Shown here one piece after another: positions 1 through 56,384 of a stretch of 56,384 bases of DNA. Under the pieces are notes generated by a model. It had not been told where the DNA came from, made no database searches, and saw nothing but the letters and a program-made list of their open reading frames with translations. This stretch comes from Phycisphaerae bacterium (GTDB taxonomy: Bacteria > Planctomycetota > Phycisphaerae > Tepidisphaerales > Tepidisphaeraceae). The first letter of the stretch is position 1; every line of letters starts with the position of its first letter. Both the position numbers and the translations under genes were made by a program. The stretch covers positions 1 through 56,384 of the forward strand of contig JAICIO010000034.1 of NCBI GenBank assembly GCA_025924315.1, written 5' to 3'.

Positions 1-489
1 CTGCGTGATGCCGCCGGCGATATCCGCGTCGGCCGTCATAATCGCGGAAGGCACCAACAGCGCCACCGATGCGAGAAACAAGAGGCTCGCCTGCAGGCGC
101 GCGCTGACGCGGTTGAATTCCTGCTCGTGATACTTCAATCCTCCCAGGAGAAACGACGCGCCCAGCATGAACAGGCTGTTGGTGACGACAGCGCCGACGA
201 TCGATGCCTTGACCAGCATGTATTCGCCCGCGCGCAGCGCCGCCAGCGCGATCACCAGTTCCGTCAGATTTCCGAGAGTCGCATTGAGCAATCCGCCGAC
301 GGCGTCGCCGGTCTTGGACGCGACCGATTCTGTCGCATGGCTGAGCAGCGCCGCCAGCGGCACGATCGCGAGCACCGACAGCACAAAGAGGGCCGTGTGC
401 GCCTCCGGCTTGAGATGCTCAAGCACGAAGACAACCGGAACGAAGATCAGGAGCCAGAGCAACGGATTGTGGAGAAGGTATTTGAGCAT
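1..489 (-). CDS. Ca2+/H+ antiporter (CaCA superfamily), 3' end outside window
   Basis: The first 163 residues of a multi-pass inner-membrane cation/proton exchanger are visible; the C-terminal half lies beyond the left edge. Hydrophobic segments lie near residues 7-22, 32-50, 75-112 and 135-152. The motif GNLTE (73-77) followed by a hydrophobic helix and VKASIVGAVVTNSLFMLG matches the first alpha-repeat of CAX-type exchangers, where the conserved Glu (here E77) takes part in Ca2+ exchange. The start is the ATG at 489; no stop appears downstream within the window. It probably expels Ca2+ from the cytoplasm using the proton gradient. The next gene upstream is on the same strand but 268 nt away, so an operon is not indicated. 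The family call is good, the exact ion specificity is inferred. Confidence 0.85.
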   Translation of the reverse strand, partial: MLKYLLHNPLLWLLIFVPVVFVLEHLKPEAHTALFVLSVLAIVPLAALLSHATESVASKTGDAVGGLLNATLGNLTELVIALAALRAGEYMLVKASIVGAVVTNSLFMLGASFLLGGLKYHEQEFNRVSARLQASLLFLASVALLVPSAIMTADADIAGGITQ

Positions 490-757
490 CGACTGTGAGC
501 CGGCGTCGGCCTGTTCCACGGGGAGCTGGCACTTCCATCACGTATGTTCAGGTATCAACGCTTCGCAGAACCTAGTCGATTCGGTGGAGCGAACGTATTG
601 GACTTAAGTCGCACAGGGCGGGACTGAATCTCAGGAAGACCGACGCGGACGGGATTTCAGATCTTGCGGACGCAAACCGAGGCCATGATGTGACGACTCG
701 AGACCAATTCAGGCTCCGGTGCGACCTGTAAACTCGGATCGAGGCGGAAACGTGACG

Positions 758-2641
758 TCACGGTGCGCCAATCACCTGTAACGAATGGGCGGCGGTCTTG
801 TCGGCGCGTGCGCTTCGCGCGCTGGCGGGAAGCGTGATTTGCACGGGGGCGTGGGGTGCGGCGTCGATTTGATTGCTGCTTCGCACGGGGACGATGGATT
901 GCGGCGGGACTTTGAAACGCTCGATGCGCGCGAACATCAGGCGCAACGCCCAGCCGAAGGTTCGGCGGATGGATTGGGTCAGGCCGAACATGCCGACGAG
1001 CTGCATGTAGGCGGGCTTCATGCCTACGCGCGTCTTGCGTCGCCAGAGGTTCGTCGCCAGCCACACGGGGTTGTAAAAGTAGAGATAGGCGAGCAGGAGA
1101 TTGAATTGCTTTCGCCAGGGGCGCCGATGCGATGAGGCGATGACGTAGTTGCCGTCGTGCATGTAGGGTCGCACCTCGCGGCCGCCGGCGCGGCTGAGCA
1201 CCAGTTCCTTGCCGTAAGTGTCGGCGAAGAGTTTCGTGCCCGGCGACGGGGTCATCATCAGGACCTGCAGCGATACCGCGCCAGCCTTGCGAAGAAGTCG
1301 GACCTGGTTCAGCAATCCGTAATTCGTTCCACGGGAATAGAGCGGCTGCGAGTCGTGGTGCATCATCATCGGCATGGGAGAGATGCCGACTGCGCGCAGC
1401 AGTTGGAAGGACTCGGTGGTCTTGTCGACACTCTGCCCTTTCTTGACGAGCGTCGCGGTCATGTCCTCCACGCCGAGCCAGAGCGCTCGGCAACCGGCCT
1501 CGCGCACCAGCGGGAGATGATCCTTCATCAGTAACGTGTCGTGAACCGTCACCTCGCTATACCAGCGCGCCTTGGAGCGCAGGGGGACGCCGTCGAACTC
1601 GGCGCGGGCGAGCGTCTGCACGATGTCGAGCGTGCGCGATTTGGTGTTGAAGAAATTGTCATCCGTGCCGAAGAAATAGCGCAGGCCGTACGCCTTGTGA
1701 AGCTGCCACATCTCGTCCGCGATGCGCTCCGGGCTTTTCAGGCGATGTTGCCGCTGGTTGTACGCGGGGATGGGGCAATACGGACACGCGAACTTGCAGC
1801 CGAACGTCATCACGAGCGAACTGATCGGGCTGTGCCAGCGAACGCGTTTCGCCTCAAGCGCGCGAGACCCGAGCGTCGCACGTCGCGACGGCGGTTCAAG
1901 CAGTTGATAGCCCGGCACGGGATGCGGCAGTTCGTCGAGATCTCCGAGGAGTCGCTGAACGCCGGTATCGACCAGTTCATCGGCGATCCCCTCCGATTCG
2001 GCGCGCGAACCGAGCGGATAGATCAAGCCAGGAATCTCATCCAATGCGCCGCTTGCCTTGGCGCGGAAGAAGGCCGATCGGAGCGATTCCCCCGCGGCGC
2101 GGAATGAGAGAATGACTTCGAGGAGGCTGAGCAGCACGAATTCTTCGCCAGTGACGACAATGTCGGGGCCTTCATAGCGGGTCCGTTCGTCGGCGAAGAG
2201 GAGAAACGGCTCGTACACCGCGTGCGAACCGCCGGCGATGATCAGTGGACGGTGCGCCGGGTCGATCCGCCGCGCATCGCGGACTAATTCCATCGCGCGG
2301 TCCGAGTGCATGCCCATGGTGGAGACCATGAACAGATCCGGCACGCGGCCATCGAGCAGCATGCGCGACGGCCTGAAGTTCTTGTTCCACTGCTGCAAAA
2401 CGATGCGCGTCTTGGAGAACCCGCTCTCCACCATCGCCGAGCCGATCGCCCGCACGCCGGCCGGAACCATGCGCGTATCGGCGTAGATGAACGGAAGCAT
2501 CCGTGTTCGGTGGTCGAACGCGCACGCGATCACCGTGGTCAAATCATGATGAGACGATAAGCCCCGCAGGCGTTCTCGAAGGCCAAGAAGTTCGCCCGTC
2601 CTGAGCAATTCATCGCCTCGTGGTCGCCGAGGTAATTCCAT
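758..2641 (-). CDS. B12-binding domain radical SAM protein
   Basis: A 627-residue protein. The N-terminal ~230 residues look like a cobalamin-binding Rossmann domain of the type fused to radical SAM enzymes (segments PDLFMVSTMGMHSDRAMELV and PLIIAGGSHAVYEP). A radical SAM core follows, with the canonical CX3CX2C cluster motif (CKFACPYC, about residues 287-294) and a downstream FFGTDDNFFN strand. The C-terminal ~100 residues are basic and may include a membrane-associated helix. Such enzymes do methyl transfers or carbon-skeleton chemistry, often on lipids, hopanoids or secondary metabolites, but the substrate cannot be read here. No biosynthetic neighbours are present. The ATG at 2641 was preferred over an in-frame TTG six bases upstream. 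Family call secure; function open. Confidence 0.88.
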   Translation of the reverse strand: MELPRRPRGDELLRTGELLGLRERLRGLSSHHDLTTVIACAFDHRTRMLPFIYADTRMVPAGVRAIGSAMVESGFSKTRIVLQQWNKNFRPSRMLLDGRVPDLFMVSTMGMHSDRAMELVRDARRIDPAHRPLIIAGGSHAVYEPFLLFADERTRYEGPDIVVTGEEFVLLSLLEVILSFRAAGESLRSAFFRAKASGALDEIPGLIYPLGSRAESEGIADELVDTGVQRLLGDLDELPHPVPGYQLLEPPSRRATLGSRALEAKRVRWHSPISSLVMTFGCKFACPYCPIPAYNQRQHRLKSPERIADEMWQLHKAYGLRYFFGTDDNFFNTKSRTLDIVQTLARAEFDGVPLRSKARWYSEVTVHDTLLMKDHLPLVREAGCRALWLGVEDMTATLVKKGQSVDKTTESFQLLRAVGISPMPMMMHHDSQPLYSRGTNYGLLNQVRLLRKAGAVSLQVLMMTPSPGTKLFADTYGKELVLSRAGGREVRPYMHDGNYVIASSHRRPWRKQFNLLLAYLYFYNPVWLATNLWRRKTRVGMKPAYMQLVGMFGLTQSIRRTFGWALRLMFARIERFKVPPQSIVPVRSSNQIDAAPHAPVQITLPASARSARADKTAAHSLQVIGAP

Positions 2642-2911
2642 GGCCAAACCTTCGATCTGTAAAACTTTCTCACTCGATCTGCATGCACATCGAAGAACAA
2701 CGAGATGAGATCACGGAAGCGAGAGTGGGGCCGTGACCGCGCGAACGGTGACCTGTTGGGGCGCGCCGCACCCTGAAGGCGCGGCGGCTTCGTCACCTCG
2801 TGCGGCAGCTATTGTAGCGTATTCCCAGAGACGCGGCGCGGGTTGGTGCATGCAGAAGCTAAATAAATCGCGTGGATATTCAGGGGGGCAGAAGGTTCCC
2901 TCGGTGGCGCG

Positions 2912-4156
2912 CTAAGGAATCACGACTGTCGGCGGGAAGTTTAGAGTGATGTCCTTTCCTTCGCGGCGGATGTGGACCTGCATTGCCTGGCCTTGCCGTT
3001 CGAGATATTCGTACGCTCTGTAGCTCCACTTCTCGATGGGGATGTTATTCACGCTGACGAGCTTATCGCCGGGGCGAAGGCCGGCCTTGGCGGCTTCGCT
3101 TTGCGGCGTGACTTCGATCGTGCCGGTGTTATCGATGATGTTGAAGCCCAATCTTCGCACGGGTGGGTAATCGACGACGTTGGAATCGCTCGGCGTGCGA
3201 AAGCGGATGCGGTTGTGTTGCTGGTCGATCGTTACGATGAAATGTCGCAGCGTGTCGGCGCCAATCATTTCGTCGTTGTCGTTCCAGCCGATGCTCACGA
3301 TCGGGCGATGGAGGATGAACTGGCCGAGGGTGATGTCGCCGTCCATGCGGCCGGCACGGAGGGCGTGGCGGCCGAGCATGGTCTGGACCTGTCCCGCTTC
3401 GACGGGCGTGCTGGCCCACGGCAGCGCGATGAGACGATAGCGCGAGAGCGTGAGACCGTCGCCGGTGTGGCCAGTGTCGAGGATGAGCCACGCGTCTTCG
3501 CCGAGGAGTTTCGCGGGGATTTCAAGGTGGCCGTCTTTCGTGGTGCGCAGCGGGAGGATGTCCTCGTTGTTCACCGGTGGAAGGGAGCCGCCGGGCTCCA
3601 GCACGATGCGACGGCGGGCGTAGTCGATCGTGAGCAGGACGTTTTCGAACAGCGGCGCTCCGAGCATCACGTCGACATGAGAATCCATCGCGCGCACGGA
3701 GGGATCGACCATGGTGTCGAAGTCGTGGAAGGCGAGGGAGCCGATCGAGAGGTTGTCAATGTGGGCGACGTGCGGGGCGGAGCGCTTTTCGCCGAGGGCG
3801 TCGACGATGCGAAGGTTGGGGACGGTGCGGGTTTCGAGATGATGCTTCTGCGCGAACTCGGGGGAGACGAGATTCGCGGAGGCGCCGGTGTCGAGAACGG
3901 CGATGATGGGATCGGCGCTGGTGCCAAGAAGGAACGCGGGAATTCCGCGATGCGGGAGCTCGACGGGGATGGTGTCGGGTTGTGTGGTGAGGACGCCGTC
4001 GGTGCGCGTGATGGCGTCGGGGACGAAGTTGGGGGAATGGATACAGCCGGGGACTAACGCGAGAAGGAGACAGATGATAAGACCAATGGTGGCACCGACA
4101 TTCCTGTCGGTGATCGGGCGTGGTAATCCACGACCGATATGCGTCGATGAGTACAT
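2912..4156 (-). CDS. Retropepsin-like aspartic protease lipoprotein with PDZ domain
   Basis: About 414 residues. After an N-terminal hydrophobic stretch ending LLALVPGC (probable lipobox) there are two DTG-containing lobes: VLDTGASANLVS and, about 140 residues later, LILDTGHTGDGLTL. The C-terminal ~75 residues are PDZ-like (ITPQSEAAKAGLRPGDKLVSVNNIPIE). This matches predicted cell-envelope aspartyl proteases with PDZ, except that both DTG motifs lie in one chain. The start is uncertain. The reading frame runs to a GTG at 4255, but its first part is translated from a dispersed palindromic repeat (4087-4190). The ATG at 4156 used here is itself inside that repeat, and the natural start may be a non-ATG codon just before the signal peptide. 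Likely periplasmic and lipid-anchored. Confidence 0.8.
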   Translation of the reverse strand: MYSSTHIGRGLPRPITDRNVGATIGLIICLLLALVPGCIHSPNFVPDAITRTDGVLTTQPDTIPVELPHRGIPAFLLGTSADPIIAVLDTGASANLVSPEFAQKHHLETRTVPNLRIVDALGEKRSAPHVAHIDNLSIGSLAFHDFDTMVDPSVRAMDSHVDVMLGAPLFENVLLTIDYARRRIVLEPGGSLPPVNNEDILPLRTTKDGHLEIPAKLLGEDAWLILDTGHTGDGLTLSRYRLIALPWASTPVEAGQVQTMLGRHALRAGRMDGDITLGQFILHRPIVSIGWNDNDEMIGADTLRHFIVTIDQQHNRIRFRTPSDSNVVDYPPVRRLGFNIIDNTGTIEVTPQSEAAKAGLRPGDKLVSVNNIPIEKWSYRAYEYLERQGQAMQVHIRREGKDITLNFPPTVVIP

Positions 4157-4190
4157 CGGCGCATCACAGGCAGGAATGCCTGTGCCACCA
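4087..4190. repeat. Dispersed palindromic element, family B, copy 1
   Basis: A roughly 104-bp element bounded by TGGTGGCACCGACATTCC and the near-complement ending GCCTGTGCCACCA; the terminal TGGTGGCAC/GTGCCACCA arms are inverted repeats. A second copy in opposite orientation lies at 41586-41687, about 80% identical by eye. Here it overlaps the 5' end of the aspartic protease gene and contributes its ATG. No coding capacity of its own is evident. It resembles a MITE- or REP-like non-autonomous element. Confidence 0.85.
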
Positions 4191-4276
4191 GTTGGAAGCG
4201 AATTGCATAGGTGAATGGTGATTACTGCTCGATGAACCTTCCTTGAAACTCTCACGCCACTGGCCCCTCTCCCCTG

Positions 4277-4298
4277 CCCTCTCCCCGGTGGGAGAGGG
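4277..4298. repeat. Perfect CCCTCTCCC hairpin downstream of acnA
   Basis: Nine-base arms CCCTCTCCC and GGGAGAGGG enclose the tetraloop CGGT. It lies 32 nt past the acnA stop and 21 nt outside the protease reading frame. There is no U-tract on either side, so it is not a classical intrinsic terminator, though it could protect the 3' end of the acnA mRNA. Confidence 0.7.
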
Positions 4299-4329
4299 AG
4301 TAAGGTTTCGCGCGATTTTCACGTTGTGG

Positions 4330-7083
4330 TTATCGATCGCCTTTGAGCAGTTGCCGCAGGACGGTTTGGAGAATTCCGCCGTTTTTGTAGTACTCGATCT
4401 CGACCGGCGTATCGATGCGGCACGTGGCGTCGAAGACGATGGGATCGCTGTCGGCGTAGCGGGCGACGACTTGGATCTGCTGGCCGCACTTCAGCACTTC
4501 GGGGACCTGGATGTCGAACGTGCCCGTGCCGGTGAGGCCGAGCGATTGCCGCGTCTGGCCCTTCGGGAAGACCAGCGGCAACACGCCCATGCCGACGAGA
4601 TTGCTTCGGTGAATGCGCTCGAAGCTGTCGGCGATGACCGCTTTCACGCCGAGCAGGAATGTCCCCTTCGCGGCCCAGTCGCGCGATGAGCCCATGCCGT
4701 AATCTTTGCCCGCGAGGACGATCAGCGGGATGCCTTGTTCGATGTATTTCACGCTCGCGTCATAGATCGACATGATCTCGCCAACCTTTGCATCGGTTGA
4801 CGATTGAACCGCCTGCTCGGGCTTCTGATGCGGGAGCAGATCTTTTCCAAGCCACGCGGTGACGCCGCCTTCCGTGCCGGGAGCGAGAAGATTGCGCAAT
4901 CGAATGTTCGCGAACGTACCGCGGGTCATGACGCGGTCGTTCCCTCTTCGCGAGCCGTAGCTGTTGAAATCGACCGGCTTCACGCCGTTGTCGATGAGGA
5001 ACCTGCCCGCGGGCGAATCCTTCTTGATCGAGCCTGCCGGCGAGATGTGATCCGTGGTCACGCTATCGCCGACCATTGCGAGCACGCGCGCGTTCTTGAT
5101 CGGCTGGATCGGCGCGGGCTCGGCCTTGAGATCGGTGAAGAACGGCGGTTCCTGGATATAGGTGCTCTTTGCGTCGAAGCTGAACAGCTCGCCGCCCTTC
5201 ACCGGGATCGCGTTCCATTCCGGATTCTTTTCGCCGACGTTTTCGTACTGCTTCTTGAACATCTCCGGCGAAATAGCAGACGCCATCATTCCGTTCACTT
5301 CATCCTGGCTCGGCCAGATATCCTTCAGCATGACGGGCTTGCCGTCTTTGCCGATGCCGAGCGGTTCGCTTTGCAGGTCGATGTCGATGGTACCCGCGAG
5401 CGCGTAGGCGACGACGAGCGGAGGCGAGGCGAGGAAATTCGCCTTCACGTGCGGATTAATTCGGCCTTCAAAGTTGCGATTGCCCGACAGCACCGACGCG
5501 ACGACGAGATCGTTGCTTTCGACCTCCGACGCGATGTGCTCCGGCAGCGGGCCGGAATTCCCGATGCAGGTCATGCAACCGTAGCCGGTGGTATTGAAGC
5601 CAATCTTGTCGAGGTATTCCTGCAGCCCCGCCTTGTTGAAGTAATCGGTCACGACGCGCGATCCGGGCGAGAGCGAGGTCTTCACGTGCGGCGGAACTTT
5701 CAGGCCTTTCTCGACCGCGCGCTTGGCGACGAGGCCGGCGGCGAGCATCACGCTGGGGTTGGACGTGTTGGTGCAGCTGGTGATGGCGGCGATGACGACG
5801 TCCGCGTGTTTGACTTCGACCTCGGCTTTTTCCGCAATCGCTAAGCCGCCAGCGGCTTCATTCGAAGCGTGCTTGGCATCGGCTTCCTTCATCATCGCGC
5901 CGAAGCTGCTCGCGAAGATCTTGCGAACGTTCGGCAGCTCGACGCGATCCTGCGGACGCTTCGGGCCCGCGAGGCTCGGCGTGATGGTCGACAGATCCAG
6001 CTCGAGCACTTCGCTGAACTCCGGCTCGACATCCTTCTGCCGCCACAGGCCCTGCTCTTTCGTGTAGCGCTCGATGAGATCGATGTTCTTCCCATCCCGG
6101 CCGGTGAGGCGCAGGTAGTTCAGCGTCTGATCATCGACGGGGAAGAAGCCGATCGTCGCGCCGTATTCGGGGGCCATGTTGGCGATCGTCGCACGGTCGG
6201 CGACGGACATTGTCGCGAGGCCGTCACCATAAAACTCGACGAACTTTTCGACGACGCCGTGGGCGCGGAGGATCTGCGTCACGGTGAGCACGAGATCCGT
6301 CGCGGTCGAACCTTCGGGCAGCTTTCCGTGCAGTTTGAAGCCGACGACCTGCGGCATGACGAGATAAATCGGCTGGCCGAGCATGCACGCCTCGGCTTCG
6401 ATTCCGCCGACGCCCCAGCCGACAACGCCAAGGCCGTTGATCATCGTCGTGTGCGAGTCGGTGCCGACGAGCGTGTCGGGAAATGCCACGCCGTCGCGCA
6501 CCTGAACGACCTTGCCCAGGTATTCCAGGTTCACCTGGTGCACGATGCCGGTCGCCGGCGGAACGACGTCAAAGTTTTTGAACGCCTTCTGTCCCCATTT
6601 CAGAAACTCATATCGCTCGCGGTTACGTTCAAATTCTTTTTCAACGTTGTGCAGAAGGGCGAGCGGGTTGGCAAATTCGTCCACCTGCACGGAGTGGTCG
6701 ATCACAAGATCGACCGGGACGAGTGGATTGATCTTCTGCGGATTTCCGCCCGCGCGCTTCATCGCGGCGCGCATGGCGGCAAGATCGACCACGCACGGCA
6801 CGCCGGTGAAGTCCTGCAGGATCACGCGCGCGACTTTGAACGGCACTTCGGTCGTCGCGGGGCTGGTGGCGCTCCACGCCCCGACGCGCTGTACGTCCTG
6901 CTCCGACACCACAAAGTTGTCCATGTTGCGCAGGCAGCTTTCGAGCAGCACTTTGATCGACACCGGAAGCTTGTCGAGCTTGCCGAAACCGAGCTCCTGC
7001 AGACGGCTGAGTTTGAAGATGCGAACGTCGCCGGCCTTGGTATTAAGCGTGGCCGCCGAACCGAAGGGATTGTGTGTAGCCAT
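4330..7083 (-). CDS. acnA: Aconitate hydratase A
   Basis: A 917-residue cytoplasmic TCA-cycle enzyme that isomerises citrate and isocitrate through a [4Fe-4S] cluster. The cluster ligands are visible: C437 in SCTNTSNP, and C503 and C506 in [11 protein letters not shown], matching the spacing of AcnA/IRP1-type aconitases. Other family landmarks are [38 protein letters not shown] and [14 protein letters not shown] in the C-terminal swivel domain. Length is normal for the family. The ATG at 7083 begins MATHNPFGS; a longer reading frame continues upstream but passes through a palindromic repeat and has no family similarity. The gene stands alone; the preceding peptidase gene is 178 nt away. Confidence 0.97.
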
Positions 7084-7196
7084 GATTTTCGAGTGAATGA
7101 AGCGGAATCGCCTCATCAAAAGAGGCGAATGGTGAATCTTATGCGCGGAGGGTGGGAGTTCAAGAAGCGGCGTGACGATCAGGAAAAACGTGGTGT

Positions 7197-7252
7197 TGTG
7201 ACACGGGCTTCCAGCCCGTACGGGGTGCGACGGGCTGGAAGCCCGTGTCACA
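7197..7252. repeat. Perfect GGGCTGGAAGCCCG hairpin upstream of acnA
   Basis: The arms TGTGACACGGGCTTCCAGCC... and its exact complement form a ~23-bp perfect stem with a short GC-rich loop, between the peptidase stop and the acnA start. A short relative of this family (GCACGGGCT/AGCCCGTGC) lies at 26006-26026. It is a dispersed REP-like palindrome rather than a gene. Confidence 0.85.
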
Positions 7253-7261
7253 TTAATGCAG

Positions 7262-8110
7262 TCACAAATGCAGCACCCAATCGCGCCAATCCCTTTCAAA
7301 ATCGGCGAGCGACTGCGACTTGATGTGGGTTTCGAACGTCGACTCACCCGTTGGATCGTCCTTGATGTTCTCCCGCAGCGATTTGTAGAAGGTTTGCAGT
7401 GTACCTTTCTCCTGCAGATACATCAGGACATAACGCGCCTGCGCGTAATTCAAGCCCACGCGATCTCCATTGTAGAAATCGGAGTCGGCCATCAGCTCGC
7501 CCAGCGCGCGCAGTTTCTTCTCGCGAATTGCTGTCTGCAGATCCGGCAAGCGCCAATTCTTCAGGCCACGAATTCCGCCATCATTCGTGAACTGGCTTTG
7601 CTCGTAAAGGCTCGCAAGTCCTTCGTTGAACCAGTCGGGAACGTTCGGCAGATCCGGGGCGATGAGCGCGTGCGTCAGCTCGTGCACGAGCGTGCCTGTG
7701 CCCGTGGCGACGTTCATCAGCATTACGCGGTCGTGGCGGAAATAGCCGAAGTGCGCGACGTTTTCATCCCCAAACCAATCTTTAGCGATGCGACGGTAAG
7801 GTTCTTCCGATTCGAAAAGCAGGATGAGGATCGGTTCACTCGGCGGGGTCGAAAAGAATTGCTTTTGCAGCGCGCGAACCGCGGGCAGGATTGTGCGATC
7901 GCGATACTGTTCAAGCCGATCCCCCCCACCATCCCCCGCGATGACGAACGGCGGCGAAACCCTCACCGCGAAATGCTCCGCGGCGAGTTTCGGTTTCCAC
8001 TTCGCCAGCAAGTCATCGCATTTTGTTTCGATCGAAGGCTGAGTCGTCGGTGACGCGCCCGAAACGATCGGCAAAAGGATCGCGAGAATCAGGCAAATGC
8101 TGCGTGTCAT
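7262..8110 (-). CDS. Secreted HExxH metallopeptidase, peptidase MA-like
   Basis: A 282-residue protein with an N-terminal signal peptide ([18 protein letters not shown], cleavage near residue 19) followed by a TTQP linker. The zinc-site motif HELTH spans 143-147. The third ligand is probably E163 in [13 protein letters not shown], a spacing typical of gluzincin peptidases of the MA-like superfamily. The C-terminal ~100 residues are helical. It is predicted to act outside the cytoplasm on unknown proteins. The ATG at 8110 was chosen because the signal peptide begins there; an upstream in-frame start at 8158 would add a charged leader. Its mRNA may run toward acnA, but a hairpin separates them. 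Confidence 0.82.
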
Positions 8111-8232
8111 GCCTTTTTCGACGACGCACATTATTTTTAGTTTCTCACTCCGCTGCAAAAGAAAACTACCGTAACGTCCTCTAAAATCACGATATTGGGG
8201 CTTAGGGCGTGCGAAGCGCCCGATTTTTTGCC

Positions 8233-9024
8233 ATGGCCTACATTATCCTCGCCGATCGCGACCAACGGGAGATCTGCCGTCATGATTTGACCGGCAAGAC
8301 GATCATTGGCCGCGCCCCCGACTGCGAGGTTGGCGTGCACGATATCCTCCTTTCCCGCCGACATTGCGTGCTCGAGCGCGTGATGGACCAGTGGGTGATC
8401 GTCGATCTCGGCAGTAAAAACGGGACGTTCCTCGACGGCACGCGCGTCAGCCGGCATATTCTCAACGACAACGAAACCGTGCTGATCGGGCGCTCGCGCC
8501 TGATCTTCCACAAAGGCCCATTCGTCCCGCCAGCGGATGGAACGCCGGCGAACAGCCGCCGGCCGGTCGATCCGATCGAAGCGAGTCAACGAACCGTCGC
8601 GGCGTTTCAGTTCATCAATGAAGAAGAGCTTGCCCGCGTCGCCGATTTCCCCAAACCGAAACCGCAGCCGCGCGATCCGCGCGCGTACACCGCGGAGGAC
8701 GTCAACTCAATGGTTGCGGATATCGCGTCGAGCTCGTGGGATTCGATCATCGCCAACGCCTCGCGCCCCCGGCCGAAATCACGTCCGCTGCCGATGCCAC
8801 TCGTTCGACGAAAGACCGAAGCGAGTGAATCGCACGAGTTGTCGGTTCGTCCCACCGATACCCATGCCGCGCCGTTGAAGGTCGAAATCGAAAAGACAAG
8901 TCCCGAGCCCGCGACGCCCAAGCACCGCCGCCGGTTCGATCTCTATCAGGTCGTTTCCATTGCAACGATCGCGGCCGCGTCGACCACCATCGCGTATCTC
9001 ACGTGGATGCAGTCGGTGGGATGA
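8233..9024 (+). CDS. FHA-domain protein with C-terminal membrane anchor
   Basis: 263 residues. The N-terminal ~95 residues are a forkhead-associated domain with the phosphothreonine-binding landmarks GR (26-27), SRRH (41-44) and SKNGTFLDG (61-69). A low-complexity basic/proline linker follows, and then a single hydrophobic helix near the C-terminus (VVSIATIAAASTTIAYL). It should hold a phosphopeptide-reading domain at the inner face of the membrane. No Ser/Thr kinase or phosphatase is encoded in the window, so its partner is unknown. The start at ATG 8233 (MAYIILAD) fits the FHA fold; an upstream in-frame start adds only eight residues. Confidence 0.88.
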   Translation: MAYIILADRDQREICRHDLTGKTIIGRAPDCEVGVHDILLSRRHCVLERVMDQWVIVDLGSKNGTFLDGTRVSRHILNDNETVLIGRSRLIFHKGPFVPPADGTPANSRRPVDPIEASQRTVAAFQFINEEELARVADFPKPKPQPRDPRAYTAEDVNSMVADIASSSWDSIIANASRPRPKSRPLPMPLVRRKTEASESHELSVRPTDTHAAPLKVEIEKTSPEPATPKHRRRFDLYQVVSIATIAAASTTIAYLTWMQSVG

Positions 9025-9061
9025 ACAAATCTGCACTTCGCCCAATCAAAACGTGTGACAC

Positions 9062-9142
9062 TGTCATCCTGAGCGAAGCGAAGGATCTCGATGTCGAGCG
9101 CGATCTTGGATTCCGAGATCCTTCGCTGCGCTCAGGATGACG
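9062..9142. repeat. GTCATCCTGAGC palindrome, family A, copy 1
   Basis: The arms GTCATCCTGAGCGAAGCGAA and its complement ending GCTCAGGATGAC enclose a ~25-nt variable centre. It is one of five copies in the window (also 12591, 18076, 26961 and 50756). It lies between the converging FHA and clpS genes, where the long hairpin could end transcription in both directions, although no T-run follows. Confidence 0.9.
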
Positions 9143-9172
9143 ATGGCCTGCATCGTTAGGTAAGCTTACTCG

Positions 9173-9517
9173 TCAGCTCTCATCCGGCTCGATCGTCGCG
9201 GACATCGAACCCTTGCACGCTGAGATTCGGAAGTCGCTGCCGTACGCCTGGATCTGATCGCGCTTCAGCTCCGCCAATTCCTTGTGCGTGGTCAGCACGA
9301 TCGCCCGGCCGTGTTCATCGACTTGCTGCGCCAGTTGAAACCCGCGCTCGTTGGTGTGGCCAAAAATCCCCCGAAGCATCTCGATGACGTACTCGTAGGT
9401 GTGATCGTCGTCGTCGAGCAGGACAACGTGAAACCGCGGAAGGGGTTTGGGTTTGCCCTTCGTCTTCGTTCGCGTTTTCTCGGCGACTTTGGGTTCTGCG
9501 GAATTCGCGTCGCTCAT
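9173..9517 (-). CDS. clpS: ClpS, adaptor of the ClpAP/ClpCP protease
   Basis: A 114-residue protein that hands N-degron substrates to a Clp unfoldase. The N-terminal ~35 residues are a lysine-rich flexible tail. The folded core has the family signature FHVVLLDDDDHTYEYVIEML, where the acidic run and Y/T residues line the N-end-rule pocket, followed by QLAQQVDEHGRAIV and THKELAELKRDQI. The ending CKGSMSATIEPDE is also family-like. The ATG at 9517 begins MSDAN. No clpA or clpC is adjacent. Divergent from the secreted protein gene at 9623, with about 105 nt between them holding both promoters. Confidence 0.93.
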   Translation of the reverse strand: MSDANSAEPKVAEKTRTKTKGKPKPLPRFHVVLLDDDDHTYEYVIEMLRGIFGHTNERGFQLAQQVDEHGRAIVLTTHKELAELKRDQIQAYGSDFRISACKGSMSATIEPDES

Positions 9518-9622
9518 ACCTGCCTCGCGATGACGAAAGCAAATCAAAGTGTCGCGAAAAATGCAATCGTAATTGTCCGCCGCGACAATAAACTTTAAGC
9601 CGTCCGCGTTTTCGAGGGCAAG

Positions 9623-10357
9623 ATGACCCGATGCCTGATCCTGCCAATCCTGATTACCCTGTTAATTTGGGCGGACGCCCGAGCCTGCATGCGCGAGCAA
9701 CTCGATGATCGCGCCATCCAATGGGCTTCGCTGATCGTCGAAGCGAAGCTCACGAAAATCGACGACGCGCAGCCTTTGCCGACGACCCAACCCGGTTCTG
9801 CGGTGAAAGAGGTCCTTTATCATTTTCAAGTGCAGTCGATGTTCGACGGAATCGGCGTGGCAGGCGACGAGATCCGGGTCGTGCGTTTCCTCGGCGAGCC
9901 AACGGCCGCGGGCACCCCATGCGCGATTTCGCTCGACAAATCCTCCGTCGGCAAATCGATGATCCTCACGCTTCGCAAAGCGGATCAGGTGACGCTGCCG
10001 AAGAACGCGTCGATCGAAAACGCGAAAGAGATGTTCGTGCTCGTGCACCTCGCGGATGCAAAGGACTATGACGCAAACGGCCGCGCGGATCTCAAGCGCC
10101 AGATTGGCGAGGTGCGCAAGAGCGAATCGGCGGTGGACGACAAGCAGATCGCCCAGCAAGTTCACGCCGCCGCGTTCGCCGAAGACGACACCGAAGCCAA
10201 CGAAGCGGAAGAGGCCATCAAACAGATGGGACCCAAAGCGATCCCCGAATTGCAGAAAGTGATGCCCGACGCCCCGCCCGCAGGAAAGACGCGCCTCAAG
10301 CGCTTGACAGAAGAACTCACCCCACCGATGGTTGCCGCCGAATCCGAAACGCCCTGA
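9623..10357 (+). CDS. Secreted protein of unknown function
   Basis: 244 residues beginning with a signal peptide (MTRCLILPILITLLIWADARA). The mature part has a mixed alpha/beta composition. A segment with SAVKEVLYHFQVQSMFDGIG, DEIRVVRFLGEP and ILTLRKADQVTLP reads like a beta-rich domain. The C-terminal ~80 residues form an acidic helical region (EEAIKQMGPKAIPELQKVM) reminiscent of a single HEAT-like repeat. No catalytic motif is recognised. Only 24 nt separate it from the next gene on the same strand, so the two may be co-transcribed. Confidence 0.72.
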   Translation: MTRCLILPILITLLIWADARACMREQLDDRAIQWASLIVEAKLTKIDDAQPLPTTQPGSAVKEVLYHFQVQSMFDGIGVAGDEIRVVRFLGEPTAAGTPCAISLDKSSVGKSMILTLRKADQVTLPKNASIENAKEMFVLVHLADAKDYDANGRADLKRQIGEVRKSESAVDDKQIAQQVHAAAFAEDDTEANEAEEAIKQMGPKAIPELQKVMPDAPPAGKTRLKRLTEELTPPMVAAESETP

Positions 10358-10381
10358 CGCACATTTCAAACCGAGGGTGAG

Positions 10382-12583
10382 ATGGCGAACCTCCTCGAGC
10401 ATCTGGTTCTGGATCGCACCGGCCCGGCGACGGCTACGATCGGCATGATCAGCCTGCCGCTGCCGCGCGAACTTTCCGGCAATATTTGTCTCGATGCGGA
10501 TACCACCGGCATGCAACCGGTCGCGTGGTGGAAGCGTCAGGAACAACCCCGGCGCGTGATGGCATTCGTCGTCGATGACAAAGGCGTTCCGCCGCAGCTG
10601 CATCTCGTTCAATCGAAGAAGTCAACCACGAGCACGACATCGAAATGGAAATGCGAAACGCGCATCACGCTCGAGCGCCTGGATTTCGTTCCGCACAAGT
10701 TTCAAAACATCGAGGCGCTGCGCGGCGTGCCCGCAAAGGATTGCACGACGGTTGAATCCGATCTGCACCTCACGTTTCGCGATCGGCGCATCGCGCTGCA
10801 ATTCGGCGCGACGGGACCAAAAGGCGGGCCCTATTACTGGCAGAACGTGCAGATCGATCGCCTCTGGCAGAACGACGCCGCCGAAGCGGTCCGCGTCGGC
10901 GGGGTGATGTACAACGAGGACACGTACCTCTGGGCCGACGTGTACTTTCTCCTTTTCGCCAACGGCGTCGCTCACGTCGCCGCCCATTTCGTCAACACGA
11001 AGCTGCACATCAAAGGCTATGACTTTCAAGGTCTGCCGGTCATTCGCTTCGCGTCGGACTCGCTGAACAAAATCGACGCGAGCTTTCCGAAAGACGGAAC
11101 GATGTTCGACGTCGGCGGATTTAAACTCAATCTCGCCGACAGCGCCCATATGGCGAGCGAAAAGGAGCCGGGTTCGCTCAAGTCCGACGGCAAGGAACTG
11201 TTCTGGAAACCGGTCAGTCGCACGTTCAATCCGCAGCTCGAAGACGCCCCGCCGATGGAATGGCCCGTCGGTTTTGCGCGCACGTTCCGATTTCAATTCA
11301 GCCTGAGCAAGGCGGAGCCAGTCATCGCGCGGTATCGCGCTCCGAATTGGTGGTACACGACCTGCGGCGAACCGTGGGTCGATGGATATCTTCCCGTGCA
11401 CGGCGAATACGATCGCGTCGGTGAATTCACAAGCAACTACATTCGCTCGCTGATGAAGCGCGGCCGCTTCGACGCGCCGCAGGCAGACCTCGGCAATGAC
11501 GGCGACGCCGGCGGTGGGATGCTCAAGAATTACTATCACACCGGTTGCCCGGATTGTTACGACGATGCGCTGAACTACTGCTACTACTGGGCAGACATCG
11601 CCGTCGATCACACGGACTTCACCGTTCACCAATGGTTCGGCGGATGGGGCTGGAAAACCTGCGCCTACACGCGCTTCCGCGATGTTCTCTACGGTTATCT
11701 CGAAACCGGCGATCCGTATCTGCTCGACACCGCCGAGATGGTTTCCGAAGCCTACTGGGCGTGGTTCCGCAGCAACTGGCCCCGCTGCACGATCGGCCGC
11801 GATGCGTACGAATTCGCGGGTTGGGCGATGCTCTGGCGCACGCAGCGCACCGAGCATGCGCGCGAACGGTCGCGAGAATTAATTCGCATGCTGTGTCAGG
11901 TCCTCGACACGCGCGGAATGGTTGGTGGGCAAATCGGCGCCGGCCCGCATCCGGGCTATCACTCGTCGCTCTACATGACCGGCGTATGCATTCTGAGTTT
12001 TCTCGACGTCGCCGAGGCGGAGATCGAAGAGGGCAACCGCGAGCGCGTCGCGGCGATGCTTCCGTACATCATCAAGATGGAAGATCGCTTCAGCCGAACG
12101 GACGTCGAGCTTTTCCCCAGCGAATACGGCATGGGCGCCAAAGGCATCAGTCCCAGCGGGCATGCAACCAAAGCCGCAATGTCGATGCGGATCTACACGC
12201 AGCTGGCGCGGATTTATCCGAGTGAACTTGAACGCTGTCGCCGTGGGCTTGCGACGATCGCACCCCAAGTCCCCGCGACGCTCGAAGAATACGGCCGCAC
12301 CGGTCGCGTCACCAATAACCTCGAGCCACCGCTCTATCACGACGCGCTGCTGCTTGGCGCGAAAATCAACGGCGACGGAATCACGCTTTCTCCGATCGTC
12401 GAACCCGCGCAATTGCCGAATCAGCAGGTCGTCAGCACACCATTCGGCGCATTGACGATCAATAAGTCACTAGATGGCAACCAAACGAAATTCACGTTCG
12501 AAGCGCAGTCGAAATTTCCGGTCGAATTGCACATCAGCGACCGCGCGTTCAAGAGTGACAGTCAGAGCACGGCTACAATCTAG
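10382..12583 (+). CDS. Putative carbohydrate-active protein: beta-sandwich plus helical toroid
   Basis: 733 residues without a clear signal peptide. The first ~310 residues are beta-rich (ISLPLPRELSGNICLDAD, YYWQNVQIDRLW, MYNEDTYLWADVYFLLF). The region from ~320 to ~640 reads as alpha-hairpins, with aromatic-rich motifs such as NWWYTTCGEPWVDG, CPDCYDDALNYCYYWADIAVDH and HQWFGGWGWKTCAY. The C-terminal ~80 residues return to beta. This order (beta-sandwich, alpha/alpha toroid, beta cap) is common in six-hairpin glycosidases and polysaccharide lyases. No family was recognised with confidence and catalytic residues are not assigned. The neighbouring carbohydrate genes support a sugar-related role, but this is inference. 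Confidence 0.8.
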   Translation: MANLLEHLVLDRTGPATATIGMISLPLPRELSGNICLDADTTGMQPVAWWKRQEQPRRVMAFVVDDKGVPPQLHLVQSKKSTTSTTSKWKCETRITLERLDFVPHKFQNIEALRGVPAKDCTTVESDLHLTFRDRRIALQFGATGPKGGPYYWQNVQIDRLWQNDAAEAVRVGGVMYNEDTYLWADVYFLLFANGVAHVAAHFVNTKLHIKGYDFQGLPVIRFASDSLNKIDASFPKDGTMFDVGGFKLNLADSAHMASEKEPGSLKSDGKELFWKPVSRTFNPQLEDAPPMEWPVGFARTFRFQFSLSKAEPVIARYRAPNWWYTTCGEPWVDGYLPVHGEYDRVGEFTSNYIRSLMKRGRFDAPQADLGNDGDAGGGMLKNYYHTGCPDCYDDALNYCYYWADIAVDHTDFTVHQWFGGWGWKTCAYTRFRDVLYGYLETGDPYLLDTAEMVSEAYWAWFRSNWPRCTIGRDAYEFAGWAMLWRTQRTEHARERSRELIRMLCQVLDTRGMVGGQIGAGPHPGYHSSLYMTGVCILSFLDVAEAEIEEGNRERVAAMLPYIIKMEDRFSRTDVELFPSEYGMGAKGISPSGHATKAAMSMRIYTQLARIYPSELERCRRGLATIAPQVPATLEEYGRTGRVTNNLEPPLYHDALLLGAKINGDGITLSPIVEPAQLPNQQVVSTPFGALTINKSLDGNQTKFTFEAQSKFPVELHISDRAFKSDSQSTATI

Positions 12584-12590
12584 AACCGCA

Positions 12591-12669
12591 CGTCATCCCG
12601 AGCGCAGCGAAGGATCTCGGGATGGCAAGTCGTCTTCGATATGGAGATCCTTCGCTTCGCTGGATCACG
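12591..12669. repeat. GTCATCC palindrome, family A, copy 2 (degenerate right end)
   Basis: The left arm (GTCATCCCGAGCGCAGCGAA) is well kept. The right arm has lost the terminal CAGGATGAC and ends GCTGGATCACGG. It sits 10 nt before the start of the transglutaminase-like gene, so its hairpin lies in that gene's leader. Confidence 0.85.
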
Positions 12670-12678
12670 GCTCTACCG

Positions 12679-13434
12679 ATGGACCTAAACCCGTACATTG
12701 CCAAAGGCTTCCCCGGCGAGATTGATCGCCTGATCGCAATCGTTCCGGTCCAAGGGATTGATCGCGAGCAGGTGCAAAATGCGGTGCGCCTCTGCGACGA
12801 AACCGAACCCACCCTCTACGGAGATTTCTCCCCGACGCAGATTGCCTACCGCAAAGGCGCCCGCCCCGACCTTGAATCCATCGTCGCGACGTTTCGTGAA
12901 ACAACTTCGCGAGAGCGAATGCTCGAAGCGATGCATTGGGTGAGTGAACACGTCATCCATCCGCATTTCATCGGCCCGATTCCCGCCGACAGAAGCTTTT
13001 CCGAAGAGCAACTTGTGGATTCGAAATGCGGCTGGTGCAACGAACAAGTCCGCGTCTTCATCGCCCTCTGCGGCGTGATGGAAATCCCCGCTCGCGTGTG
13101 TTTCTTGTGGCACGCAAACGGCCGCACAGGCCACACCGCCGCTGAAATCTTCATCGACGGCCGCTGGGCTTTCGTCGACGTCACGTTCGCGATTACAGTC
13201 GAGCTCCCGGGTGGACGGCTTGCCGAAGCGCGCGAGCTGTGGCGCGACCATCGTCACCTCGCCCACGACGCCTACGCGATCGCCCTCCCGAAGTATTACG
13301 CACGAACGAAGCCGTACGTCACGACGGTGCCCGGCTGGAACGCCGACGACCGCCCCAAACTCAATCGCGGAGGCGATCTTCTCGCGTACATCGGAATCGT
13401 GAATTACGTCGTCGACGGCGTGCAACCTCTGTAG
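12679..13434 (+). CDS. Transglutaminase-like cysteine protein
   Basis: 251 residues, cytoplasmic by composition. A papain-like transglutaminase core is indicated by the triad C120 (CGWCNEQV), H152 (TGHTAAEIFIDG) and D167 (WAFVDVTF). Such proteins may be proteases, amidases or peptide cross-linkers; none of these can be chosen from sequence. The ATG at 12679 (MDLNPYIAKG) is used because the frame upstream lies in a family A palindrome. The TAG stop at 13432-13434 is part of another repeat (GTAGGGTGCGCTTCAGC). It is directly downstream of the 733-residue putative sugar-active protein, which it might serve or follow. Confidence 0.83.
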   Translation: MDLNPYIAKGFPGEIDRLIAIVPVQGIDREQVQNAVRLCDETEPTLYGDFSPTQIAYRKGARPDLESIVATFRETTSRERMLEAMHWVSEHVIHPHFIGPIPADRSFSEEQLVDSKCGWCNEQVRVFIALCGVMEIPARVCFLWHANGRTGHTAAEIFIDGRWAFVDVTFAITVELPGGRLAEARELWRDHRHLAHDAYAIALPKYYARTKPYVTTVPGWNADDRPKLNRGGDLLAYIGIVNYVVDGVQPL

Positions 13435-13462
13435 GGTGCGCTTCAGCGCACCGGTTATTCTC
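13432..13462. repeat. Half copy of the GTAGGG(T/G)CCGCTTCAGC palindrome, family D
   Basis: The sequence GTAGGGTGCGCTTCAGCGCACCGG contains the inner stem GTGCGCTTCAGCGCAC. It is related to the full palindrome at 20261-20335 and to the half copy at the right window edge. The first TAG is the stop codon of the transglutaminase-like gene. Confidence 0.8.
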
Positions 13463-13481
13463 ACGTTCAAGAAGGCGACGC

Positions 13482-15083
13482 TTACTGCTCGAACGGCGGC
13501 TTGATCGGCACACCGCCCTTTTTGCTCGACTCTTCCGACAGATTAATCACCGCGATCACTTTGCGTGCGGATTCGGGTGTGACGGCGAGAGGTTCGCCCA
13601 AAATGAGATGATCCGCGACGTTGCGGTAGAAGCCGTCCCAATCGTCTTTCATGCACGGGACGATGCCGTCGAACTTCTGGCCGTTCTGGTAGCTCACCAC
13701 GCGAATGCCGTCTTTCGCATCCCAACCTTTCTGTTCGATGCCGCCCAAAGTTCCGAGGATTCGGAAGCGTTGCTTTCCGATCGCCGCGATGCTCGATTGT
13801 TCGATCGTCGCGGTGCGTCCGCCTTCGAAGCGAACGTGCGCGAGCGTGTGGTCTTCGATCGACACCTGATGCCACATCCGCTTCGAGAAATCTCCGCTGA
13901 TCGATTCGATCTTGTACGGCATCAGGTTCAGCACCCAGTCGCAGAAGTGTGCGCCCCAATCATGAAACGCCCCGCCACTGATTTCTTTGTAGCTGCGCCA
14001 CCAGTCGGTTTTGATTTCTCCGTATCCGCCCATGAAACATTCGATGTGGAACACCTCGCCGATCGCGCCCGAATCGATGATGCGCTTGATCGTCATGTAA
14101 TCGCCGTCCCATCGGCGGTTGTGGAAAACCGTCGCCATCTTCTTCACTCGCCGCGCGGTTTCGATCACGCGCGTCGCTTCATCGACGGTGATCGTGTACG
14201 GCTTTTCCGTGACGACATGGCGCCCCGCTTCAAGGCACTGAATCGACAGCGGCGCGTGCGTGTTGTGCGGCGTGATCACGATGCACATCTCGACGTCGGT
14301 CTTGTCGAGCATGTCTTTGACTTCGGTGAACGTTTGAATGTGCTCGCCGAGCTCGGTCTTCGCGGTGGCGGTGCGCTTGGGATCGACATCGCACACGGCG
14401 ACCGGCTTCATCCGCGCGCGTTCGCACGATTGCGCGTGAAGCTTGCCCATGTTGAAGGCCCCGCCGTAGCCGATCACGCCGACCTTCACCGTCTTGTTCG
14501 CCCAATCTTCCCCCGCGGCGAAGCGAGCGGCGCGGGTGAAGACCTTCTGCCAACCGGTGCGCCCGATCGCGCGCGACGCCGAGTTTGCGAGATAAACCAC
14601 GCGGCCTTTGCCTTCGTTTCGCACGAACGCCAGCGGCTGCGGCTTGCCTTCCCACCATGCGCTGAGCAGCGTGCGCGATTCGCCCATCGGTTCGAGCACG
14701 ACCAACTCATCTTCGAGGCGGAAATCCTGAATGCGATGCGTGATCGGGTGCTCGCCATCGCTGACGACGACGTTGTAGTCGAAGTTTGGCGAGTGCGACT
14801 TGATCCGCGCCCCAATCAGTTTCGCCAGCGGCTCGCTCGCATCCCGCGCGGCGCTTCCCAGCGCGAGGAGCCCTCCGCCATTTTTCACAAAGCGCGAGAG
14901 CGCTTCGACGCCGGCGGCATCAATGGATTTGCCCGGCATCGCGAGCACAACCGCATCGGCGCCGTCGATGTTCATTGGCCCCGCGATTGAAACACTGAGG
15001 CCGGCTTTCTCCAATGCCGATCGAATGGCCTCGGTTGACTCCTTCGCAGCGGCGGGATCACTCACGAACGCGACACGATTCAT
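13482..15083 (-). CDS. ThuA-like domain fused to Gfo/Idh/MocA oxidoreductase
   Basis: 533 residues. Residues 1 to ~190 form a ThuA/class-I-amidotransferase-like domain (GADAVVLAMPGK, FVKNGGGLLALGS, EGKGRVVYLAN). From ~199 an NAD(P)-binding Rossmann domain begins (VGVIGYGGAFNMGK), with the typical EKP motif at 293-295 and an oxidoreductase C-terminal domain with GGAFHDWGAHFCDW. Gfo/Idh/MocA enzymes oxidise or epimerise sugars and polyols. ThuA is linked to disaccharide (3-keto-sugar) use. A single-chain combination suggests coupling of the two steps. A strong Shine-Dalgarno (GAGGAGA) precedes the ATG at 15083. Divergent from the membrane protein gene, with ~63 nt between them. Confidence 0.88.
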   Translation of the reverse strand: MNRVAFVSDPAAAKESTEAIRSALEKAGLSVSIAGPMNIDGADAVVLAMPGKSIDAAGVEALSRFVKNGGGLLALGSAARDASEPLAKLIGARIKSHSPNFDYNVVVSDGEHPITHRIQDFRLEDELVVLEPMGESRTLLSAWWEGKPQPLAFVRNEGKGRVVYLANSASRAIGRTGWQKVFTRAARFAAGEDWANKTVKVGVIGYGGAFNMGKLHAQSCERARMKPVAVCDVDPKRTATAKTELGEHIQTFTEVKDMLDKTDVEMCIVITPHNTHAPLSIQCLEAGRHVVTEKPYTITVDEATRVIETARRVKKMATVFHNRRWDGDYMTIKRIIDSGAIGEVFHIECFMGGYGEIKTDWWRSYKEISGGAFHDWGAHFCDWVLNLMPYKIESISGDFSKRMWHQVSIEDHTLAHVRFEGGRTATIEQSSIAAIGKQRFRILGTLGGIEQKGWDAKDGIRVVSYQNGQKFDGIVPCMKDDWDGFYRNVADHLILGEPLAVTPESARKVIAVINLSEESSKKGGVPIKPPFEQ

Positions 15084-15146
15084 CTTTTCTCCTCGGTGTT
15101 GGGACGCACACCGTACATTCAAAGATTCGCCGCTACAATCCGCCGC

Positions 15147-16829
15147 GTGAAGTCGCGGCTTGAATCGATCTCGGCGATCCTGCTCGGCGTCGCCGTGACC
15201 TACATCGTCTACGGCTACCAGTTCGGCACCAGCAACCACACCGTCTATCTGCTGAGCGCCTTACGCGACGCTAATCCGCAGCTGCTCGCCCGCGACTGGT
15301 TCACCACGCAGACGCTGCAATACCACGCCGCCTTCGGCTGGCTCACGTTCGCCCTGAATAAACTCCACGTGCTCCAGCCCGCGTTCTGGATTGGATACGT
15401 CGGACTGATCGCGATGTTGCACATCGCGTGGTTCGGCATGGTCCGCCTGTTCAACGGTTCAACCCAAGCGTATTTGCTTTCGGTCCTCCTCTATCACCTC
15501 TCCGCCGGCGGAACGTCGCTGGGGATGTATCAGTTCCTCCAGGATTCCAGTTTCCTCCCCAGCAACATTGCCGCCGTCGCGCTGCTCTGGGGAATGTATC
15601 TCCGCATGCGCCAGCAATGGATCGCCGCCGCGATCTGCTTCGCCATCGCGGAGGTGTTTCATCTCAATTATGCGCTCGTTGGCGTCGGATTATGGCTTGC
15701 GATCTGGATACTCGGCCTGCCGAAGCAATCGCCGCGTTATCTGCTCGCATCAATAATCGCCATCGTCCCCGGCCTCATCATCGCGGCAATGATGATCCAT
15801 CTGCTCCCGAGCCACGGCCCACCGCTTCCCCGACAGCAATTCATCGATCTCTACGTTCACCTTCGCCATCCACATCACTACGACTTGCGAACTTGGCCTA
15901 TCGCGCTTTGGCTTAGCGTCCTCTGGCCGATGCCAACCGGATTCGTGTGGCTGAAGCGCGAATTACGCGTACACGATTCGCGCGCCCCGGTCGAACTCGC
16001 CCGTACGAGCTTCCTCCTCGCAAGCCTGATCCTCGTCGCGATCGTCGGCGCCGGATTCTGGTATGTCAGCGAATCGCTCGTCCAGATGAGTCTTTACCGC
16101 TTCACGATCTACCTCCAACTGTTCGCCTGCATCGCCACCGCGATCGTTCTCACGCGCTCGCGGTTCGCGAATCGATGGACTAGCTTTGTGGCAGGCATCG
16201 GAATTCTGTTGCCAATGATCATCGTCTGCTTCGTGCGCAAACCCCTTGTCATCGAGCGCGAATACCCTCTCATCGCTTTCGGCATCACATGCGCAGTAAT
16301 CCTGTTCTTCCACCGAATCCCGAAGAGCGCAACCTTTTCAGTGGCCGCGCTGATCGTCGCTTGCGTCTTCGCGGAATCCCGCGCCTCCCGCATCATCCGA
16401 TGGACGCAGCAAGACGACGCCGACTATCTCGAAGTCTGCGACTGGGCGCGCACGCACACATCGATCGATTCCATCCTCCTCACCCCGCCCGATGAAACGG
16501 AGATGCGCCTCCGCGGACAGCGCGCAATCCTTGTCAACTACAAATGCGTCCCCCAACTCAGCAGCGAGCTTCCGCAATGGCGCGATCGCCTGCAGGATGT
16601 CCTCGATCTGCCCAACCTCATGCTTCTGCCCAAAAGGTTCAATGCGACCCTCGCCGCGATTCGAAAGCAATATGACTCACTCACTGGCGAGCACCTCAAG
16701 CAGACCGCGAAAAAATACGACGCCCGCTACCTCGTCGCGACGCATTCGCTGGCGGATTTGCCCGATTCGCAGATCGCGTATCGATCTACTTCCGGCCGAT
16801 ATTTTGTGTATGATCTCGCGCGGGAATAA
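15147..16829 (+). CDS. Multi-pass inner-membrane protein of unknown function
   Basis: About 560 residues with roughly ten hydrophobic segments across the first 430 residues, followed by a soluble C-terminal domain of ~130 residues (DYLEVCDWARTHTSIDSIL, RGQRAILVNYKCVP, YLVATHSLADLP). This layout is shared by planctomycete membrane proteins of unassigned DUF type and distantly recalls GT-C glycosyltransferases, but no DxD motif stands out. The GTG at 15147 (VKSRLESISAILLG) gives a sensible first membrane helix; the frame is open further upstream. Fifteen bases separate it from the next small gene, suggesting co-transcription through to the GHMP kinase. Confidence 0.8.
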   Translation: MKSRLESISAILLGVAVTYIVYGYQFGTSNHTVYLLSALRDANPQLLARDWFTTQTLQYHAAFGWLTFALNKLHVLQPAFWIGYVGLIAMLHIAWFGMVRLFNGSTQAYLLSVLLYHLSAGGTSLGMYQFLQDSSFLPSNIAAVALLWGMYLRMRQQWIAAAICFAIAEVFHLNYALVGVGLWLAIWILGLPKQSPRYLLASIIAIVPGLIIAAMMIHLLPSHGPPLPRQQFIDLYVHLRHPHHYDLRTWPIALWLSVLWPMPTGFVWLKRELRVHDSRAPVELARTSFLLASLILVAIVGAGFWYVSESLVQMSLYRFTIYLQLFACIATAIVLTRSRFANRWTSFVAGIGILLPMIIVCFVRKPLVIEREYPLIAFGITCAVILFFHRIPKSATFSVAALIVACVFAESRASRIIRWTQQDDADYLEVCDWARTHTSIDSILLTPPDETEMRLRGQRAILVNYKCVPQLSSELPQWRDRLQDVLDLPNLMLLPKRFNATLAAIRKQYDSLTGEHLKQTAKKYDARYLVATHSLADLPDSQIAYRSTSGRYFVYDLARE

Positions 16830-16844
16830 CGGAAGGAGGCCCAG

Positions 16845-17060
16845 GTGAGTCCGGAGGAAGTTCAGCGCGCGATGCTCGATCGGTTTGGCATTCGCGTTCA
16901 ACCCGAAATGTCCAGGTACATTCTCGCGCATCTGCAAAAGAGCGCGACCGCGGAAATCCCCGTGATGGGTTCGCACGCGCGCACCGGCCTCCCGGTCCGC
17001 CAGCACATTCCGCTCGGCGCGCTGCAAGAGCAACCGCCCGCCGTTTCTCCTGGAGCTTAA
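16845..17060 (+). CDS. Small hypothetical protein
   Basis: 71 residues starting at GTG, with an excellent ribosome-binding site (GGAAGGAGG) ending 5 nt before it; this is the main reason to accept the gene. The sequence is soluble, with a helical first half (SPEEVQRAMLDRFGIRVQPE) and a proline-rich tail. No family is recognised. It lies 15 nt after the membrane protein and 6 nt before the GHMP kinase, so all three are probably one transcript. Confidence 0.7.
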   Translation: MSPEEVQRAMLDRFGIRVQPEMSRYILAHLQKSATAEIPVMGSHARTGLPVRQHIPLGALQEQPPAVSPGA

Positions 17061-17066
17061 TTCGGC

Positions 17067-18068
17067 ATGACGATCCGCACGCACGCCCACGCACGGGCCG
17101 GCCTCGTTGGCAATCCGTCCGACGGTTATTTCGGCAAGACAATTTCCTTCAGCATCCGGAACTTCCGCGCGGAGGTGACGCTGACCGAGAGCGATCACTT
17201 CGAGATCCTCCCCGGCCCGGGCGACGCGTGCCATTTCGGAAGCGTCCACGAATTCCTGCGCGAACAAAAACTCCTCGGTTATTACGGCGGACAACGCCTC
17301 GTCAAATCCGCGATCAAATGCTTTCACGGCTACTGGCAGAAGAAAATAAAACCGCTGCCCGATCGCAAGTTCACCATCGGCTTCGAGACCGACATTCCGC
17401 GGCTCGTCGGCTTATCGGGCAGTAGCGCGATCATCGTCGCGACGCTCCGCGCGATGATGAAGTTCTACGATCGCCAGATTCCACTGAACGAGCTGCCCGC
17501 CCTCACGCTCTCGTGCGAAAAAGACGAGCTCGGCATCAGCGCGGGCCTGCAGGACCGCGTGATCCAGAACTACGAAGGCATCGTCTACATGGACTTCGAC
17601 AAGTCGCTGATCGACTCGCGCGGCTACGGCGAATACATCCCGCTGAAGCCACCGGTCATGCCAAACCTCTACGTCGCCTACGACCCCGAGCGCGCGGAGA
17701 TCAGCGACGTCCCGCATCGCAATCTTCGCAAGCTGTTCGACGAAGGTGACAAGACGGTGGTTGGCGCGATGAAGAAATATCGCGATCTCACGGACCGCGG
17801 ACGCGAAGCGCTCATGAAGGGCGATTGGGATGTGCTCGGCGAAGTGATGAACGAAAACTTCGACCTTCGCCGCACCTTCATGTCGATCGCGGCGGAGAAT
17901 CTGCGAATGGTTGAAGTCGCGCGATCAATCGGCGCGAGTGCCAAATTCGCAGGAAGCGGCGGCGCGATCTGCGGACTGTATCGCGATGAAGCACATTACG
18001 AGCAGCTCGTCAAAACGCTCGGGGAAACCCGGTGTACTATCTTAAGACCGAAAATCTTCGAAAGTTGA
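17067..18068 (+). CDS. GHMP kinase, glucuronokinase-like
   Basis: 333 residues. GHMP motif 1 region: ARAGLVGNPSDGYFGKTIS (about 10-26), closely like plant glucuronokinases. Motif 2, the ATP phosphate loop: PRLVGLSGSSA (111-121). Motif 3: AGSGGAICG (from 295). The predicted reaction is ATP-dependent phosphorylation of a sugar at C1, with D-glucuronate or a related sugar as best guess. The nearby galU gene would give a nucleotidyltransferase partner, making UDP-sugar formation plausible, but this link is inference. The kinase start overlaps no neighbour (6-nt gap). A family A palindrome follows its stop by 7 nt. Confidence 0.85.
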   Translation: MTIRTHAHARAGLVGNPSDGYFGKTISFSIRNFRAEVTLTESDHFEILPGPGDACHFGSVHEFLREQKLLGYYGGQRLVKSAIKCFHGYWQKKIKPLPDRKFTIGFETDIPRLVGLSGSSAIIVATLRAMMKFYDRQIPLNELPALTLSCEKDELGISAGLQDRVIQNYEGIVYMDFDKSLIDSRGYGEYIPLKPPVMPNLYVAYDPERAEISDVPHRNLRKLFDEGDKTVVGAMKKYRDLTDRGREALMKGDWDVLGEVMNENFDLRRTFMSIAAENLRMVEVARSIGASAKFAGSGGAICGLYRDEAHYEQLVKTLGETRCTILRPKIFES

Positions 18069-18075
18069 AGTAGCT

Positions 18076-18154
18076 GTCATCCTGAGCGCAGCGAAGGATC
18101 TCGGGATCGGAAGCACCTTTCGAAGTCGAGATCCTTCGCTGCGCTCAGGATGAC
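18076..18154. repeat. GTCATCCTGAGC palindrome, family A, copy 3
   Basis: Both arms are intact (GTCATCCTGAGCGCAGCGAA and complement). It lies between the GHMP kinase stop and the GTG start of the GH116-like gene, 19 nt before the latter. Confidence 0.9.
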
Positions 18155-18172
18155 GTTCTTGCTGGAGATGCC

Positions 18173-20251
18173 GTGACTCCGCTCTTCGACGCACAATGGT
18201 TCGGCCAGCTCGCGATGCACAACGTCGCGGGTTTTGAGAAGCAAATCCCTGCGGTCTGCTATCGCGGACAGCAGTTGCACAGCCCGTTTCCGCTGGGCGC
18301 GCTCGGCACTGGCTACCTCGAACTTCGTGGCGACGGAAAACTTGGCCTCACCTCGATCGCCAATTCGTTTGTCCCGCAACAGGTCGCATCCGGAACGTTA
18401 CTCACGTACACCGATTCGGCGGGCAAGGAAACACCGCTCGATGCCGATCACGCCGAGATCGTCATCCTCGCGCACTTTCCGGTCGTCAATGTTCGATACG
18501 GGATTGGCGGAAAGTTCATCTGGCTGCGCGCGTTCGTCCCGATGATCCCCGGCGATTCGACCGCGTCGAACACGCCCGGCATCGTCTTCGCGATCACCGC
18601 CGACGAAGGCTTGAGCGGAACAATCCGCATCGAGACCAATCTCAGTGGCAAAGTCGCGCCGACGATGGAGAAAGGCACGCTGCCGGCCGGACTCGCCGGC
18701 GCGAATCTCCGCTTCATCAAAGGCAAAGATTTTCGCGGCGACATCACGCTTGCGTGGATTGACGGATCGACCGGGACCGCCAAAGCAGACTCGCCCGATC
18801 AGATGAATCTGTCGATCGAGACAGCAATCAGATCCGGCGAAACGAAATACGCGACGCTGGCGTGGTTCTTCCCCTGGTTCATCGACGCCGGCGGAGAGCC
18901 GCACATGAACCGCTACGCGTCGCACTTCAAAAGCTCGATCGAGGTCGCGCAATTGCTGGCGAAGGATCACGAGTCACTGCTGAAGCGAATCATCGCCTGG
19001 CAAAACGCGGTTTATCAATCTGGCCAACCCGACTGGATTTGCAATGCCCTCGTGCAGAGCCTTTACAGCTACGCCAAGAATTCGATGTGGGTCGACGAGC
19101 ATCGCACCGACCGCTGGTATGAGCCGGAAGGATTCTTCACGCACAGCGAAAGCAATCGCGGATGTCCGATCACCGAGACGATGGTCTGCCGCGCGCACGG
19201 CCATCTGCCAACGCTCTTACTGTGGCCGGATCTGGAGCGAACAACGCTCGCGGGGTTCGCGCATTTTCAGCTGCGCGACGGCGAAATCTGCTTTTCGTTC
19301 GGCATGCCCTACGGCTTGCGCGATCCGCGGTACCATTGCCAGCATCCGCTGACGAGTTCGCAGTTCATCCAGCAGGTGCATCGATATTTTCTGCGCACCG
19401 GCGACGAAACATTCGTGAAGCGCATCTGGCAGAACGTCGTCGATGCGATGACGTTCGGGGAATCGCTCGATTATGACGACGACGGCCTGATCAACGAGCA
19501 CGCCCACGCCCTGCCGGGTGACAACTGGCCGGCGAATCAGTTTTATGATCAATGGCCGTGGTACGGCACGAGCGCGTACGTCGCGGGAACATGGCTCGCG
19601 TCGCTTCGCGCGATTTCCGATCTCGCCGACCGCATGCACGATCGCGATACGCACGATCGGGCAATGAAGCTTCTCGAAAAGGCCGGCGAGAGCTATCGCA
19701 AAAAGCTCTGGAACGGCAGCTACTTCCGTCTTTGGTCCGATCCCGAAAAAGGGAATAACGAAACGTGCCTCGCCAATCAGCTCATGGGCCAATGGTGCTG
19801 TCGCGTCGCGGATCTTGAGCCGCTGTTCACGAAGGACGAATGTGCGAGCGTCGCCAAGTCGCTTGAGAAATACAACGCTGCGCCGACGCAGTATGGCCTG
19901 ATCAACGGCGGAAATTTTCAAGGCGAGGCCGGCGCCGCGGGCGACCCGAACAACAATCACGGCCTGATGATCTTCATCGGCGAAAACCTCTGCGCTTCAA
20001 TGACGGGGATGTACGAAGGCCACGCTCCGAGCACCGAGTGGGCCAGGAAATTGATCTGGACGATTCACGAGCATCAAGGCATGCCGTTCGATCAGTTCTG
20101 CCTGATTCGCCACGACAATGGTGCGCCCGCATGGGGCAACGATTATTACTCGAACCTCGTCGTGTGGGCGCTGCCGATGGCCAACAGCAAAGTCGGCATC
20201 AAGGAATTCGCGGTGGTCGTAGATAAAATGATCGAAGGCGCAAATTCTTAA
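18173..20251 (+). CDS. GH116-like glycoside hydrolase
   Basis: 692 residues, about the usual length of bacterial family GH116 beta-glycosidases (relatives of non-lysosomal glucosylceramidase). The N-terminal domain opens with PFPLGALGTGYLEL, the family's glycine motif, and is beta-rich to ~260. An alpha/alpha toroid follows. By position in the pattern, the nucleophile candidate is E326 in THSESN, ahead of ITETMVCRAHGHLPTLLLWPDLE. The acid/base candidate is D459 in FYDQWPWYG, followed by AYVAGTWLASLRA. These assignments are pattern inference. No signal peptide is seen, so a cytoplasmic role on imported glycosides is likely. The GTG start at 18173 has GGAG five bases upstream. Confidence 0.82.
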   Translation: MTPLFDAQWFGQLAMHNVAGFEKQIPAVCYRGQQLHSPFPLGALGTGYLELRGDGKLGLTSIANSFVPQQVASGTLLTYTDSAGKETPLDADHAEIVILAHFPVVNVRYGIGGKFIWLRAFVPMIPGDSTASNTPGIVFAITADEGLSGTIRIETNLSGKVAPTMEKGTLPAGLAGANLRFIKGKDFRGDITLAWIDGSTGTAKADSPDQMNLSIETAIRSGETKYATLAWFFPWFIDAGGEPHMNRYASHFKSSIEVAQLLAKDHESLLKRIIAWQNAVYQSGQPDWICNALVQSLYSYAKNSMWVDEHRTDRWYEPEGFFTHSESNRGCPITETMVCRAHGHLPTLLLWPDLERTTLAGFAHFQLRDGEICFSFGMPYGLRDPRYHCQHPLTSSQFIQQVHRYFLRTGDETFVKRIWQNVVDAMTFGESLDYDDDGLINEHAHALPGDNWPANQFYDQWPWYGTSAYVAGTWLASLRAISDLADRMHDRDTHDRAMKLLEKAGESYRKKLWNGSYFRLWSDPEKGNNETCLANQLMGQWCCRVADLEPLFTKDECASVAKSLEKYNAAPTQYGLINGGNFQGEAGAAGDPNNNHGLMIFIGENLCASMTGMYEGHAPSTEWARKLIWTIHEHQGMPFDQFCLIRHDNGAPAWGNDYYSNLVVWALPMANSKVGIKEFAVVVDKMIEGANS

Positions 20252-20260
20252 TGAATTCAT

Positions 20261-20335
20261 GTAGGGTCCGCTTCAGCGGACCGGTTACTCGCGTTTCGAA
20301 AAAGGAAGTACCCGGTCCGCTGAAGCGGACCCTAC
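20261..20335. repeat. Full GTAGGGTCCGCTTCAGCGGACC palindrome, family D
   Basis: The arms GTAGGGTCCGCTTCAGCGGA and complement frame a ~30-nt centre, and each arm itself contains the short hairpin TCCGCTTCAGCGGA. It lies between the GH116-like gene and galU, 14 nt before the galU start. Half copies occur at 13432-13462 and 56363-56384. Confidence 0.9.
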
Positions 20336-20349
20336 GAGAAACAAACCAG

Positions 20350-21210
20350 ATGCAACTCAAGAAAGCCGTCATCCCCGCCGCGGGTTTTGGAACGCGGATG
20401 CTCCCCGCGGCGAAGGCGGTGCCGAAGGAACTGCTTCCCGTCGTCGATCGTCCCACGATTCAATACATCATCGAAGAAGCCGCCGCCGCGGGGATTAGCG
20501 ATGTCTGCCTTGTCACTGCGCGTGGCAAGAAGGCGCTCGAAGAGCATTTCAATCTCAAATCCGAAGTCGTCGATCGCCTTCGCGCAACGAAGAAAGATCA
20601 CCTGCTCAAATCCGTTGTCGATTTGATGCAAAAAGTCACGATTTCCGCGGTATTTCAGGAAGATCAGCGTGGCCTTGGCCACGCGGTCGCACAGGCCCGC
20701 GATCACGTCGGCAACGAGCCGTTTCTCTGCATGCTCGGCGACGCCATTTTCAACGGCGAGCCTTCACCGTCATCGCAATTGATGGACGCGTACCGCAAGT
20801 TCGGCACAAGCGTCATCGGCCTAGAAGAAGTTCCGCTGGAAAAAGTCAGCCGCTACGGCATCGCGGGCGGATCATTCGTCGCGGACGGCATCATCAAGAT
20901 CGATCAGCTCATTGAGAAGCCGAAGGCCGACGAAGCGCCATCACGGCTCGCGATCGCGGCGCGATACATCCTCACGCCGGCGATCTTCGAATGTCTCGAT
21001 CGCACAACGCCCGGCGCCGGCCGAGAGATTCAGCTGACGGACGCGATTCGTTTGCTGATGGAGCAGGAAGCGGTGCATGGCGTGGTGCTGCGCGCGAAGC
21101 GTCACGACATCGGCAATCCACTCGATTGGCTGCGCGCGAACCTCGCGTTCGCGCATCGCGATCCGGAGTTGTGGAAGCAATTGATGACGACGATCGACGC
21201 GCTGCGATGA
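20350..21210 (+). CDS. galU: UTP-glucose-1-phosphate uridylyltransferase
   Basis: 286 residues, the normal length for GalU. It makes UDP-glucose from glucose-1-phosphate and UTP. The N-terminal nucleotide loop reads AAGFGTRMLPAAKAVPKELLPV. Other landmarks are RPTIQYIIEEAAAAGI, LGHAVAQARDHVGNEPFLCMLGDA and GREIQLTDAI. The ATG at 20350 (MQLKKAVIPAAG) fits the fold; the frame upstream is a palindromic repeat. It supplies activated glucose for envelope polysaccharides and possibly pairs with the upstream sugar kinase. A rho-independent terminator lies about 90 nt downstream but seems to belong mainly to a separate small transcript. Confidence 0.95.
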   Translation: MQLKKAVIPAAGFGTRMLPAAKAVPKELLPVVDRPTIQYIIEEAAAAGISDVCLVTARGKKALEEHFNLKSEVVDRLRATKKDHLLKSVVDLMQKVTISAVFQEDQRGLGHAVAQARDHVGNEPFLCMLGDAIFNGEPSPSSQLMDAYRKFGTSVIGLEEVPLEKVSRYGIAGGSFVADGIIKIDQLIEKPKADEAPSRLAIAARYILTPAIFECLDRTTPGAGREIQLTDAIRLLMEQEAVHGVVLRAKRHDIGNPLDWLRANLAFAHRDPELWKQLMTTIDALR

Positions 21211-21255
21211 TCGATATCGGACCCAGGGCACAGCGCGCATTTTTCATATCATGGG

Positions 21256-21283
21256 TTGACGATTTCAAAAACCGCACTATGTT
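21256..21283 (+). promoter_or_regulatory. Sigma-70-type promoter for a candidate small RNA
   Basis: A TTGACG box at 21256-21261 and a TATGTT box at 21278-21283 are separated by 16 bases, which is close to the bacterial housekeeping consensus. No coding start follows before the terminator at 21300-21347. The pair therefore suggests a short non-coding transcript starting near 21290. Confidence 0.5.
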
Positions 21284-21288
21284 GAACG

Positions 21289-21348
21289 AATCATCAACTG
21301 GCGGACCGAGAGCGGTGGCTCCCTTTCGGCCCGCCTTTTTCTTTTCTT
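21289..21348 (+). ncRNA. Candidate small RNA with intrinsic terminator
   Basis: The short stretch between a consensus-like promoter and a strong terminator would give a transcript of about 55-60 nt. Its 5' part (AACGAATCATCAACT) is unstructured and could base-pair with targets; its 3' half is the terminator hairpin. It might instead be a decaying leader or part of the galU 3' UTR. Confidence 0.4.
21300..21347 (+). terminator. Rho-independent terminator
   Basis: A GC-rich hairpin with arms GGCGGACCGA and TCGGCCCGCC (one unpaired base) is followed at once by TTTTTCTTTTCTT. It is the clearest intrinsic terminator in the window and would also end read-through from galU. Confidence 0.85.
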
Positions 21349-21360
21349 GAAACAGATTTA

Positions 21361-21450
21361 TCGCGAAGGCGCGAAGGTGCGCGAAGGCTTGCGAAGAAAC
21401 TTCGTGATTCTTTCTTCGTGAACCTTCGCGTCTCTTCGCGCCTTCGCGAA
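21361..21450. repeat. GCGAAGG iterated palindrome, copy 1
   Basis: The left arm repeats GCGAAGG-like words (TCGCGAAGGCGCGAAGG...) and the right arm is their complement (CTTCGCGCCTTCGCGA), giving a long imperfect hairpin. It lies just past the polX stop; a second copy lies just upstream of the polX start. Confidence 0.85.
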
Positions 21451-21458
21451 ATGCATCT

Positions 21459-23261
21459 CTATTTCGGTCGTTTCTTCGCGATGAAGGCTTGCAGATCTTT
21501 CAGCGACCAGCAGTTGATGACGTGTTTCTTTGTCGCGCCGGCACGCCGCGCGACGCCGATGCCCCAGCGCATGTTTTGGAATTCGGGCGTGCTGTGCGAG
21601 TCGGTGTTGATCGACAGCACGCAGCCGGCTTCGATCGCGTGACGCGCTTTCGTGTCGTTTAAATCCAGACGGGGATAGCTGGCGTTGATTTCCAAAGCCG
21701 TGCCGGTTTTCGCGGCTCGTTCGATCACTTTGTCCATTTCCAGCGGCAAGCCTTCACGGCTGTTGATCAGGCGGCCGGTGGGATGGCCGATCACATTCAC
21801 GTACGGGTTGTCGATCGCACGCAGCATGCGATCGGTCGCCTTTTTCGCGTCCTGCTTGAGCGACATGTGCGGCGAGGCGATGACGATGTCCAGCTCTTTG
21901 AGCACGTCGTCGTCGTAATCCATGCGACCGTCTGCGAGGATATCGACTTCCGACCCCGCCAGCAGCGTGATGCCCTTCAGCTTGTCCGAGATGCGGTGAA
22001 TGTTTTCGATGTGCTTGAGCAGCCGCTCGACCGAAAGGCCGTTGGTCATCGCCAGGGCCTTTGAATGGTCAGTGACGGCGAGCACCTCGTAGCCCATCTC
22101 CTTCGCCGCAGCCGCCATTTCTTCGATGGAAGCGGTGCCATCGGATTCGGTCGTGTGCGTGTGCAGGTCGCCGCGAATGTCGCTTTGCTCGATCAGCACG
22201 GGAAGTTTTTTTTCGCGGGCAAGGTCGACTTCGTTGAAGCCTTCGCGCAATTCCGGCTCGATGTAAACCAGGCCCAGTGCTTCGTACACATCCTCCTCCG
22301 TCTTCGAAGCCACGGGCTTGATCGGCGGGGCCTTGGCGATTTCCTTGGCCGCCTTTTCGGATTGGTCGAGCTTGTAAAGCCCCCACTCGTTCAGCGTCAT
22401 GCCCTTCTTCTGTGCCAGCCCGCGGATCTTCACGTTGTGTTCTTTGGAGCCGGTGAAATAGAGCAGCGCCGCTCCGAAGTTTTCCGCCGGCACGAGGCGC
22501 AAATCGACCTGCATCCCGTTCGCGATCTTTACACTCGTCTTACTCGGCCCGGTGACGACCGTCTGAATCACACCCGGCAGCTGCGTGAAGATCTCGCTGA
22601 TCTTCATGCCATCGGCCGGGTCCTTCACCGCGGCGACGATATCCACATCCGCGATCGTCTCGCGCTTGCGGCGCAAACTCCCCGCGATCTCGGCGCCTAC
22701 GATCCCCGGAATCGTCCGCACACGCTCGAGCAGCGGAATCGCCTCGCGCATCGCTGGCAGAATGCCGACTCTCCGGACTCCGCCGTCCCCCCCGCCTTCC
22801 AGATTCGCCTTGTACTGTTCGATCCCCTTTTTGATCGTGTCGATCTTCTTCGGCCCGATGCCTTTGAGCGTCTTGAGCGACTCGTTGTCGATCGCCTTGA
22901 TCAGCTCATCAAGACTCGTAATCCCGCGTTCCTTCCACAGCAGGTTGATCGTCTTGGGCCCGAGGCCCTCGATCGACATGAGCGGCACCAGCCCCTTCGG
23001 CACGCTCGCCGCGATCTCTTCAAAGACGCTGCTCTTTCCGGTCTCGACGTACTCTTCGATGATCTGCTGAGATCCCTTGCCGATGCCTTCGATCTCACAC
23101 AGTTTTCCCTCTTCGATGCATTTTTTCAGATCGATGTTCAGCTCTCGCAGAATCCGGCTGACCTTTTGGAACGCAATGACTTTGAACACGTTCTCGCCGC
23201 GAAGTTCCATCAGGGCGGAGAGCGAGTGAAACAAGTCGGAGAGTTCACGATTAAGAGCCAT
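21459..23261 (-). CDS. polX: Family X DNA polymerase with PHP domain
   Basis: 600 residues, the typical length for bacterial PolX. From the N-terminus: an 8-kDa-like helix-hairpin-helix region (LRELNIDLKKCIEEG, IEGIGKGSQQIIEEY), a second HhH segment (LKGIGPKKIDTI), and the nucleotidyltransferase palm with GSLRRKRETIADVDIV, holding the first two Asp metal ligands, and VDLRLVPAENFGAAL for the third. The C-terminal PHP domain starts RGDLHTHTTESDGTA and carries EVLAVTDHSKAL, SEVDILADG and INTDSHS metal-site motifs, consistent with 3'-5' exonuclease/AP-endonuclease activity. It likely acts in gap-filling base-excision repair. Divergent from the LigD-type polymerase gene, with repair-related regulation possible. 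Confidence 0.95.
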   Translation of the reverse strand: MALNRELSDLFHSLSALMELRGENVFKVIAFQKVSRILRELNIDLKKCIEEGKLCEIEGIGKGSQQIIEEYVETGKSSVFEEIAASVPKGLVPLMSIEGLGPKTINLLWKERGITSLDELIKAIDNESLKTLKGIGPKKIDTIKKGIEQYKANLEGGGDGGVRRVGILPAMREAIPLLERVRTIPGIVGAEIAGSLRRKRETIADVDIVAAVKDPADGMKISEIFTQLPGVIQTVVTGPSKTSVKIANGMQVDLRLVPAENFGAALLYFTGSKEHNVKIRGLAQKKGMTLNEWGLYKLDQSEKAAKEIAKAPPIKPVASKTEEDVYEALGLVYIEPELREGFNEVDLAREKKLPVLIEQSDIRGDLHTHTTESDGTASIEEMAAAAKEMGYEVLAVTDHSKALAMTNGLSVERLLKHIENIHRISDKLKGITLLAGSEVDILADGRMDYDDDVLKELDIVIASPHMSLKQDAKKATDRMLRAIDNPYVNVIGHPTGRLINSREGLPLEMDKVIERAAKTGTALEINASYPRLDLNDTKARHAIEAGCVLSINTDSHSTPEFQNMRWGIGVARRAGATKKHVINCWSLKDLQAFIAKKRPK

Positions 23262-23283
23262 CGCTTCATTTTACTCAATCCAA

Positions 23284-23376
23284 CCGCGAAGGCGCGAAGG
23301 CCGCGAAGAACAAACGCGAAGAAAGAGATTGATTGCCCTTCTTCGCGTCTTCCTTCGCGTCCTTCGCGCCTTCGCC
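23284..23376. repeat. GCGAAGG iterated palindrome, copy 2
   Basis: It has the same word pattern as 21361-21450 (CGCGAAGGCGCGAAGG arm, complement CTTCGCGCCTTCG). It sits in the divergent intergenic space between polX and the LigD-type polymerase gene, so the pair of copies brackets polX. Confidence 0.85.
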
Positions 23377-23414
23377 GTTGCATTTTTCAGCTCTTGGCGA
23401 GTAAACCGGACTGG

Positions 23415-24326
23415 ATGGCCGTGCGTACCACTCAACTCGTCCGCGTCGGACGGCGCGAACTGGAACTATCGAACCTGGAGAAAAACCTCTACCCGTCCGG
23501 CTTTACGAAGGCGCAGATCATTGATTACTACACGCGGATCGCACCGGTGATCCTGCCGCACCTTCGCCGGCGCGGGGTGACGATCAAGCGCTATCCGCGC
23601 GGGACGAACGAGCGGGTGTTCTTCGAGAAAGAGTGTCCCGCGTTTCACCCGCCGTGGGTGAAGACCGATTCTGTCCCGCGGCAGCTGACTGAAGGCGACA
23701 TCAACTACTGCATGATCAACGACGTCGCGTCGCTGGTGTGGGTAATCAACCTCGATGCGATCGAGCTGCACGTTCCGCTCGCCCGCACAAGCGACTGGGA
23801 CCGCCCGCGGGAGATGGTCTTCGATCTCGATCCCGGCGAGCCCGCGACGCTGCTCGACTGCTGCCGCCTCGGCCTGCGCTTCCGCGACGTGCTGCTGAAT
23901 CTCGGCCTGAGAAGCTTCCCCAAAACCTCCGGCGGAAAGGGCCTGCACGTTTACGTCCCGCTCAACACACCCGGCGTCACGTTCGACGACACGAAACAAT
24001 TCGCCCACGCCGTCGCGAAGATTTTCGAAAAGCAGGAGCCGCGGCACATCGTGTCGAATATGAAGAAATCGCTACGGAAGGGAAAGGTCTTCGTCGACTG
24101 GAGTCAAAACGATCGGACGAAGACGACGGTGTGCGCGTATTCGCTTCGCGCGAAAGGCAAACCAACCGTTTCAACACCGGTGACGTGGAAGGAAATCGAG
24201 CACGCCGCGGAGGCGGGTGAGACATCGGGCCTCACGTTCGAGGCAGGCGAAGTGCTGTCGCGTGTAAAGCGCATTGCCGATCTATTTGCGCCTGTGTTGA
24301 ACCTAAAACAGAAGCTTCCCGCGTAG
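23415..24326 (+). CDS. Stand-alone LigD-type polymerase/primase domain protein
   Basis: 303 residues matching the archaeo-eukaryotic primase-like polymerase domain of bacterial NHEJ ligase LigD, without ligase or nuclease domains. The metal motif DLD lies at 137-139 (VFDLDPGEP), the catalytic loop SGGKGLH at 172-178, and the third acidic site is in VFVDWSQND. The N-terminal part has the domain's opening (LELSNLEKNLYPSGFTKAQI) and RYPRGTNERVFFEKECP. The ATG at 23415 (MAVRTTQLV) is the natural start; the open frame runs much further upstream but is antisense to polX. It probably fills gaps at double-strand breaks or during excision repair. No ku or ligD ligase is seen in the window. Confidence 0.93.
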   Translation: MAVRTTQLVRVGRRELELSNLEKNLYPSGFTKAQIIDYYTRIAPVILPHLRRRGVTIKRYPRGTNERVFFEKECPAFHPPWVKTDSVPRQLTEGDINYCMINDVASLVWVINLDAIELHVPLARTSDWDRPREMVFDLDPGEPATLLDCCRLGLRFRDVLLNLGLRSFPKTSGGKGLHVYVPLNTPGVTFDDTKQFAHAVAKIFEKQEPRHIVSNMKKSLRKGKVFVDWSQNDRTKTTVCAYSLRAKGKPTVSTPVTWKEIEHAAEAGETSGLTFEAGEVLSRVKRIADLFAPVLNLKQKLPA

Positions 24327-24350
24327 GTTCGGCTGTGCCGGTGCGATGAC

Positions 24351-24584
24351 TCATCTTCTTCGCAGGACAAGACGCTGAAACGCGATAATGATCCCGACCA
24401 GTAACACGGAGGCCAAGAGCAGCAGAACGAGACCTGAAATTGGGGCGAGTATGACAAGCAGTACTGCCTTAATGACCGGATGTTGGTCCCAGTCCAGCGA
24501 TTCCCCAGTGGAGAAACCGATGATCACTGACAATGAGAGCCATGCAATAATGGGAGCAGTCCATGGATGATCGTGGTCGCGCAC
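24351..24584 (-). CDS. Small two-helix membrane protein
   Basis: 77 residues with two hydrophobic segments (PIIAWLSLSVIIGFSTG and AVLLVILAPISGLVLLLLASVLLVGII) and a basic end (LVLRRR). No family is recognised. It starts 4 nt after the stop of the SRPBCC gene on the same strand, which supports translation coupling and hence the gene call. Confidence 0.6.
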   Translation of the reverse strand: MRDHDHPWTAPIIAWLSLSVIIGFSTGESLDWDQHPVIKAVLLVILAPISGLVLLLLASVLLVGIIIAFQRLVLRRR

Positions 24585-24588
24585 GGCA

Positions 24589-25032
24589 TTACTCCCGTAT
24601 GTCCGGCTCGACGAGTTGCGTCAGCAGCGTCAGCGATTCCTGCCAGCCGAGGTAGCACATCTCCGGCGGGATGACGTCGGGGACGCCTTCCTGCGTGATG
24701 TTGATCTCTGTGCCACACGAAACCTTCTTCAGCGCGATCGTCGTCTGCATTTCGCCGGGGAGATTCGGGTCGTCGAATTTGTCGGTGTAGCGGATGCGCT
24801 CGTTCGGAACGAGCTCGAGGTACTTTCCGCCGAAGGAATGACCTTGTTGCGTGGTGAAGTTCGTGAACGACATCCGATGCACCCCGCCGACGTTCGCGTC
24901 GAGCCGATGCACTTTGCACGTGAACCCGTGCGGCGGGAGCCATTTCACGACCGCGTCGGGATCGAGAAACGCACGATAGACTTTGTCGGGCGTCGTCTTC
25001 AGCACGCGATGGAAGCGGAGGGTGTTGGGCAT
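24589..25032 (-). CDS. SRPBCC / AHSA1-like domain protein
   Basis: 147 residues with the START/Bet v1-like fold of the AHSA1 (activator of Hsp90 homologue-like) family. The typical opening is FHRVLKTTPDKVYRAFLDPDAVVKWLPP, followed by YLELVPNERIRYTDKFDDP, and the final helix is MCYLGWQESLTLLTQLVEP. Such proteins bind hydrophobic ligands; many planctomycete copies accompany extracytoplasmic-function regulators, but none is here. The ATG at 25032 is preceded by AGGAG. Its mRNA probably includes the small membrane protein downstream. Confidence 0.88.
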   Translation of the reverse strand: MPNTLRFHRVLKTTPDKVYRAFLDPDAVVKWLPPHGFTCKVHRLDANVGGVHRMSFTNFTTQQGHSFGGKYLELVPNERIRYTDKFDDPNLPGEMQTTIALKKVSCGTEINITQEGVPDVIPPEMCYLGWQESLTLLTQLVEPDIRE

Positions 25033-25106
25033 CAGGTACTCCTTCTTCAGGTTCGTGGGTGCGTCGTCGCGGCAACGTAGCACGAGCCGCCAGTCCCTGC
25101 CAGCGT

Positions 25107-25901
25107 TTAAGCATCGCTGACCCAGTTCGCGGTGGCCTCGCGGGCACTGACGCGCAGTACATGAATCGTCAGGATCGACATCGAGATGATGGAGAGCGGG
25201 AAGAGCCAATCCCAGACGATCGTGCGCAGCCACCATGAGAATTGGTCGAGGTCAAAGAACCAGATCACGGTGCCCGCGGCTGCGGCCCAAAGGGGCAGTT
25301 GGGAGAGTTTCTTCAGCCACCGCGAGTGGCCGCGCCGCGCGAATTCGAGGGACATCGCGCAGCTGAGGATCGCGATGACCACCTGCGGCCAAGGGGGCAG
25401 GAGCGTTCGCCAAAGGTAGTAGCGCACCCACGCGATCGTCGGTCCATCCTCCAGCTGTACGACGATCAGATGCAGCACGCTGAGCATGAGCAACCCGATC
25501 CCCGCTGCGAGCGTAAGCCTGCGCGAGATGCGCGATCGATCGGGGTATCGGCGTTCGTGTTTCGCGAGCAGGCACAAGGCAATACCGGTGATGATCGGCC
25601 ACGCGTCGTTGGGGACTCTCCTCGTCCAGTACAGAACGAGAAAAACCTTCGTGGTCAGTCGATGCAGATCTCTCAGAGCCAATCGCAAGGTCAAATCCGC
25701 AGCCGACGCGACCACCTTGCAAAGCGAGCCGAACGCAAGCACGCCAAACGCAAAAGCCATGAAACGTTGCCAGCCGGGACTGCTCCATTCCAGGCCCGAA
25801 TTTCCGGCCAGCGTGATGCGGACCGCCAAGCCACATTCGGGGCAGTTCCGCGCATCGGCGATTCGCGTCAAGCTGTACCCGCAACGCACGCAAGGTTTCA
25901 T
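25107..25901 (-). CDS. Zinc-ribbon membrane protein
   Basis: About 264 residues. The N-terminus is a zinc ribbon (CVRCGYSL at ~4-11, CPECGLAV at ~21-28). Five or six hydrophobic segments follow (FMAFAFGVLAFGSL, LTLAAGIGLLMLSVLHLIV, VVIAILSCAMSLEFA, LPLWAAAAGTVIWFF, WLFPLSIISMSILTIHVL). The ribbon plus membrane layout is common in planctomycetes. Function unknown. The ATG at 25901 directly precedes the ribbon; an upstream start at 25946 would add 15 residues. Confidence 0.75.
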   Translation of the reverse strand: MKPCVRCGYSLTRIADARNCPECGLAVRITLAGNSGLEWSSPGWQRFMAFAFGVLAFGSLCKVVASAADLTLRLALRDLHRLTTKVFLVLYWTRRVPNDAWPIITGIALCLLAKHERRYPDRSRISRRLTLAAGIGLLMLSVLHLIVVQLEDGPTIAWVRYYLWRTLLPPWPQVVIAILSCAMSLEFARRGHSRWLKKLSQLPLWAAAAGTVIWFFDLDQFSWWLRTIVWDWLFPLSIISMSILTIHVLRVSAREATANWVSDA

Positions 25902-26005
25902 CCGTGCGTGCTTGTCTGAGATGAGGATTGTTCCGCCGGCTCGCATAGCCCCTTTTCGTTAGGTCTGCATCCGCGTTGCGATTATGCCGAGGAGCGACGT
26001 CGAAT

Positions 26006-26026
26006 GCACGGGCTGGTAGCCCGTGC
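26006..26026. repeat. Short GCACGGGCT/AGCCCGTGC hairpin
   Basis: A perfect nine-base stem with the loop GGT ends 13 nt before the ATG of the alpha/beta hydrolase gene, where it could cover the ribosome-binding region. It is related to the longer palindrome at 7197-7252. Confidence 0.7.
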
Positions 26027-26039
26027 TACGATGGTGGGC

Positions 26040-26951
26040 ATGCGCAATTCGAAACAGCGGCGGGAGGAGTTGTATGGGTTGATGGGCGATCTGCCGGCGC
26101 GGGATCGGAAGATTTGGGTGCGGAAGGTTTCGGAGGAGGAGCGCGAGGGATATCGGCTCGAGAAGCTCGTGCTGGATTTGAATGGGATTGAGGAAGTGCC
26201 GGCGTATTTTGTTTTCCCGCTAAGCCGCAAATCGGCTCGGGTGCCGGCCGTGCTCTACAACCATGCGCATGGCGGGGATTATCCGTTGGGGAAGGATGAG
26301 TTGCTCAAGAGTCGGAAGATTCTCTTCAGTAAGCCTTATGCGAACGAGCTGACGGAATTGGGTTACGCCGCGCTGTGTATTGATCATTGGGCGTTCGGGG
26401 AGCGGGCGACGCGGAAAGAGACGGAGATCTTTAAGGACATGCTTTGGCATGGCCAGGTGATGTGGGGAATGATGGTATATGACACGCTGCGGGCGATGGA
26501 TTATCTGGTGACGCGCGAGGATGTGGACTCAAGCCGCATCGCGACGCTGGGGCTCTCGATGGGGAGCACGATGGCGTGGTGGGCGGCGGCGCTGGATGAG
26601 CGGATCAAGGTTTGCGTCGATATCTGTTGTCTCACGGATTATCAGGCGCTGATCGATCACAAGTCGCTCGATGCGCATGGCGTGTATTACTACGTGCCGT
26701 CGCTGATGAAGCATTTCACTGCGGCGCAGATCAATGCGTTGATCGCGCCGCGGCCGCATTTGGGACTCGCGGGGAATTTGGATCGGCTAACGCCGACGGA
26801 TGGGCTGGATCGGATCGATGCGGAGTTGAAGAAAGTTTACGCGGAGGCCGGCCATCCGGAGGCGTGGAAGCTGTTTCGTCAAGATGTGCCGCATCAGGAA
26901 ACGCCGGAAATGCGGGCGGAAATTGTGGCGTTTTTGAAGCAGTGGTTGTGA
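26040..26951 (+). CDS. Alpha/beta hydrolase, dienelactone hydrolase/esterase-like
   Basis: 303 residues with no signal peptide. The nucleophile elbow is GLSMGS (about 175-180), the acid candidate is the Asp in AGNLDRLTP, and the histidine is in VPHQETPE near the C-terminus. The oxyanion region probably involves YNHAHGGD. This fits the large alpha/beta hydrolases annotated as acetyl-xylan-esterase or dienelactone-hydrolase-like, with a substrate that cannot be specified. The ATG at 26040 ([11 protein letters not shown]) was chosen because upstream alternatives lie in a hairpin repeat. Confidence 0.87.
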
Positions 26952-26960
26952 ACGAAGCGT

Positions 26961-27040
26961 GTCATCCTGAGCGCAGCGTAGGATCTCGGGATCGAGAGGA
27001 GCTCTCAAAATGGAGATCCTTCGCTTCGCTCAGGATGACA
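26961..27040. repeat. GTCATCCTGAGC palindrome, family A, copy 4
   Basis: Intact arms, between the converging hydrolase and RNase E/G genes. As with copy 1, the location between converging genes suggests a bidirectional transcript end. Confidence 0.9.
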
Positions 27041-27061
27041 TTCGCGCGAGGCGCGAGTTTA

Positions 27062-29449
27062 TCAATCGTCGAAATCATCCGGCACTTCGTCGAGGTCGCG
27101 ATAGCTTCGCGGGCGACGGGCGGGTTGGGGTTCGACGGGCTCGTCGTTCACGAGGTGACGATCGGTTGAGCCGGTGCGCGTCACCTCGGGCGGAGGCTCC
27201 GCGGGTGAGCGTTCGGCTTTGACTTCGTCCACTTCGGCATCCACTTCAGCGGGCTCATCCGATGCTTCCGCGGACGGCTCGCCGTTCGCGTTTGTGTTCT
27301 CGCCGTTCTGCTTGCGACGACGATGACGACGTCCACCGCGACGGCGCCGGCGACGCTTGGGCTGACCTTCCTGGTCTGTCGGTTCACCTTCGGCCGACTG
27401 ATTTGCTTCGGCGGAGGGCTCGGCGGATTCTTCGGCGTTCTCCTCGACCTCTTCGGTCGGCTCGACATCTTCGTGCCCCGCTTCGACGTCGGCAGGATGC
27501 TGTCCTTGTTGTTCGTTCGAGGGTGTTTGTTGCTGCTGTCCGCCGCGATTTCGTCCGCGACCGCCACGGCGGCCTCGGCGCCGGCGACGCCGGCCGCCTG
27601 GCTGCTGGTCGCCTTCCGATGCGCCGCGATTCGACCCGGCGTCCTGCGGTTCAACTGCTTCAGCGGCTTCATCCGACTCAACCGCTTCCACCGGTTCTTC
27701 GATCTCTGCGCCCGATTCGTCGGAGTCCTCCGCGGCGTGCGCCTCGGCGACCTCTTCGACATCGAACGCCTCGCTTTCGCGCTCTTCGTGCCGCGGATGG
27801 TCTTGACGGCCCTGCGGTTGAGGCCCGCGACCGCGCTGGTCGCGTTGATCGCGCCGGTTGCGCGTCGGCTGCTGATGTCGTCGCCGCGGATCGTTCACCA
27901 GGTCGCCCGGCAGCATGCCGAGCTCCTGCAGATACACCGATCCATCGCGCGAATCGAACAGCTCGAGCTTCATCTCGTCGAGGCCGAGATGCGGATCCAT
28001 TTTGACGATGATCCGCTTCTTGGTTTCCGCTTCGAGCCGCGAAAGCTGGCTGCGTTTCTTGTTGAGCAGATAGAAACTGACGTCCGGGCAAACGCTGAGT
28101 TCCACACGCGCGACCTTCAGGTCATGCACCGCGATCGCGAGGCGTCGCATCACGTCGAGGCTCATGCTCTCCGGCGTTTTCACAAGCCCGCTGCCTTTGC
28201 AGTGCGGGCAATCGAAATAGATCGATCGCTTGAGGCTCGGGCGCATGCGCTGGCGGGTGAGTTCGATGATGCCGAATTGGCTCATCGGAAGGACTTTGGT
28301 CTTTGCGCGGTCCTTCTTGAAGTTGTCGTTCATCTTCTTCCACAGCTCGCGGCGGTGCCGGTCGTAGCGGAGATCGATGAAGTCGCAGATGATCACGCCG
28401 CCGAGGTCGCGCAGCTTCAGCTGCCGCGGGATTTCGTCGGCGGCCTCCATGTCGGTCTTGAAGGCGGTCATTTCCGCGTCGCTGTGATCGCGGAACTTTC
28501 CGCTGTTCACGTCGATCGCGACGATCGCTTCGGTCGAGTCGATCACCAGCGACCCACCCGATGGCAGCGGCACGTGCCGCGAGTACATCTGCTCGAGTTC
28601 GCGCTCGATGTCGTATTTGTGAAAGAGTGGAATCGGGTCTTCATACAGGTCGACCTTGTTCTTCGTTCGCGGCATCGCGATCTTGAAGAACTCCTTGATC
28701 CGCTTCGCGACGTCCTTGTTGTCGACGATGATGCGATCCACGTCGCTCGTGAACACGTCGCGCACGGTGCGCGTGACGAGATCGCCTTCGGTGTAGAGCT
28801 CGACGGGCGCCGGTTCCTTGCGCTTCTTCTCAATGTTCAGCCACAGGCGCGTCAGGTACGTCAGGTCGCGCTGGATTTCGGTCTTGGTCTTGCCGACCCC
28901 CGCGGTGCGAATGATGAAGCCGACTTCGTCGATCGGCTTGAGCGAGTCGAGAATTCCGCGGAGACGTTTGCGTTCGGCGTCGTCTTCGATTTTGCGGCTG
29001 ATGCCGAACTTGCTCATGCCCGGCATCATCACGAGGATTCGGCCAGGGATGCTCAGGTAGGTCGTCAGCGTCGGGCCCTTCGTGCCGATGCCTTCCTTGA
29101 TGATCTGTACGATGATCTCATCGCCGCGGCGCAGGCAGCGCTGGATCGGCGGACGATCGCGCCGCGCCATCTTTCGGCCGACGGATTCGTTGTAATCATC
29201 GCCCTTCCGTCCGAAATAACTCGGCATCAAATCCGAGATGTGCAGGAAGCCGTTGCGCCCCAAACCGAAATCGATGAACGCGGCCTGAATGCTCGGTTCG
29301 ACGTTGGTGACGCGGCCCTTGTAAATGTTTCCGACGTGGGAAGTGGAGCTGGTTCGCTCCATGTAGAGTTCGTCGAGCTTGTCCCCATCGAGCAGCGCGA
29401 TCCGGCATTCCTCGCCTTCCGCGACGTTAATCAGCAGTTCTTTTGCCAT
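27062..29449 (-). CDS. rng: Ribonuclease E/G family endoribonuclease
   Basis: 795 residues. An S1 RNA-binding region lies near the N-terminus (HVGNIYKGRVTNVEPSIQ, FIDFGLGRNGFLHISDL). The catalytic metal site is in VAIDVNSGKF and VIICDFIDLR, and a zinc-link-like CPHCKGSG follows. The first ~520 residues match RNase G/E catalytic cores. The remaining ~270 residues are a disordered, highly charged tail: acidic blocks alternating with arginine tracts such as RRRRRGRRGG and PKRRRRRRGGRRHRRRKQ. Tails of this type in RNase E bind RNA or recruit degradosome partners. The ATG at 29449 (MAKELLINV) lies after a heptamer hairpin. It is the last gene of the hpf-pts cluster. It is probably a major mRNA decay/rRNA processing enzyme; E versus G type is not decided. 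Confidence 0.93.
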   Translation of the reverse strand: MAKELLINVAEGEECRIALLDGDKLDELYMERTSSTSHVGNIYKGRVTNVEPSIQAAFIDFGLGRNGFLHISDLMPSYFGRKGDDYNESVGRKMARRDRPPIQRCLRRGDEIIVQIIKEGIGTKGPTLTTYLSIPGRILVMMPGMSKFGISRKIEDDAERKRLRGILDSLKPIDEVGFIIRTAGVGKTKTEIQRDLTYLTRLWLNIEKKRKEPAPVELYTEGDLVTRTVRDVFTSDVDRIIVDNKDVAKRIKEFFKIAMPRTKNKVDLYEDPIPLFHKYDIERELEQMYSRHVPLPSGGSLVIDSTEAIVAIDVNSGKFRDHSDAEMTAFKTDMEAADEIPRQLKLRDLGGVIICDFIDLRYDRHRRELWKKMNDNFKKDRAKTKVLPMSQFGIIELTRQRMRPSLKRSIYFDCPHCKGSGLVKTPESMSLDVMRRLAIAVHDLKVARVELSVCPDVSFYLLNKKRSQLSRLEAETKKRIIVKMDPHLGLDEMKLELFDSRDGSVYLQELGMLPGDLVNDPRRRHQQPTRNRRDQRDQRGRGPQPQGRQDHPRHEERESEAFDVEEVAEAHAAEDSDESGAEIEEPVEAVESDEAAEAVEPQDAGSNRGASEGDQQPGGRRRRRRGRRGGRGRNRGGQQQQTPSNEQQGQHPADVEAGHEDVEPTEEVEENAEESAEPSAEANQSAEGEPTDQEGQPKRRRRRRGGRRHRRRKQNGENTNANGEPSAEASDEPAEVDAEVDEVKAERSPAEPPPEVTRTGSTDRHLVNDEPVEPQPARRPRSYRDLDEVPDDFDD

Positions 29450-29454
29450 CAGAT

Positions 29455-29535
29455 GCTTGTTGCAGGTTGCTGGTTGCGTGTTGGTGGGAGAGCAGTGACG
29501 CCCTGCGACCAGCAACAAGCAACCAGCAACCCGCA
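29455..29535. repeat. Heptamer hairpin, GCAACCA type
   Basis: The left arm is built of TTGCTGG/TTGCAGG-like heptamers and the right arm of complementary CAGCAAC/AAGCAAC words (AACAAGCAACCAGCAACCC). It fills the gap between ptsI and the RNase E/G gene. Confidence 0.88.
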
Positions 29536-29539
29536 ATTC

Positions 29540-31279
29540 CTAAAATGCCTCGGGGATGATTTTCCGCGTCTCCTCACGCAGGAAATGCATCACCTGTCGT
29601 TCGCTGTCAAAGCTCATCACCTTCCGCGCAACGTTGCGCGCATGTTCAGTGGTGACCGAGCGGATAATCTTTTTCACCTCGGGAATATCGGGGCCGTTCA
29701 TCGAGAACGTGGTCAGGCCCAATCCCAGGAGCAAGAGAGTGTACAATGGTTCGCCCGCCATTTCACCACAGACGCTCACGCTGACGCTGTTTCGCGCTCC
29801 GGCGCGGATGACATCGCGGATCAAGGCCAGGACGGCGGGGTGGGCGGGGCAGAACAATCCAGCCACACGCTCGTTGGTGCGATCCACCGCGAGCGTGTAT
29901 TGAATCAGGTCGTTTGTGCCGATCGAAAAAAAGTTCACTTCCTTCGCAAAATTGTTGGCCATCAGGGCCGCGGACGGCACCTCGATCATGATGCCGATCG
30001 GAATGTCCCGGCGGAAGGGAATACCATCCTCTTCCAGCTCCTCGATCACATCGTTCAGCACCATTTTAGCCTGCCGAAGCTCCATGAGCGTGCTGATCAT
30101 CGGGAACATGATGCGCACATCCCCGAGCACGCTGGACCGCATGATTGCCCGCAATTGGCGCTTGAACATCGGAATGTCGTGCAGGCACATGCGGATCGAA
30201 CGATCGCCGAGGAATGGGTTGCGCTCGGGATTCTGGGCTTTTTCCTGCGTGTATTTGTCGGCTCCGAGATCCAGGGTGCGGATGACCAGCGGCTTGCCCT
30301 GCAGGCGTTCGAGGGCTTCGGCATACGCTGCGTAATGTTCCTCTTCATCCGGCTCGTGATCGGCGGCGAGGTAGAGAAATTCGGTGCGGTACAGACCGAT
30401 GCCTTGCGCGCCACGGATCACCGCGTCATCGATCTCGCCGGGGAATTCGATGTTCGCCTGCAAGCTGACGGCATGGCCGTCGAGCGTCTGAGCGGGGAGA
30501 TCGCGCAGCGTGGCGAGATCGCTCTCGAGCTGTAGCTGCTTTTTCTCGTACTCCCGATGCTCGGTTAGCTGATCTTCGTCCGGATTGACGATCACCATCC
30601 CGCGCGTGCCGTCGATGATGACCTGATCCCCGCCACTGACTTCGGACGTGATATTTCCCAGGCCGACGACGGCGGGAATGCCCATCGCGCGAGCGACGAT
30701 CGCGGTGTGGCTCGTACGCCCGCCGGCGTCGGTGGCGAACCCTTTGACGTGCGAGCGATCGAGCGCCGCGGTCTGGCTCGGCAGAAGATCGTGCGCGATG
30801 ACGATCACGTCTTGCGTTAGATGCGCCAGATCCTGATGCTTCTGTCCGATGAGCGACCGCAGCAACCCTTTTTCGATGTCGTGAATGTCCTTCACGCGCT
30901 CCGAGAGCACGCGGTCGGTCATCGCAAGGAACTTGTTCGCATATCGTCGCATCACCACGCTGGACGCGTACTCTGCGGTCGCATGATTCTTCTCGATTTC
31001 CGCGACGATCTGATTGCGCAGCAATTTGTCGCGCAGGATGCCGATGTGAAAGTCGAAGATTCCGCCGATCTCTTTGCCGTGCTGATTCGTGACGTCGTCG
31101 CGGAGCTTTTGCAGATCGACGATGGTGGCATCTATTGCCCTACTCAAGCGTTCGATTTCGTGCGGGATCGCGTCGGGCGTGATGTTTCGCTTGGGAATGA
31201 CAAGATCTTCGGCATCAATCACGATTGCCGTGCTGATGACGACCCCAGGCGAAACACCGATACCCTTTTTGATCTCCAT
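29540..31279 (-). CDS. ptsI: PTS enzyme I (PEP-protein phosphotransferase)
   Basis: 579 residues, the usual length. It takes phosphate from PEP and passes it to HPr. The active histidine is H191 in GGRTSHTAIVARAMGIP. The PEP-binding barrel has LGADKYTQ, FLGDRSIRMCL, FPMIS, NFFSIGTNDLIQYTLAVDR and the Cys motif SVCGEMAG. The N-terminal HPr-binding helical domain spans about 30-145. No sugar-specific EIIB or EIIC gene is nearby, so with the EIIA-Ntr-like protein this looks like a regulatory phosphorelay. The ATG at 31279 begins MEIKKGIGVSPG. Heptamer hairpins lie on both sides. Confidence 0.96.
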   Translation of the reverse strand: MEIKKGIGVSPGVVISTAIVIDAEDLVIPKRNITPDAIPHEIERLSRAIDATIVDLQKLRDDVTNQHGKEIGGIFDFHIGILRDKLLRNQIVAEIEKNHATAEYASSVVMRRYANKFLAMTDRVLSERVKDIHDIEKGLLRSLIGQKHQDLAHLTQDVIVIAHDLLPSQTAALDRSHVKGFATDAGGRTSHTAIVARAMGIPAVVGLGNITSEVSGGDQVIIDGTRGMVIVNPDEDQLTEHREYEKKQLQLESDLATLRDLPAQTLDGHAVSLQANIEFPGEIDDAVIRGAQGIGLYRTEFLYLAADHEPDEEEHYAAYAEALERLQGKPLVIRTLDLGADKYTQEKAQNPERNPFLGDRSIRMCLHDIPMFKRQLRAIMRSSVLGDVRIMFPMISTLMELRQAKMVLNDVIEELEEDGIPFRRDIPIGIMIEVPSAALMANNFAKEVNFFSIGTNDLIQYTLAVDRTNERVAGLFCPAHPAVLALIRDVIRAGARNSVSVSVCGEMAGEPLYTLLLLGLGLTTFSMNGPDIPEVKKIIRSVTTEHARNVARKVMSFDSERQVMHFLREETRKIIPEAF

Positions 31280-31287
31280 CGTACGCA

Positions 31288-31371
31288 GAAGTCAGGAGCC
31301 AGAAGCCAGGAGCCAGAAGTAAGGCGGTGACCGCGCCCTTCTGGCTTCTGGCTACTGGCTACTGGCTTCTT
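31288..31371. repeat. Heptamer hairpin, GCCAGAA/GCCAGTA type, copy 1
   Basis: The left arm GAGCCAGAAGCCAGGAGCC and the right arm CTTCTGGCTTCTGGCTACTGG are iterated heptamers complementary to each other, around a GC-rich centre. It fills the gap between ptsH and ptsI. A second member is at 39708-39819. Confidence 0.9.
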
Positions 31372-31377
31372 CCATTC

Positions 31378-31659
31378 TCACTCTTCCCCAAACTTCGATT
31401 CAAACAGCTCCGCCAACTGCTTGACCGCCTCATCGGCGTCGTCGCCGTTGGCTTCGATCGTCAGCGGCGTGCCCTGCGTCGCTTCCAGGACGATCATCTG
31501 CATCACGCTCTTACCGTCCGCCTCGACCGGCTCGTCGCCACCCTTGAGCACGCGAACCTCCGACGTGAACTGATTCGCCAAATCTACAAATTGCATCGCC
31601 GGCCGGGCATGCAGACCCATTGTATTGCTCACGACGATTTCTTTCGAAGCCGTAGGCAT
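31378..31659 (-). CDS. ptsH: Phosphocarrier protein HPr
   Basis: 93 residues. The phosphorylated histidine is H17 in MGLHARPA, and the regulatory serine is S51 in DGKSVMQMI, which keeps the HPr-kinase consensus; no hprK gene is visible here. HPr relays phosphate from enzyme I to EIIA domains. The ATG at 31659 gives the standard N-terminus; a longer frame upstream runs into the heptamer hairpin at 31661-31737. Confidence 0.95.
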   Translation of the reverse strand: MPTASKEIVVSNTMGLHARPAMQFVDLANQFTSEVRVLKGGDEPVEADGKSVMQMIVLEATQGTPLTIEANGDDADEAVKQLAELFESKFGEE

Positions 31660-31660
31660 A

Positions 31661-31737
31661 GAACAGTTGTCAGTTTTCAGTTGGCAGTTGTCAGTGCAGG
31701 CCCTACTACCAACTGACAACTGGCAACTGACAACTAC
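31661..31737. repeat. Heptamer hairpin, TTGTCAG type
   Basis: Left arm: four heptamers TTGTCAG-TTTTCAG-TTGGCAG-TTGTCAG. Right arm: complementary AACTGACAACTGGCAACTG words. The short centre is GTGCAGGCCCTACTACC. It fills the gap between ptsN and ptsH and ends at the stop codon of the upstream gene. Confidence 0.9.
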
Positions 31738-32201
31738 TTCCCTTGATCGGCCTCGTCGAGCAGGTCGACAATCGCCTGCTTCGTTTCGCTTTGGCGGAGG
31801 AACTTTCGGAACATGTCTTTCTGAAGGTTGGTGAAGATGATGTTCATCGCCTGCAGATGCTGCTGCGGTTGATTATCCGGCGAAAGCAGCAGCACGATGC
31901 TGTAGACCGGCTGGTGATCCAGCGCCGAAAAATCCACCCCGTTCGCGCTGCGCCCTACCGTGCCGGCCATCTTCTTGATCTTCGGATGCTTGACGTGTGG
32001 AACGGCCACGCCCTTCCCAAACCCGGTCGATCCGTTCTCTTCGCGCTTGATCAGCGCCGCGACGACTTCTTCGATCGCGTCTTGCGGAAGCGCCCCCGCG
32101 GTGGCAAGCGATTGCACCAACTCCTGGATGACGCCGTTGCGCTCGCTCGCCGCCAGATCGGGGACGATTGCCTCTGTCAAAATAAATTCTCTCAACTTCA
32201 T
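31734..32201 (-). CDS. ptsN: PTS EIIA domain protein, PtsN (EIIA-Ntr)-like
   Basis: 155 residues forming a single fructose/nitrogen-type EIIA domain. The phosphorylatable histidine is H69 in KGVAVPHVKHPK. The usual upstream motif is EENGSTGFGKGVAV and the C-terminal LQAMNIIFTNLQKD corresponds to the last helices. It lacks a membrane partner, as in the regulatory nitrogen PTS. Lying next to hpf mirrors the rpoN-hpf-ptsN order of proteobacteria, although rpoN is absent here. The ATG at 32201 (MKLREFILTEAI) gives the family start. Confidence 0.9.
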   Translation of the reverse strand: MKLREFILTEAIVPDLAASERNGVIQELVQSLATAGALPQDAIEEVVAALIKREENGSTGFGKGVAVPHVKHPKIKKMAGTVGRSANGVDFSALDHQPVYSIVLLLSPDNQPQQHLQAMNIIFTNLQKDMFRKFLRQSETKQAIVDLLDEADQGK

Positions 32202-32251
32202 AAGCGTACTCGAACCTTTCTCTGCGTCGCGTCTGCCCGCGCCGCCGGGCA

Positions 32252-32563
32252 TCATTTCTCCACTTCCGGATGTTTCCGATTGCGGATCTTCTTCTTGTGA
32301 TCGCTCAACTGCCGCTCGAGCTTGTCGACGCACTGATCGATGCACGCATACGCGTCGCCTTCGTCATGATGGGCGATGAACATGTTCTTGTGCTCAGCGT
32401 TCACGATCATTTCCACTTTCGTGCGATCCTTCGCCGCGTCCAGGACCACTTCGATCTCCTGAATGCGATCGTAATATTTCGTGAGTTTGTTGGCCTTCTG
32501 TTCAGCGTAGGTCTTAAGCGGCGGTGTGACATCCATGTGGCGAGAAGAGACGACGACGTTCAT
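32252..32563 (-). CDS. hpf: Ribosome hibernation promoting factor (short HPF / YfiA family)
   Basis: 103 residues with the HPF/RaiA fold: opening MNVVVSSRHMDVTPPLKTYAEQ, central TKVEMIVNAEHK, helix GDAYACIDQCVDKLERQL and a basic end (DHKKKIRNRKHP). The length fits a short HPF without the dimerisation domain. It binds the 30S decoding centre in stationary phase. A clear Shine-Dalgarno (GGAAGGAG) precedes the ATG at 32563. It heads the cluster hpf-ptsN-ptsH-ptsI-RNase E/G, whose promoter should be in the gene-free region 32564-33258. A TACAAT -10-like box at 32618-32623 (minus strand) fits, but no good -35 is visible. Confidence 0.95.
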   Translation of the reverse strand: MNVVVSSRHMDVTPPLKTYAEQKANKLTKYYDRIQEIEVVLDAAKDRTKVEMIVNAEHKNMFIAHHDEGDAYACIDQCVDKLERQLSDHKKKIRNRKHPEVEK

Positions 32564-32589
32564 TTGTACTCCTTCCGTACGAACCAATT

Positions 32590-32890
32590 TGACCCCTCGA
32601 CATCATTCGCACGGAACATTGTACAGGAAACCGCTTCCGTAAGCCGCGCCGCAAAATGCATCCAGGCACACGCGATTTGGACACCAGTGGAGTGTAAGGA
32701 CTTGCTCACCCCGCTGCCAGCGAGGTGACTCTGTAGACGCCGTCGCTTACTTCGGCGGTCGACGGCGCCGGGTTGCCTTGATTCGGGTTGGGGCATAGAG
32801 CCCAGCTGATTCCCCAAAATATTCTGAATGCCACCTTTTCCATCCCCCTGCAGCCTTAAACAGGCGAGGAAATCCAAGTCCGAGAAAAAG
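32590..32890 (-). other. Gene-free hpf leader region with RNA-like structure
   Basis: There is no supported gene. Read on the minus strand it contains a perfect stem CGCCGTCG...CGACGGCG with a 14-nt loop (near 32736-32767), and GGGCTCTATGCCCC as a further short hairpin. It lies 5' of hpf and could be an untranslated leader or an independent structured RNA. No known RNA family was recognised. Confidence 0.35.
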
Positions 32891-32957
32891 GAAGTTGCCG
32901 AGCAGGTTTAGGCTGTGCGTGCGCGGGAGTGGTTTGTTCGCGCGCGTTTTTCTCGCC

Positions 32958-33083
32958 CACACGCGCGTGAACGGATCAAAAACGCGCGTGAACGACTCGT
33001 ACACGCGCGTGAATGACTCGTACACGCGCGTGAATGACTCGTACACGCGCGTGAATGACTCGTACACGCGCGTGAATGACCCG
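32958..33083. repeat. Six 21-bp tandem units with phased CACGCGCGTG palindromes
   Basis: Six consecutive 21-bp units, the inner four nearly identical, each containing the self-complementary 10-mer CACGCGCGTG (AACGCGCGTG in unit 2) followed by AATGACTCGTA or a variant. Spacing of exactly 21 bp puts all palindrome centres on one face of the helix. The array lies in the gene-free space between hpf (minus) and the SLBB protein gene (plus). Because 21 is divisible by three it is open in several frames, but no coding signal supports translation. Confidence 0.92.
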
Positions 33084-33258
33084 TAATCGCGCCCGATTTC
33101 CGCAACACCATCGCCGTTTCGGTCATCGCAGAACATTTGCACAACTCCCCCCGCTCGCGGCATAATCGCGGGGACCGGATGGGGCTTTCACCAAATGGGG
33201 CCGGATGATTGGGCGATTGTGTCCTGCCTCGTTTGGTTCACCCGCGCGAGGAGGCCAC

Positions 33259-34026
33259 ATGGGTCTATTACGGATAACCATTAAGTCCACTGCCGTGGGA
33301 CTGCTTCTGCTGTTCTGCCCGCTGCCCGAATTGTCGTACCTCAATCCCATGGCGCGTGCAGCTGTTCCGACGACATCATCCACAACTCAGCCCACACAAG
33401 GATCAGAGGCTCGTTCGGCATTCAGTTATTACGTGACGGGACACGTTCGGCGAAGCGGCGTGTTTGAGGCGAAACACGCAATGACGCTGAAAGACGCGAT
33501 CAAGCGCGCTGGCATTGAGCCTGGCAGATGGTACGTGCACACAGCAAGGATGAGCGGAAACGGAAAAGGGACGATTTCGTATGAAGTGTGGCTTCAGGAG
33601 GTCATGAAGCCAGGCTCGCCGAAAAACGAAGAAGTACTCCCAGAGGATGAGATTTATGTGACTGAGAACCCCTTTCCACGAACACCGGCGATTCTGCGCA
33701 GGGTACATATCACGGGTGACGCGCCGACCACCGGGGACATCAAGCTCGAAAATGAAACGTCGCTCACCGCGCGTCGGGCAGCCCTCGAAGTTGCCGGCGT
33801 GCAAGAGTCAGAGGCAGCGCTCTGGAATATCGTAATTCAGGAGAAGACAGCAGACGGCGGACACCTACGGATCGATCGAGCGCTGAAAGATATCATTAGC
33901 GGCGAGCTCAGCGATGTGTCCCTCCAGCCGGACGATGTAGTGGAGATTCGCAAATTGCCGACCACGCGGGAGGCCGAGGTGAAATCTGATCCTAAGGCAC
34001 CTCAAACGAATGATCATCACCACTGA
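33259..34026 (+). CDS. Exported SLBB-domain protein
   Basis: 255 residues with an N-terminal signal/anchor (TAVGLLLLFCPLPELSYL) and a TTSSTTQPTQ linker. Two SLBB-like beta-grasp units follow: FSYYVTGHVRRSGVFEAKH...TLKDAIKRAGI, and ILRRVHITGDAPTTGDIKLEN...TARRAALEVAGV. Each is followed by a strand ending in an EDEIYV or PDDVVEI motif, as in polysaccharide export (Wza-type) proteins. The usual Poly_export N-domain is absent, so a direct export-channel role is doubtful. GAGGAGG lies 5 nt before the ATG. The stop overlaps the next gene by 17 nt. Confidence 0.78.
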   Translation: MGLLRITIKSTAVGLLLLFCPLPELSYLNPMARAAVPTTSSTTQPTQGSEARSAFSYYVTGHVRRSGVFEAKHAMTLKDAIKRAGIEPGRWYVHTARMSGNGKGTISYEVWLQEVMKPGSPKNEEVLPEDEIYVTENPFPRTPAILRRVHITGDAPTTGDIKLENETSLTARRAALEVAGVQESEAALWNIVIQEKTADGGHLRIDRALKDIISGELSDVSLQPDDVVEIRKLPTTREAEVKSDPKAPQTNDHHH

Positions 34027-34561
34027 TCAGCCCGAGAGCCGCAACAATCCGATTCCGATGCCCTTTATTCGCAGCGGGCGCCGCCGCCTGATCGCATGGA
34101 CAGGTCTGCTCGCGTTTTGCGTCGTCGGCTTCGTCTGGACCGCCAATCTCTATCGGCGTTCTCATGCGGACATTCGCGCGTTCCACACGGGCGACGTCAG
34201 TGTGATAGGTTCCCAAGGTGAATTGGACACAGCGCCGCAGTATGTCGTGCTCACGGTGTCCCAGGGAAGTTTCGTTCTCTATCGTTACCGTGAAGAGCAA
34301 CTCGTCGATGAGAATCATCGCTTCGTCCAATGGATCCTGTCGGTCGACACTTTAGCCCGCGCGCCCATTTGGTTGATTCTGATCAGCTGGCTCGCTCTCT
34401 TAACGCTCGTCGGCTGGCGAGTGCGTCTCGTGCTTCGCTCCCGAGCTTCGCGCCAAACCGGGCGTTGCATGCAGTGCGGCTACGACCTCCGCGCCACGCC
34501 GGAGCGATGCCCGGAATGCGGGACGGCGAGGGTGGCGGAGTCTGTTGGCAATGGCCAATGA
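34010..34561 (+). CDS. Membrane protein with C-terminal zinc ribbon
   Basis: 183 residues. Two membrane helices (LIAWTGLLAFCVVGFVW and APIWLILISWLALLTLVGW) flank a ~75-residue extracytoplasmic region. The C-terminus is the planctomycete-type zinc ribbon CMQCGYDLRATPERCPECG. The TGA stop (34559-34561) and the last residues (GNGQ) come from the start of a CCAATGA heptamer repeat. It overlaps the SLBB gene by 17 nt, suggesting translational coupling. Function unknown. An alternative start is the ATG at 34058. Confidence 0.72.
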   Translation: MIITTDQPESRNNPIPMPFIRSGRRRLIAWTGLLAFCVVGFVWTANLYRRSHADIRAFHTGDVSVIGSQGELDTAPQYVVLTVSQGSFVLYRYREEQLVDENHRFVQWILSVDTLARAPIWLILISWLALLTLVGWRVRLVLRSRASRQTGRCMQCGYDLRATPERCPECGTARVAESVGNGQ

Positions 34562-34715
34562 CCAAGTGCCAATGACCAATCAAATCCCAATGTCCAAATG
34601 TCTCAATGAATGCACAGGCCGGCGCGCGAACCTTTGATCATTGGTGCATTGGCGCTTCGTTGGTCATTGGTGCTTAGGTCATTGATTGGTCATTGGTGCT
34701 TGGTCATTGGCCCTT
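34553..34715. repeat. Heptamer hairpin, CCAATGA type
   Basis: The left arm repeats CCAATGA-like heptamers (AATGGCCAATGACCAAGTGC...) and the right arm repeats the complement TTGGTCA (GTTGGTCATTGGTGC). The centre is about 25 nt. It begins inside the coding sequence of the upstream gene and supplies its stop codon. Confidence 0.9.
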
Positions 34716-34796
34716 CCACGCCCGGTCGTCTCGACAAGAGGAGGCCGAATCATCAACATGAGCGACGTGGGCTGACTGATCCTTAGAGACAAAACC

Positions 34797-35645
34797 ATGA
34801 AGAATGATTCAATTCCGCGGCGGGGTTTTTTGGCGTCGGTGGTTTCGGCGGGGTTGGCGGGGTCGGCTCTTAGCCGATGGGTTTTGGCTGACGAGGAGAA
34901 GCCGACCAAGGAGGGGTTTGTTTCGATCTTTGATGGGAAGACGCTCGAGGGGTGGCACACGAACAGGCAGAAGATCGGGCATGGCACGGGCGGGAGGTGG
35001 GAGGTGGAGGATGGGGCCATCACCGGGCGGCAGGAGCCGCTGGGCAATGGCGGGATGCTGATGACGGACCAGGCATATGGGGATTTTGAGCTGCGGCTGG
35101 AACTGAAGCCGGACTGGGGCATCGACAGCGGCGTGTTCCTGCGGACCAATGAACAAGGGGTGTGTTTCCAGGTGTACGTCGACTACCACGATCACGGGAA
35201 CGTCGGATGGATTTCGACGGAGGCGACCGGCGGCGACAAGCGGATGATCATTCGCCCGTTCAACATTTTCGGGAAGCTGAACGAGCAGGGAGAGCTGAAG
35301 AGTTTGACGACAAAGCCCGACGAGCGGCCCGTCGCGTGGAAGCCGGATTATCTGCTCTATAGCGCGACCGCGGACGAGTGGTTGAAGGCGTGGAAGATCG
35401 GCGAGTGGAATGCGCTTCGCGTGCGCTGCGTGGGCGAGTATCCGCGGATCACCACGTGGATCAACGACGTGAAGATGGCCGACTTCGACGGCGCGACATC
35501 GCCGCAGCCGGATTACAACAAGGATGAGATGAAAGAGAAACTCGGGCGCAAGGGGCCGATTGCGTTCCAGGTGCATGGCGGTGTGAGGCAATGGAACAAA
35601 GGCGCGAAGTGCAGGTGGAGGAATGTTCGGGTTAAGACGATTTAG
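34797..35645 (+). CDS. Tat-exported DUF1080 (3-keto-disaccharide hydrolase-like) protein
   Basis: 282 residues. The N-terminus carries a twin-arginine signal (PRRGFLASVVSAGLAGSAL). The mature protein is a single concanavalin-like DUF1080 domain: FVSIFDGKTLEGWH, WEVEDGAITGR, YGDFELRLELKP, SGVFLRTN, then the long NALRVRCVGEYPRITTWINDVKMADF and CRWRNVRVK. The family is abundant in planctomycetes and includes 3-keto-glycoside hydrolases. This fits the ThuA/Gfo-Idh-MocA protein elsewhere in the window. Secreted or periplasmic. Confidence 0.9.
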   Translation: MKNDSIPRRGFLASVVSAGLAGSALSRWVLADEEKPTKEGFVSIFDGKTLEGWHTNRQKIGHGTGGRWEVEDGAITGRQEPLGNGGMLMTDQAYGDFELRLELKPDWGIDSGVFLRTNEQGVCFQVYVDYHDHGNVGWISTEATGGDKRMIIRPFNIFGKLNEQGELKSLTTKPDERPVAWKPDYLLYSATADEWLKAWKIGEWNALRVRCVGEYPRITTWINDVKMADFDGATSPQPDYNKDEMKEKLGRKGPIAFQVHGGVRQWNKGAKCRWRNVRVKTI

Positions 35646-35689
35646 TGTATAGCCACCGGTGACGAAGTAGAGGCAATGTTGGGAGTGCG

Positions 35690-36031
35690 ATGACGAGGCA
35701 GCCGATTGACTATCACGCACCGGTTCCGATGCCGCGTCGCAATGCTGCAGCGATGGGGATCGGAATTGTGGTCGTGGTTGTGATTGCCGTGAACACCTAC
35801 TTGCTTCTCGTCGGCAACGCAGTCACGGGATTGGGTGCAATCGTGTACCTCTTTCCTCTGAACATCGTTGCGAACAGTGCACTGCTTCTCGCAGCAGTGT
35901 TCTGCACGTTCATCGTCATGGGTCGCTGCTCGCGCGGGTGGTTGATCGCCTACATAGTCATTTCGGTTGCGCTGCCCCTCGCCGCGATCGTCGCGAACTT
36001 GACAGTGCTTTCATCGATGCGGGCTTATTAG
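35690..36031 (+). CDS. Small three-helix membrane protein
   Basis: 113 residues with three hydrophobic segments (MGIGIVVVVVIAVNTYLLLV, IVYLFPLNIVANSALLLAAV, WLIAYIVISVALPLAAIVA). No family recognised. GGGAG lies about 10 nt before the ATG. It stands between the DUF1080 gene and the convergent DUF502 gene. Confidence 0.65.
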   Translation: MTRQPIDYHAPVPMPRRNAAAMGIGIVVVVVIAVNTYLLLVGNAVTGLGAIVYLFPLNIVANSALLLAAVFCTFIVMGRCSRGWLIAYIVISVALPLAAIVANLTVLSSMRAY

Positions 36032-36089
36032 CGTCGATCGAAGACTTTATGACGGGACCAGTTCATGAGACGAGAAAACGTCGGTCGGG

Positions 36090-36821
36090 TTAGAGCGTTG
36101 TCGCGCTTTCGGGCAACGATGCGCGGTCGAGCGGGTTGATTACCCCGCCGCTCACAAGGAGGCGCATCGCTTCTTCTACTGTGAGCGGGAGTTCGACGAC
36201 GGATTCTCGCGGGACGACGAGGACGTATCCGCTGAAGGCGGTCGGCGACGACGGGACGAAGACGGAGATCATTTCGCTGCCCGTCGCGTCCTGCAGCGGA
36301 CGTAATCCCGCGCCGGTGACCAGCCCGATCGACCAGATGTTGCTCGTATGCGGTTGAACAGCGACGACGCGGCTGAATTGGAGTTGGGCGCGCTCCTGCA
36401 AAAGAAAATCGGTCACTTGTTTCACGGCGGGGTAGATCGCGCGGATGATCGGGATCTTCATCGCCAGCTTTTCGCCGACGCGCCAGAAAGTTCGGCCGAT
36501 CAAGTTACCCACGAAGAGCCCGACGACATACACGAGCACGATCGCGAGCGTCACGCCGATCAGCTGCTTAAACCATTCCGGCGTGCGGATCTCCCACATG
36601 CGGTTGACGTTGCCCCACTGCGCATCCGGCCCGCCGAGGTTGTACTGCGCGTACTTCACCAGCCAGATGAGGTGCACGCCGAGCGAGTTCCACAGGAAAT
36701 TCCAGACCCAGATGAGCAGCCAGAGCGTGATGAGCGTTGGCAGAAGCGCCGCGAGGCCGCGCTGAAAGAATCGGCGGAAGTCTTCCGAGAAGCTCACTCG
36801 CTCTCGCGGCTTCGATGTCAA
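36090..36821 (-). CDS. DUF502 family inner-membrane protein
   Basis: 243 residues with two membrane helices: LAALLPTLITLWLLIWVWNF near the N-terminus and LIGVTLAIVLVYVVGLFVGNLIG. The conserved cytoplasmic part has KIPIIRAIYPAVKQVTDFL, VVAVQPHTSNIWSIGLVTG and VFVPSSPTAFSGYVLVVPRESVVELPLTVEEAM, the DUF502 signature. No ATG fits, so the gene begins at TTG 36821 or a downstream GTG. It lies 18 nt after the large TPR gene and probably shares its mRNA. DUF502 function is unknown; membrane stress or envelope roles have been suggested for relatives. Confidence 0.85.
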   Translation of the reverse strand: MTSKPRERVSFSEDFRRFFQRGLAALLPTLITLWLLIWVWNFLWNSLGVHLIWLVKYAQYNLGGPDAQWGNVNRMWEIRTPEWFKQLIGVTLAIVLVYVVGLFVGNLIGRTFWRVGEKLAMKIPIIRAIYPAVKQVTDFLLQERAQLQFSRVVAVQPHTSNIWSIGLVTGAGLRPLQDATGSEMISVFVPSSPTAFSGYVLVVPRESVVELPLTVEEAMRLLVSGGVINPLDRASLPESATTL

Positions 36822-36839
36822 TGCGTGCCTCGCTCAAAC

Positions 36840-39347
36840 TTACGGAGCTGGATTCGCGCCCGGGTTCGCCGGCGCGGCTTGTCCCGCCGCGGGTGGAACC
36901 ACTCCACCTATGCCCGGCGCCGTCATCGTCGTCGGTTGCGACGCGGGCTGCGTTGCTGCGGCTTTCGATTGCGTAAGGATCGCCGTTGCGAGCTTGCTCA
37001 CGACGGGATCGCCGTCCTTCGCCACCGGCGCGACGGTCTGCTGCAATTGGTCCGCCGGAAGGATCGTCGCCGCAGCGAGACCCGATACGCGCATCTCCCA
37101 CTGCGGATCCGACACCATCTTCGCGATGCGCTGCGGCCGCTTATCCGGGGCCGCGAGCGTCGCCATCAGATACGACGCCCACACGCGAACCTGCAGCGAC
37201 TTGTCGTTCGTCAGCGGATCGATCGCGTCGATGAGCTTTCCCGCCGCCTGCTTCTGCGCGTCCGGCACGTTCGTCTGCGCCCTCAGCAGGCTGGCATACG
37301 TCGCAAACAGCTCCGCCGTGCACATGCGCGCGGCGGGATCGGGACTGTTGAGCAATTGCAACTGCGCCCGCTGTTGTTCGGGCTGACTGATCGGACTGGG
37401 CGCGCGTTCCACGACCGACTTCGCCTGCTCGCGAAAACCGGCGGGGCCGAACGTGATGTTCTGCCCACCCTGCACCGGGTTTGTAAATACGCTGAAGAAA
37501 ATCGAGATCGCCGCCACCGGATTGCTCATCAGCAGCGTGCGCAGCTCGCCGCGATCGACGCGCGCGACCACAGAAACCGATTCGTTCTGACGAAGCACAG
37601 TCTGGTGGCCGAGTCGTTCGAACGCGACGCCATGCAAATCGGCCTGATGCACCCCGCGAACATTCGCATCGAACCAGAGGTCCGGACGTACTGCGCCTTC
37701 CGGGCCCACCGTCAGTTCGTACTTGCTGACATTCAGCAGCGTCACGCGCACGAACATCGGTTCGCCGAAGAGATACGAGATCTTGAGCGGCTCAGCGATG
37801 AGCGAATAGAAATCCTTCGGCCGGTCGAGGATGTCGAGCCACTCCGTCGGGAACGCCTGCTGCTCTGCCGTGAGCGCCGCCGCATCGGGTCCCGGCACGA
37901 TCTTCAGAGCGAGCGGACGAAACATGTCGAACAGCAGTGCGCCCTCGAGTTCGCTCGCGTTCTCCTGCAGAAGCTTCGCGGCCTGGTCCTTCTGATCGGC
38001 GGGCGAAATCAGCACCAGCCCCGCCTTGGCGAGCGGATCTTTGTCCGCCAGCGCCGAGAGCTTCACCTTCGCTTCGTCGTTTCGTTTCAAAACAAGAAAT
38101 GACCATCCCTCAAGCCGCGGGACGACGGGGCTATCCTGCGGCAGCAGGATCTTGAGCGCGTCGATTGCCTGCGTCGCGAGCTGCGGTTTTTCGTTGTAGT
38201 AGATTTCAAGCCATGCGAAATCCACCAGCGTCTGCGCCAGCACGTCGTGAAGATTTTTGTTGTCGCTTTGCGCAGCGGCCTTCGCATCGGCAACGAGATC
38301 CGGCAGCCGCTCGCTCGGATTGGTCGAAGGCTTAGTGGTTGCCGAGGGTTTGCCGTTGATGGCTGCATCCACCGCGTTGAGGCGATTCGCCAGCACCTCG
38401 AACGCCTGTGCGATCCAATGAGCCTGGGCATCCTTGTCGCCGTTGGCGCGAGCACAAAGCAGTTCGACGGTCAGGGCGGAGAGATTCGACGGGTCGCTCT
38501 GCACGAGCGGACCGATCAACGGCTCGGCTGTCTTGGGTTGGCCGCTCACGAGATACTCGATCGCGCGCTGGAGAAAATCGTTGGGATCGAGTCCGAGGCC
38601 CAGCTTCTGCGCGAGCGTGAGACTGCGGTCGTACCAGTGAATCGAGGTGTCGGCCACCCCCTCTGAGGCGAACTCCGCGGCGATACGCGCCATCACCGCC
38701 GGCTGAGACGGGTTGGCGCGAAGCAGCGCAAACAGCGCATGCGTGCGCTGAGCGCTGGTCCCATTCCGCACCAATTCGTAACGCAAGCGCAGCCCCGCGG
38801 CGTCCAGCGGATTCAGCGCCAGCGCCTGCTCGAGCACCTGCTTCGCCTGCGTGTCATCCCCGCGATCGAGCAGAACTCTCGCGCCCTTCACGCCGCAATG
38901 CGCCCGAACCTCGGCCGGCAGCGCGCTGTTGCCGAGAAGTTCGAGCAGATACTTCTCCCGCGCGTCGGCCGATTCCATTTTCGCCAGGTAAAGGTCGATC
39001 AGCTGAGTCTGCGCGACGCGATCCGTCGGTTGCAGCTTGCGATAATCCGAAATCGTCTTCAGCGCCGCTTCAGTGTTTCCGGTCTGGAGATACGCTTCCT
39101 TGAGCAATTGCAGCAAACGCGGTTCGGTGGGGTTCTCGCGCACGGCCGCCTCAAGCAGCGCCGTCGATGTTTCCATCTGCGTCTTGCCGATCGTTTTGCC
39201 GGAGAGAACGTCGCGCGCCATCTCGGCGTAGCGGTCCGCCAGCGCCGCCGCTCCCGAATCCTGCGCGCTCACCGCCGGCGATAGAAATGCAACCGCCGAA
39301 AGAAACGTTCCCGAAACCAGCCACCGCAGATCAGATCGAATATGCAT
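36840..39347 (-). CDS. Large exported TPR-repeat protein
   Basis: 835 residues with a signal peptide (LVSGTFLSAVAFLSPAVSAQ). Residues ~40-470 consist of TPR-like helical pairs (TSTALLEAAVRENPTEPRLLQLLKEAYLQTG, QVLEQALALNPLDAAG, and others). Residues ~480-660 form a beta-containing domain (FGEPMFVRVTLLNVSKYELTVG) and ~660-790 form HEAT-like helices. The last ~45 residues are Ala/Pro/Thr-rich. It is likely a periplasmic scaffold. The upstream genes encode smaller membrane TPR proteins, so a multi-protein envelope complex is plausible. Confidence 0.82.
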   Translation of the reverse strand: MHIRSDLRWLVSGTFLSAVAFLSPAVSAQDSGAAALADRYAEMARDVLSGKTIGKTQMETSTALLEAAVRENPTEPRLLQLLKEAYLQTGNTEAALKTISDYRKLQPTDRVAQTQLIDLYLAKMESADAREKYLLELLGNSALPAEVRAHCGVKGARVLLDRGDDTQAKQVLEQALALNPLDAAGLRLRYELVRNGTSAQRTHALFALLRANPSQPAVMARIAAEFASEGVADTSIHWYDRSLTLAQKLGLGLDPNDFLQRAIEYLVSGQPKTAEPLIGPLVQSDPSNLSALTVELLCARANGDKDAQAHWIAQAFEVLANRLNAVDAAINGKPSATTKPSTNPSERLPDLVADAKAAAQSDNKNLHDVLAQTLVDFAWLEIYYNEKPQLATQAIDALKILLPQDSPVVPRLEGWSFLVLKRNDEAKVKLSALADKDPLAKAGLVLISPADQKDQAAKLLQENASELEGALLFDMFRPLALKIVPGPDAAALTAEQQAFPTEWLDILDRPKDFYSLIAEPLKISYLFGEPMFVRVTLLNVSKYELTVGPEGAVRPDLWFDANVRGVHQADLHGVAFERLGHQTVLRQNESVSVVARVDRGELRTLLMSNPVAAISIFFSVFTNPVQGGQNITFGPAGFREQAKSVVERAPSPISQPEQQRAQLQLLNSPDPAARMCTAELFATYASLLRAQTNVPDAQKQAAGKLIDAIDPLTNDKSLQVRVWASYLMATLAAPDKRPQRIAKMVSDPQWEMRVSGLAAATILPADQLQQTVAPVAKDGDPVVSKLATAILTQSKAAATQPASQPTTMTAPGIGGVVPPAAGQAAPANPGANPAP

Positions 39348-39387
39348 TCAGTCATTCCCGTTTTTGTATGACGAACGTTTCGCAGAC

Positions 39388-39687
39388 TTATCGCCCCGCC
39401 AGCGCGAGCGCCACCGCGCTCACGAGCGCGATCGAGCAGAGCAATCCGGCGCACAATCGCAGCACGTTGCCGAACAGATCGCGCTGGTAAATCGCGCCGA
39501 CGACAAACGTCAAAAGCACCACCTGCGCCGCCGCCGCAAATCCGATCGCGGCGCTGCGCGCCGACCAGATTGCAACCGCCGGCCGCGACATCGTCGCGGT
39601 CCAATCCTGCGCCTGCTGCCACACAAAAAACGCCAGCAGCATCAGCGACATGGCGCCGGCAGCGCCAAAGATCATTCGCAATCTCAT
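39388..39687 (-). CDS. Small membrane protein, three hydrophobic segments
   Basis: 99 residues: MIFGAAGAMSLMLLAFFVW, AIGFAAAAQVVLLTFVVGAIY and VLRLCAGLLCSIALVSAVALALAG. No family recognised. It is in the run of envelope genes, 40 nt upstream of the large TPR gene and just after a heptamer hairpin. Confidence 0.7.
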   Translation of the reverse strand: MRLRMIFGAAGAMSLMLLAFFVWQQAQDWTATMSRPAVAIWSARSAAIGFAAAAQVVLLTFVVGAIYQRDLFGNVLRLCAGLLCSIALVSAVALALAGR

Positions 39688-39707
39688 ACGACCTCCGTGT
39701 CAGTGCG

Positions 39708-39819
39708 AAGAAGCCAGTAGCCAGTAGCCAGTAGCCAGTAGCCAGTAGCCAGAAGCCAGAAGCCAGAAGCCAGAAAAAATTCGCGCTACTGGCTTCTGGC
39801 TTCTGGCTCCTGGCTTCTC
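39708..39819. repeat. Heptamer hairpin, GCCAGTA/GCCAGAA type, copy 2
   Basis: The left arm has nine or so heptamers (GCCAGTA x5, then GCCAGAA x3-4) and the right arm is the complement CTACTGGCTTCTGGCTTC. The right arm is read through as the 3' end of the upstream gene and gives its stop. Confidence 0.92.
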
Positions 39820-40625
39820 TTCTCCGCCTCCCACACTTCCCACAACAACGGCCTCTGCGTCGCGAGCTTTTGCACGTCCGTGAGCAGCTCGACGCGCCGC
39901 CGAAGCCATTCGTGCCAATCTTTTCGACCGGTCTTCTTTGCCGCGAGCGCCAGCAGCGCCTGTGTTCGCGCACTGCTCGCGGTGTTCATCACTTCCGCCA
40001 GCTGAACCTTGTATGCGAGGTTCTGCATCATCGAATCCCACGCGCCGATCCGCGACTCGTAATCGAGCTGGATGGCCATCAGGTTCATCGCTTCGCTGAG
40101 CGACAGCCGCTGGTCGTAGAGCCGCTCGATCGCTTCGTACGCGCCGGGAAGATCGTTCATCTCCAGCAGCGCGTCCGCCAGGATCAATCGGCTCGTCTTA
40201 TTGAGTCCGCTCATCGAACCGAGCCGCTGACGAAGCAGCGCCCGGCACAGAGCGGCGGTGTCCTGCCAGCGGCTTTGCGCGTGGCGCAGCATCGCAAGGT
40301 GATGGACGCCCAGCAGCTTCACGTTCTTGAACGGCGAAAACGTTCGCACGAGCCGCTCGATCTGATCCTCAGCGACATCAAACTGACCGGTCGCAATCAG
40401 CGACGGAAACTGCGTCGCGCGATGGGTGTCACGAAAGCTGCGAAAACCCCACGCCATCCAACCGGCGCCGAGCAGCGCCATGCCGATGAGCAATTCGCTG
40501 CGCGCGCCGACGAACGGCCCGATGACCAGCGCCAGCGCAAACCCGGCGATCATGATCCACTTCATCATCGCGCCGACCGTGAGGTCGCGGCGAAGTTTCG
40601 AGATGGCAACTTCGGTCGAAATCAT
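39786..40625 (-). CDS. Membrane-anchored TPR-like protein, repeat-derived C-terminus
   Basis: 279 residues. Two hydrophobic stretches (MMKWIMIAGFALALVIGPFVG and LLIGMALLGAGWMAWGF) form an N-terminal anchor; the rest is alpha-helical and TPR-like (TGQFDVAEDQIERLVRTF, ALCRALLRQRLG, LILADALLEMNDLPGAYEAI). The last ten residues (RSQEPEARSQ) and the TAG stop are encoded by the heptamer hairpin, so the native end was probably replaced. The ATG at 40625 is used; a TTG nine bases upstream would abut the preceding stop. A paralogue-like gene precedes it. Confidence 0.8.
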   Translation of the reverse strand: MISTEVAISKLRRDLTVGAMMKWIMIAGFALALVIGPFVGARSELLIGMALLGAGWMAWGFRSFRDTHRATQFPSLIATGQFDVAEDQIERLVRTFSPFKNVKLLGVHHLAMLRHAQSRWQDTAALCRALLRQRLGSMSGLNKTSRLILADALLEMNDLPGAYEAIERLYDQRLSLSEAMNLMAIQLDYESRIGAWDSMMQNLAYKVQLAEVMNTASSARTQALLALAAKKTGRKDWHEWLRRRVELLTDVQKLATQRPLLWEVWEAEKRSQEPEARSQ

Positions 40626-40634
40626 TTGAGCCAA

Positions 40635-41519
40635 TCAGGCAGCCTTCGCCGGCGCGGTCGCGGGCTTGTACTTCTCCAGCAGCGAAGCGAACTCACTGTA
40701 TCGCCGCGCCAGCTCCCCCGCCGGCGCCAGAACCGTTGCATTTTCCACCGCGGCTCGTGCTTCGAGCTCGCGGCCAACCAGATCATAGGCTTTGCCCATC
40801 AGTGCATATGCATCAGCGATGCGATGGCCGAGTTGTTGCTGCATCGCGGGCTTCATCGCGTCGAACATCTCGATCGCCTCATGCGGATGCCCTGTCTTCA
40901 CATCGCGGTAGATTTCGACGAGCGCAAGGCCAGCGGACTGCCGATTCGGATCCTGCCGCCGCAGCTCGCTGATCGCGCGATCCGCATCGAAGAGGTGATC
41001 TTCATGCAGCATCGCCATCGCGCGCGCGAGCCGCAGTGCGTGAGCGGTGTTCGGATCGAAGTTCACATGCTCGATCAATTCGTTCTGCACCCGGATGGCA
41101 TCTTCAAAGCGGTGGTACCGCGTAAGCACGGACGAGAGGTAGAGGAGCGCCTGCACGCGCGCCTGCGGCGTACGCGTCGGCTTGCTCAGAATCTGCTCGA
41201 CCAGCACGGCCGCATCCGGCCAGCGGCGCAATTGCATCAGCTCCTCAATCGCCGCGAGCTGTTCCTGTTCCGAGCGAGCTCGTCTCGCGACGCGCCACGT
41301 CGCGACGCCCATCGCGAAGACGATGCCGAGCATCGCGATGCTCGACATGTCATTCACCAGCGTCGCCGCCGTGCCCGAGGCGCTGCTGAAATAGGCGCTT
41401 GTGAACACGAGCAGCACAAACGCGGCGGCGGCGTACAGCAGCACATTGGGGTTATGGCGCGGCTGGCTTTGCTCGAGCAAGGTCGGCACATCCAGAAATG
41501 TCGGCGGAGGATCCGTCAT
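40635..41519 (-). CDS. Membrane-anchored TPR-like protein
   Basis: 294 residues. The N-terminal region has two membrane helices (NVLLYAAAAFVLLVFTSAYF, SIAMLGIVFAMGVATWRVA). A soluble helical-repeat domain follows (LMQLRRWPDAAVLVEQIL, ALLYLSSVLTRYHRFEDAI, RIADAYALMGKAYDLVGREL). The architecture is the same as that of the next gene, 9 nt downstream, suggesting an old duplication and a shared complex. Function unknown. Confidence 0.8.
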   Translation of the reverse strand: MTDPPPTFLDVPTLLEQSQPRHNPNVLLYAAAAFVLLVFTSAYFSSASGTAATLVNDMSSIAMLGIVFAMGVATWRVARRARSEQEQLAAIEELMQLRRWPDAAVLVEQILSKPTRTPQARVQALLYLSSVLTRYHRFEDAIRVQNELIEHVNFDPNTAHALRLARAMAMLHEDHLFDADRAISELRRQDPNRQSAGLALVEIYRDVKTGHPHEAIEMFDAMKPAMQQQLGHRIADAYALMGKAYDLVGRELEARAAVENATVLAPAGELARRYSEFASLLEKYKPATAPAKAA

Positions 41520-41585
41520 CTAAACAAAATTTATACGAAAACCGCCCCTGAGTGAAATGAACGCGGGGGGCAAATGCATGGATTG

Positions 41586-41687
41586 GGTGGCACAGGCATT
41601 CCTGCCTGTGATGGGGCGATGTACTCATCGACCCACATTGGTCATGGAGTACCGTGCCCAATCACCGACAGAAATGTCGGTGCCACC
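41586..41687. repeat. Dispersed palindromic element, family B, copy 2
   Basis: Bounded by GGTGGCACAGGCATTCCTG and the inverse ending GTCGGTGCCACCA. It corresponds to 4087-4190 in reverse orientation. It sits between the AsmA-like gene stop and the TPR gene start. Confidence 0.88.
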
Positions 41688-41701
41688 ACAAAATGAGTCT
41701 C

Positions 41702-44700
41702 CTATTTTCCGGATTTCGTCGGCTTATCCGTATCGTTCCCCTTAAAGACCTTGTCGATCGTGGTGGTGAAGGTGTTCATCATCGACGCGCTCACCTTCGG
41801 CTCCTCCAGCGTCCCCTGCACGTGGATCTGAAGCAGCTCGTGTCGCGCCCCCTGCAGCAGATCGCCGACGATCGGAATCTTCGGCCATGTGGTGCTGTCG
41901 GTGACGAACGTCATCTTCACCTGCTTGGTGCCGAAATCGAGATGGCCGTTGCCCTGCATCATCATTTCCTTCGCGCGCAGCTCGATCGATTCGAAGCTGA
42001 CGCGCTGGCCGTCCACGCTGTATCGGCAGTTGGCTTCGTTGAACGGGCTCGTGATCGGCAGCGAAAGATTCGTGATCTGGAGCAACCCAAGCACCACGGG
42101 AATCTTGTACATGTCCTGACCGGTTACGCTGACGTCGCCTCGTCCGCGGCGGCTGTTCGGATCGCTCCAGTTCCCTTCCAGCGAAACACTGGCGGAGACC
42201 TGACCTTTCATATCCCCCGCGGTTTCGCCCGCGAGCTGTTTGACGTCCGCGTTGCGCAGGTTCATCTCCAGGGCATATCGCGCTATGCCGACATCGGGCG
42301 AGATCCATCCAACACGACCGGCGAGCTCACCGTCCGCGATGCGCGCTTCCATGTTGTCAAGTTGCATCACGTCGTTGCCCGGGTTCTTCATGAGATCCGC
42401 GCGGAAGTTGGTCACCGGCCGCTGGGCAAGTGTGAGCGACGGCACATCGATATGCCCGCCGAGCCGATCGATCTTGCCGCGCTTCGACGAACCTTCCAAG
42501 GCAACACTGCCGGTGACTTTCTCAAGCGGCACGCCCACGTCGATTGACGCGCCGCTCGTCGTGAGGTTGCACGCGAAGTCGACATCGACGTCGCCGCTTG
42601 GGGAGGTGGTTGACTTGGCTGTCTTGGTCGTGGGATTCGGCGCCGATGGCGTGACGATCAGCTTCGAAAATTGAAATCCAATCTTCCCCGTCAACTTCGA
42701 CGATTGGATGAGCGAGCCGAGCGTGTCCGGCAGCGCCTTGCGCAGATCGTCATCTACCGCGACCTGATCGCCCTTGAGCAGAAAATCCCATTTCCCCTGG
42801 TCGCCGAAAAGTCCCGTGGCGGTGATGTTGAAATTCGCATCCCCGTGCTTCGCCTGCAGGTTCGTGAAGCTCACGCGATCGGGAAGGATCGTCACTTCGC
42901 CCTGCACATTATCGAGTCGATACGGAACCGACGTTGGGGTGACCGAAAGCGCCCGCGGAACGATGACGAGCTTCATCGCGAGCGGCTGCGTCGCGGGTTG
43001 CGTTGTGGCGCTCGCGAGGGTCGTGGATTGCGTCGTTGTCGCGGACATTTTCTGTTCGACGCCGCCGCTGTAGGCGAGCTGCGCATCGACTGTGCCTTGG
43101 GGTCGCACCGCGTCCCACCCGCGCTTGCCGACATCCGGAAGCAGGTCATAGAGCGGCTTGTCGAGCGAAAGATTTCGCGCGTCGGCCGTGAGCGCAATCT
43201 GCGGAATATCGTTCGGCCAAGCGACCTCGCCTTGCAAGGCAATCGTTCCCGCGCCGCGCTTCGCTGAAAGCGAATTGATCACCACGCGCTGCGGCGTGAG
43301 TCGCATTTTGCCGTTCACGTCCGTTGCGGTCGGCGTGTTGTTCACAGGCAAAAGCGAGCCGTTGTGCAGGTTGATGTCGAACGCGAAATCGATGTTCGAT
43401 CCTGCGGTTTTTCGCGGTGTGGACGTGACCGTTCCGTCCAGATCGAAATGTCCCGCCGCACCGATCGACTCGAGCCACTTACGGTGCCCCGCCGGCATGG
43501 CCTTCAATAGATCCGCATCAATCGGCACATTCTTCGCGACGATCGTGAGATTCGGCCGAAGCGACGGCGGCGCCTCGTCCTCATGCGCCATTGACTCCGG
43601 TCGCGGCGGACGCAAATTCTTCAGCGGATCACCCCAATCGACGCGGCCGTTCATCGTCAGGTCCGCATCGCCGCGCTTCATCCTGGCGTTGATGATCTCG
43701 ATGTGATCCTCACGGACCTTCAACTCGCCGTGCACGCCCTTCATCGGATACGGAAACGCGAGGAGCGCGCCTTCGGCATCCTTGAGCTTGATGTCGGTGT
43801 TCACCGTCCAGTGCTGATCCGGTCCAACCGGCCGAATCACATCGCACACAAAACTTCCGCGGAACTTCGGGTATTCGCCTTTGCCTTCCGGATCGAAAAT
43901 CTTCAGCGCCTGCTGCGTCTGCTTCGGAAACGCCGCGAACATCGCCGGCTCGGACGTGACCTTGTCGCTTTGGATTTGAATATTCACGCCCGGATCCGGA
44001 CCGAGCGGCGCGATCACTCCGTTGAGCGACACGATCGATTTCTGATTCGGCCCGCCCGCCACGCCGTATCCGCGCAGATCTACGAGCTCGAGCTTATCGA
44101 CGCCGCTTTCGTCCGTACGGCCGAAGGTGATCTTTCCGGTGGCGTGATGAATCGGATACGCGAAGCGATCGAAGACGAAGTTGCCGTCGATGATGTCGAC
44201 TTCGCCGGCCACTTCCGGCCGGGCGTCGCCCGTGTCGCGATGCACGCGCATCGAAAACGCGCACGTGCCTTGCGGGCGCAGGTGATCGTATAACTCGCGC
44301 ACCGGTGCCGGCATCGAGTTGATGTAGCGCGGCGCTGGCGGGATGAAAATGTTCTCCGCCGACGACGACGCCAGCGTCACATCCATCGCCGGCGAACGGC
44401 TGTAGCCCTTCATGTACCCATCGATCTTGAACGTGTTGTTCTCGACGCTCGCGTAGACCGACTTCAGCGTGATCCCGTCCTGCGTAAAGACGAACGTCCC
44501 ATTCACCTTCTGCAGCGCGATTTCGGAAGGCTCGATCAGTTCCGCAAGATGATCGACATACTCGCGCGCGTTCAGCCCAGCCATGCGCATCGCATCAAAG
44601 CCGTCGGAGATCATCGCGCGGCGATCGAGCTCTTCGCGGCTGGTCCACTCTTCGGGATGCGCGCTGAGCGTCACGCCATTGAGCACGATCTCCACTTTGA

Positions 44701-45574
44701 ACAATTTGGTTCCGTCGGGCGCCGAGCTGTACGAAAGCTCCGGCACGTCAACGCGCCCGGCGAGCTTGTGCTCTTTCCACCATGTGCGCACCTGCGCCGG
44801 CAGCATCGCTTCCACGTCGCGGCCGAATTCGAAGCCATGAAGCTGCGCGCGAACCTGCCGCGTCGACGGAATCACCTCGCCGCTCACTTCGGGTCCCAGG
44901 CCTTCATTCAGCCCGCGGCTTTGCAACTTGAAGCTGTAGCGATCGCCGATGCCTGGCGTGAAATGTCCTTCGATGCCGATCGACCCGGTGACCGGCCGCA
45001 GCTTGCCGCCCTGCATCTGCGTGTAGTTCACCATCGCATTGCGAAGCAGAATCTCCGGCAGCTGCACCTGCCCATGCGTCGCCGAAGGCATCGACGTCGC
45101 GCCCGGGTGCGGTGCCAGCCGCTCGTAATTCCAATGCTTCGTGTCGAGATTTTCCGTCAGCCACACATGCGGATCGATCGCGACGATCTGCGTCGCTTCG
45201 AGCCGCCCATTCAGCAGCGATCGCGGATCGTATTTGACGAGAAACGTCTGAGCAGAAAAAATCGCAGCGTCCGGCGAGCGCGATGAATCGACGTACACGT
45301 TCACATCGTCGAGCCGCAGGCCTTCGAAGATGGAAAGCGTCGCGTTGCCGACATACACCTGGCCGCCGAGCAGATTCGACAGATACGACTCCGCCATCGC
45401 GCGCACGCGCCTCGCGTCCGTGATGTACCAGTATCCGCCGATGATCGAGCAGAGCAGGACGAAGAGAATGAGCATGCCCACGCGACGGCGTTGCGAGAGA
45501 CGCGGGCGAAACGGATGCCCCGGCCGCCAGGTGCGGTCAAACAGATGGTCGGGCTGGGTGAGTGTTTTGGGCAT
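41702..45574 (-). CDS. AsmA/TamB-like giant envelope protein
   Basis: About 1290 residues. A single N-terminal membrane helix (VGMLILFVLLCSIIGGYWYIT) is followed by the AsmA-type opening (AESYLSNLLGGQVYVGNATLSIFEGLRLDDVNVYV). A very long beta-rich region follows, with repeated strand patterns (GVAGGPNQKSIVSLNGVIAPLG, MTLNGRVDWGDP-type segments, FDLDGTVTSTP). The C-terminal ~250 residues resemble AsmA C-terminal repeats (LAGRVGWISPDVGIARYALEMNL, GDVSVTGQDMYKIPVVLGLLQ, NEANCRYSVDGQRVSFESIELRA). Family members bridge the periplasm and are implicated in phospholipid transport. The ATG at 45574 begins MPKTLTQPDH; upstream the frame continues into a palindrome. It overlaps no gene but follows the GT39-like gene closely. 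Confidence 0.85.
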   Translation of the reverse strand: MPKTLTQPDHLFDRTWRPGHPFRPRLSQRRRVGMLILFVLLCSIIGGYWYITDARRVRAMAESYLSNLLGGQVYVGNATLSIFEGLRLDDVNVYVDSSRSPDAAIFSAQTFLVKYDPRSLLNGRLEATQIVAIDPHVWLTENLDTKHWNYERLAPHPGATSMPSATHGQVQLPEILLRNAMVNYTQMQGGKLRPVTGSIGIEGHFTPGIGDRYSFKLQSRGLNEGLGPEVSGEVIPSTRQVRAQLHGFEFGRDVEAMLPAQVRTWWKEHKLAGRVDVPELSYSSAPDGTKLFKVEIVLNGVTLSAHPEEWTSREELDRRAMISDGFDAMRMAGLNAREYVDHLAELIEPSEIALQKVNGTFVFTQDGITLKSVYASVENNTFKIDGYMKGYSRSPAMDVTLASSSAENIFIPPAPRYINSMPAPVRELYDHLRPQGTCAFSMRVHRDTGDARPEVAGEVDIIDGNFVFDRFAYPIHHATGKITFGRTDESGVDKLELVDLRGYGVAGGPNQKSIVSLNGVIAPLGPDPGVNIQIQSDKVTSEPAMFAAFPKQTQQALKIFDPEGKGEYPKFRGSFVCDVIRPVGPDQHWTVNTDIKLKDAEGALLAFPYPMKGVHGELKVREDHIEIINARMKRGDADLTMNGRVDWGDPLKNLRPPRPESMAHEDEAPPSLRPNLTIVAKNVPIDADLLKAMPAGHRKWLESIGAAGHFDLDGTVTSTPRKTAGSNIDFAFDINLHNGSLLPVNNTPTATDVNGKMRLTPQRVVINSLSAKRGAGTIALQGEVAWPNDIPQIALTADARNLSLDKPLYDLLPDVGKRGWDAVRPQGTVDAQLAYSGGVEQKMSATTTQSTTLASATTQPATQPLAMKLVIVPRALSVTPTSVPYRLDNVQGEVTILPDRVSFTNLQAKHGDANFNITATGLFGDQGKWDFLLKGDQVAVDDDLRKALPDTLGSLIQSSKLTGKIGFQFSKLIVTPSAPNPTTKTAKSTTSPSGDVDVDFACNLTTSGASIDVGVPLEKVTGSVALEGSSKRGKIDRLGGHIDVPSLTLAQRPVTNFRADLMKNPGNDVMQLDNMEARIADGELAGRVGWISPDVGIARYALEMNLRNADVKQLAGETAGDMKGQVSASVSLEGNWSDPNSRRGRGDVSVTGQDMYKIPVVLGLLQITNLSLPITSPFNEANCRYSVDGQRVSFESIELRAKEMMMQGNGHLDFGTKQVKMTFVTDSTTWPKIPIVGDLLQGARHELLQIHVQGTLEEPKVSASMMNTFTTTIDKVFKGNDTDKPTKSGK

Positions 45575-45617
45575 TCGCAACCAAGCCGGATCCGCGCAGA
45601 TCTCCGAGCCCAATCCC

Positions 45618-45679
45618 TCCCTGCGGCTAAAGCCGCCGGGCCTAAACTTCCGGAGGCCCGGCGGCTTCAGCCGCAGGGA
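45618..45679. repeat. CCCTGCGGCT...AGCCGCAGGG palindrome
   Basis: A long perfect or near-perfect inverted repeat with arms CCCTGCGGCTAAAGCCGCCG and complement, and a short loop AAACTTCC. The stop codon and about a dozen C-terminal residues of the upstream gene are encoded inside it. Confidence 0.9.
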
Positions 45680-46934
45680 AAGTCTCATCGCTCAGCGGCC
45701 CTTCAATCCGCGCGCGAACACGTCCGCCCACGCTCGCGCTCGCCGCTACCACTGCCATCGGCACTTCTACCGGGATCCGATAACGCAAGGATCCAATGGT
45801 CAGAGCATGGGCCGCGGTAAAGTATATCGCCGGTAGCATCAGCATCACTTTTGCCCCCCGCGGAAGCGATCCATACAGCAATCCCAGCACAACCAGCAGA
45901 TCCAGCGGAATGCTGTACAACGCCCCCACCAGCACATACCGCATCTGGCGATATTCACTGCTTAGTGGGATCGGGCTCCAGAAGCGCGCGATCTTGATGG
46001 CCGCCAGCTGCAACACGCGCTTCGGATTCGCCAGCGCCCACGCCTTCGCATCCTGCGACAGATATTGCGACCGCTGCGTTTCCGTCATCGTGCGCAGCTG
46101 TGGCATCGCCTGAATGAACGTTTGATCGCTGGCGCCCGTCGCGTCGGGATTCAGGCCATCATAAATCGTGAATCCGCTGTTGGTCGTCGTGAAGATCCAT
46201 CCGCCGGTGACGATTTTGTTTCGCAAGGCCCACGGCGCGAGAACGAGCAATGTGAGCAAAACCATCGTCGCCCCAACCGGCAACGACCACCGATTGTGAT
46301 ACGCTTCACGTTCGCGGCGGTTCAGGAAGACCTCGCCAATCCCCAGGACGAGCGGCAAACCCAGCGCCGCCGGACGTGCGAAGATCGACAGCACCAGGAT
46401 GATTCGCCCCAACCAGCGGCGCCAGTTGTGCCCACGCCTTTCCGGTCGCCACGCGATGAGCAGCGCCATCCCCCACGCCATCATCGCGGTAAAAAGGGTT
46501 TCACTGAGGATGAGCCCGGCGAAGTAAATCAGAAACGGATTAAACGCGACGATCGCCGCCGCGAAGAGCGAGCGCTTTCCATCCAGCCGTCGCCGCGCGA
46601 TCAGATACACCGCGAGCACGCACGATGCATCCAGTCCCGCCTGCACCAAGCGCACCGCGCGCAGATTCGCACGACACGCCGCGATCAGCAGCGGATACGC
46701 CGGCATGCGAAACGCGTACACCTCCTGATGAAACCTCGCGTCTGAAAAGCTGAGGCGATGGAAGTCGAGGAGGTTCTGTCCGATTTGAAAGTATTCAACT
46801 TGATCCGGCAGCGCGCGCAGCGACTCCGGATCGGTCGGTTGGATCCAACCCCACCCAGCGCGAACCAGAAAGGCCACGACCACCAGCACAATCAGCGGCG
46901 TGCGCCGGGGAGATGTTTCGTTTCGCAACAACAC
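45642..46934 (-). CDS. GT39/ArnT-like membrane glycosyltransferase, repeat-derived C-terminus
   Basis: About 430 residues with some ten hydrophobic segments. The first loop has LPDQVEYFQIGQNLL and a later stretch reads AFRMPAYPLLIAACR, as in PMT/ArnT-type GT-C enzymes; a charged first-loop pair is expected (DQVEY). Such enzymes transfer sugars from polyprenyl phosphates. The last residues, AAEAAGPPEV and stop, come from the palindrome at 45618-45679. The start is uncertain: GTG 46934 or the following TTG fits. Upstream the frame is open but passes through another palindrome (46993-47080), so a TTG at 47087 is not favoured. Confidence 0.78.
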   Translation of the reverse strand: MLLRNETSPRRTPLIVLVVVAFLVRAGWGWIQPTDPESLRALPDQVEYFQIGQNLLDFHRLSFSDARFHQEVYAFRMPAYPLLIAACRANLRAVRLVQAGLDASCVLAVYLIARRRLDGKRSLFAAAIVAFNPFLIYFAGLILSETLFTAMMAWGMALLIAWRPERRGHNWRRWLGRIILVLSIFARPAALGLPLVLGIGEVFLNRREREAYHNRWSLPVGATMVLLTLLVLAPWALRNKIVTGGWIFTTTNSGFTIYDGLNPDATGASDQTFIQAMPQLRTMTETQRSQYLSQDAKAWALANPKRVLQLAAIKIARFWSPIPLSSEYRQMRYVLVGALYSIPLDLLVVLGLLYGSLPRGAKVMLMLPAIYFTAAHALTIGSLRYRIPVEVPMAVVAASASVGGRVRARIEGPLSDETFPAAEAAGPPEV

Positions 46935-46992
46935 TCGCGAAACGTTACCACGCCCGGATGTGAAGCGACACTCATGCTCGAGAGCCGAATTG

Positions 46993-47080
46993 CCCTCAAG
47001 GCCGTCCCAGAGCGAAGCGCCGGGCGGCATCAGGCGCGCAGAAATGCCGCCCGGCGCTTCGCTCTGGACGGCCTTGAAGG
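46993..47080. repeat. Palindrome with ~33-bp arms, upstream of GT39-like gene
   Basis: The arms CAAGGCCGTCCCAGAGCGAA... and complement ...TTCGCTCTGGACGGCCTTG, with the inner part GCGCCGGGCGGCAT, frame a ~13-nt loop. The two arms differ by a single base insertion. It lies between the Rieske gene and the GT39-like gene. No second copy is in the window. Confidence 0.88.
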
Positions 47081-47098
47081 CTTTCAAAGCTGTTACAG

Positions 47099-47557
47099 CT
47101 AGGCGATATGCACCACCGCTGCGGTGTCGTTCCAGTGCTCTTTGTCGAACCTCTTCGATGGATCGACGATCACATGCTTCTGATCATTGATCGAAATCGC
47201 CAAATGCATCAGCGATTGCTTCGCCGGTCCCTTCTTCACCTCCCCAAGCGACGAGAACGACGACCCGTGACACGGGCACTTCAGCCCACCGCCGGTCACG
47301 GCCTCTGGCTTGATCCCGCAGGACTTGTGCGTGCAGATCGACGAGATGGCATAAAGCTTTCCATTGTCGCGAACGATCAGCACTTTTTTTGTCTTCGCGA
47401 ACTTGTCGAAAACGCCGTCCTTGTCGAAGTCTTTCACCTCGCCGAGATCGATGGGCTTTGCATCGGTGACAGGATCCGCGTGTGATTCGCACGCGGCGCA
47501 TCCCAGCACGAGCGCGCTTGAGGCGATGACAAATGTTCTTCGGCTGAGTTCGCTCAT
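47099..47557 (-). CDS. Tat-targeted Rieske [2Fe-2S] protein (second of pair)
   Basis: 152 residues. The N-terminus is a twin-arginine signal SRRTFVIASSALVLGC, with VLGC possibly a lipobox. The Rieske centre is C75-T-H77 and C94-P-C-H97 (CTHKSC...CPCHGSSF). The extra cysteines C80 and C96 are the disulfide pair of bc1/b6f-type Rieske proteins, so a high-potential cluster is likely. No cytochrome b gene is adjacent. Its ATG overlaps the stop of the upstream Rieske gene (ATGA), showing translational coupling. Electron partners unknown. Confidence 0.88.
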   Translation of the reverse strand: MSELSRRTFVIASSALVLGCAACESHADPVTDAKPIDLGEVKDFDKDGVFDKFAKTKKVLIVRDNGKLYAISSICTHKSCGIKPEAVTGGGLKCPCHGSSFSSLGEVKKGPAKQSLMHLAISINDQKHVIVDPSKRFDKEHWNDTAAVVHIA

Positions 47558-48036
47558 GATGTCGCTCCCGTGGTCGGTTGGGCGCGAACAGAGACGTAAC
47601 TGCCGGAATCGGAGAGATCGTTGTACGACTGCGATTTGTCGACGATGAGCCGGCCGTTGTCGTTCGCAATGCCGAAGTGAATGAGCGGTCGCTTCGCGGG
47701 CCCGCGCGTCACGTTTCCGTCATAATCAAATCGGCTGCCGTGACATGGGCAGCGCAGGTTCGTCCCCGAATTCCGCACAATGCAATTGCGATGCGTGCAC
47801 GCGGCGCTGATCGCGAAGATGCGATCCCCGCGGCGGATGACGATCACTTCCGACTTCTTCGCAAACCGATCCGTCGCGCCATCGTGCGGATAATCTGCGA
47901 GCGTGCCGACATCTAAATTCGGTCCCTCGCCGCCTTTCGCTTGCGGTCCGACAGTGTTCGCATCGCCCGCGCAACCACACATCGCACACGCCAGCGCCCC
48001 CGCCGCCGCAACAAACGTTCTTCGATCAATTTCCAT
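47554..48036 (-). CDS. Tat-targeted Rieske [2Fe-2S] protein (first of pair)
   Basis: 160 residues with a twin-arginine start (IDRRTFVAAAGALACAM). The cluster ligands are C80, H82, C96 and H99 (CTHRNC...CPCHGSRFD), with the extra disulfide cysteines C85 and C98. The C-terminal half has GPAKRPLIHFGI, which matches the downstream paralogue's GPAKQSLMHLAI. The two proteins are clear paralogues with different tails. An alternative start lies 12 nt upstream (MRTTMEIDRR). Transcribed with the outer-membrane barrel gene upstream (23-nt gap). Confidence 0.87.
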   Translation of the reverse strand: MEIDRRTFVAAAGALACAMCGCAGDANTVGPQAKGGEGPNLDVGTLADYPHDGATDRFAKKSEVIVIRRGDRIFAISAACTHRNCIVRNSGTNLRCPCHGSRFDYDGNVTRGPAKRPLIHFGIANDNGRLIVDKSQSYNDLSDSGSYVSVRAQPTTGATS

Positions 48037-48059
48037 GGTCGTCCTCATTCCAGCGCGAA

Positions 48060-48824
48060 TCAGAAGTAGTAGCCCACGATGATCGTCAGCAGATAATCCG
48101 GTTCGTCGTGGTGGTTGCTGAGCTGCCAATCGAAACCAACCGTGATCCACAGCTGATCGACCGGCGTCCAGTTGATCGCCGGACCGGCATAGATCACGGT
48201 GCCCGTGTAGTCGCTCCAGTTGTCGTAGCTCGACTCGGCCGAGATTTCCGCGCCGGCGCGAATCGAGTTCGAGAAGACGTAATCGATGCCCCCTGCATTG
48301 ATGATCGAACCCGTCGTTTGTGTGCCTTGGTCGTGGCTATGGAACACGCCGTCCACTTCCGTCGTCAACCCGAAGTTGTAAGCCACGATCCAATTCTGGA
48401 AATCTTTTTGAACGACTACGAAGTCCTCATTGATGAGCGAGTTTTCGCCGAATTCAAACGCGGCGATGACTGAGATGCCGACGGGATCGATGTTCGAATT
48501 GGTGAAATACAGCTGCCCCTCGACCCCGCCGGCGTCGAAGTGCAGGCCGTCGGTGTCCTCGCTCTTTTCATAAAAGTACGAGCCCTTCACGCGGAGGGTA
48601 AAGTTCTCGGCCATGCCGTATTCCAGCTCGTGCTCCATCGAGTAGTTCTGGAAATTATGTTCGTCGTGCGTGTGGTAGCTGAGGGTAAAAGTGTTCTCCA
48701 GCTCGAACTGTCCGACCCGCTCCGAGTAGCCATCTTCAACGAGCGCGAACGGCTTGAGCGCCAGTGCAGTGGCCGGAAATAGACAGACCGAGAGCAGGCA
48801 GACGAAGACGTTGCTCCGCCGCAT
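48060..48824 (-). CDS. Outer-membrane beta-barrel protein
   Basis: 254 residues with a signal peptide (VFVCLLSVCLFPATALA) and a mature part of alternating strands rich in aromatic residues (QFELENTFTLSYHTH, FTLRVKGSYFYEK, GQLYFTNSN, WIVAYNFGLTTEV, QLWITVGFDWQLS). It ends in the strand LLTIIVGYYF, with a terminal Phe as recognised by the BAM machinery. It may be a channel or sensor for a small molecule. First gene of the probable operon with the two Rieske proteins. Confidence 0.82.
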   Translation of the reverse strand: MRRSNVFVCLLSVCLFPATALALKPFALVEDGYSERVGQFELENTFTLSYHTHDEHNFQNYSMEHELEYGMAENFTLRVKGSYFYEKSEDTDGLHFDAGGVEGQLYFTNSNIDPVGISVIAAFEFGENSLINEDFVVVQKDFQNWIVAYNFGLTTEVDGVFHSHDQGTQTTGSIINAGGIDYVFSNSIRAGAEISAESSYDNWSDYTGTVIYAGPAINWTPVDQLWITVGFDWQLSNHHDEPDYLLTIIVGYYF

Positions 48825-49007
48825 GAAGCCTCCGAGAGTTGCGGACTGAGATTGGTTTTTCTGCGGACGACGAATCTACGACTTCGCGCCGCGACCGCAA
48901 AAGTCCTGCATGTTTTGCAGCTTCACAAGATGATGGTTGCGTGAGTGAAAAACCGCACGGAGCGCATAATTGCCGTCCCCCGCGTCGCCGATACACTTCA
49001 CGCACCC

Positions 49008-50744
49008 ATGGCCCTGCGCACGACCACGCTTGAAAGTCGGCTCAGTAACCTGACCGACCTCCTCGGCTCGCTGCGCGATGCTTGTTCGGCCACCATTCGG
49101 AAAGACGTCGATCGACTGCTCGTCGACGCCGCGGCAACCCGCTTTCACATGCAGCGGCGAACAGGTGTCCCGCTCCTCCTCGCGATTCTGGGTGGAACGG
49201 GCACGGGCAAAAGCACGCTCGTGAATCGCCTGCTCGACGCGAACGTCACCGCCACTTCGTTCCGTCGCACATACACCGCCGGCGCTGTCGCGATTGCACG
49301 CGATGCATCGAGCGTTCCAAAGCACTGGCTCGGCATAGACGCCCACGCGACCGATCCGCAGCAGCTGCCGGCGCGCGGCGAGCCGGATGCGCTCACCGTC
49401 GTGACGTCGCAGAACGATTTGCTTGAGCGCGCCACGCTCATCGACACGCCCGATCTCGATGGCGATCAGCCGGCGCATCATCTCCAGGCAGATCGTGTGT
49501 TTCGCTGGGCGGAGGCGATTCTGTTTCTGGTCACACCTGAGAAATATCAAATGACCGAGTTGTGGCCGTACTACCGCCTCGCCAAGCGCTACGGCGTGCC
49601 CGCGCTGTTCGCGATGAATAAAGTCGAAGCCTCCGAACCGCCCGATGATTTTGCGAAACAGCTCCGCGAGCGCACGCAGATTCCTGAGGCGACCGTCTTC
49701 GCCATTCCGCGCGACGATGCGGCATTTGAGCCGCAGACGGAGGCAAATCTTTCGAGTCTTCGCGAAGCGCTCAAGCGCCTCGATCGACCCGACCCCTCCA
49801 CACAGCAACGCGGGGTGTGTGCACGCCTCGCCGATTGGCTCGATCGCGCCCGCGATCAAGCGATCGCGCCGATGCGCCGACACCGTCACGCCGCCGATCA
49901 GCTCATTCGCACGCTCCGCGCAATGGAAACCCCGCCGGCGGGGATTGATGTCCATCCGCTCACGCAGCAGCTCCATCGCCGACTGCAACAGCGAAGCGTG
50001 CTGTATCTGATGGGGCCCGGAAAAATGTTCGACCGCGTGCGGCAGGTCCCAGGAATGCTCGCACGCTTACCCCGCACCGCGTGGGACCTGCTCAAGCACG
50101 GTCAGATTCGCGCCGGCGGCGAGCAACTTCCGGCGGAGTGGAAAGAACGCGTGCCCGATTTCCACGCGGCCCTTGTCGACCAGTTCACCGTGGTCCAAAG
50201 CCGCATCGACGACGCGATCCAGTCGAACGACATCACGAAGAACTGGCCGATGGATGTCGCGAAAACGAAAATCAATCCGGATCAGGCAGGAACAATCGCC
50301 GATGAAGAGCTCGCGGAGCTGCGCCAGTGGTTGGAAAAACAATGGAACGCCACGCCGCGCGACACCGCCGTTCTGATGCGACTGCTCAAGCTTCTGCCCG
50401 GCGGCGAAAAGCTGACGAAATGGTCGGAGGCGGCGCCGTATTTACTCGCGATCGTCGTCGCGGCCCATCACGCGTTTTTCGGGCCTGTCGATCTGCTCGT
50501 CATCGGCGGCTTTAGTCTGGCGACGTGGCTGACCGAAAAGATCAGCAACGAAGTCGCCAGCCGCGTGCGTCTGACGAACCAGCGCATCGCGAACCGCTTT
50601 GAACAACTCGCGCACGAGCAGGTCGAGCGGGCGATCGCATTCATCGATCAGCAAGCGCCGAAGACAAAACAGATCGATCAGCTGCAACGGCAGGCGGATG
50701 AATTGTCAGAATCGGTCGCGGAGTGCCAGGCGGAATTGGAATAG
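49008..50744 (+). CDS. Dynamin-like membrane GTPase, first of pair
   Basis: 578 residues. The GTPase domain has P-loop GGTGTGKS (62-69), a G3 region LIDTPDLDG (D149xxG152) and a modified G4, NKVE, where Asp of NKxD is replaced by Glu. A long helical region follows (RDQAIAPMRRHRHAADQLIRTL, NEVASRVRLTNQRIANRFEQLAHEQVE). Near residue 480 are hydrophobic segments (YLLAIVVAAHHAFFG, LLVIGGFSLATWL), and the end is a coiled coil. This fits a membrane-anchored dynamin-like or YihA/Era-type GTPase. The ATG at 49008 is preferred over an upstream GTG. The neighbouring gene encodes a similar GTPase. Confidence 0.8.
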   Translation: MALRTTTLESRLSNLTDLLGSLRDACSATIRKDVDRLLVDAAATRFHMQRRTGVPLLLAILGGTGTGKSTLVNRLLDANVTATSFRRTYTAGAVAIARDASSVPKHWLGIDAHATDPQQLPARGEPDALTVVTSQNDLLERATLIDTPDLDGDQPAHHLQADRVFRWAEAILFLVTPEKYQMTELWPYYRLAKRYGVPALFAMNKVEASEPPDDFAKQLRERTQIPEATVFAIPRDDAAFEPQTEANLSSLREALKRLDRPDPSTQQRGVCARLADWLDRARDQAIAPMRRHRHAADQLIRTLRAMETPPAGIDVHPLTQQLHRRLQQRSVLYLMGPGKMFDRVRQVPGMLARLPRTAWDLLKHGQIRAGGEQLPAEWKERVPDFHAALVDQFTVVQSRIDDAIQSNDITKNWPMDVAKTKINPDQAGTIADEELAELRQWLEKQWNATPRDTAVLMRLLKLLPGGEKLTKWSEAAPYLLAIVVAAHHAFFGPVDLLVIGGFSLATWLTEKISNEVASRVRLTNQRIANRFEQLAHEQVERAIAFIDQQAPKTKQIDQLQRQADELSESVAECQAELE

Positions 50745-50755
50745 GCGTGCAGACT

Positions 50756-50832
50756 GTCATTCTGAGCGAAGCGAAGAATTTCGATATCGAGCGCGTCTTC
50801 GATTTCGAGATCCTTCGCTACGCTCAGGATGA
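50756..50832. repeat. GTCATTCTGAGC palindrome, family A, copy 5
   Basis: Near-intact arms lie between the two GTPase genes, ending 17 nt before the second gene's ATG. The left arm differs at several positions (GTCATTCTGAGCGAAGCGAA). Confidence 0.88.
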
Positions 50833-50849
50833 CCGTGAGCGGACATGGA

Positions 50850-52571
50850 ATGAACGATGAACTCGAACAACTTGTCGCCGTAACGATGGAGCTGACGAGC
50901 AGCGCCCCGCCGGATCTGCTCGCGGACGATGCGCCCGTGTTTGAATCCTCCGACGATCAACCGATGTATCTCATCGGCCTCATCGGCGGAAAGGATGTCG
51001 GCAAGAGCAGCTTCGTCAACGCGATCGTCGGCGAATCGCTCACCGCCCCGACCTCGTTCGGCCCCGGCACAGAAGATGTCGTCGCCTATGCACATCAATC
51101 GATGGAACAACCGCTGCGCGCCTTGCTCTCGCGCGAAGTGCCGAATCGGTTCACGATTCACACGCATTCGATCGATCTATTGCAACGACAGGTGCTGCTC
51201 GATCTGCCGGATATCGATTCGCACTACGCCGACCACATCGAAATCACCCGACGCATGCTGCGGCACATGCTCTATCCAGTGTGGATCCAAAGTGTCGAGA
51301 AGTACGCGGACCAACAACCGCAGAAACTGCTCGCGCGCGTCGCGGCGGGCAACGATCCCGCTAACTTCATCTTCTGTTTGAATAAGCTCGATCAGCTCGT
51401 CAAACGCGAAGGCGACTCCGCTGCGGGTCAGATTAAGGACGATTACGCGAAACGCCTGTCGCGCGTGCTCGGCTTAAGCGATTCGCCGCGAGTGTTTCTC
51501 GTGAGCGCGAACGCGCCGGATCAGTTTGAGTTTTCCGCACTTCGGCAGGCACTTTCGCAGCAGAAGAGCACGCAAAACGTTCGCGAGGCACAGGACCTCG
51601 CCGTACGACGGCAAAATCGAACGCTCTTCCAGTGGCTCGACGATCAACAACTTCCGCAGCGCGCCGAGCGCACCGCCCGCGCACTCGAAAACGCACAAGA
51701 ACTCGTCGCGGCGAGAATCACCGCGCCGCTGCTCGAAGAATCGCTGCCGGCGCTTCTGAACGATCCCGCCTACCGCACGTCGCTCATTGAGCCGGTCGTG
51801 CAAGCGAGGATCAACCGCTGGCCGATCGTGAACATTTTCAACATGGTTCTTTCGCCGTTGCTTTCGCTGGTGCGGAAGAACCTCTCGCCCGCGCCGATTC
51901 CGATCGGCGGCGGCATTTCGATCGACACGTATCTGCAAATCGAAGCGCAACCGCTCAGCAGCACCGTCCAGCGAACCTTCGCACAGTTGCAGCAATCGCA
52001 ACCGGAAGTTTCATCGCTCTATCAGCTGAACAAGCTGTGGGAAGACGCACCCGCCGACTTCGCGGCGATGGATTTGCGTCAACGAATCTCTTCGACACTG
52101 GAACGCCAGAAGGCGGACTTGCTTGAGCGCCTCAGCGGCCGATACGGAATCATCGCGCCACTGTTTCGATGGCTGTTCACGATCGGAGCGTTGCTCTGGT
52201 TCCCGATCGTTCAGCCGATTCTCGAAGCATTCCTCCCGAGCGACGTGGAGCGCAGCTGGCCCAGGCTCGCGTTCTTCATCGTGCAGCATCTCGGGGTGAC
52301 GTTTCTGCTCAAGAGCCTGACGTTTCTCCTGATCTATTACACGATCCTCTGGCTGGTCTTGCGCTGGCAGAGTGAAGCGAAGGTCCTGCGCGCGCTCGAC
52401 CGGGCGCGGAACACCGACGCCCTTTCGCCGAGCACCCCATCCGGTCAGATCATCGAATGGGCCGATGCGCTTCTCGATCCGCTCCGCGAGCGGCATGAGC
52501 GGATGAAGTTATTGGTGAGCCGAATCGAATCGCTGCGAAAGCAACTTGGTTTGGTGCGTAGCGCCGCCTGA
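50850..52571 (+). CDS. Dynamin-like membrane GTPase, second of pair
   Basis: 573 residues. P-loop GGKDVGKSS (46-54), a G3-like LDLPDIDS lacking the usual Gly, and a canonical G4, LNKLDQL. The middle is helical. The C-terminal ~130 residues have hydrophobic segments LFRWLFTIGALLWFPIVQPI and LLKSLTFLLIYYTILWLVL. The layout parallels the upstream gene, so the pair likely forms a heteromeric membrane-bound GTPase. The ATG at 50850 (MNDELEQLV) has CGTGAGCGGA upstream and no strong Shine-Dalgarno. The stop is adjacent to the stop of the convergent gene, without spacer. Confidence 0.8.
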   Translation: MNDELEQLVAVTMELTSSAPPDLLADDAPVFESSDDQPMYLIGLIGGKDVGKSSFVNAIVGESLTAPTSFGPGTEDVVAYAHQSMEQPLRALLSREVPNRFTIHTHSIDLLQRQVLLDLPDIDSHYADHIEITRRMLRHMLYPVWIQSVEKYADQQPQKLLARVAAGNDPANFIFCLNKLDQLVKREGDSAAGQIKDDYAKRLSRVLGLSDSPRVFLVSANAPDQFEFSALRQALSQQKSTQNVREAQDLAVRRQNRTLFQWLDDQQLPQRAERTARALENAQELVAARITAPLLEESLPALLNDPAYRTSLIEPVVQARINRWPIVNIFNMVLSPLLSLVRKNLSPAPIPIGGGISIDTYLQIEAQPLSSTVQRTFAQLQQSQPEVSSLYQLNKLWEDAPADFAAMDLRQRISSTLERQKADLLERLSGRYGIIAPLFRWLFTIGALLWFPIVQPILEAFLPSDVERSWPRLAFFIVQHLGVTFLLKSLTFLLIYYTILWLVLRWQSEAKVLRALDRARNTDALSPSTPSGQIIEWADALLDPLRERHERMKLLVSRIESLRKQLGLVRSAA

Positions 52572-54623
52572 TCACCCGCCGTTTAATCGCTGCATCAAAT
52601 GCCGGGCAAGAACGTTGTTTGGATCCAGGTTTAGCGCCGCGCGCAGCTCGATGTTCGCCTCGCCCAGCATTCGGCGCTCCATGAGCGCGGCGGCCAACAA
52701 GGCGTGTGCTTGCGGATTATTCGGCTGGAGTCGCACCAGCTCGTGGAAGTTCCACGTCGCCTCTTCGAGCAGATTCTTCTGCAGCAGAAGTTTTCCGAGC
52801 GCCTCGTGCGCCTCGGCGTAATCCGGCTTGTACGCGATCGCGGTGCGGTAGTGCTCGATGGCCTGATCGATTCGTCCGGTCATCTCCAGCAAGCGTCCGT
52901 AATCGTAATTCGCCTCATCCCACTGCGGCGCGATTTCGACGGCCCGTTGGAAATACTTCTCCGCCTTCTCCAGGTGGTCCGGTGTCTCGCGATATGACAT
53001 CTCGATTTTGCCGAGGCTGTCGTATGCCGGCGCGAAGCCGTTCGGATTGATCTCCATCGCCTTTTTGAATTCCTTTTCAGCTTCGTCGACAAGCTTGTCG
53101 CGATTGGCAGGATCGCGATCTGCTCGTCGCATCAGTCCGACGCCGACGTTCCAGTGCGTGTCGTGAAGGTTCGGCGCGAGCTTCAGCGCCTTCTCGTGAT
53201 AGGGAATCGCCTCGTCGATCTTTCCCTGCTGCACGAGCGCATTGCCGAGATTCGTGTACACCATCCACGAATCCGGCGATTTTTGCAGAGTGTCTTGCCA
53301 CAGCGTGACCGCGTCTTCGTAGATCATCGACTGCCGGAAGGTCAGCACCGCGAGCGGAACGAGGATGATGGCACTGGCCGTCCATCGAATGCGCTTCGAT
53401 GGCAGCCATCGCCAAACGATGGCCGCGAGCAGCGTTGTGAATCCGACGCTCGCGAGATGCTGGAAGTGATCCGCCACCCAAGAGAACCGCATCGGATAGA
53501 CGTTGAAATAACCGAGCGCGGGAAAGAGCGTGCCGATGAAAAACAGAATCGCGACGAGCGGTCCGCGGCCGAGTTTGCGACGCAGGAAGAAGAGCGAGAA
53601 GACCACCAGCGCCGCTGAGATCGGGAAGAGATATTGCCACCACGCCGCGATCGCGATGTGCCATCGCGAATAGATGAACGCGAGGTTGATCGGGAAGAGG
53701 TTCGTCCACGCATAGAACCAGACTGCGCGGCCGGCTACGAGCGTGCGGAAGACGAGTTCGCCCGCGAGCGTTGGAGCATAGGTCCACTCGGGTCCGCGCG
53801 CACCGACGCGGTATTTTTCCAGATGCGATGTCTCCATCGCGAGGGCGATGCCGAGGATGAAGAATGGGATGAGCGGGTAAAAATCGCGAAGACGCAAGCG
53901 GCCTCGCTTCCACCAGATCAGGAGGAGGATTGCCGCGGGAAAAGAGCAGGAGACGGTTTTGCTGAACATCGCGCCGGCGAAGAGAACGAAGGAGAGCGCG
54001 TACCAGATCCAGGTGTCTTGCGTGAGCCGTGGTTCGCGCGGGGCGAGCCCCGCGGCTAAATGGGGGTCTCGAAGTTCTTCACCGAACGCCGTGCGCAGGT
54101 AGGCGAGTGCGGCACTGAAATACAAGAAGGCGGAGAGCGTGTTTTTCCGCTCCGTCACCCACGCGACGGATTCAACGTGAATCGGATGAAGCGCAAAGAT
54201 CGCGGCCGCGAGCCAGGCGCCCGGCACCTTGAGCTTCGTCAGCAGCTTCCAGAGCAGCAGCGCCCCTCCCGCGTGGAGGAGTACGTTGACGAGGTGATAG
54301 CCGAACGGATCGAGGCCCCAGAGATGATATTCGATCCAGTAGCTCGTGTGCACGAGCGGATACCACTGCGGAATCGATCGCGGATTGGTCCAGATATCCC
54401 ACAATCCCTCGGCCGACCGAAGCGCATGATTGTTCGTGACGTAATCCGGATCGTCCCAGATGAATCCGCCCTTCAAAGCCGGGAGATACGCGGCAATCGT
54501 CGCGACGAAGAGAATCAACCCAAGCAGCAGCGACTTTGACCGCTCGCGCGAAAGCACGCGCGTGCGATCCGCTGCGCGGGCGCGTTGGCGTTTGGGGGCT
54601 TGTTTCAACTGATGAGCTGCCAT
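52572..54623 (-). CDS. GT39-like membrane protein with C-terminal TPR repeats
   Basis: 683 residues. About ten membrane segments in the first 430 residues, with the GT-C motif GGFIWDDPDYVTNN (DD pair near residue 55). A TPR domain of about six repeats follows (WMVYTNLGNALVQQGKIDEAI, AEKYFQRAVEIAPQWDEANYDYGRL, ALGKLLLQKNLLEEA). This is the TMTC/bacterial O-mannosyltransferase-like layout. Loop residues ~190-200 (AAGLAPREPR) are encoded by a 33-bp REP-like palindrome and look like an in-frame insertion. The ATG at 54623 follows a basic N-terminus. Probably glycosylates envelope proteins; substrate unknown. Confidence 0.85.
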   Translation of the reverse strand: MAAHQLKQAPKRQRARAADRTRVLSRERSKSLLLGLILFVATIAAYLPALKGGFIWDDPDYVTNNHALRSAEGLWDIWTNPRSIPQWYPLVHTSYWIEYHLWGLDPFGYHLVNVLLHAGGALLLWKLLTKLKVPGAWLAAAIFALHPIHVESVAWVTERKNTLSAFLYFSAALAYLRTAFGEELRDPHLAAGLAPREPRLTQDTWIWYALSFVLFAGAMFSKTVSCSFPAAILLLIWWKRGRLRLRDFYPLIPFFILGIALAMETSHLEKYRVGARGPEWTYAPTLAGELVFRTLVAGRAVWFYAWTNLFPINLAFIYSRWHIAIAAWWQYLFPISAALVVFSLFFLRRKLGRGPLVAILFFIGTLFPALGYFNVYPMRFSWVADHFQHLASVGFTTLLAAIVWRWLPSKRIRWTASAIILVPLAVLTFRQSMIYEDAVTLWQDTLQKSPDSWMVYTNLGNALVQQGKIDEAIPYHEKALKLAPNLHDTHWNVGVGLMRRADRDPANRDKLVDEAEKEFKKAMEINPNGFAPAYDSLGKIEMSYRETPDHLEKAEKYFQRAVEIAPQWDEANYDYGRLLEMTGRIDQAIEHYRTAIAYKPDYAEAHEALGKLLLQKNLLEEATWNFHELVRLQPNNPQAHALLAAALMERRMLGEANIELRAALNLDPNNVLARHLMQRLNGG
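54025..54057. repeat. In-frame REP-like palindrome inside GT39/TPR gene
   Basis: 33 bp, minus-strand AGCCGCGGGGCTCGCCCCG..., with imperfect outer arms AGCCGCGG/CCACGGCT and the inner hairpin CGGGGCGAGCCCCG. Its length, divisible by three, keeps the reading frame and adds about 11 residues in an extramembrane loop. Confidence 0.7.
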
Positions 54624-54714
54624 CCAGACGCGCCAATATCGCGGATGGATGAAGGAATGCCAAACGTGCCGCGGATTGACGAAATTGCGTCGCGGTGCGT
54701 CCCCGTGTCGCGGG

Positions 54715-55140
54715 TTAGAACGGGTGGGATTCGAGAAACGCGTCGGCTTCCTGCATCACTTTGCGTGAGCTGGGATACGTCACGCGCTTCAGCGCCTCGT
54801 CAATCGGAAGCCACTCATAACCCGCGTGCTCGTGGCTGAGCTTCACTTTGTCCGTCTCGGACTGTGCGAGGAAAAACACCACCCTTTTGCGAATCAGTGT
54901 CTTCCCTTTGCGGAAGAAGTATTTGAGCTCGTGCGAAAAGCCTTCGACTTGCGTCACATCACGAATGCCGGTCTCTTCGACCAACTCGCGCAGCGCGGCG
55001 GTCAGATCGTCTTCCCCTTTTTCAACGTGACCTTTCGGATAGTCCCAGAATCGCCCGTAATCAAGCACGAGATAACGCCGTCCGTCTTTGTCTTTTCGAA
55101 AGATGATGAAGCCCGCGGATCGTTCGGCGCGAGAAGGCAT
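54715..55140 (-). CDS. Nudix hydrolase, Ap4A-hydrolase-like
   Basis: 141 residues. The Nudix box GHVEKGEDDLTAALRELVEE (37-56, followed by TGI) is complete, with the catalytic REXXEE glutamates. The preceding FWDYPKGH and following FFLAQSETDKVKLSHEHAGYEWLPIDEA resemble bis(5'-nucleosyl)-tetraphosphatases (asymmetric). It may hydrolyse Ap4A or RNA-cap-like nucleotides. The ATG at 55140 begins MPSRAERSAG; a TTG six bases upstream is less likely. Confidence 0.87.
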   Translation of the reverse strand: MPSRAERSAGFIIFRKDKDGRRYLVLDYGRFWDYPKGHVEKGEDDLTAALRELVEETGIRDVTQVEGFSHELKYFFRKGKTLIRKRVVFFLAQSETDKVKLSHEHAGYEWLPIDEALKRVTYPSSRKVMQEADAFLESHPF

Positions 55141-55145
55141 GGTCA

Positions 55146-55234
55146 AATAAGGATGAAGGATGAATTATGAAGGATGAATAAGGAATTGAAGCGTTTGGGA
55201 CGCCTCTCCTTCATCCTTCAAAATTCATCCTTAA
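55146..55234. repeat. Heptamer hairpin, AAGGATG type
   Basis: Left arm: AAGGATG-AAGGATG-AATTATG-AAGGATG-AATAAGG. Right arm: complement CCTTCATCCTTCAAAATTCA. It sits directly upstream of the Nudix gene start, overlapping its leader. Confidence 0.88.
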
Positions 55235-55311
55235 CCAAATAGCTGCCGACCGCAACGCGTGCAAGGAGAACGCGTCGCGGCCGGCGCTTAATCACCGAAG
55301 CTGTGCGATCG

Positions 55312-55497
55312 CTAGACGGCCGGCCGTCCCTGGAGCAATCCGACGATCACGAAAATGATCGCGAGCACAAGGAACACGAACAGCAGCGTGCGACCGATGC
55401 CTGCGCTCATGCCTGCAACTCCGCGGGCGCCGAGCACATACGCGATTATCGCGATGATGAAGAAAATTACCGCAAGACTGATAAGGCCACCTGGCAT
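55312..55497 (-). CDS. DUF1328 small membrane protein
   Basis: 61 residues: MPGGLISLAVIFFIIAIIAY, then VLGARGVAGMSAGIGRTLLF, then VFLVLAIIFVIVGLLQGRP. Two membrane helices with the conserved glycine loop are typical of the DUF1328/YtjA family of small inner-membrane proteins. AAAAGGAG lies upstream of the ATG at 55497. Function unknown; often stress-linked in other bacteria. Confidence 0.85.
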   Translation of the reverse strand: MPGGLISLAVIFFIIAIIAYVLGARGVAGMSAGIGRTLLFVFLVLAIIFVIVGLLQGRPAV

Positions 55498-55686
55498 GAC
55501 GTTCTCCTTTTCAAATCCGGGGCGCTTGCGCTGCACCGCCAGAAACCGTGAGGTTCTATTCTTTGGTGCGCAACTGAAAGGGAGTAGAGCAACGCTTGTG
55601 CCAGCAAGGTCGTAGCACCCCTACCGGACGTTCGGATCGCGGATTCTCACGTGTTTTCGTGGGATTTGACGCGACATCGTGACGAT

Positions 55687-56331
55687 CTAGCGCTGCAATG
55701 TAGGCCAGAGAGCGACCGTACAGACACGATGGCCGATCCGTTCCCAGATGTCGCTGCTGCGAACGTGACGGAAACCGGCCAGCACCTCCTTCTGCGCCAG
55801 CACCGTTTCAAAGAGGTCGAGGTCCTTCGCGAGAATCTCGCGCGATTCGTTGAAGACGATCAGCATCAGCCCCGCGTCGCGGATCATTTCCTCCGCTTCC
55901 ATCTTGCGCAGATCGTTGACGACCGCGGAGCGCCACTGCGCGCCGTATCCGCCGTGACGCAATCCGCCCTCGCGAAACTGATAAGCGACTTTCACTTCGA
56001 GCCAGAGTCCTTCACCCGCATTACAGAGATTGGGCGCATCGAAAAGCGTCGGCGGCGCGACATCGAGCCGTAACGCGCGACCTTTCGGTGTCAGGACAAG
56101 ATCGCACCGCTGGCGATGGGTGAGCTTCTTTCCAACGGACGACGGATAATGCACCTCGCGCGCGACTTCGTAGTGGTTCTGCAAGCCATTAGCCAGTAAC
56201 TCCTGAATCGCCTTCTCATCGCGCGAATCGATCCCCGCGACGGCCTGCTCGAGGCGAACATCCGCCTCCGCCTTCTCGAGAATCGCCCCCACCCGGTCCG
56301 CGAGCGTCGAAAAATCCCAGTTGAGTGACAT
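55687..56331 (-). CDS. Hypothetical protein, possible nuclease fold
   Basis: 214 residues, soluble. A central stretch (QRCDLVLTPKGRALRLD ... EGLWLEVKVAYQF) has the D-(x)n-ExK pattern of PD-(D/E)XK endonuclease-like domains. The remaining parts are helical (AAVVNDLRKMEAEEMIRDAG-like segments) and a strand (LMLIVFNES). This is a weak resemblance; the protein may be a regulator or restriction-related. The ATG at 56331 (MSLNWDFSTLA) has no clear Shine-Dalgarno. It stands alone, with a repeat half copy 32 nt upstream. Confidence 0.6.
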   Translation of the reverse strand: MSLNWDFSTLADRVGAILEKAEADVRLEQAVAGIDSRDEKAIQELLANGLQNHYEVAREVHYPSSVGKKLTHRQRCDLVLTPKGRALRLDVAPPTLFDAPNLCNAGEGLWLEVKVAYQFREGGLRHGGYGAQWRSAVVNDLRKMEAEEMIRDAGLMLIVFNESREILAKDLDLFETVLAQKEVLAGFRHVRSSDIWERIGHRVCTVALWPTLQR

Positions 56332-56362
56332 GACGTGAACAGCCTGAAGTTTTGTGGCATTC

Positions 56363-56384
56363 GCAGGGTCCGCTTCAGCGGACC
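56363..56384. repeat. Half copy of family D palindrome at window edge
   Basis: GCAGGGTCCGCTTCAGCGGACC, the same inner hairpin as 20261-20335. The rest of the element may continue outside the window. Confidence 0.75.

Follow-up and report, generated by a model that had tools for sequence, protein, structure and literature searches.

What is a tandem array of 21-bp units, each carrying a self-complementary decamer, doing in the gap between two divergent genes of a planctomycete? The window (the whole stretch of 56,384 nucleotides that was analyzed) contains such an array as its top-scoring tandem repeat (32959-33092; period 21, 6.4 copies, 91% matches, 0% indels, score 198 by Tandem Repeats Finder). 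A preliminary description had read it as six helically phased sites for a cooperative dimer-binding protein, of the kind found in iterons, operator arrays, or parS-like centers. The six units of exactly 21 bp are present, one base away from where they had been placed, and are flanked by decayed copies.

32917 to 32958, no strand assigned: two decayed left units, 13/21 (32917) and 11/21 (32938) identical, 21-bp phase kept
32959 to 33084, no strand assigned: six good 21-bp units, consensus ACACGCGCGTGAATGACTCGT, the central three identical
33085 to 33105, no strand assigned: decayed right unit, 11/21 identical

The decamer starts at 32960, 32981, 33002, 33023, 33044, and 33065 and reads CACGCGCGTG in five good units; the second unit has AACGCGCGTG, the variant that had already been remarked on. 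Good units 3 to 5 are identical, while unit 6 differs from the consensus by one change, unit 2 by two, and unit 1 by five. Good and decayed copies together span about 32917-33105, all in 21-bp phase, with zero indels across some nine units, decayed ones included. Compared in a rotated frame, left flank and unit agree at 15/21 positions, which equals the maximum of 300 shuffles. The decayed right unit, read directly, contains an inverted repeat that differs from the decamer (AATCG-CGCC-CGATT), centered 22 bp past the last decamer. An inverted unit at the left edge, hinted at by the predicted fold, was rejected because direct in-phase copies match equally well or better. A CRISPR was rejected as well, since the spacers are themselves repeated and none is unique. 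With its indel-free period, the array falls within the two-helical-turn group (21 to 22 bp) defined in this analysis.

The genes around the array were compared with those of relatives. The array lies in the intergenic gap between the hpf-PTS cluster and the SLBB gene, as first described, with divergent hpf (minus strand, start at 32563) and SLBB (plus strand) genes on its two sides.

32252 to 32563, minus strand: hpf (ribosome hibernation promoting factor), which opens the hpf-PTS cluster and lies across the array from the SLBB gene
33205 to 34026, plus strand: SLBB-domain protein gene; the start at 33205 is suggested by the module described below, and 33260 is also possible
36090 to 36821, minus strand: DUF502 gene, with homologues directly upstream of hpf in most family relatives
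32564 to 36089, no strand assigned: segment that separates DUF502 from hpf here and is missing in relatives; it contains the array and four plus-strand open reading frames (ORFs)

The DUF502-hpf segment of the window, about 3.5 kb, is lineage specific. The array was absent upstream of hpf in 23/23 family genomes inspected, and these relatives lack the whole segment, not the array alone. Since most relatives have a DUF502 homologue directly upstream of hpf, with the array-bearing DNA absent, the array is not an ancestral control element of hpf. The SLBB gene was found in 0/100 relatives, and a search of 100 relatives for DNA similar to the array's intergenic region gave a single 27-base match. 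A conserved binding function, judged by presence of the array at the same locus in relatives, is therefore not borne out. The search of related genomes for similar arrays likewise offered no help to that claim: with three mismatches allowed, 21-bp arrays resembling the core occurred in 4 other genomes of 397 in the class, with different sequences, and the exact three-copy core occurred in 1 other genome of 392 in the phylum, at a spacing of 16 bp. Within its own genome (6.57 Mb), the window unit forms no second array. At C54:3290, that genome has about three 21-bp units in a degenerate array, and the extended consensus has no clear sites beyond scattered matches with 2 to 3 mismatches.

The neighbors tested were hpf, the PTS genes, SLBB, a 3-keto-disaccharide hydrolase, and DUF502. 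No replication-initiator, partition (parA/parB or equivalent), or phage gene was among them, which leaves the iteron and parS readings unsupported. An Rfam scan of the window gave no match. Paired heptamer tandem repeats in inverted orientation occupy gaps between hpf-PTS genes of the window (31286-31370 and 31664-31735). Four other family genomes (L041, L046, L048, and L052) have heptamer repeats with different sequences in gaps at about the same positions (about 460-545 and 833-929 of those loci); the place of the hpf-PTS heptamers is kept and their sequence replaced. Elsewhere in the window, a nine-copy AGCCAGT heptamer array (39712-39773, 98% matching) is followed by another heptamer array at 39785-39818.

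Between the array and the SLBB gene lies a short element that recurs in the genome.

33127 to 33209, plus strand: candidate promoter-leader module, with 91-94% identical copies at four other genome sites
33137 to 33166, plus strand: -35/-10-like TTGCAC ... CATAAT within the module, with its -35 located 52 bp beyond the end of the six good units

The other copies are at 33692-33768 and 34358-34439 of contig C19 and at 10968-11046 and 11594-11673 of contig C87 of the window genome (G000). All five copies keep a -35-like stretch (TTTGCACAAC, TTTGGACAAC, or TTTAGACAAC) and GCGGCATAATCGC, vary between these, and have an ATG after them; they stand before unrelated genes. From this pattern, we read the module as a credible candidate for a promoter with leader and start codon. 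At a C19 copy, one reading frame starts with MIDQLEPRRMLS, on a protein with delta-60 repeats; this start resembles the planctomycete LEPR N-terminal motif. A small protein encoded at 34010-34561 of the window has a zinc-ribbon-like tail, CGYDLRATPERCPECG, which is also encoded near the C87 module copies (L322, about 2840-2910).

The position of the array relative to this module bears on its possible role as an operator or upstream activator. A putative dimeric regulator would bind each CACGCGCGTG, placing six dimers cooperatively on one face of the DNA, and would control the SLBB promoter and perhaps hpf. The exact 21-bp phasing, the location between divergent genes, with the -35 of a recurring promoter module about 50 bp downstream, and a core that is less mutated than the spacer all suit such an array. 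Against it, the array is a singleton in a genome poor in further sites, it is missing in relatives, the changes in its palindrome are uncompensated, and no array precedes the four other module copies in the stretches that were read. We therefore doubt the operator reading. What survives of the original proposal is the phasing and a site upstream of a credible promoter, which leave room for an operator or upstream-activator role; what counts against it is the lack of the array at hpf in relatives and the weakness of the palindrome.

That weakness appeared when conservation was compared within the unit. Across the six good units, 1/60 decamer positions and 7/66 spacer positions were mismatched (Fisher P = 0.064), with the spacer changes mostly in the terminal unit. 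Adding the decayed units at 32938 and 33085 gave 7/80 versus 21/88 (P = 0.012). The best-conserved 10-bp frames were ACGCGCGTGA and CGCGCGTGAA, not exactly the palindrome. Thus, the idea that the palindrome is the best-conserved part of the unit held for a core less mutated than the spacer once decayed units were counted, but not for the good units alone, and not for the palindrome as the top frame. Departures from the consensus within the decamer break its symmetry. There were 0 compensated palindrome changes in the window array, and paired cells were fewer than the shuffle mean. A palindrome as long as that of the unit arose in about 6% of same-composition shuffled units (P = 0.06). The array itself is far beyond chance; its palindrome is not strongly so.

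Compensatory changes were seen in two comparison arrays, L069 and L024, in contrast with the window array. In L069 (Prevotellaceae), five ACGCGCGT units are followed by six ATGCGCAT units in one 22-bp register; this array has diverging spacers and covarying arms (18 compensated cells versus 8.0 in shuffles, reached by 0/5000). L024, from a genome of the window's own family (G021, one of the four class genomes with 21-bp arrays), is a palindromic 21-bp array with 8 compensated cells versus 2.8 in shuffles, again reached by 0/5000. Other arrays, L163 among them, showed no covariation. L085 has three adjacent arrays of three different palindromes, at 22 to 23 bp. By direct reading, the 41- to 42-bp units of L281 and L299 each hold a pair of unlike inverted repeats, spaced by about 21 bp. 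Long near-perfect inverted repeats (17 to 22 bp) recur every 40 to 42 bp at L281 13738-14020, L299 15531-15632, and L268 6765-7058, in Odoribacteraceae, Parabacteroides, and Tannerella drafts. At L289 4285-4525, the palindromes seem to be built from two interchangeable half-sites (GGGGCAT and GGGTTAT), and some units are reverse complements of others.

The self-complementarity of the array could instead act in a single strand, as RNA or as an extruded DNA hairpin or cruciform. The plus-strand RNA fold was predicted at -93.2 kcal/mol versus -63.9 for shuffles (z = -7.5), and the minus-strand DNA fold had a z of -6.2. The BrickBuilt repeats of Porphyromonas gingivalis, with their predicted self-complementary structure, also speak for this reading. 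A tandem array of any palindromic unit would fold likewise, however, and compensatory changes are missing here too. The array also lies upstream of the predicted SLBB promoter and would hence fall outside the SLBB transcript. A structured nucleic acid is accordingly unlikely.

The sequence of the core raises a further alternative, in which a Z-DNA-prone element would take up negative supercoiling between divergent promoters. By direct reading, purines and pyrimidines alternate over 13 bp of the central units (GTACACGCGCGTG), and the flanking genes are divergent. But many arrays of the same spacing have no alternating core, for example, GATGTAAGCTTACATC (L085) and TATCTTTAGcCTAAAGATA (Parabacteroides), and we regard this explanation as very unlikely.

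Because 21 bp is seven codons, the array might also encode a heptapeptide repeat, either in the minus-strand ORF at 32747-33163 (138 codons, SFTRVYE repeats) or in the plus-strand ORF at 32895-33086, both frames being open. Open frames on both strands are expected from any stop-free 21-bp repeat, though. The minus-strand ORF had no Pfam or NCBIfam match, the intergenic DNA of the array is not conserved, and the periods of 22 and 41 bp seen elsewhere are not multiples of three. That either ORF is a real protein is highly improbable.

To compare spacing across bacteria, 84,980 species genomes were scanned for ACGCGCGT in three copies spaced 16 to 28 bp apart, which returned at least 118 stretches. 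Among the matches listed, spacings of 21 bp (37 matches) and 22 bp (37 matches, many of them from Saccharothrix) were the commonest; a spacing of 20 bp occurred once, 23 bp twice, and each other spacing at most 7 times. When each lineage was given one vote, 24/47 loci with printed titles among the matches listed fell at 21 to 22 bp (P of about 1e-8 versus an even spread). Among these lineage votes, again for the matches listed, 22 was prominent within the set of spacings indivisible by three (P = 0.0002), as was 21 within the divisible set (P = 0.0008); the votes are a hand tally from titles, and many of the arrays lie inside ORFs of uncertain reality. Core arrays of ACGCGCGT at the same spacing thus recur in unrelated phyla. 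The two-turn phasing pointed out at the outset is real and, surprisingly, common across bacteria.

Arrays of any sequence were then counted in genomes found by the core scan, which were sampled at their first contigs, blind to arrays. In eight Bacteroidota-type draft genomes (0.45 Mb), 35/42 arrays with periods of 14 to 60 bp fell at 20 to 23 or 40 to 43 bp. The units of these 35 arrays were more palindromic than shuffles as a set (Fisher P = 0.0007), though only 8/35 were so individually. The peak was absent from the other four genomes, that of the window included (1.15 Mb sampled), and 0.8 Mb of the window genome had no genome-wide excess of two- or four-turn arrays. The eight-versus-four split was made after the spectra were seen, and all genomes but that of the window had been selected for one core array, so the contrast describes these genomes and does not amount to a test. 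The idea that every two-turn array has its own regulator gene next to it was rejected: twenty neighboring proteins were scanned and had no common family. Nor was a viral origin accepted; the pattern occurred on one viral contig, at 27-bp spacing.

These data are suggestive of a preference for two-turn periods in bacterial arrays at large. A still broader possibility, which we put forward tentatively and below even expectation, is a general rule, as yet undescribed, under which bacterial intergenic tandem arrays form or persist with periods of two (or four) helical turns. Each step would often carry a palindrome, of any sequence that keeps it self-complementary, and the array in the window would be a young and isolated example from a planctomycete. 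Behind such a rule could stand an architectural protein that binds one face without sequence specificity, or else a mechanism of duplication tied to helical phase. Simple slippage offers no evident reason for 21 to 22 and 41 to 42 bp over 25 to 39 bp, the preference that one bacterial genome set shows. Literature searches of open papers returned no description of a two-turn period preference. What sets the period of bacterial minisatellites is now a directly testable question. By itself, the array is a local curiosity whose position ahead of a promoter can be tested; the wider pattern is of greater consequence.

On balance, we lean toward the array being a lineage-specific intergenic minisatellite, probably young. 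A 21-bp stretch with an alternating purine-pyrimidine, CG-rich core would have been duplicated head to tail; slippage or unequal exchange may then have kept the middle copies alike while the outer copies decayed, presumably with no essential site-specific binding partner. The exact two-turn length probably follows the unexplained 21- to 22-bp preference across bacteria and not operator design for the SLBB gene. Support for the minisatellite comes from central units that are identical and outer units that are decayed in phase; from an array that is single in its genome and absent at hpf in relatives, next to a gene found in no relative; and from uncompensated palindrome changes, the other module copies without an array, and a palindrome that is weak against shuffles. 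Other observations argue against it. With decayed units counted, the CGCGCG core has fewer mutations than the spacer, about nine units are free of indels, and a binding array would fit a site ahead of a credible promoter. Unrelated bacteria also have arrays of this core at this spacing, for which a neutral repeat would need a bias in repeat origin.

Plasmid iterons and centromere arrays are direct repeats near two helical turns that are bound on one face. The window array is unlike them in its place beside hpf and PTS genes, with neither an initiator nor a partition gene among the neighbors tested. It is closer to the arrays of Tannerella, Odoribacteraceae, Parabacteroides, Prevotellaceae, Saccharothrix, and others, which share a period of 21 to 22 bp, are often intergenic, and often have the ACGCGCGT core or another palindrome. 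Several of those genomes have many arrays with different palindromes, unlike the window genome. The closest known counterparts of the two-turn arrays are the 22-, 23-, and 41-nt direct repeats of Porphyromonas gingivalis (PMC4596501). Its BrickBuilt and 464/PgRS elements consist of 23-nt and 41-nt tandem direct repeats; 22-nt repeats are also noted in strain W83, and some BrickBuilt elements have promoter activity (PMC4596501). BrickBuilt elements are multicopy and have a leader, a tail, and terminal inverted repeats, whereas the window array is single, lacks these parts, and is in another phylum; a BrickBuilt-type MITE was rejected for it, as the dispersed flank copies are the promoter module without arrays. 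Like the BrickBuilt and 464/PgRS elements, the window array is intergenic and head to tail, has a period of about two helical turns (two or four in P. gingivalis), and has a predicted self-complementary structure.
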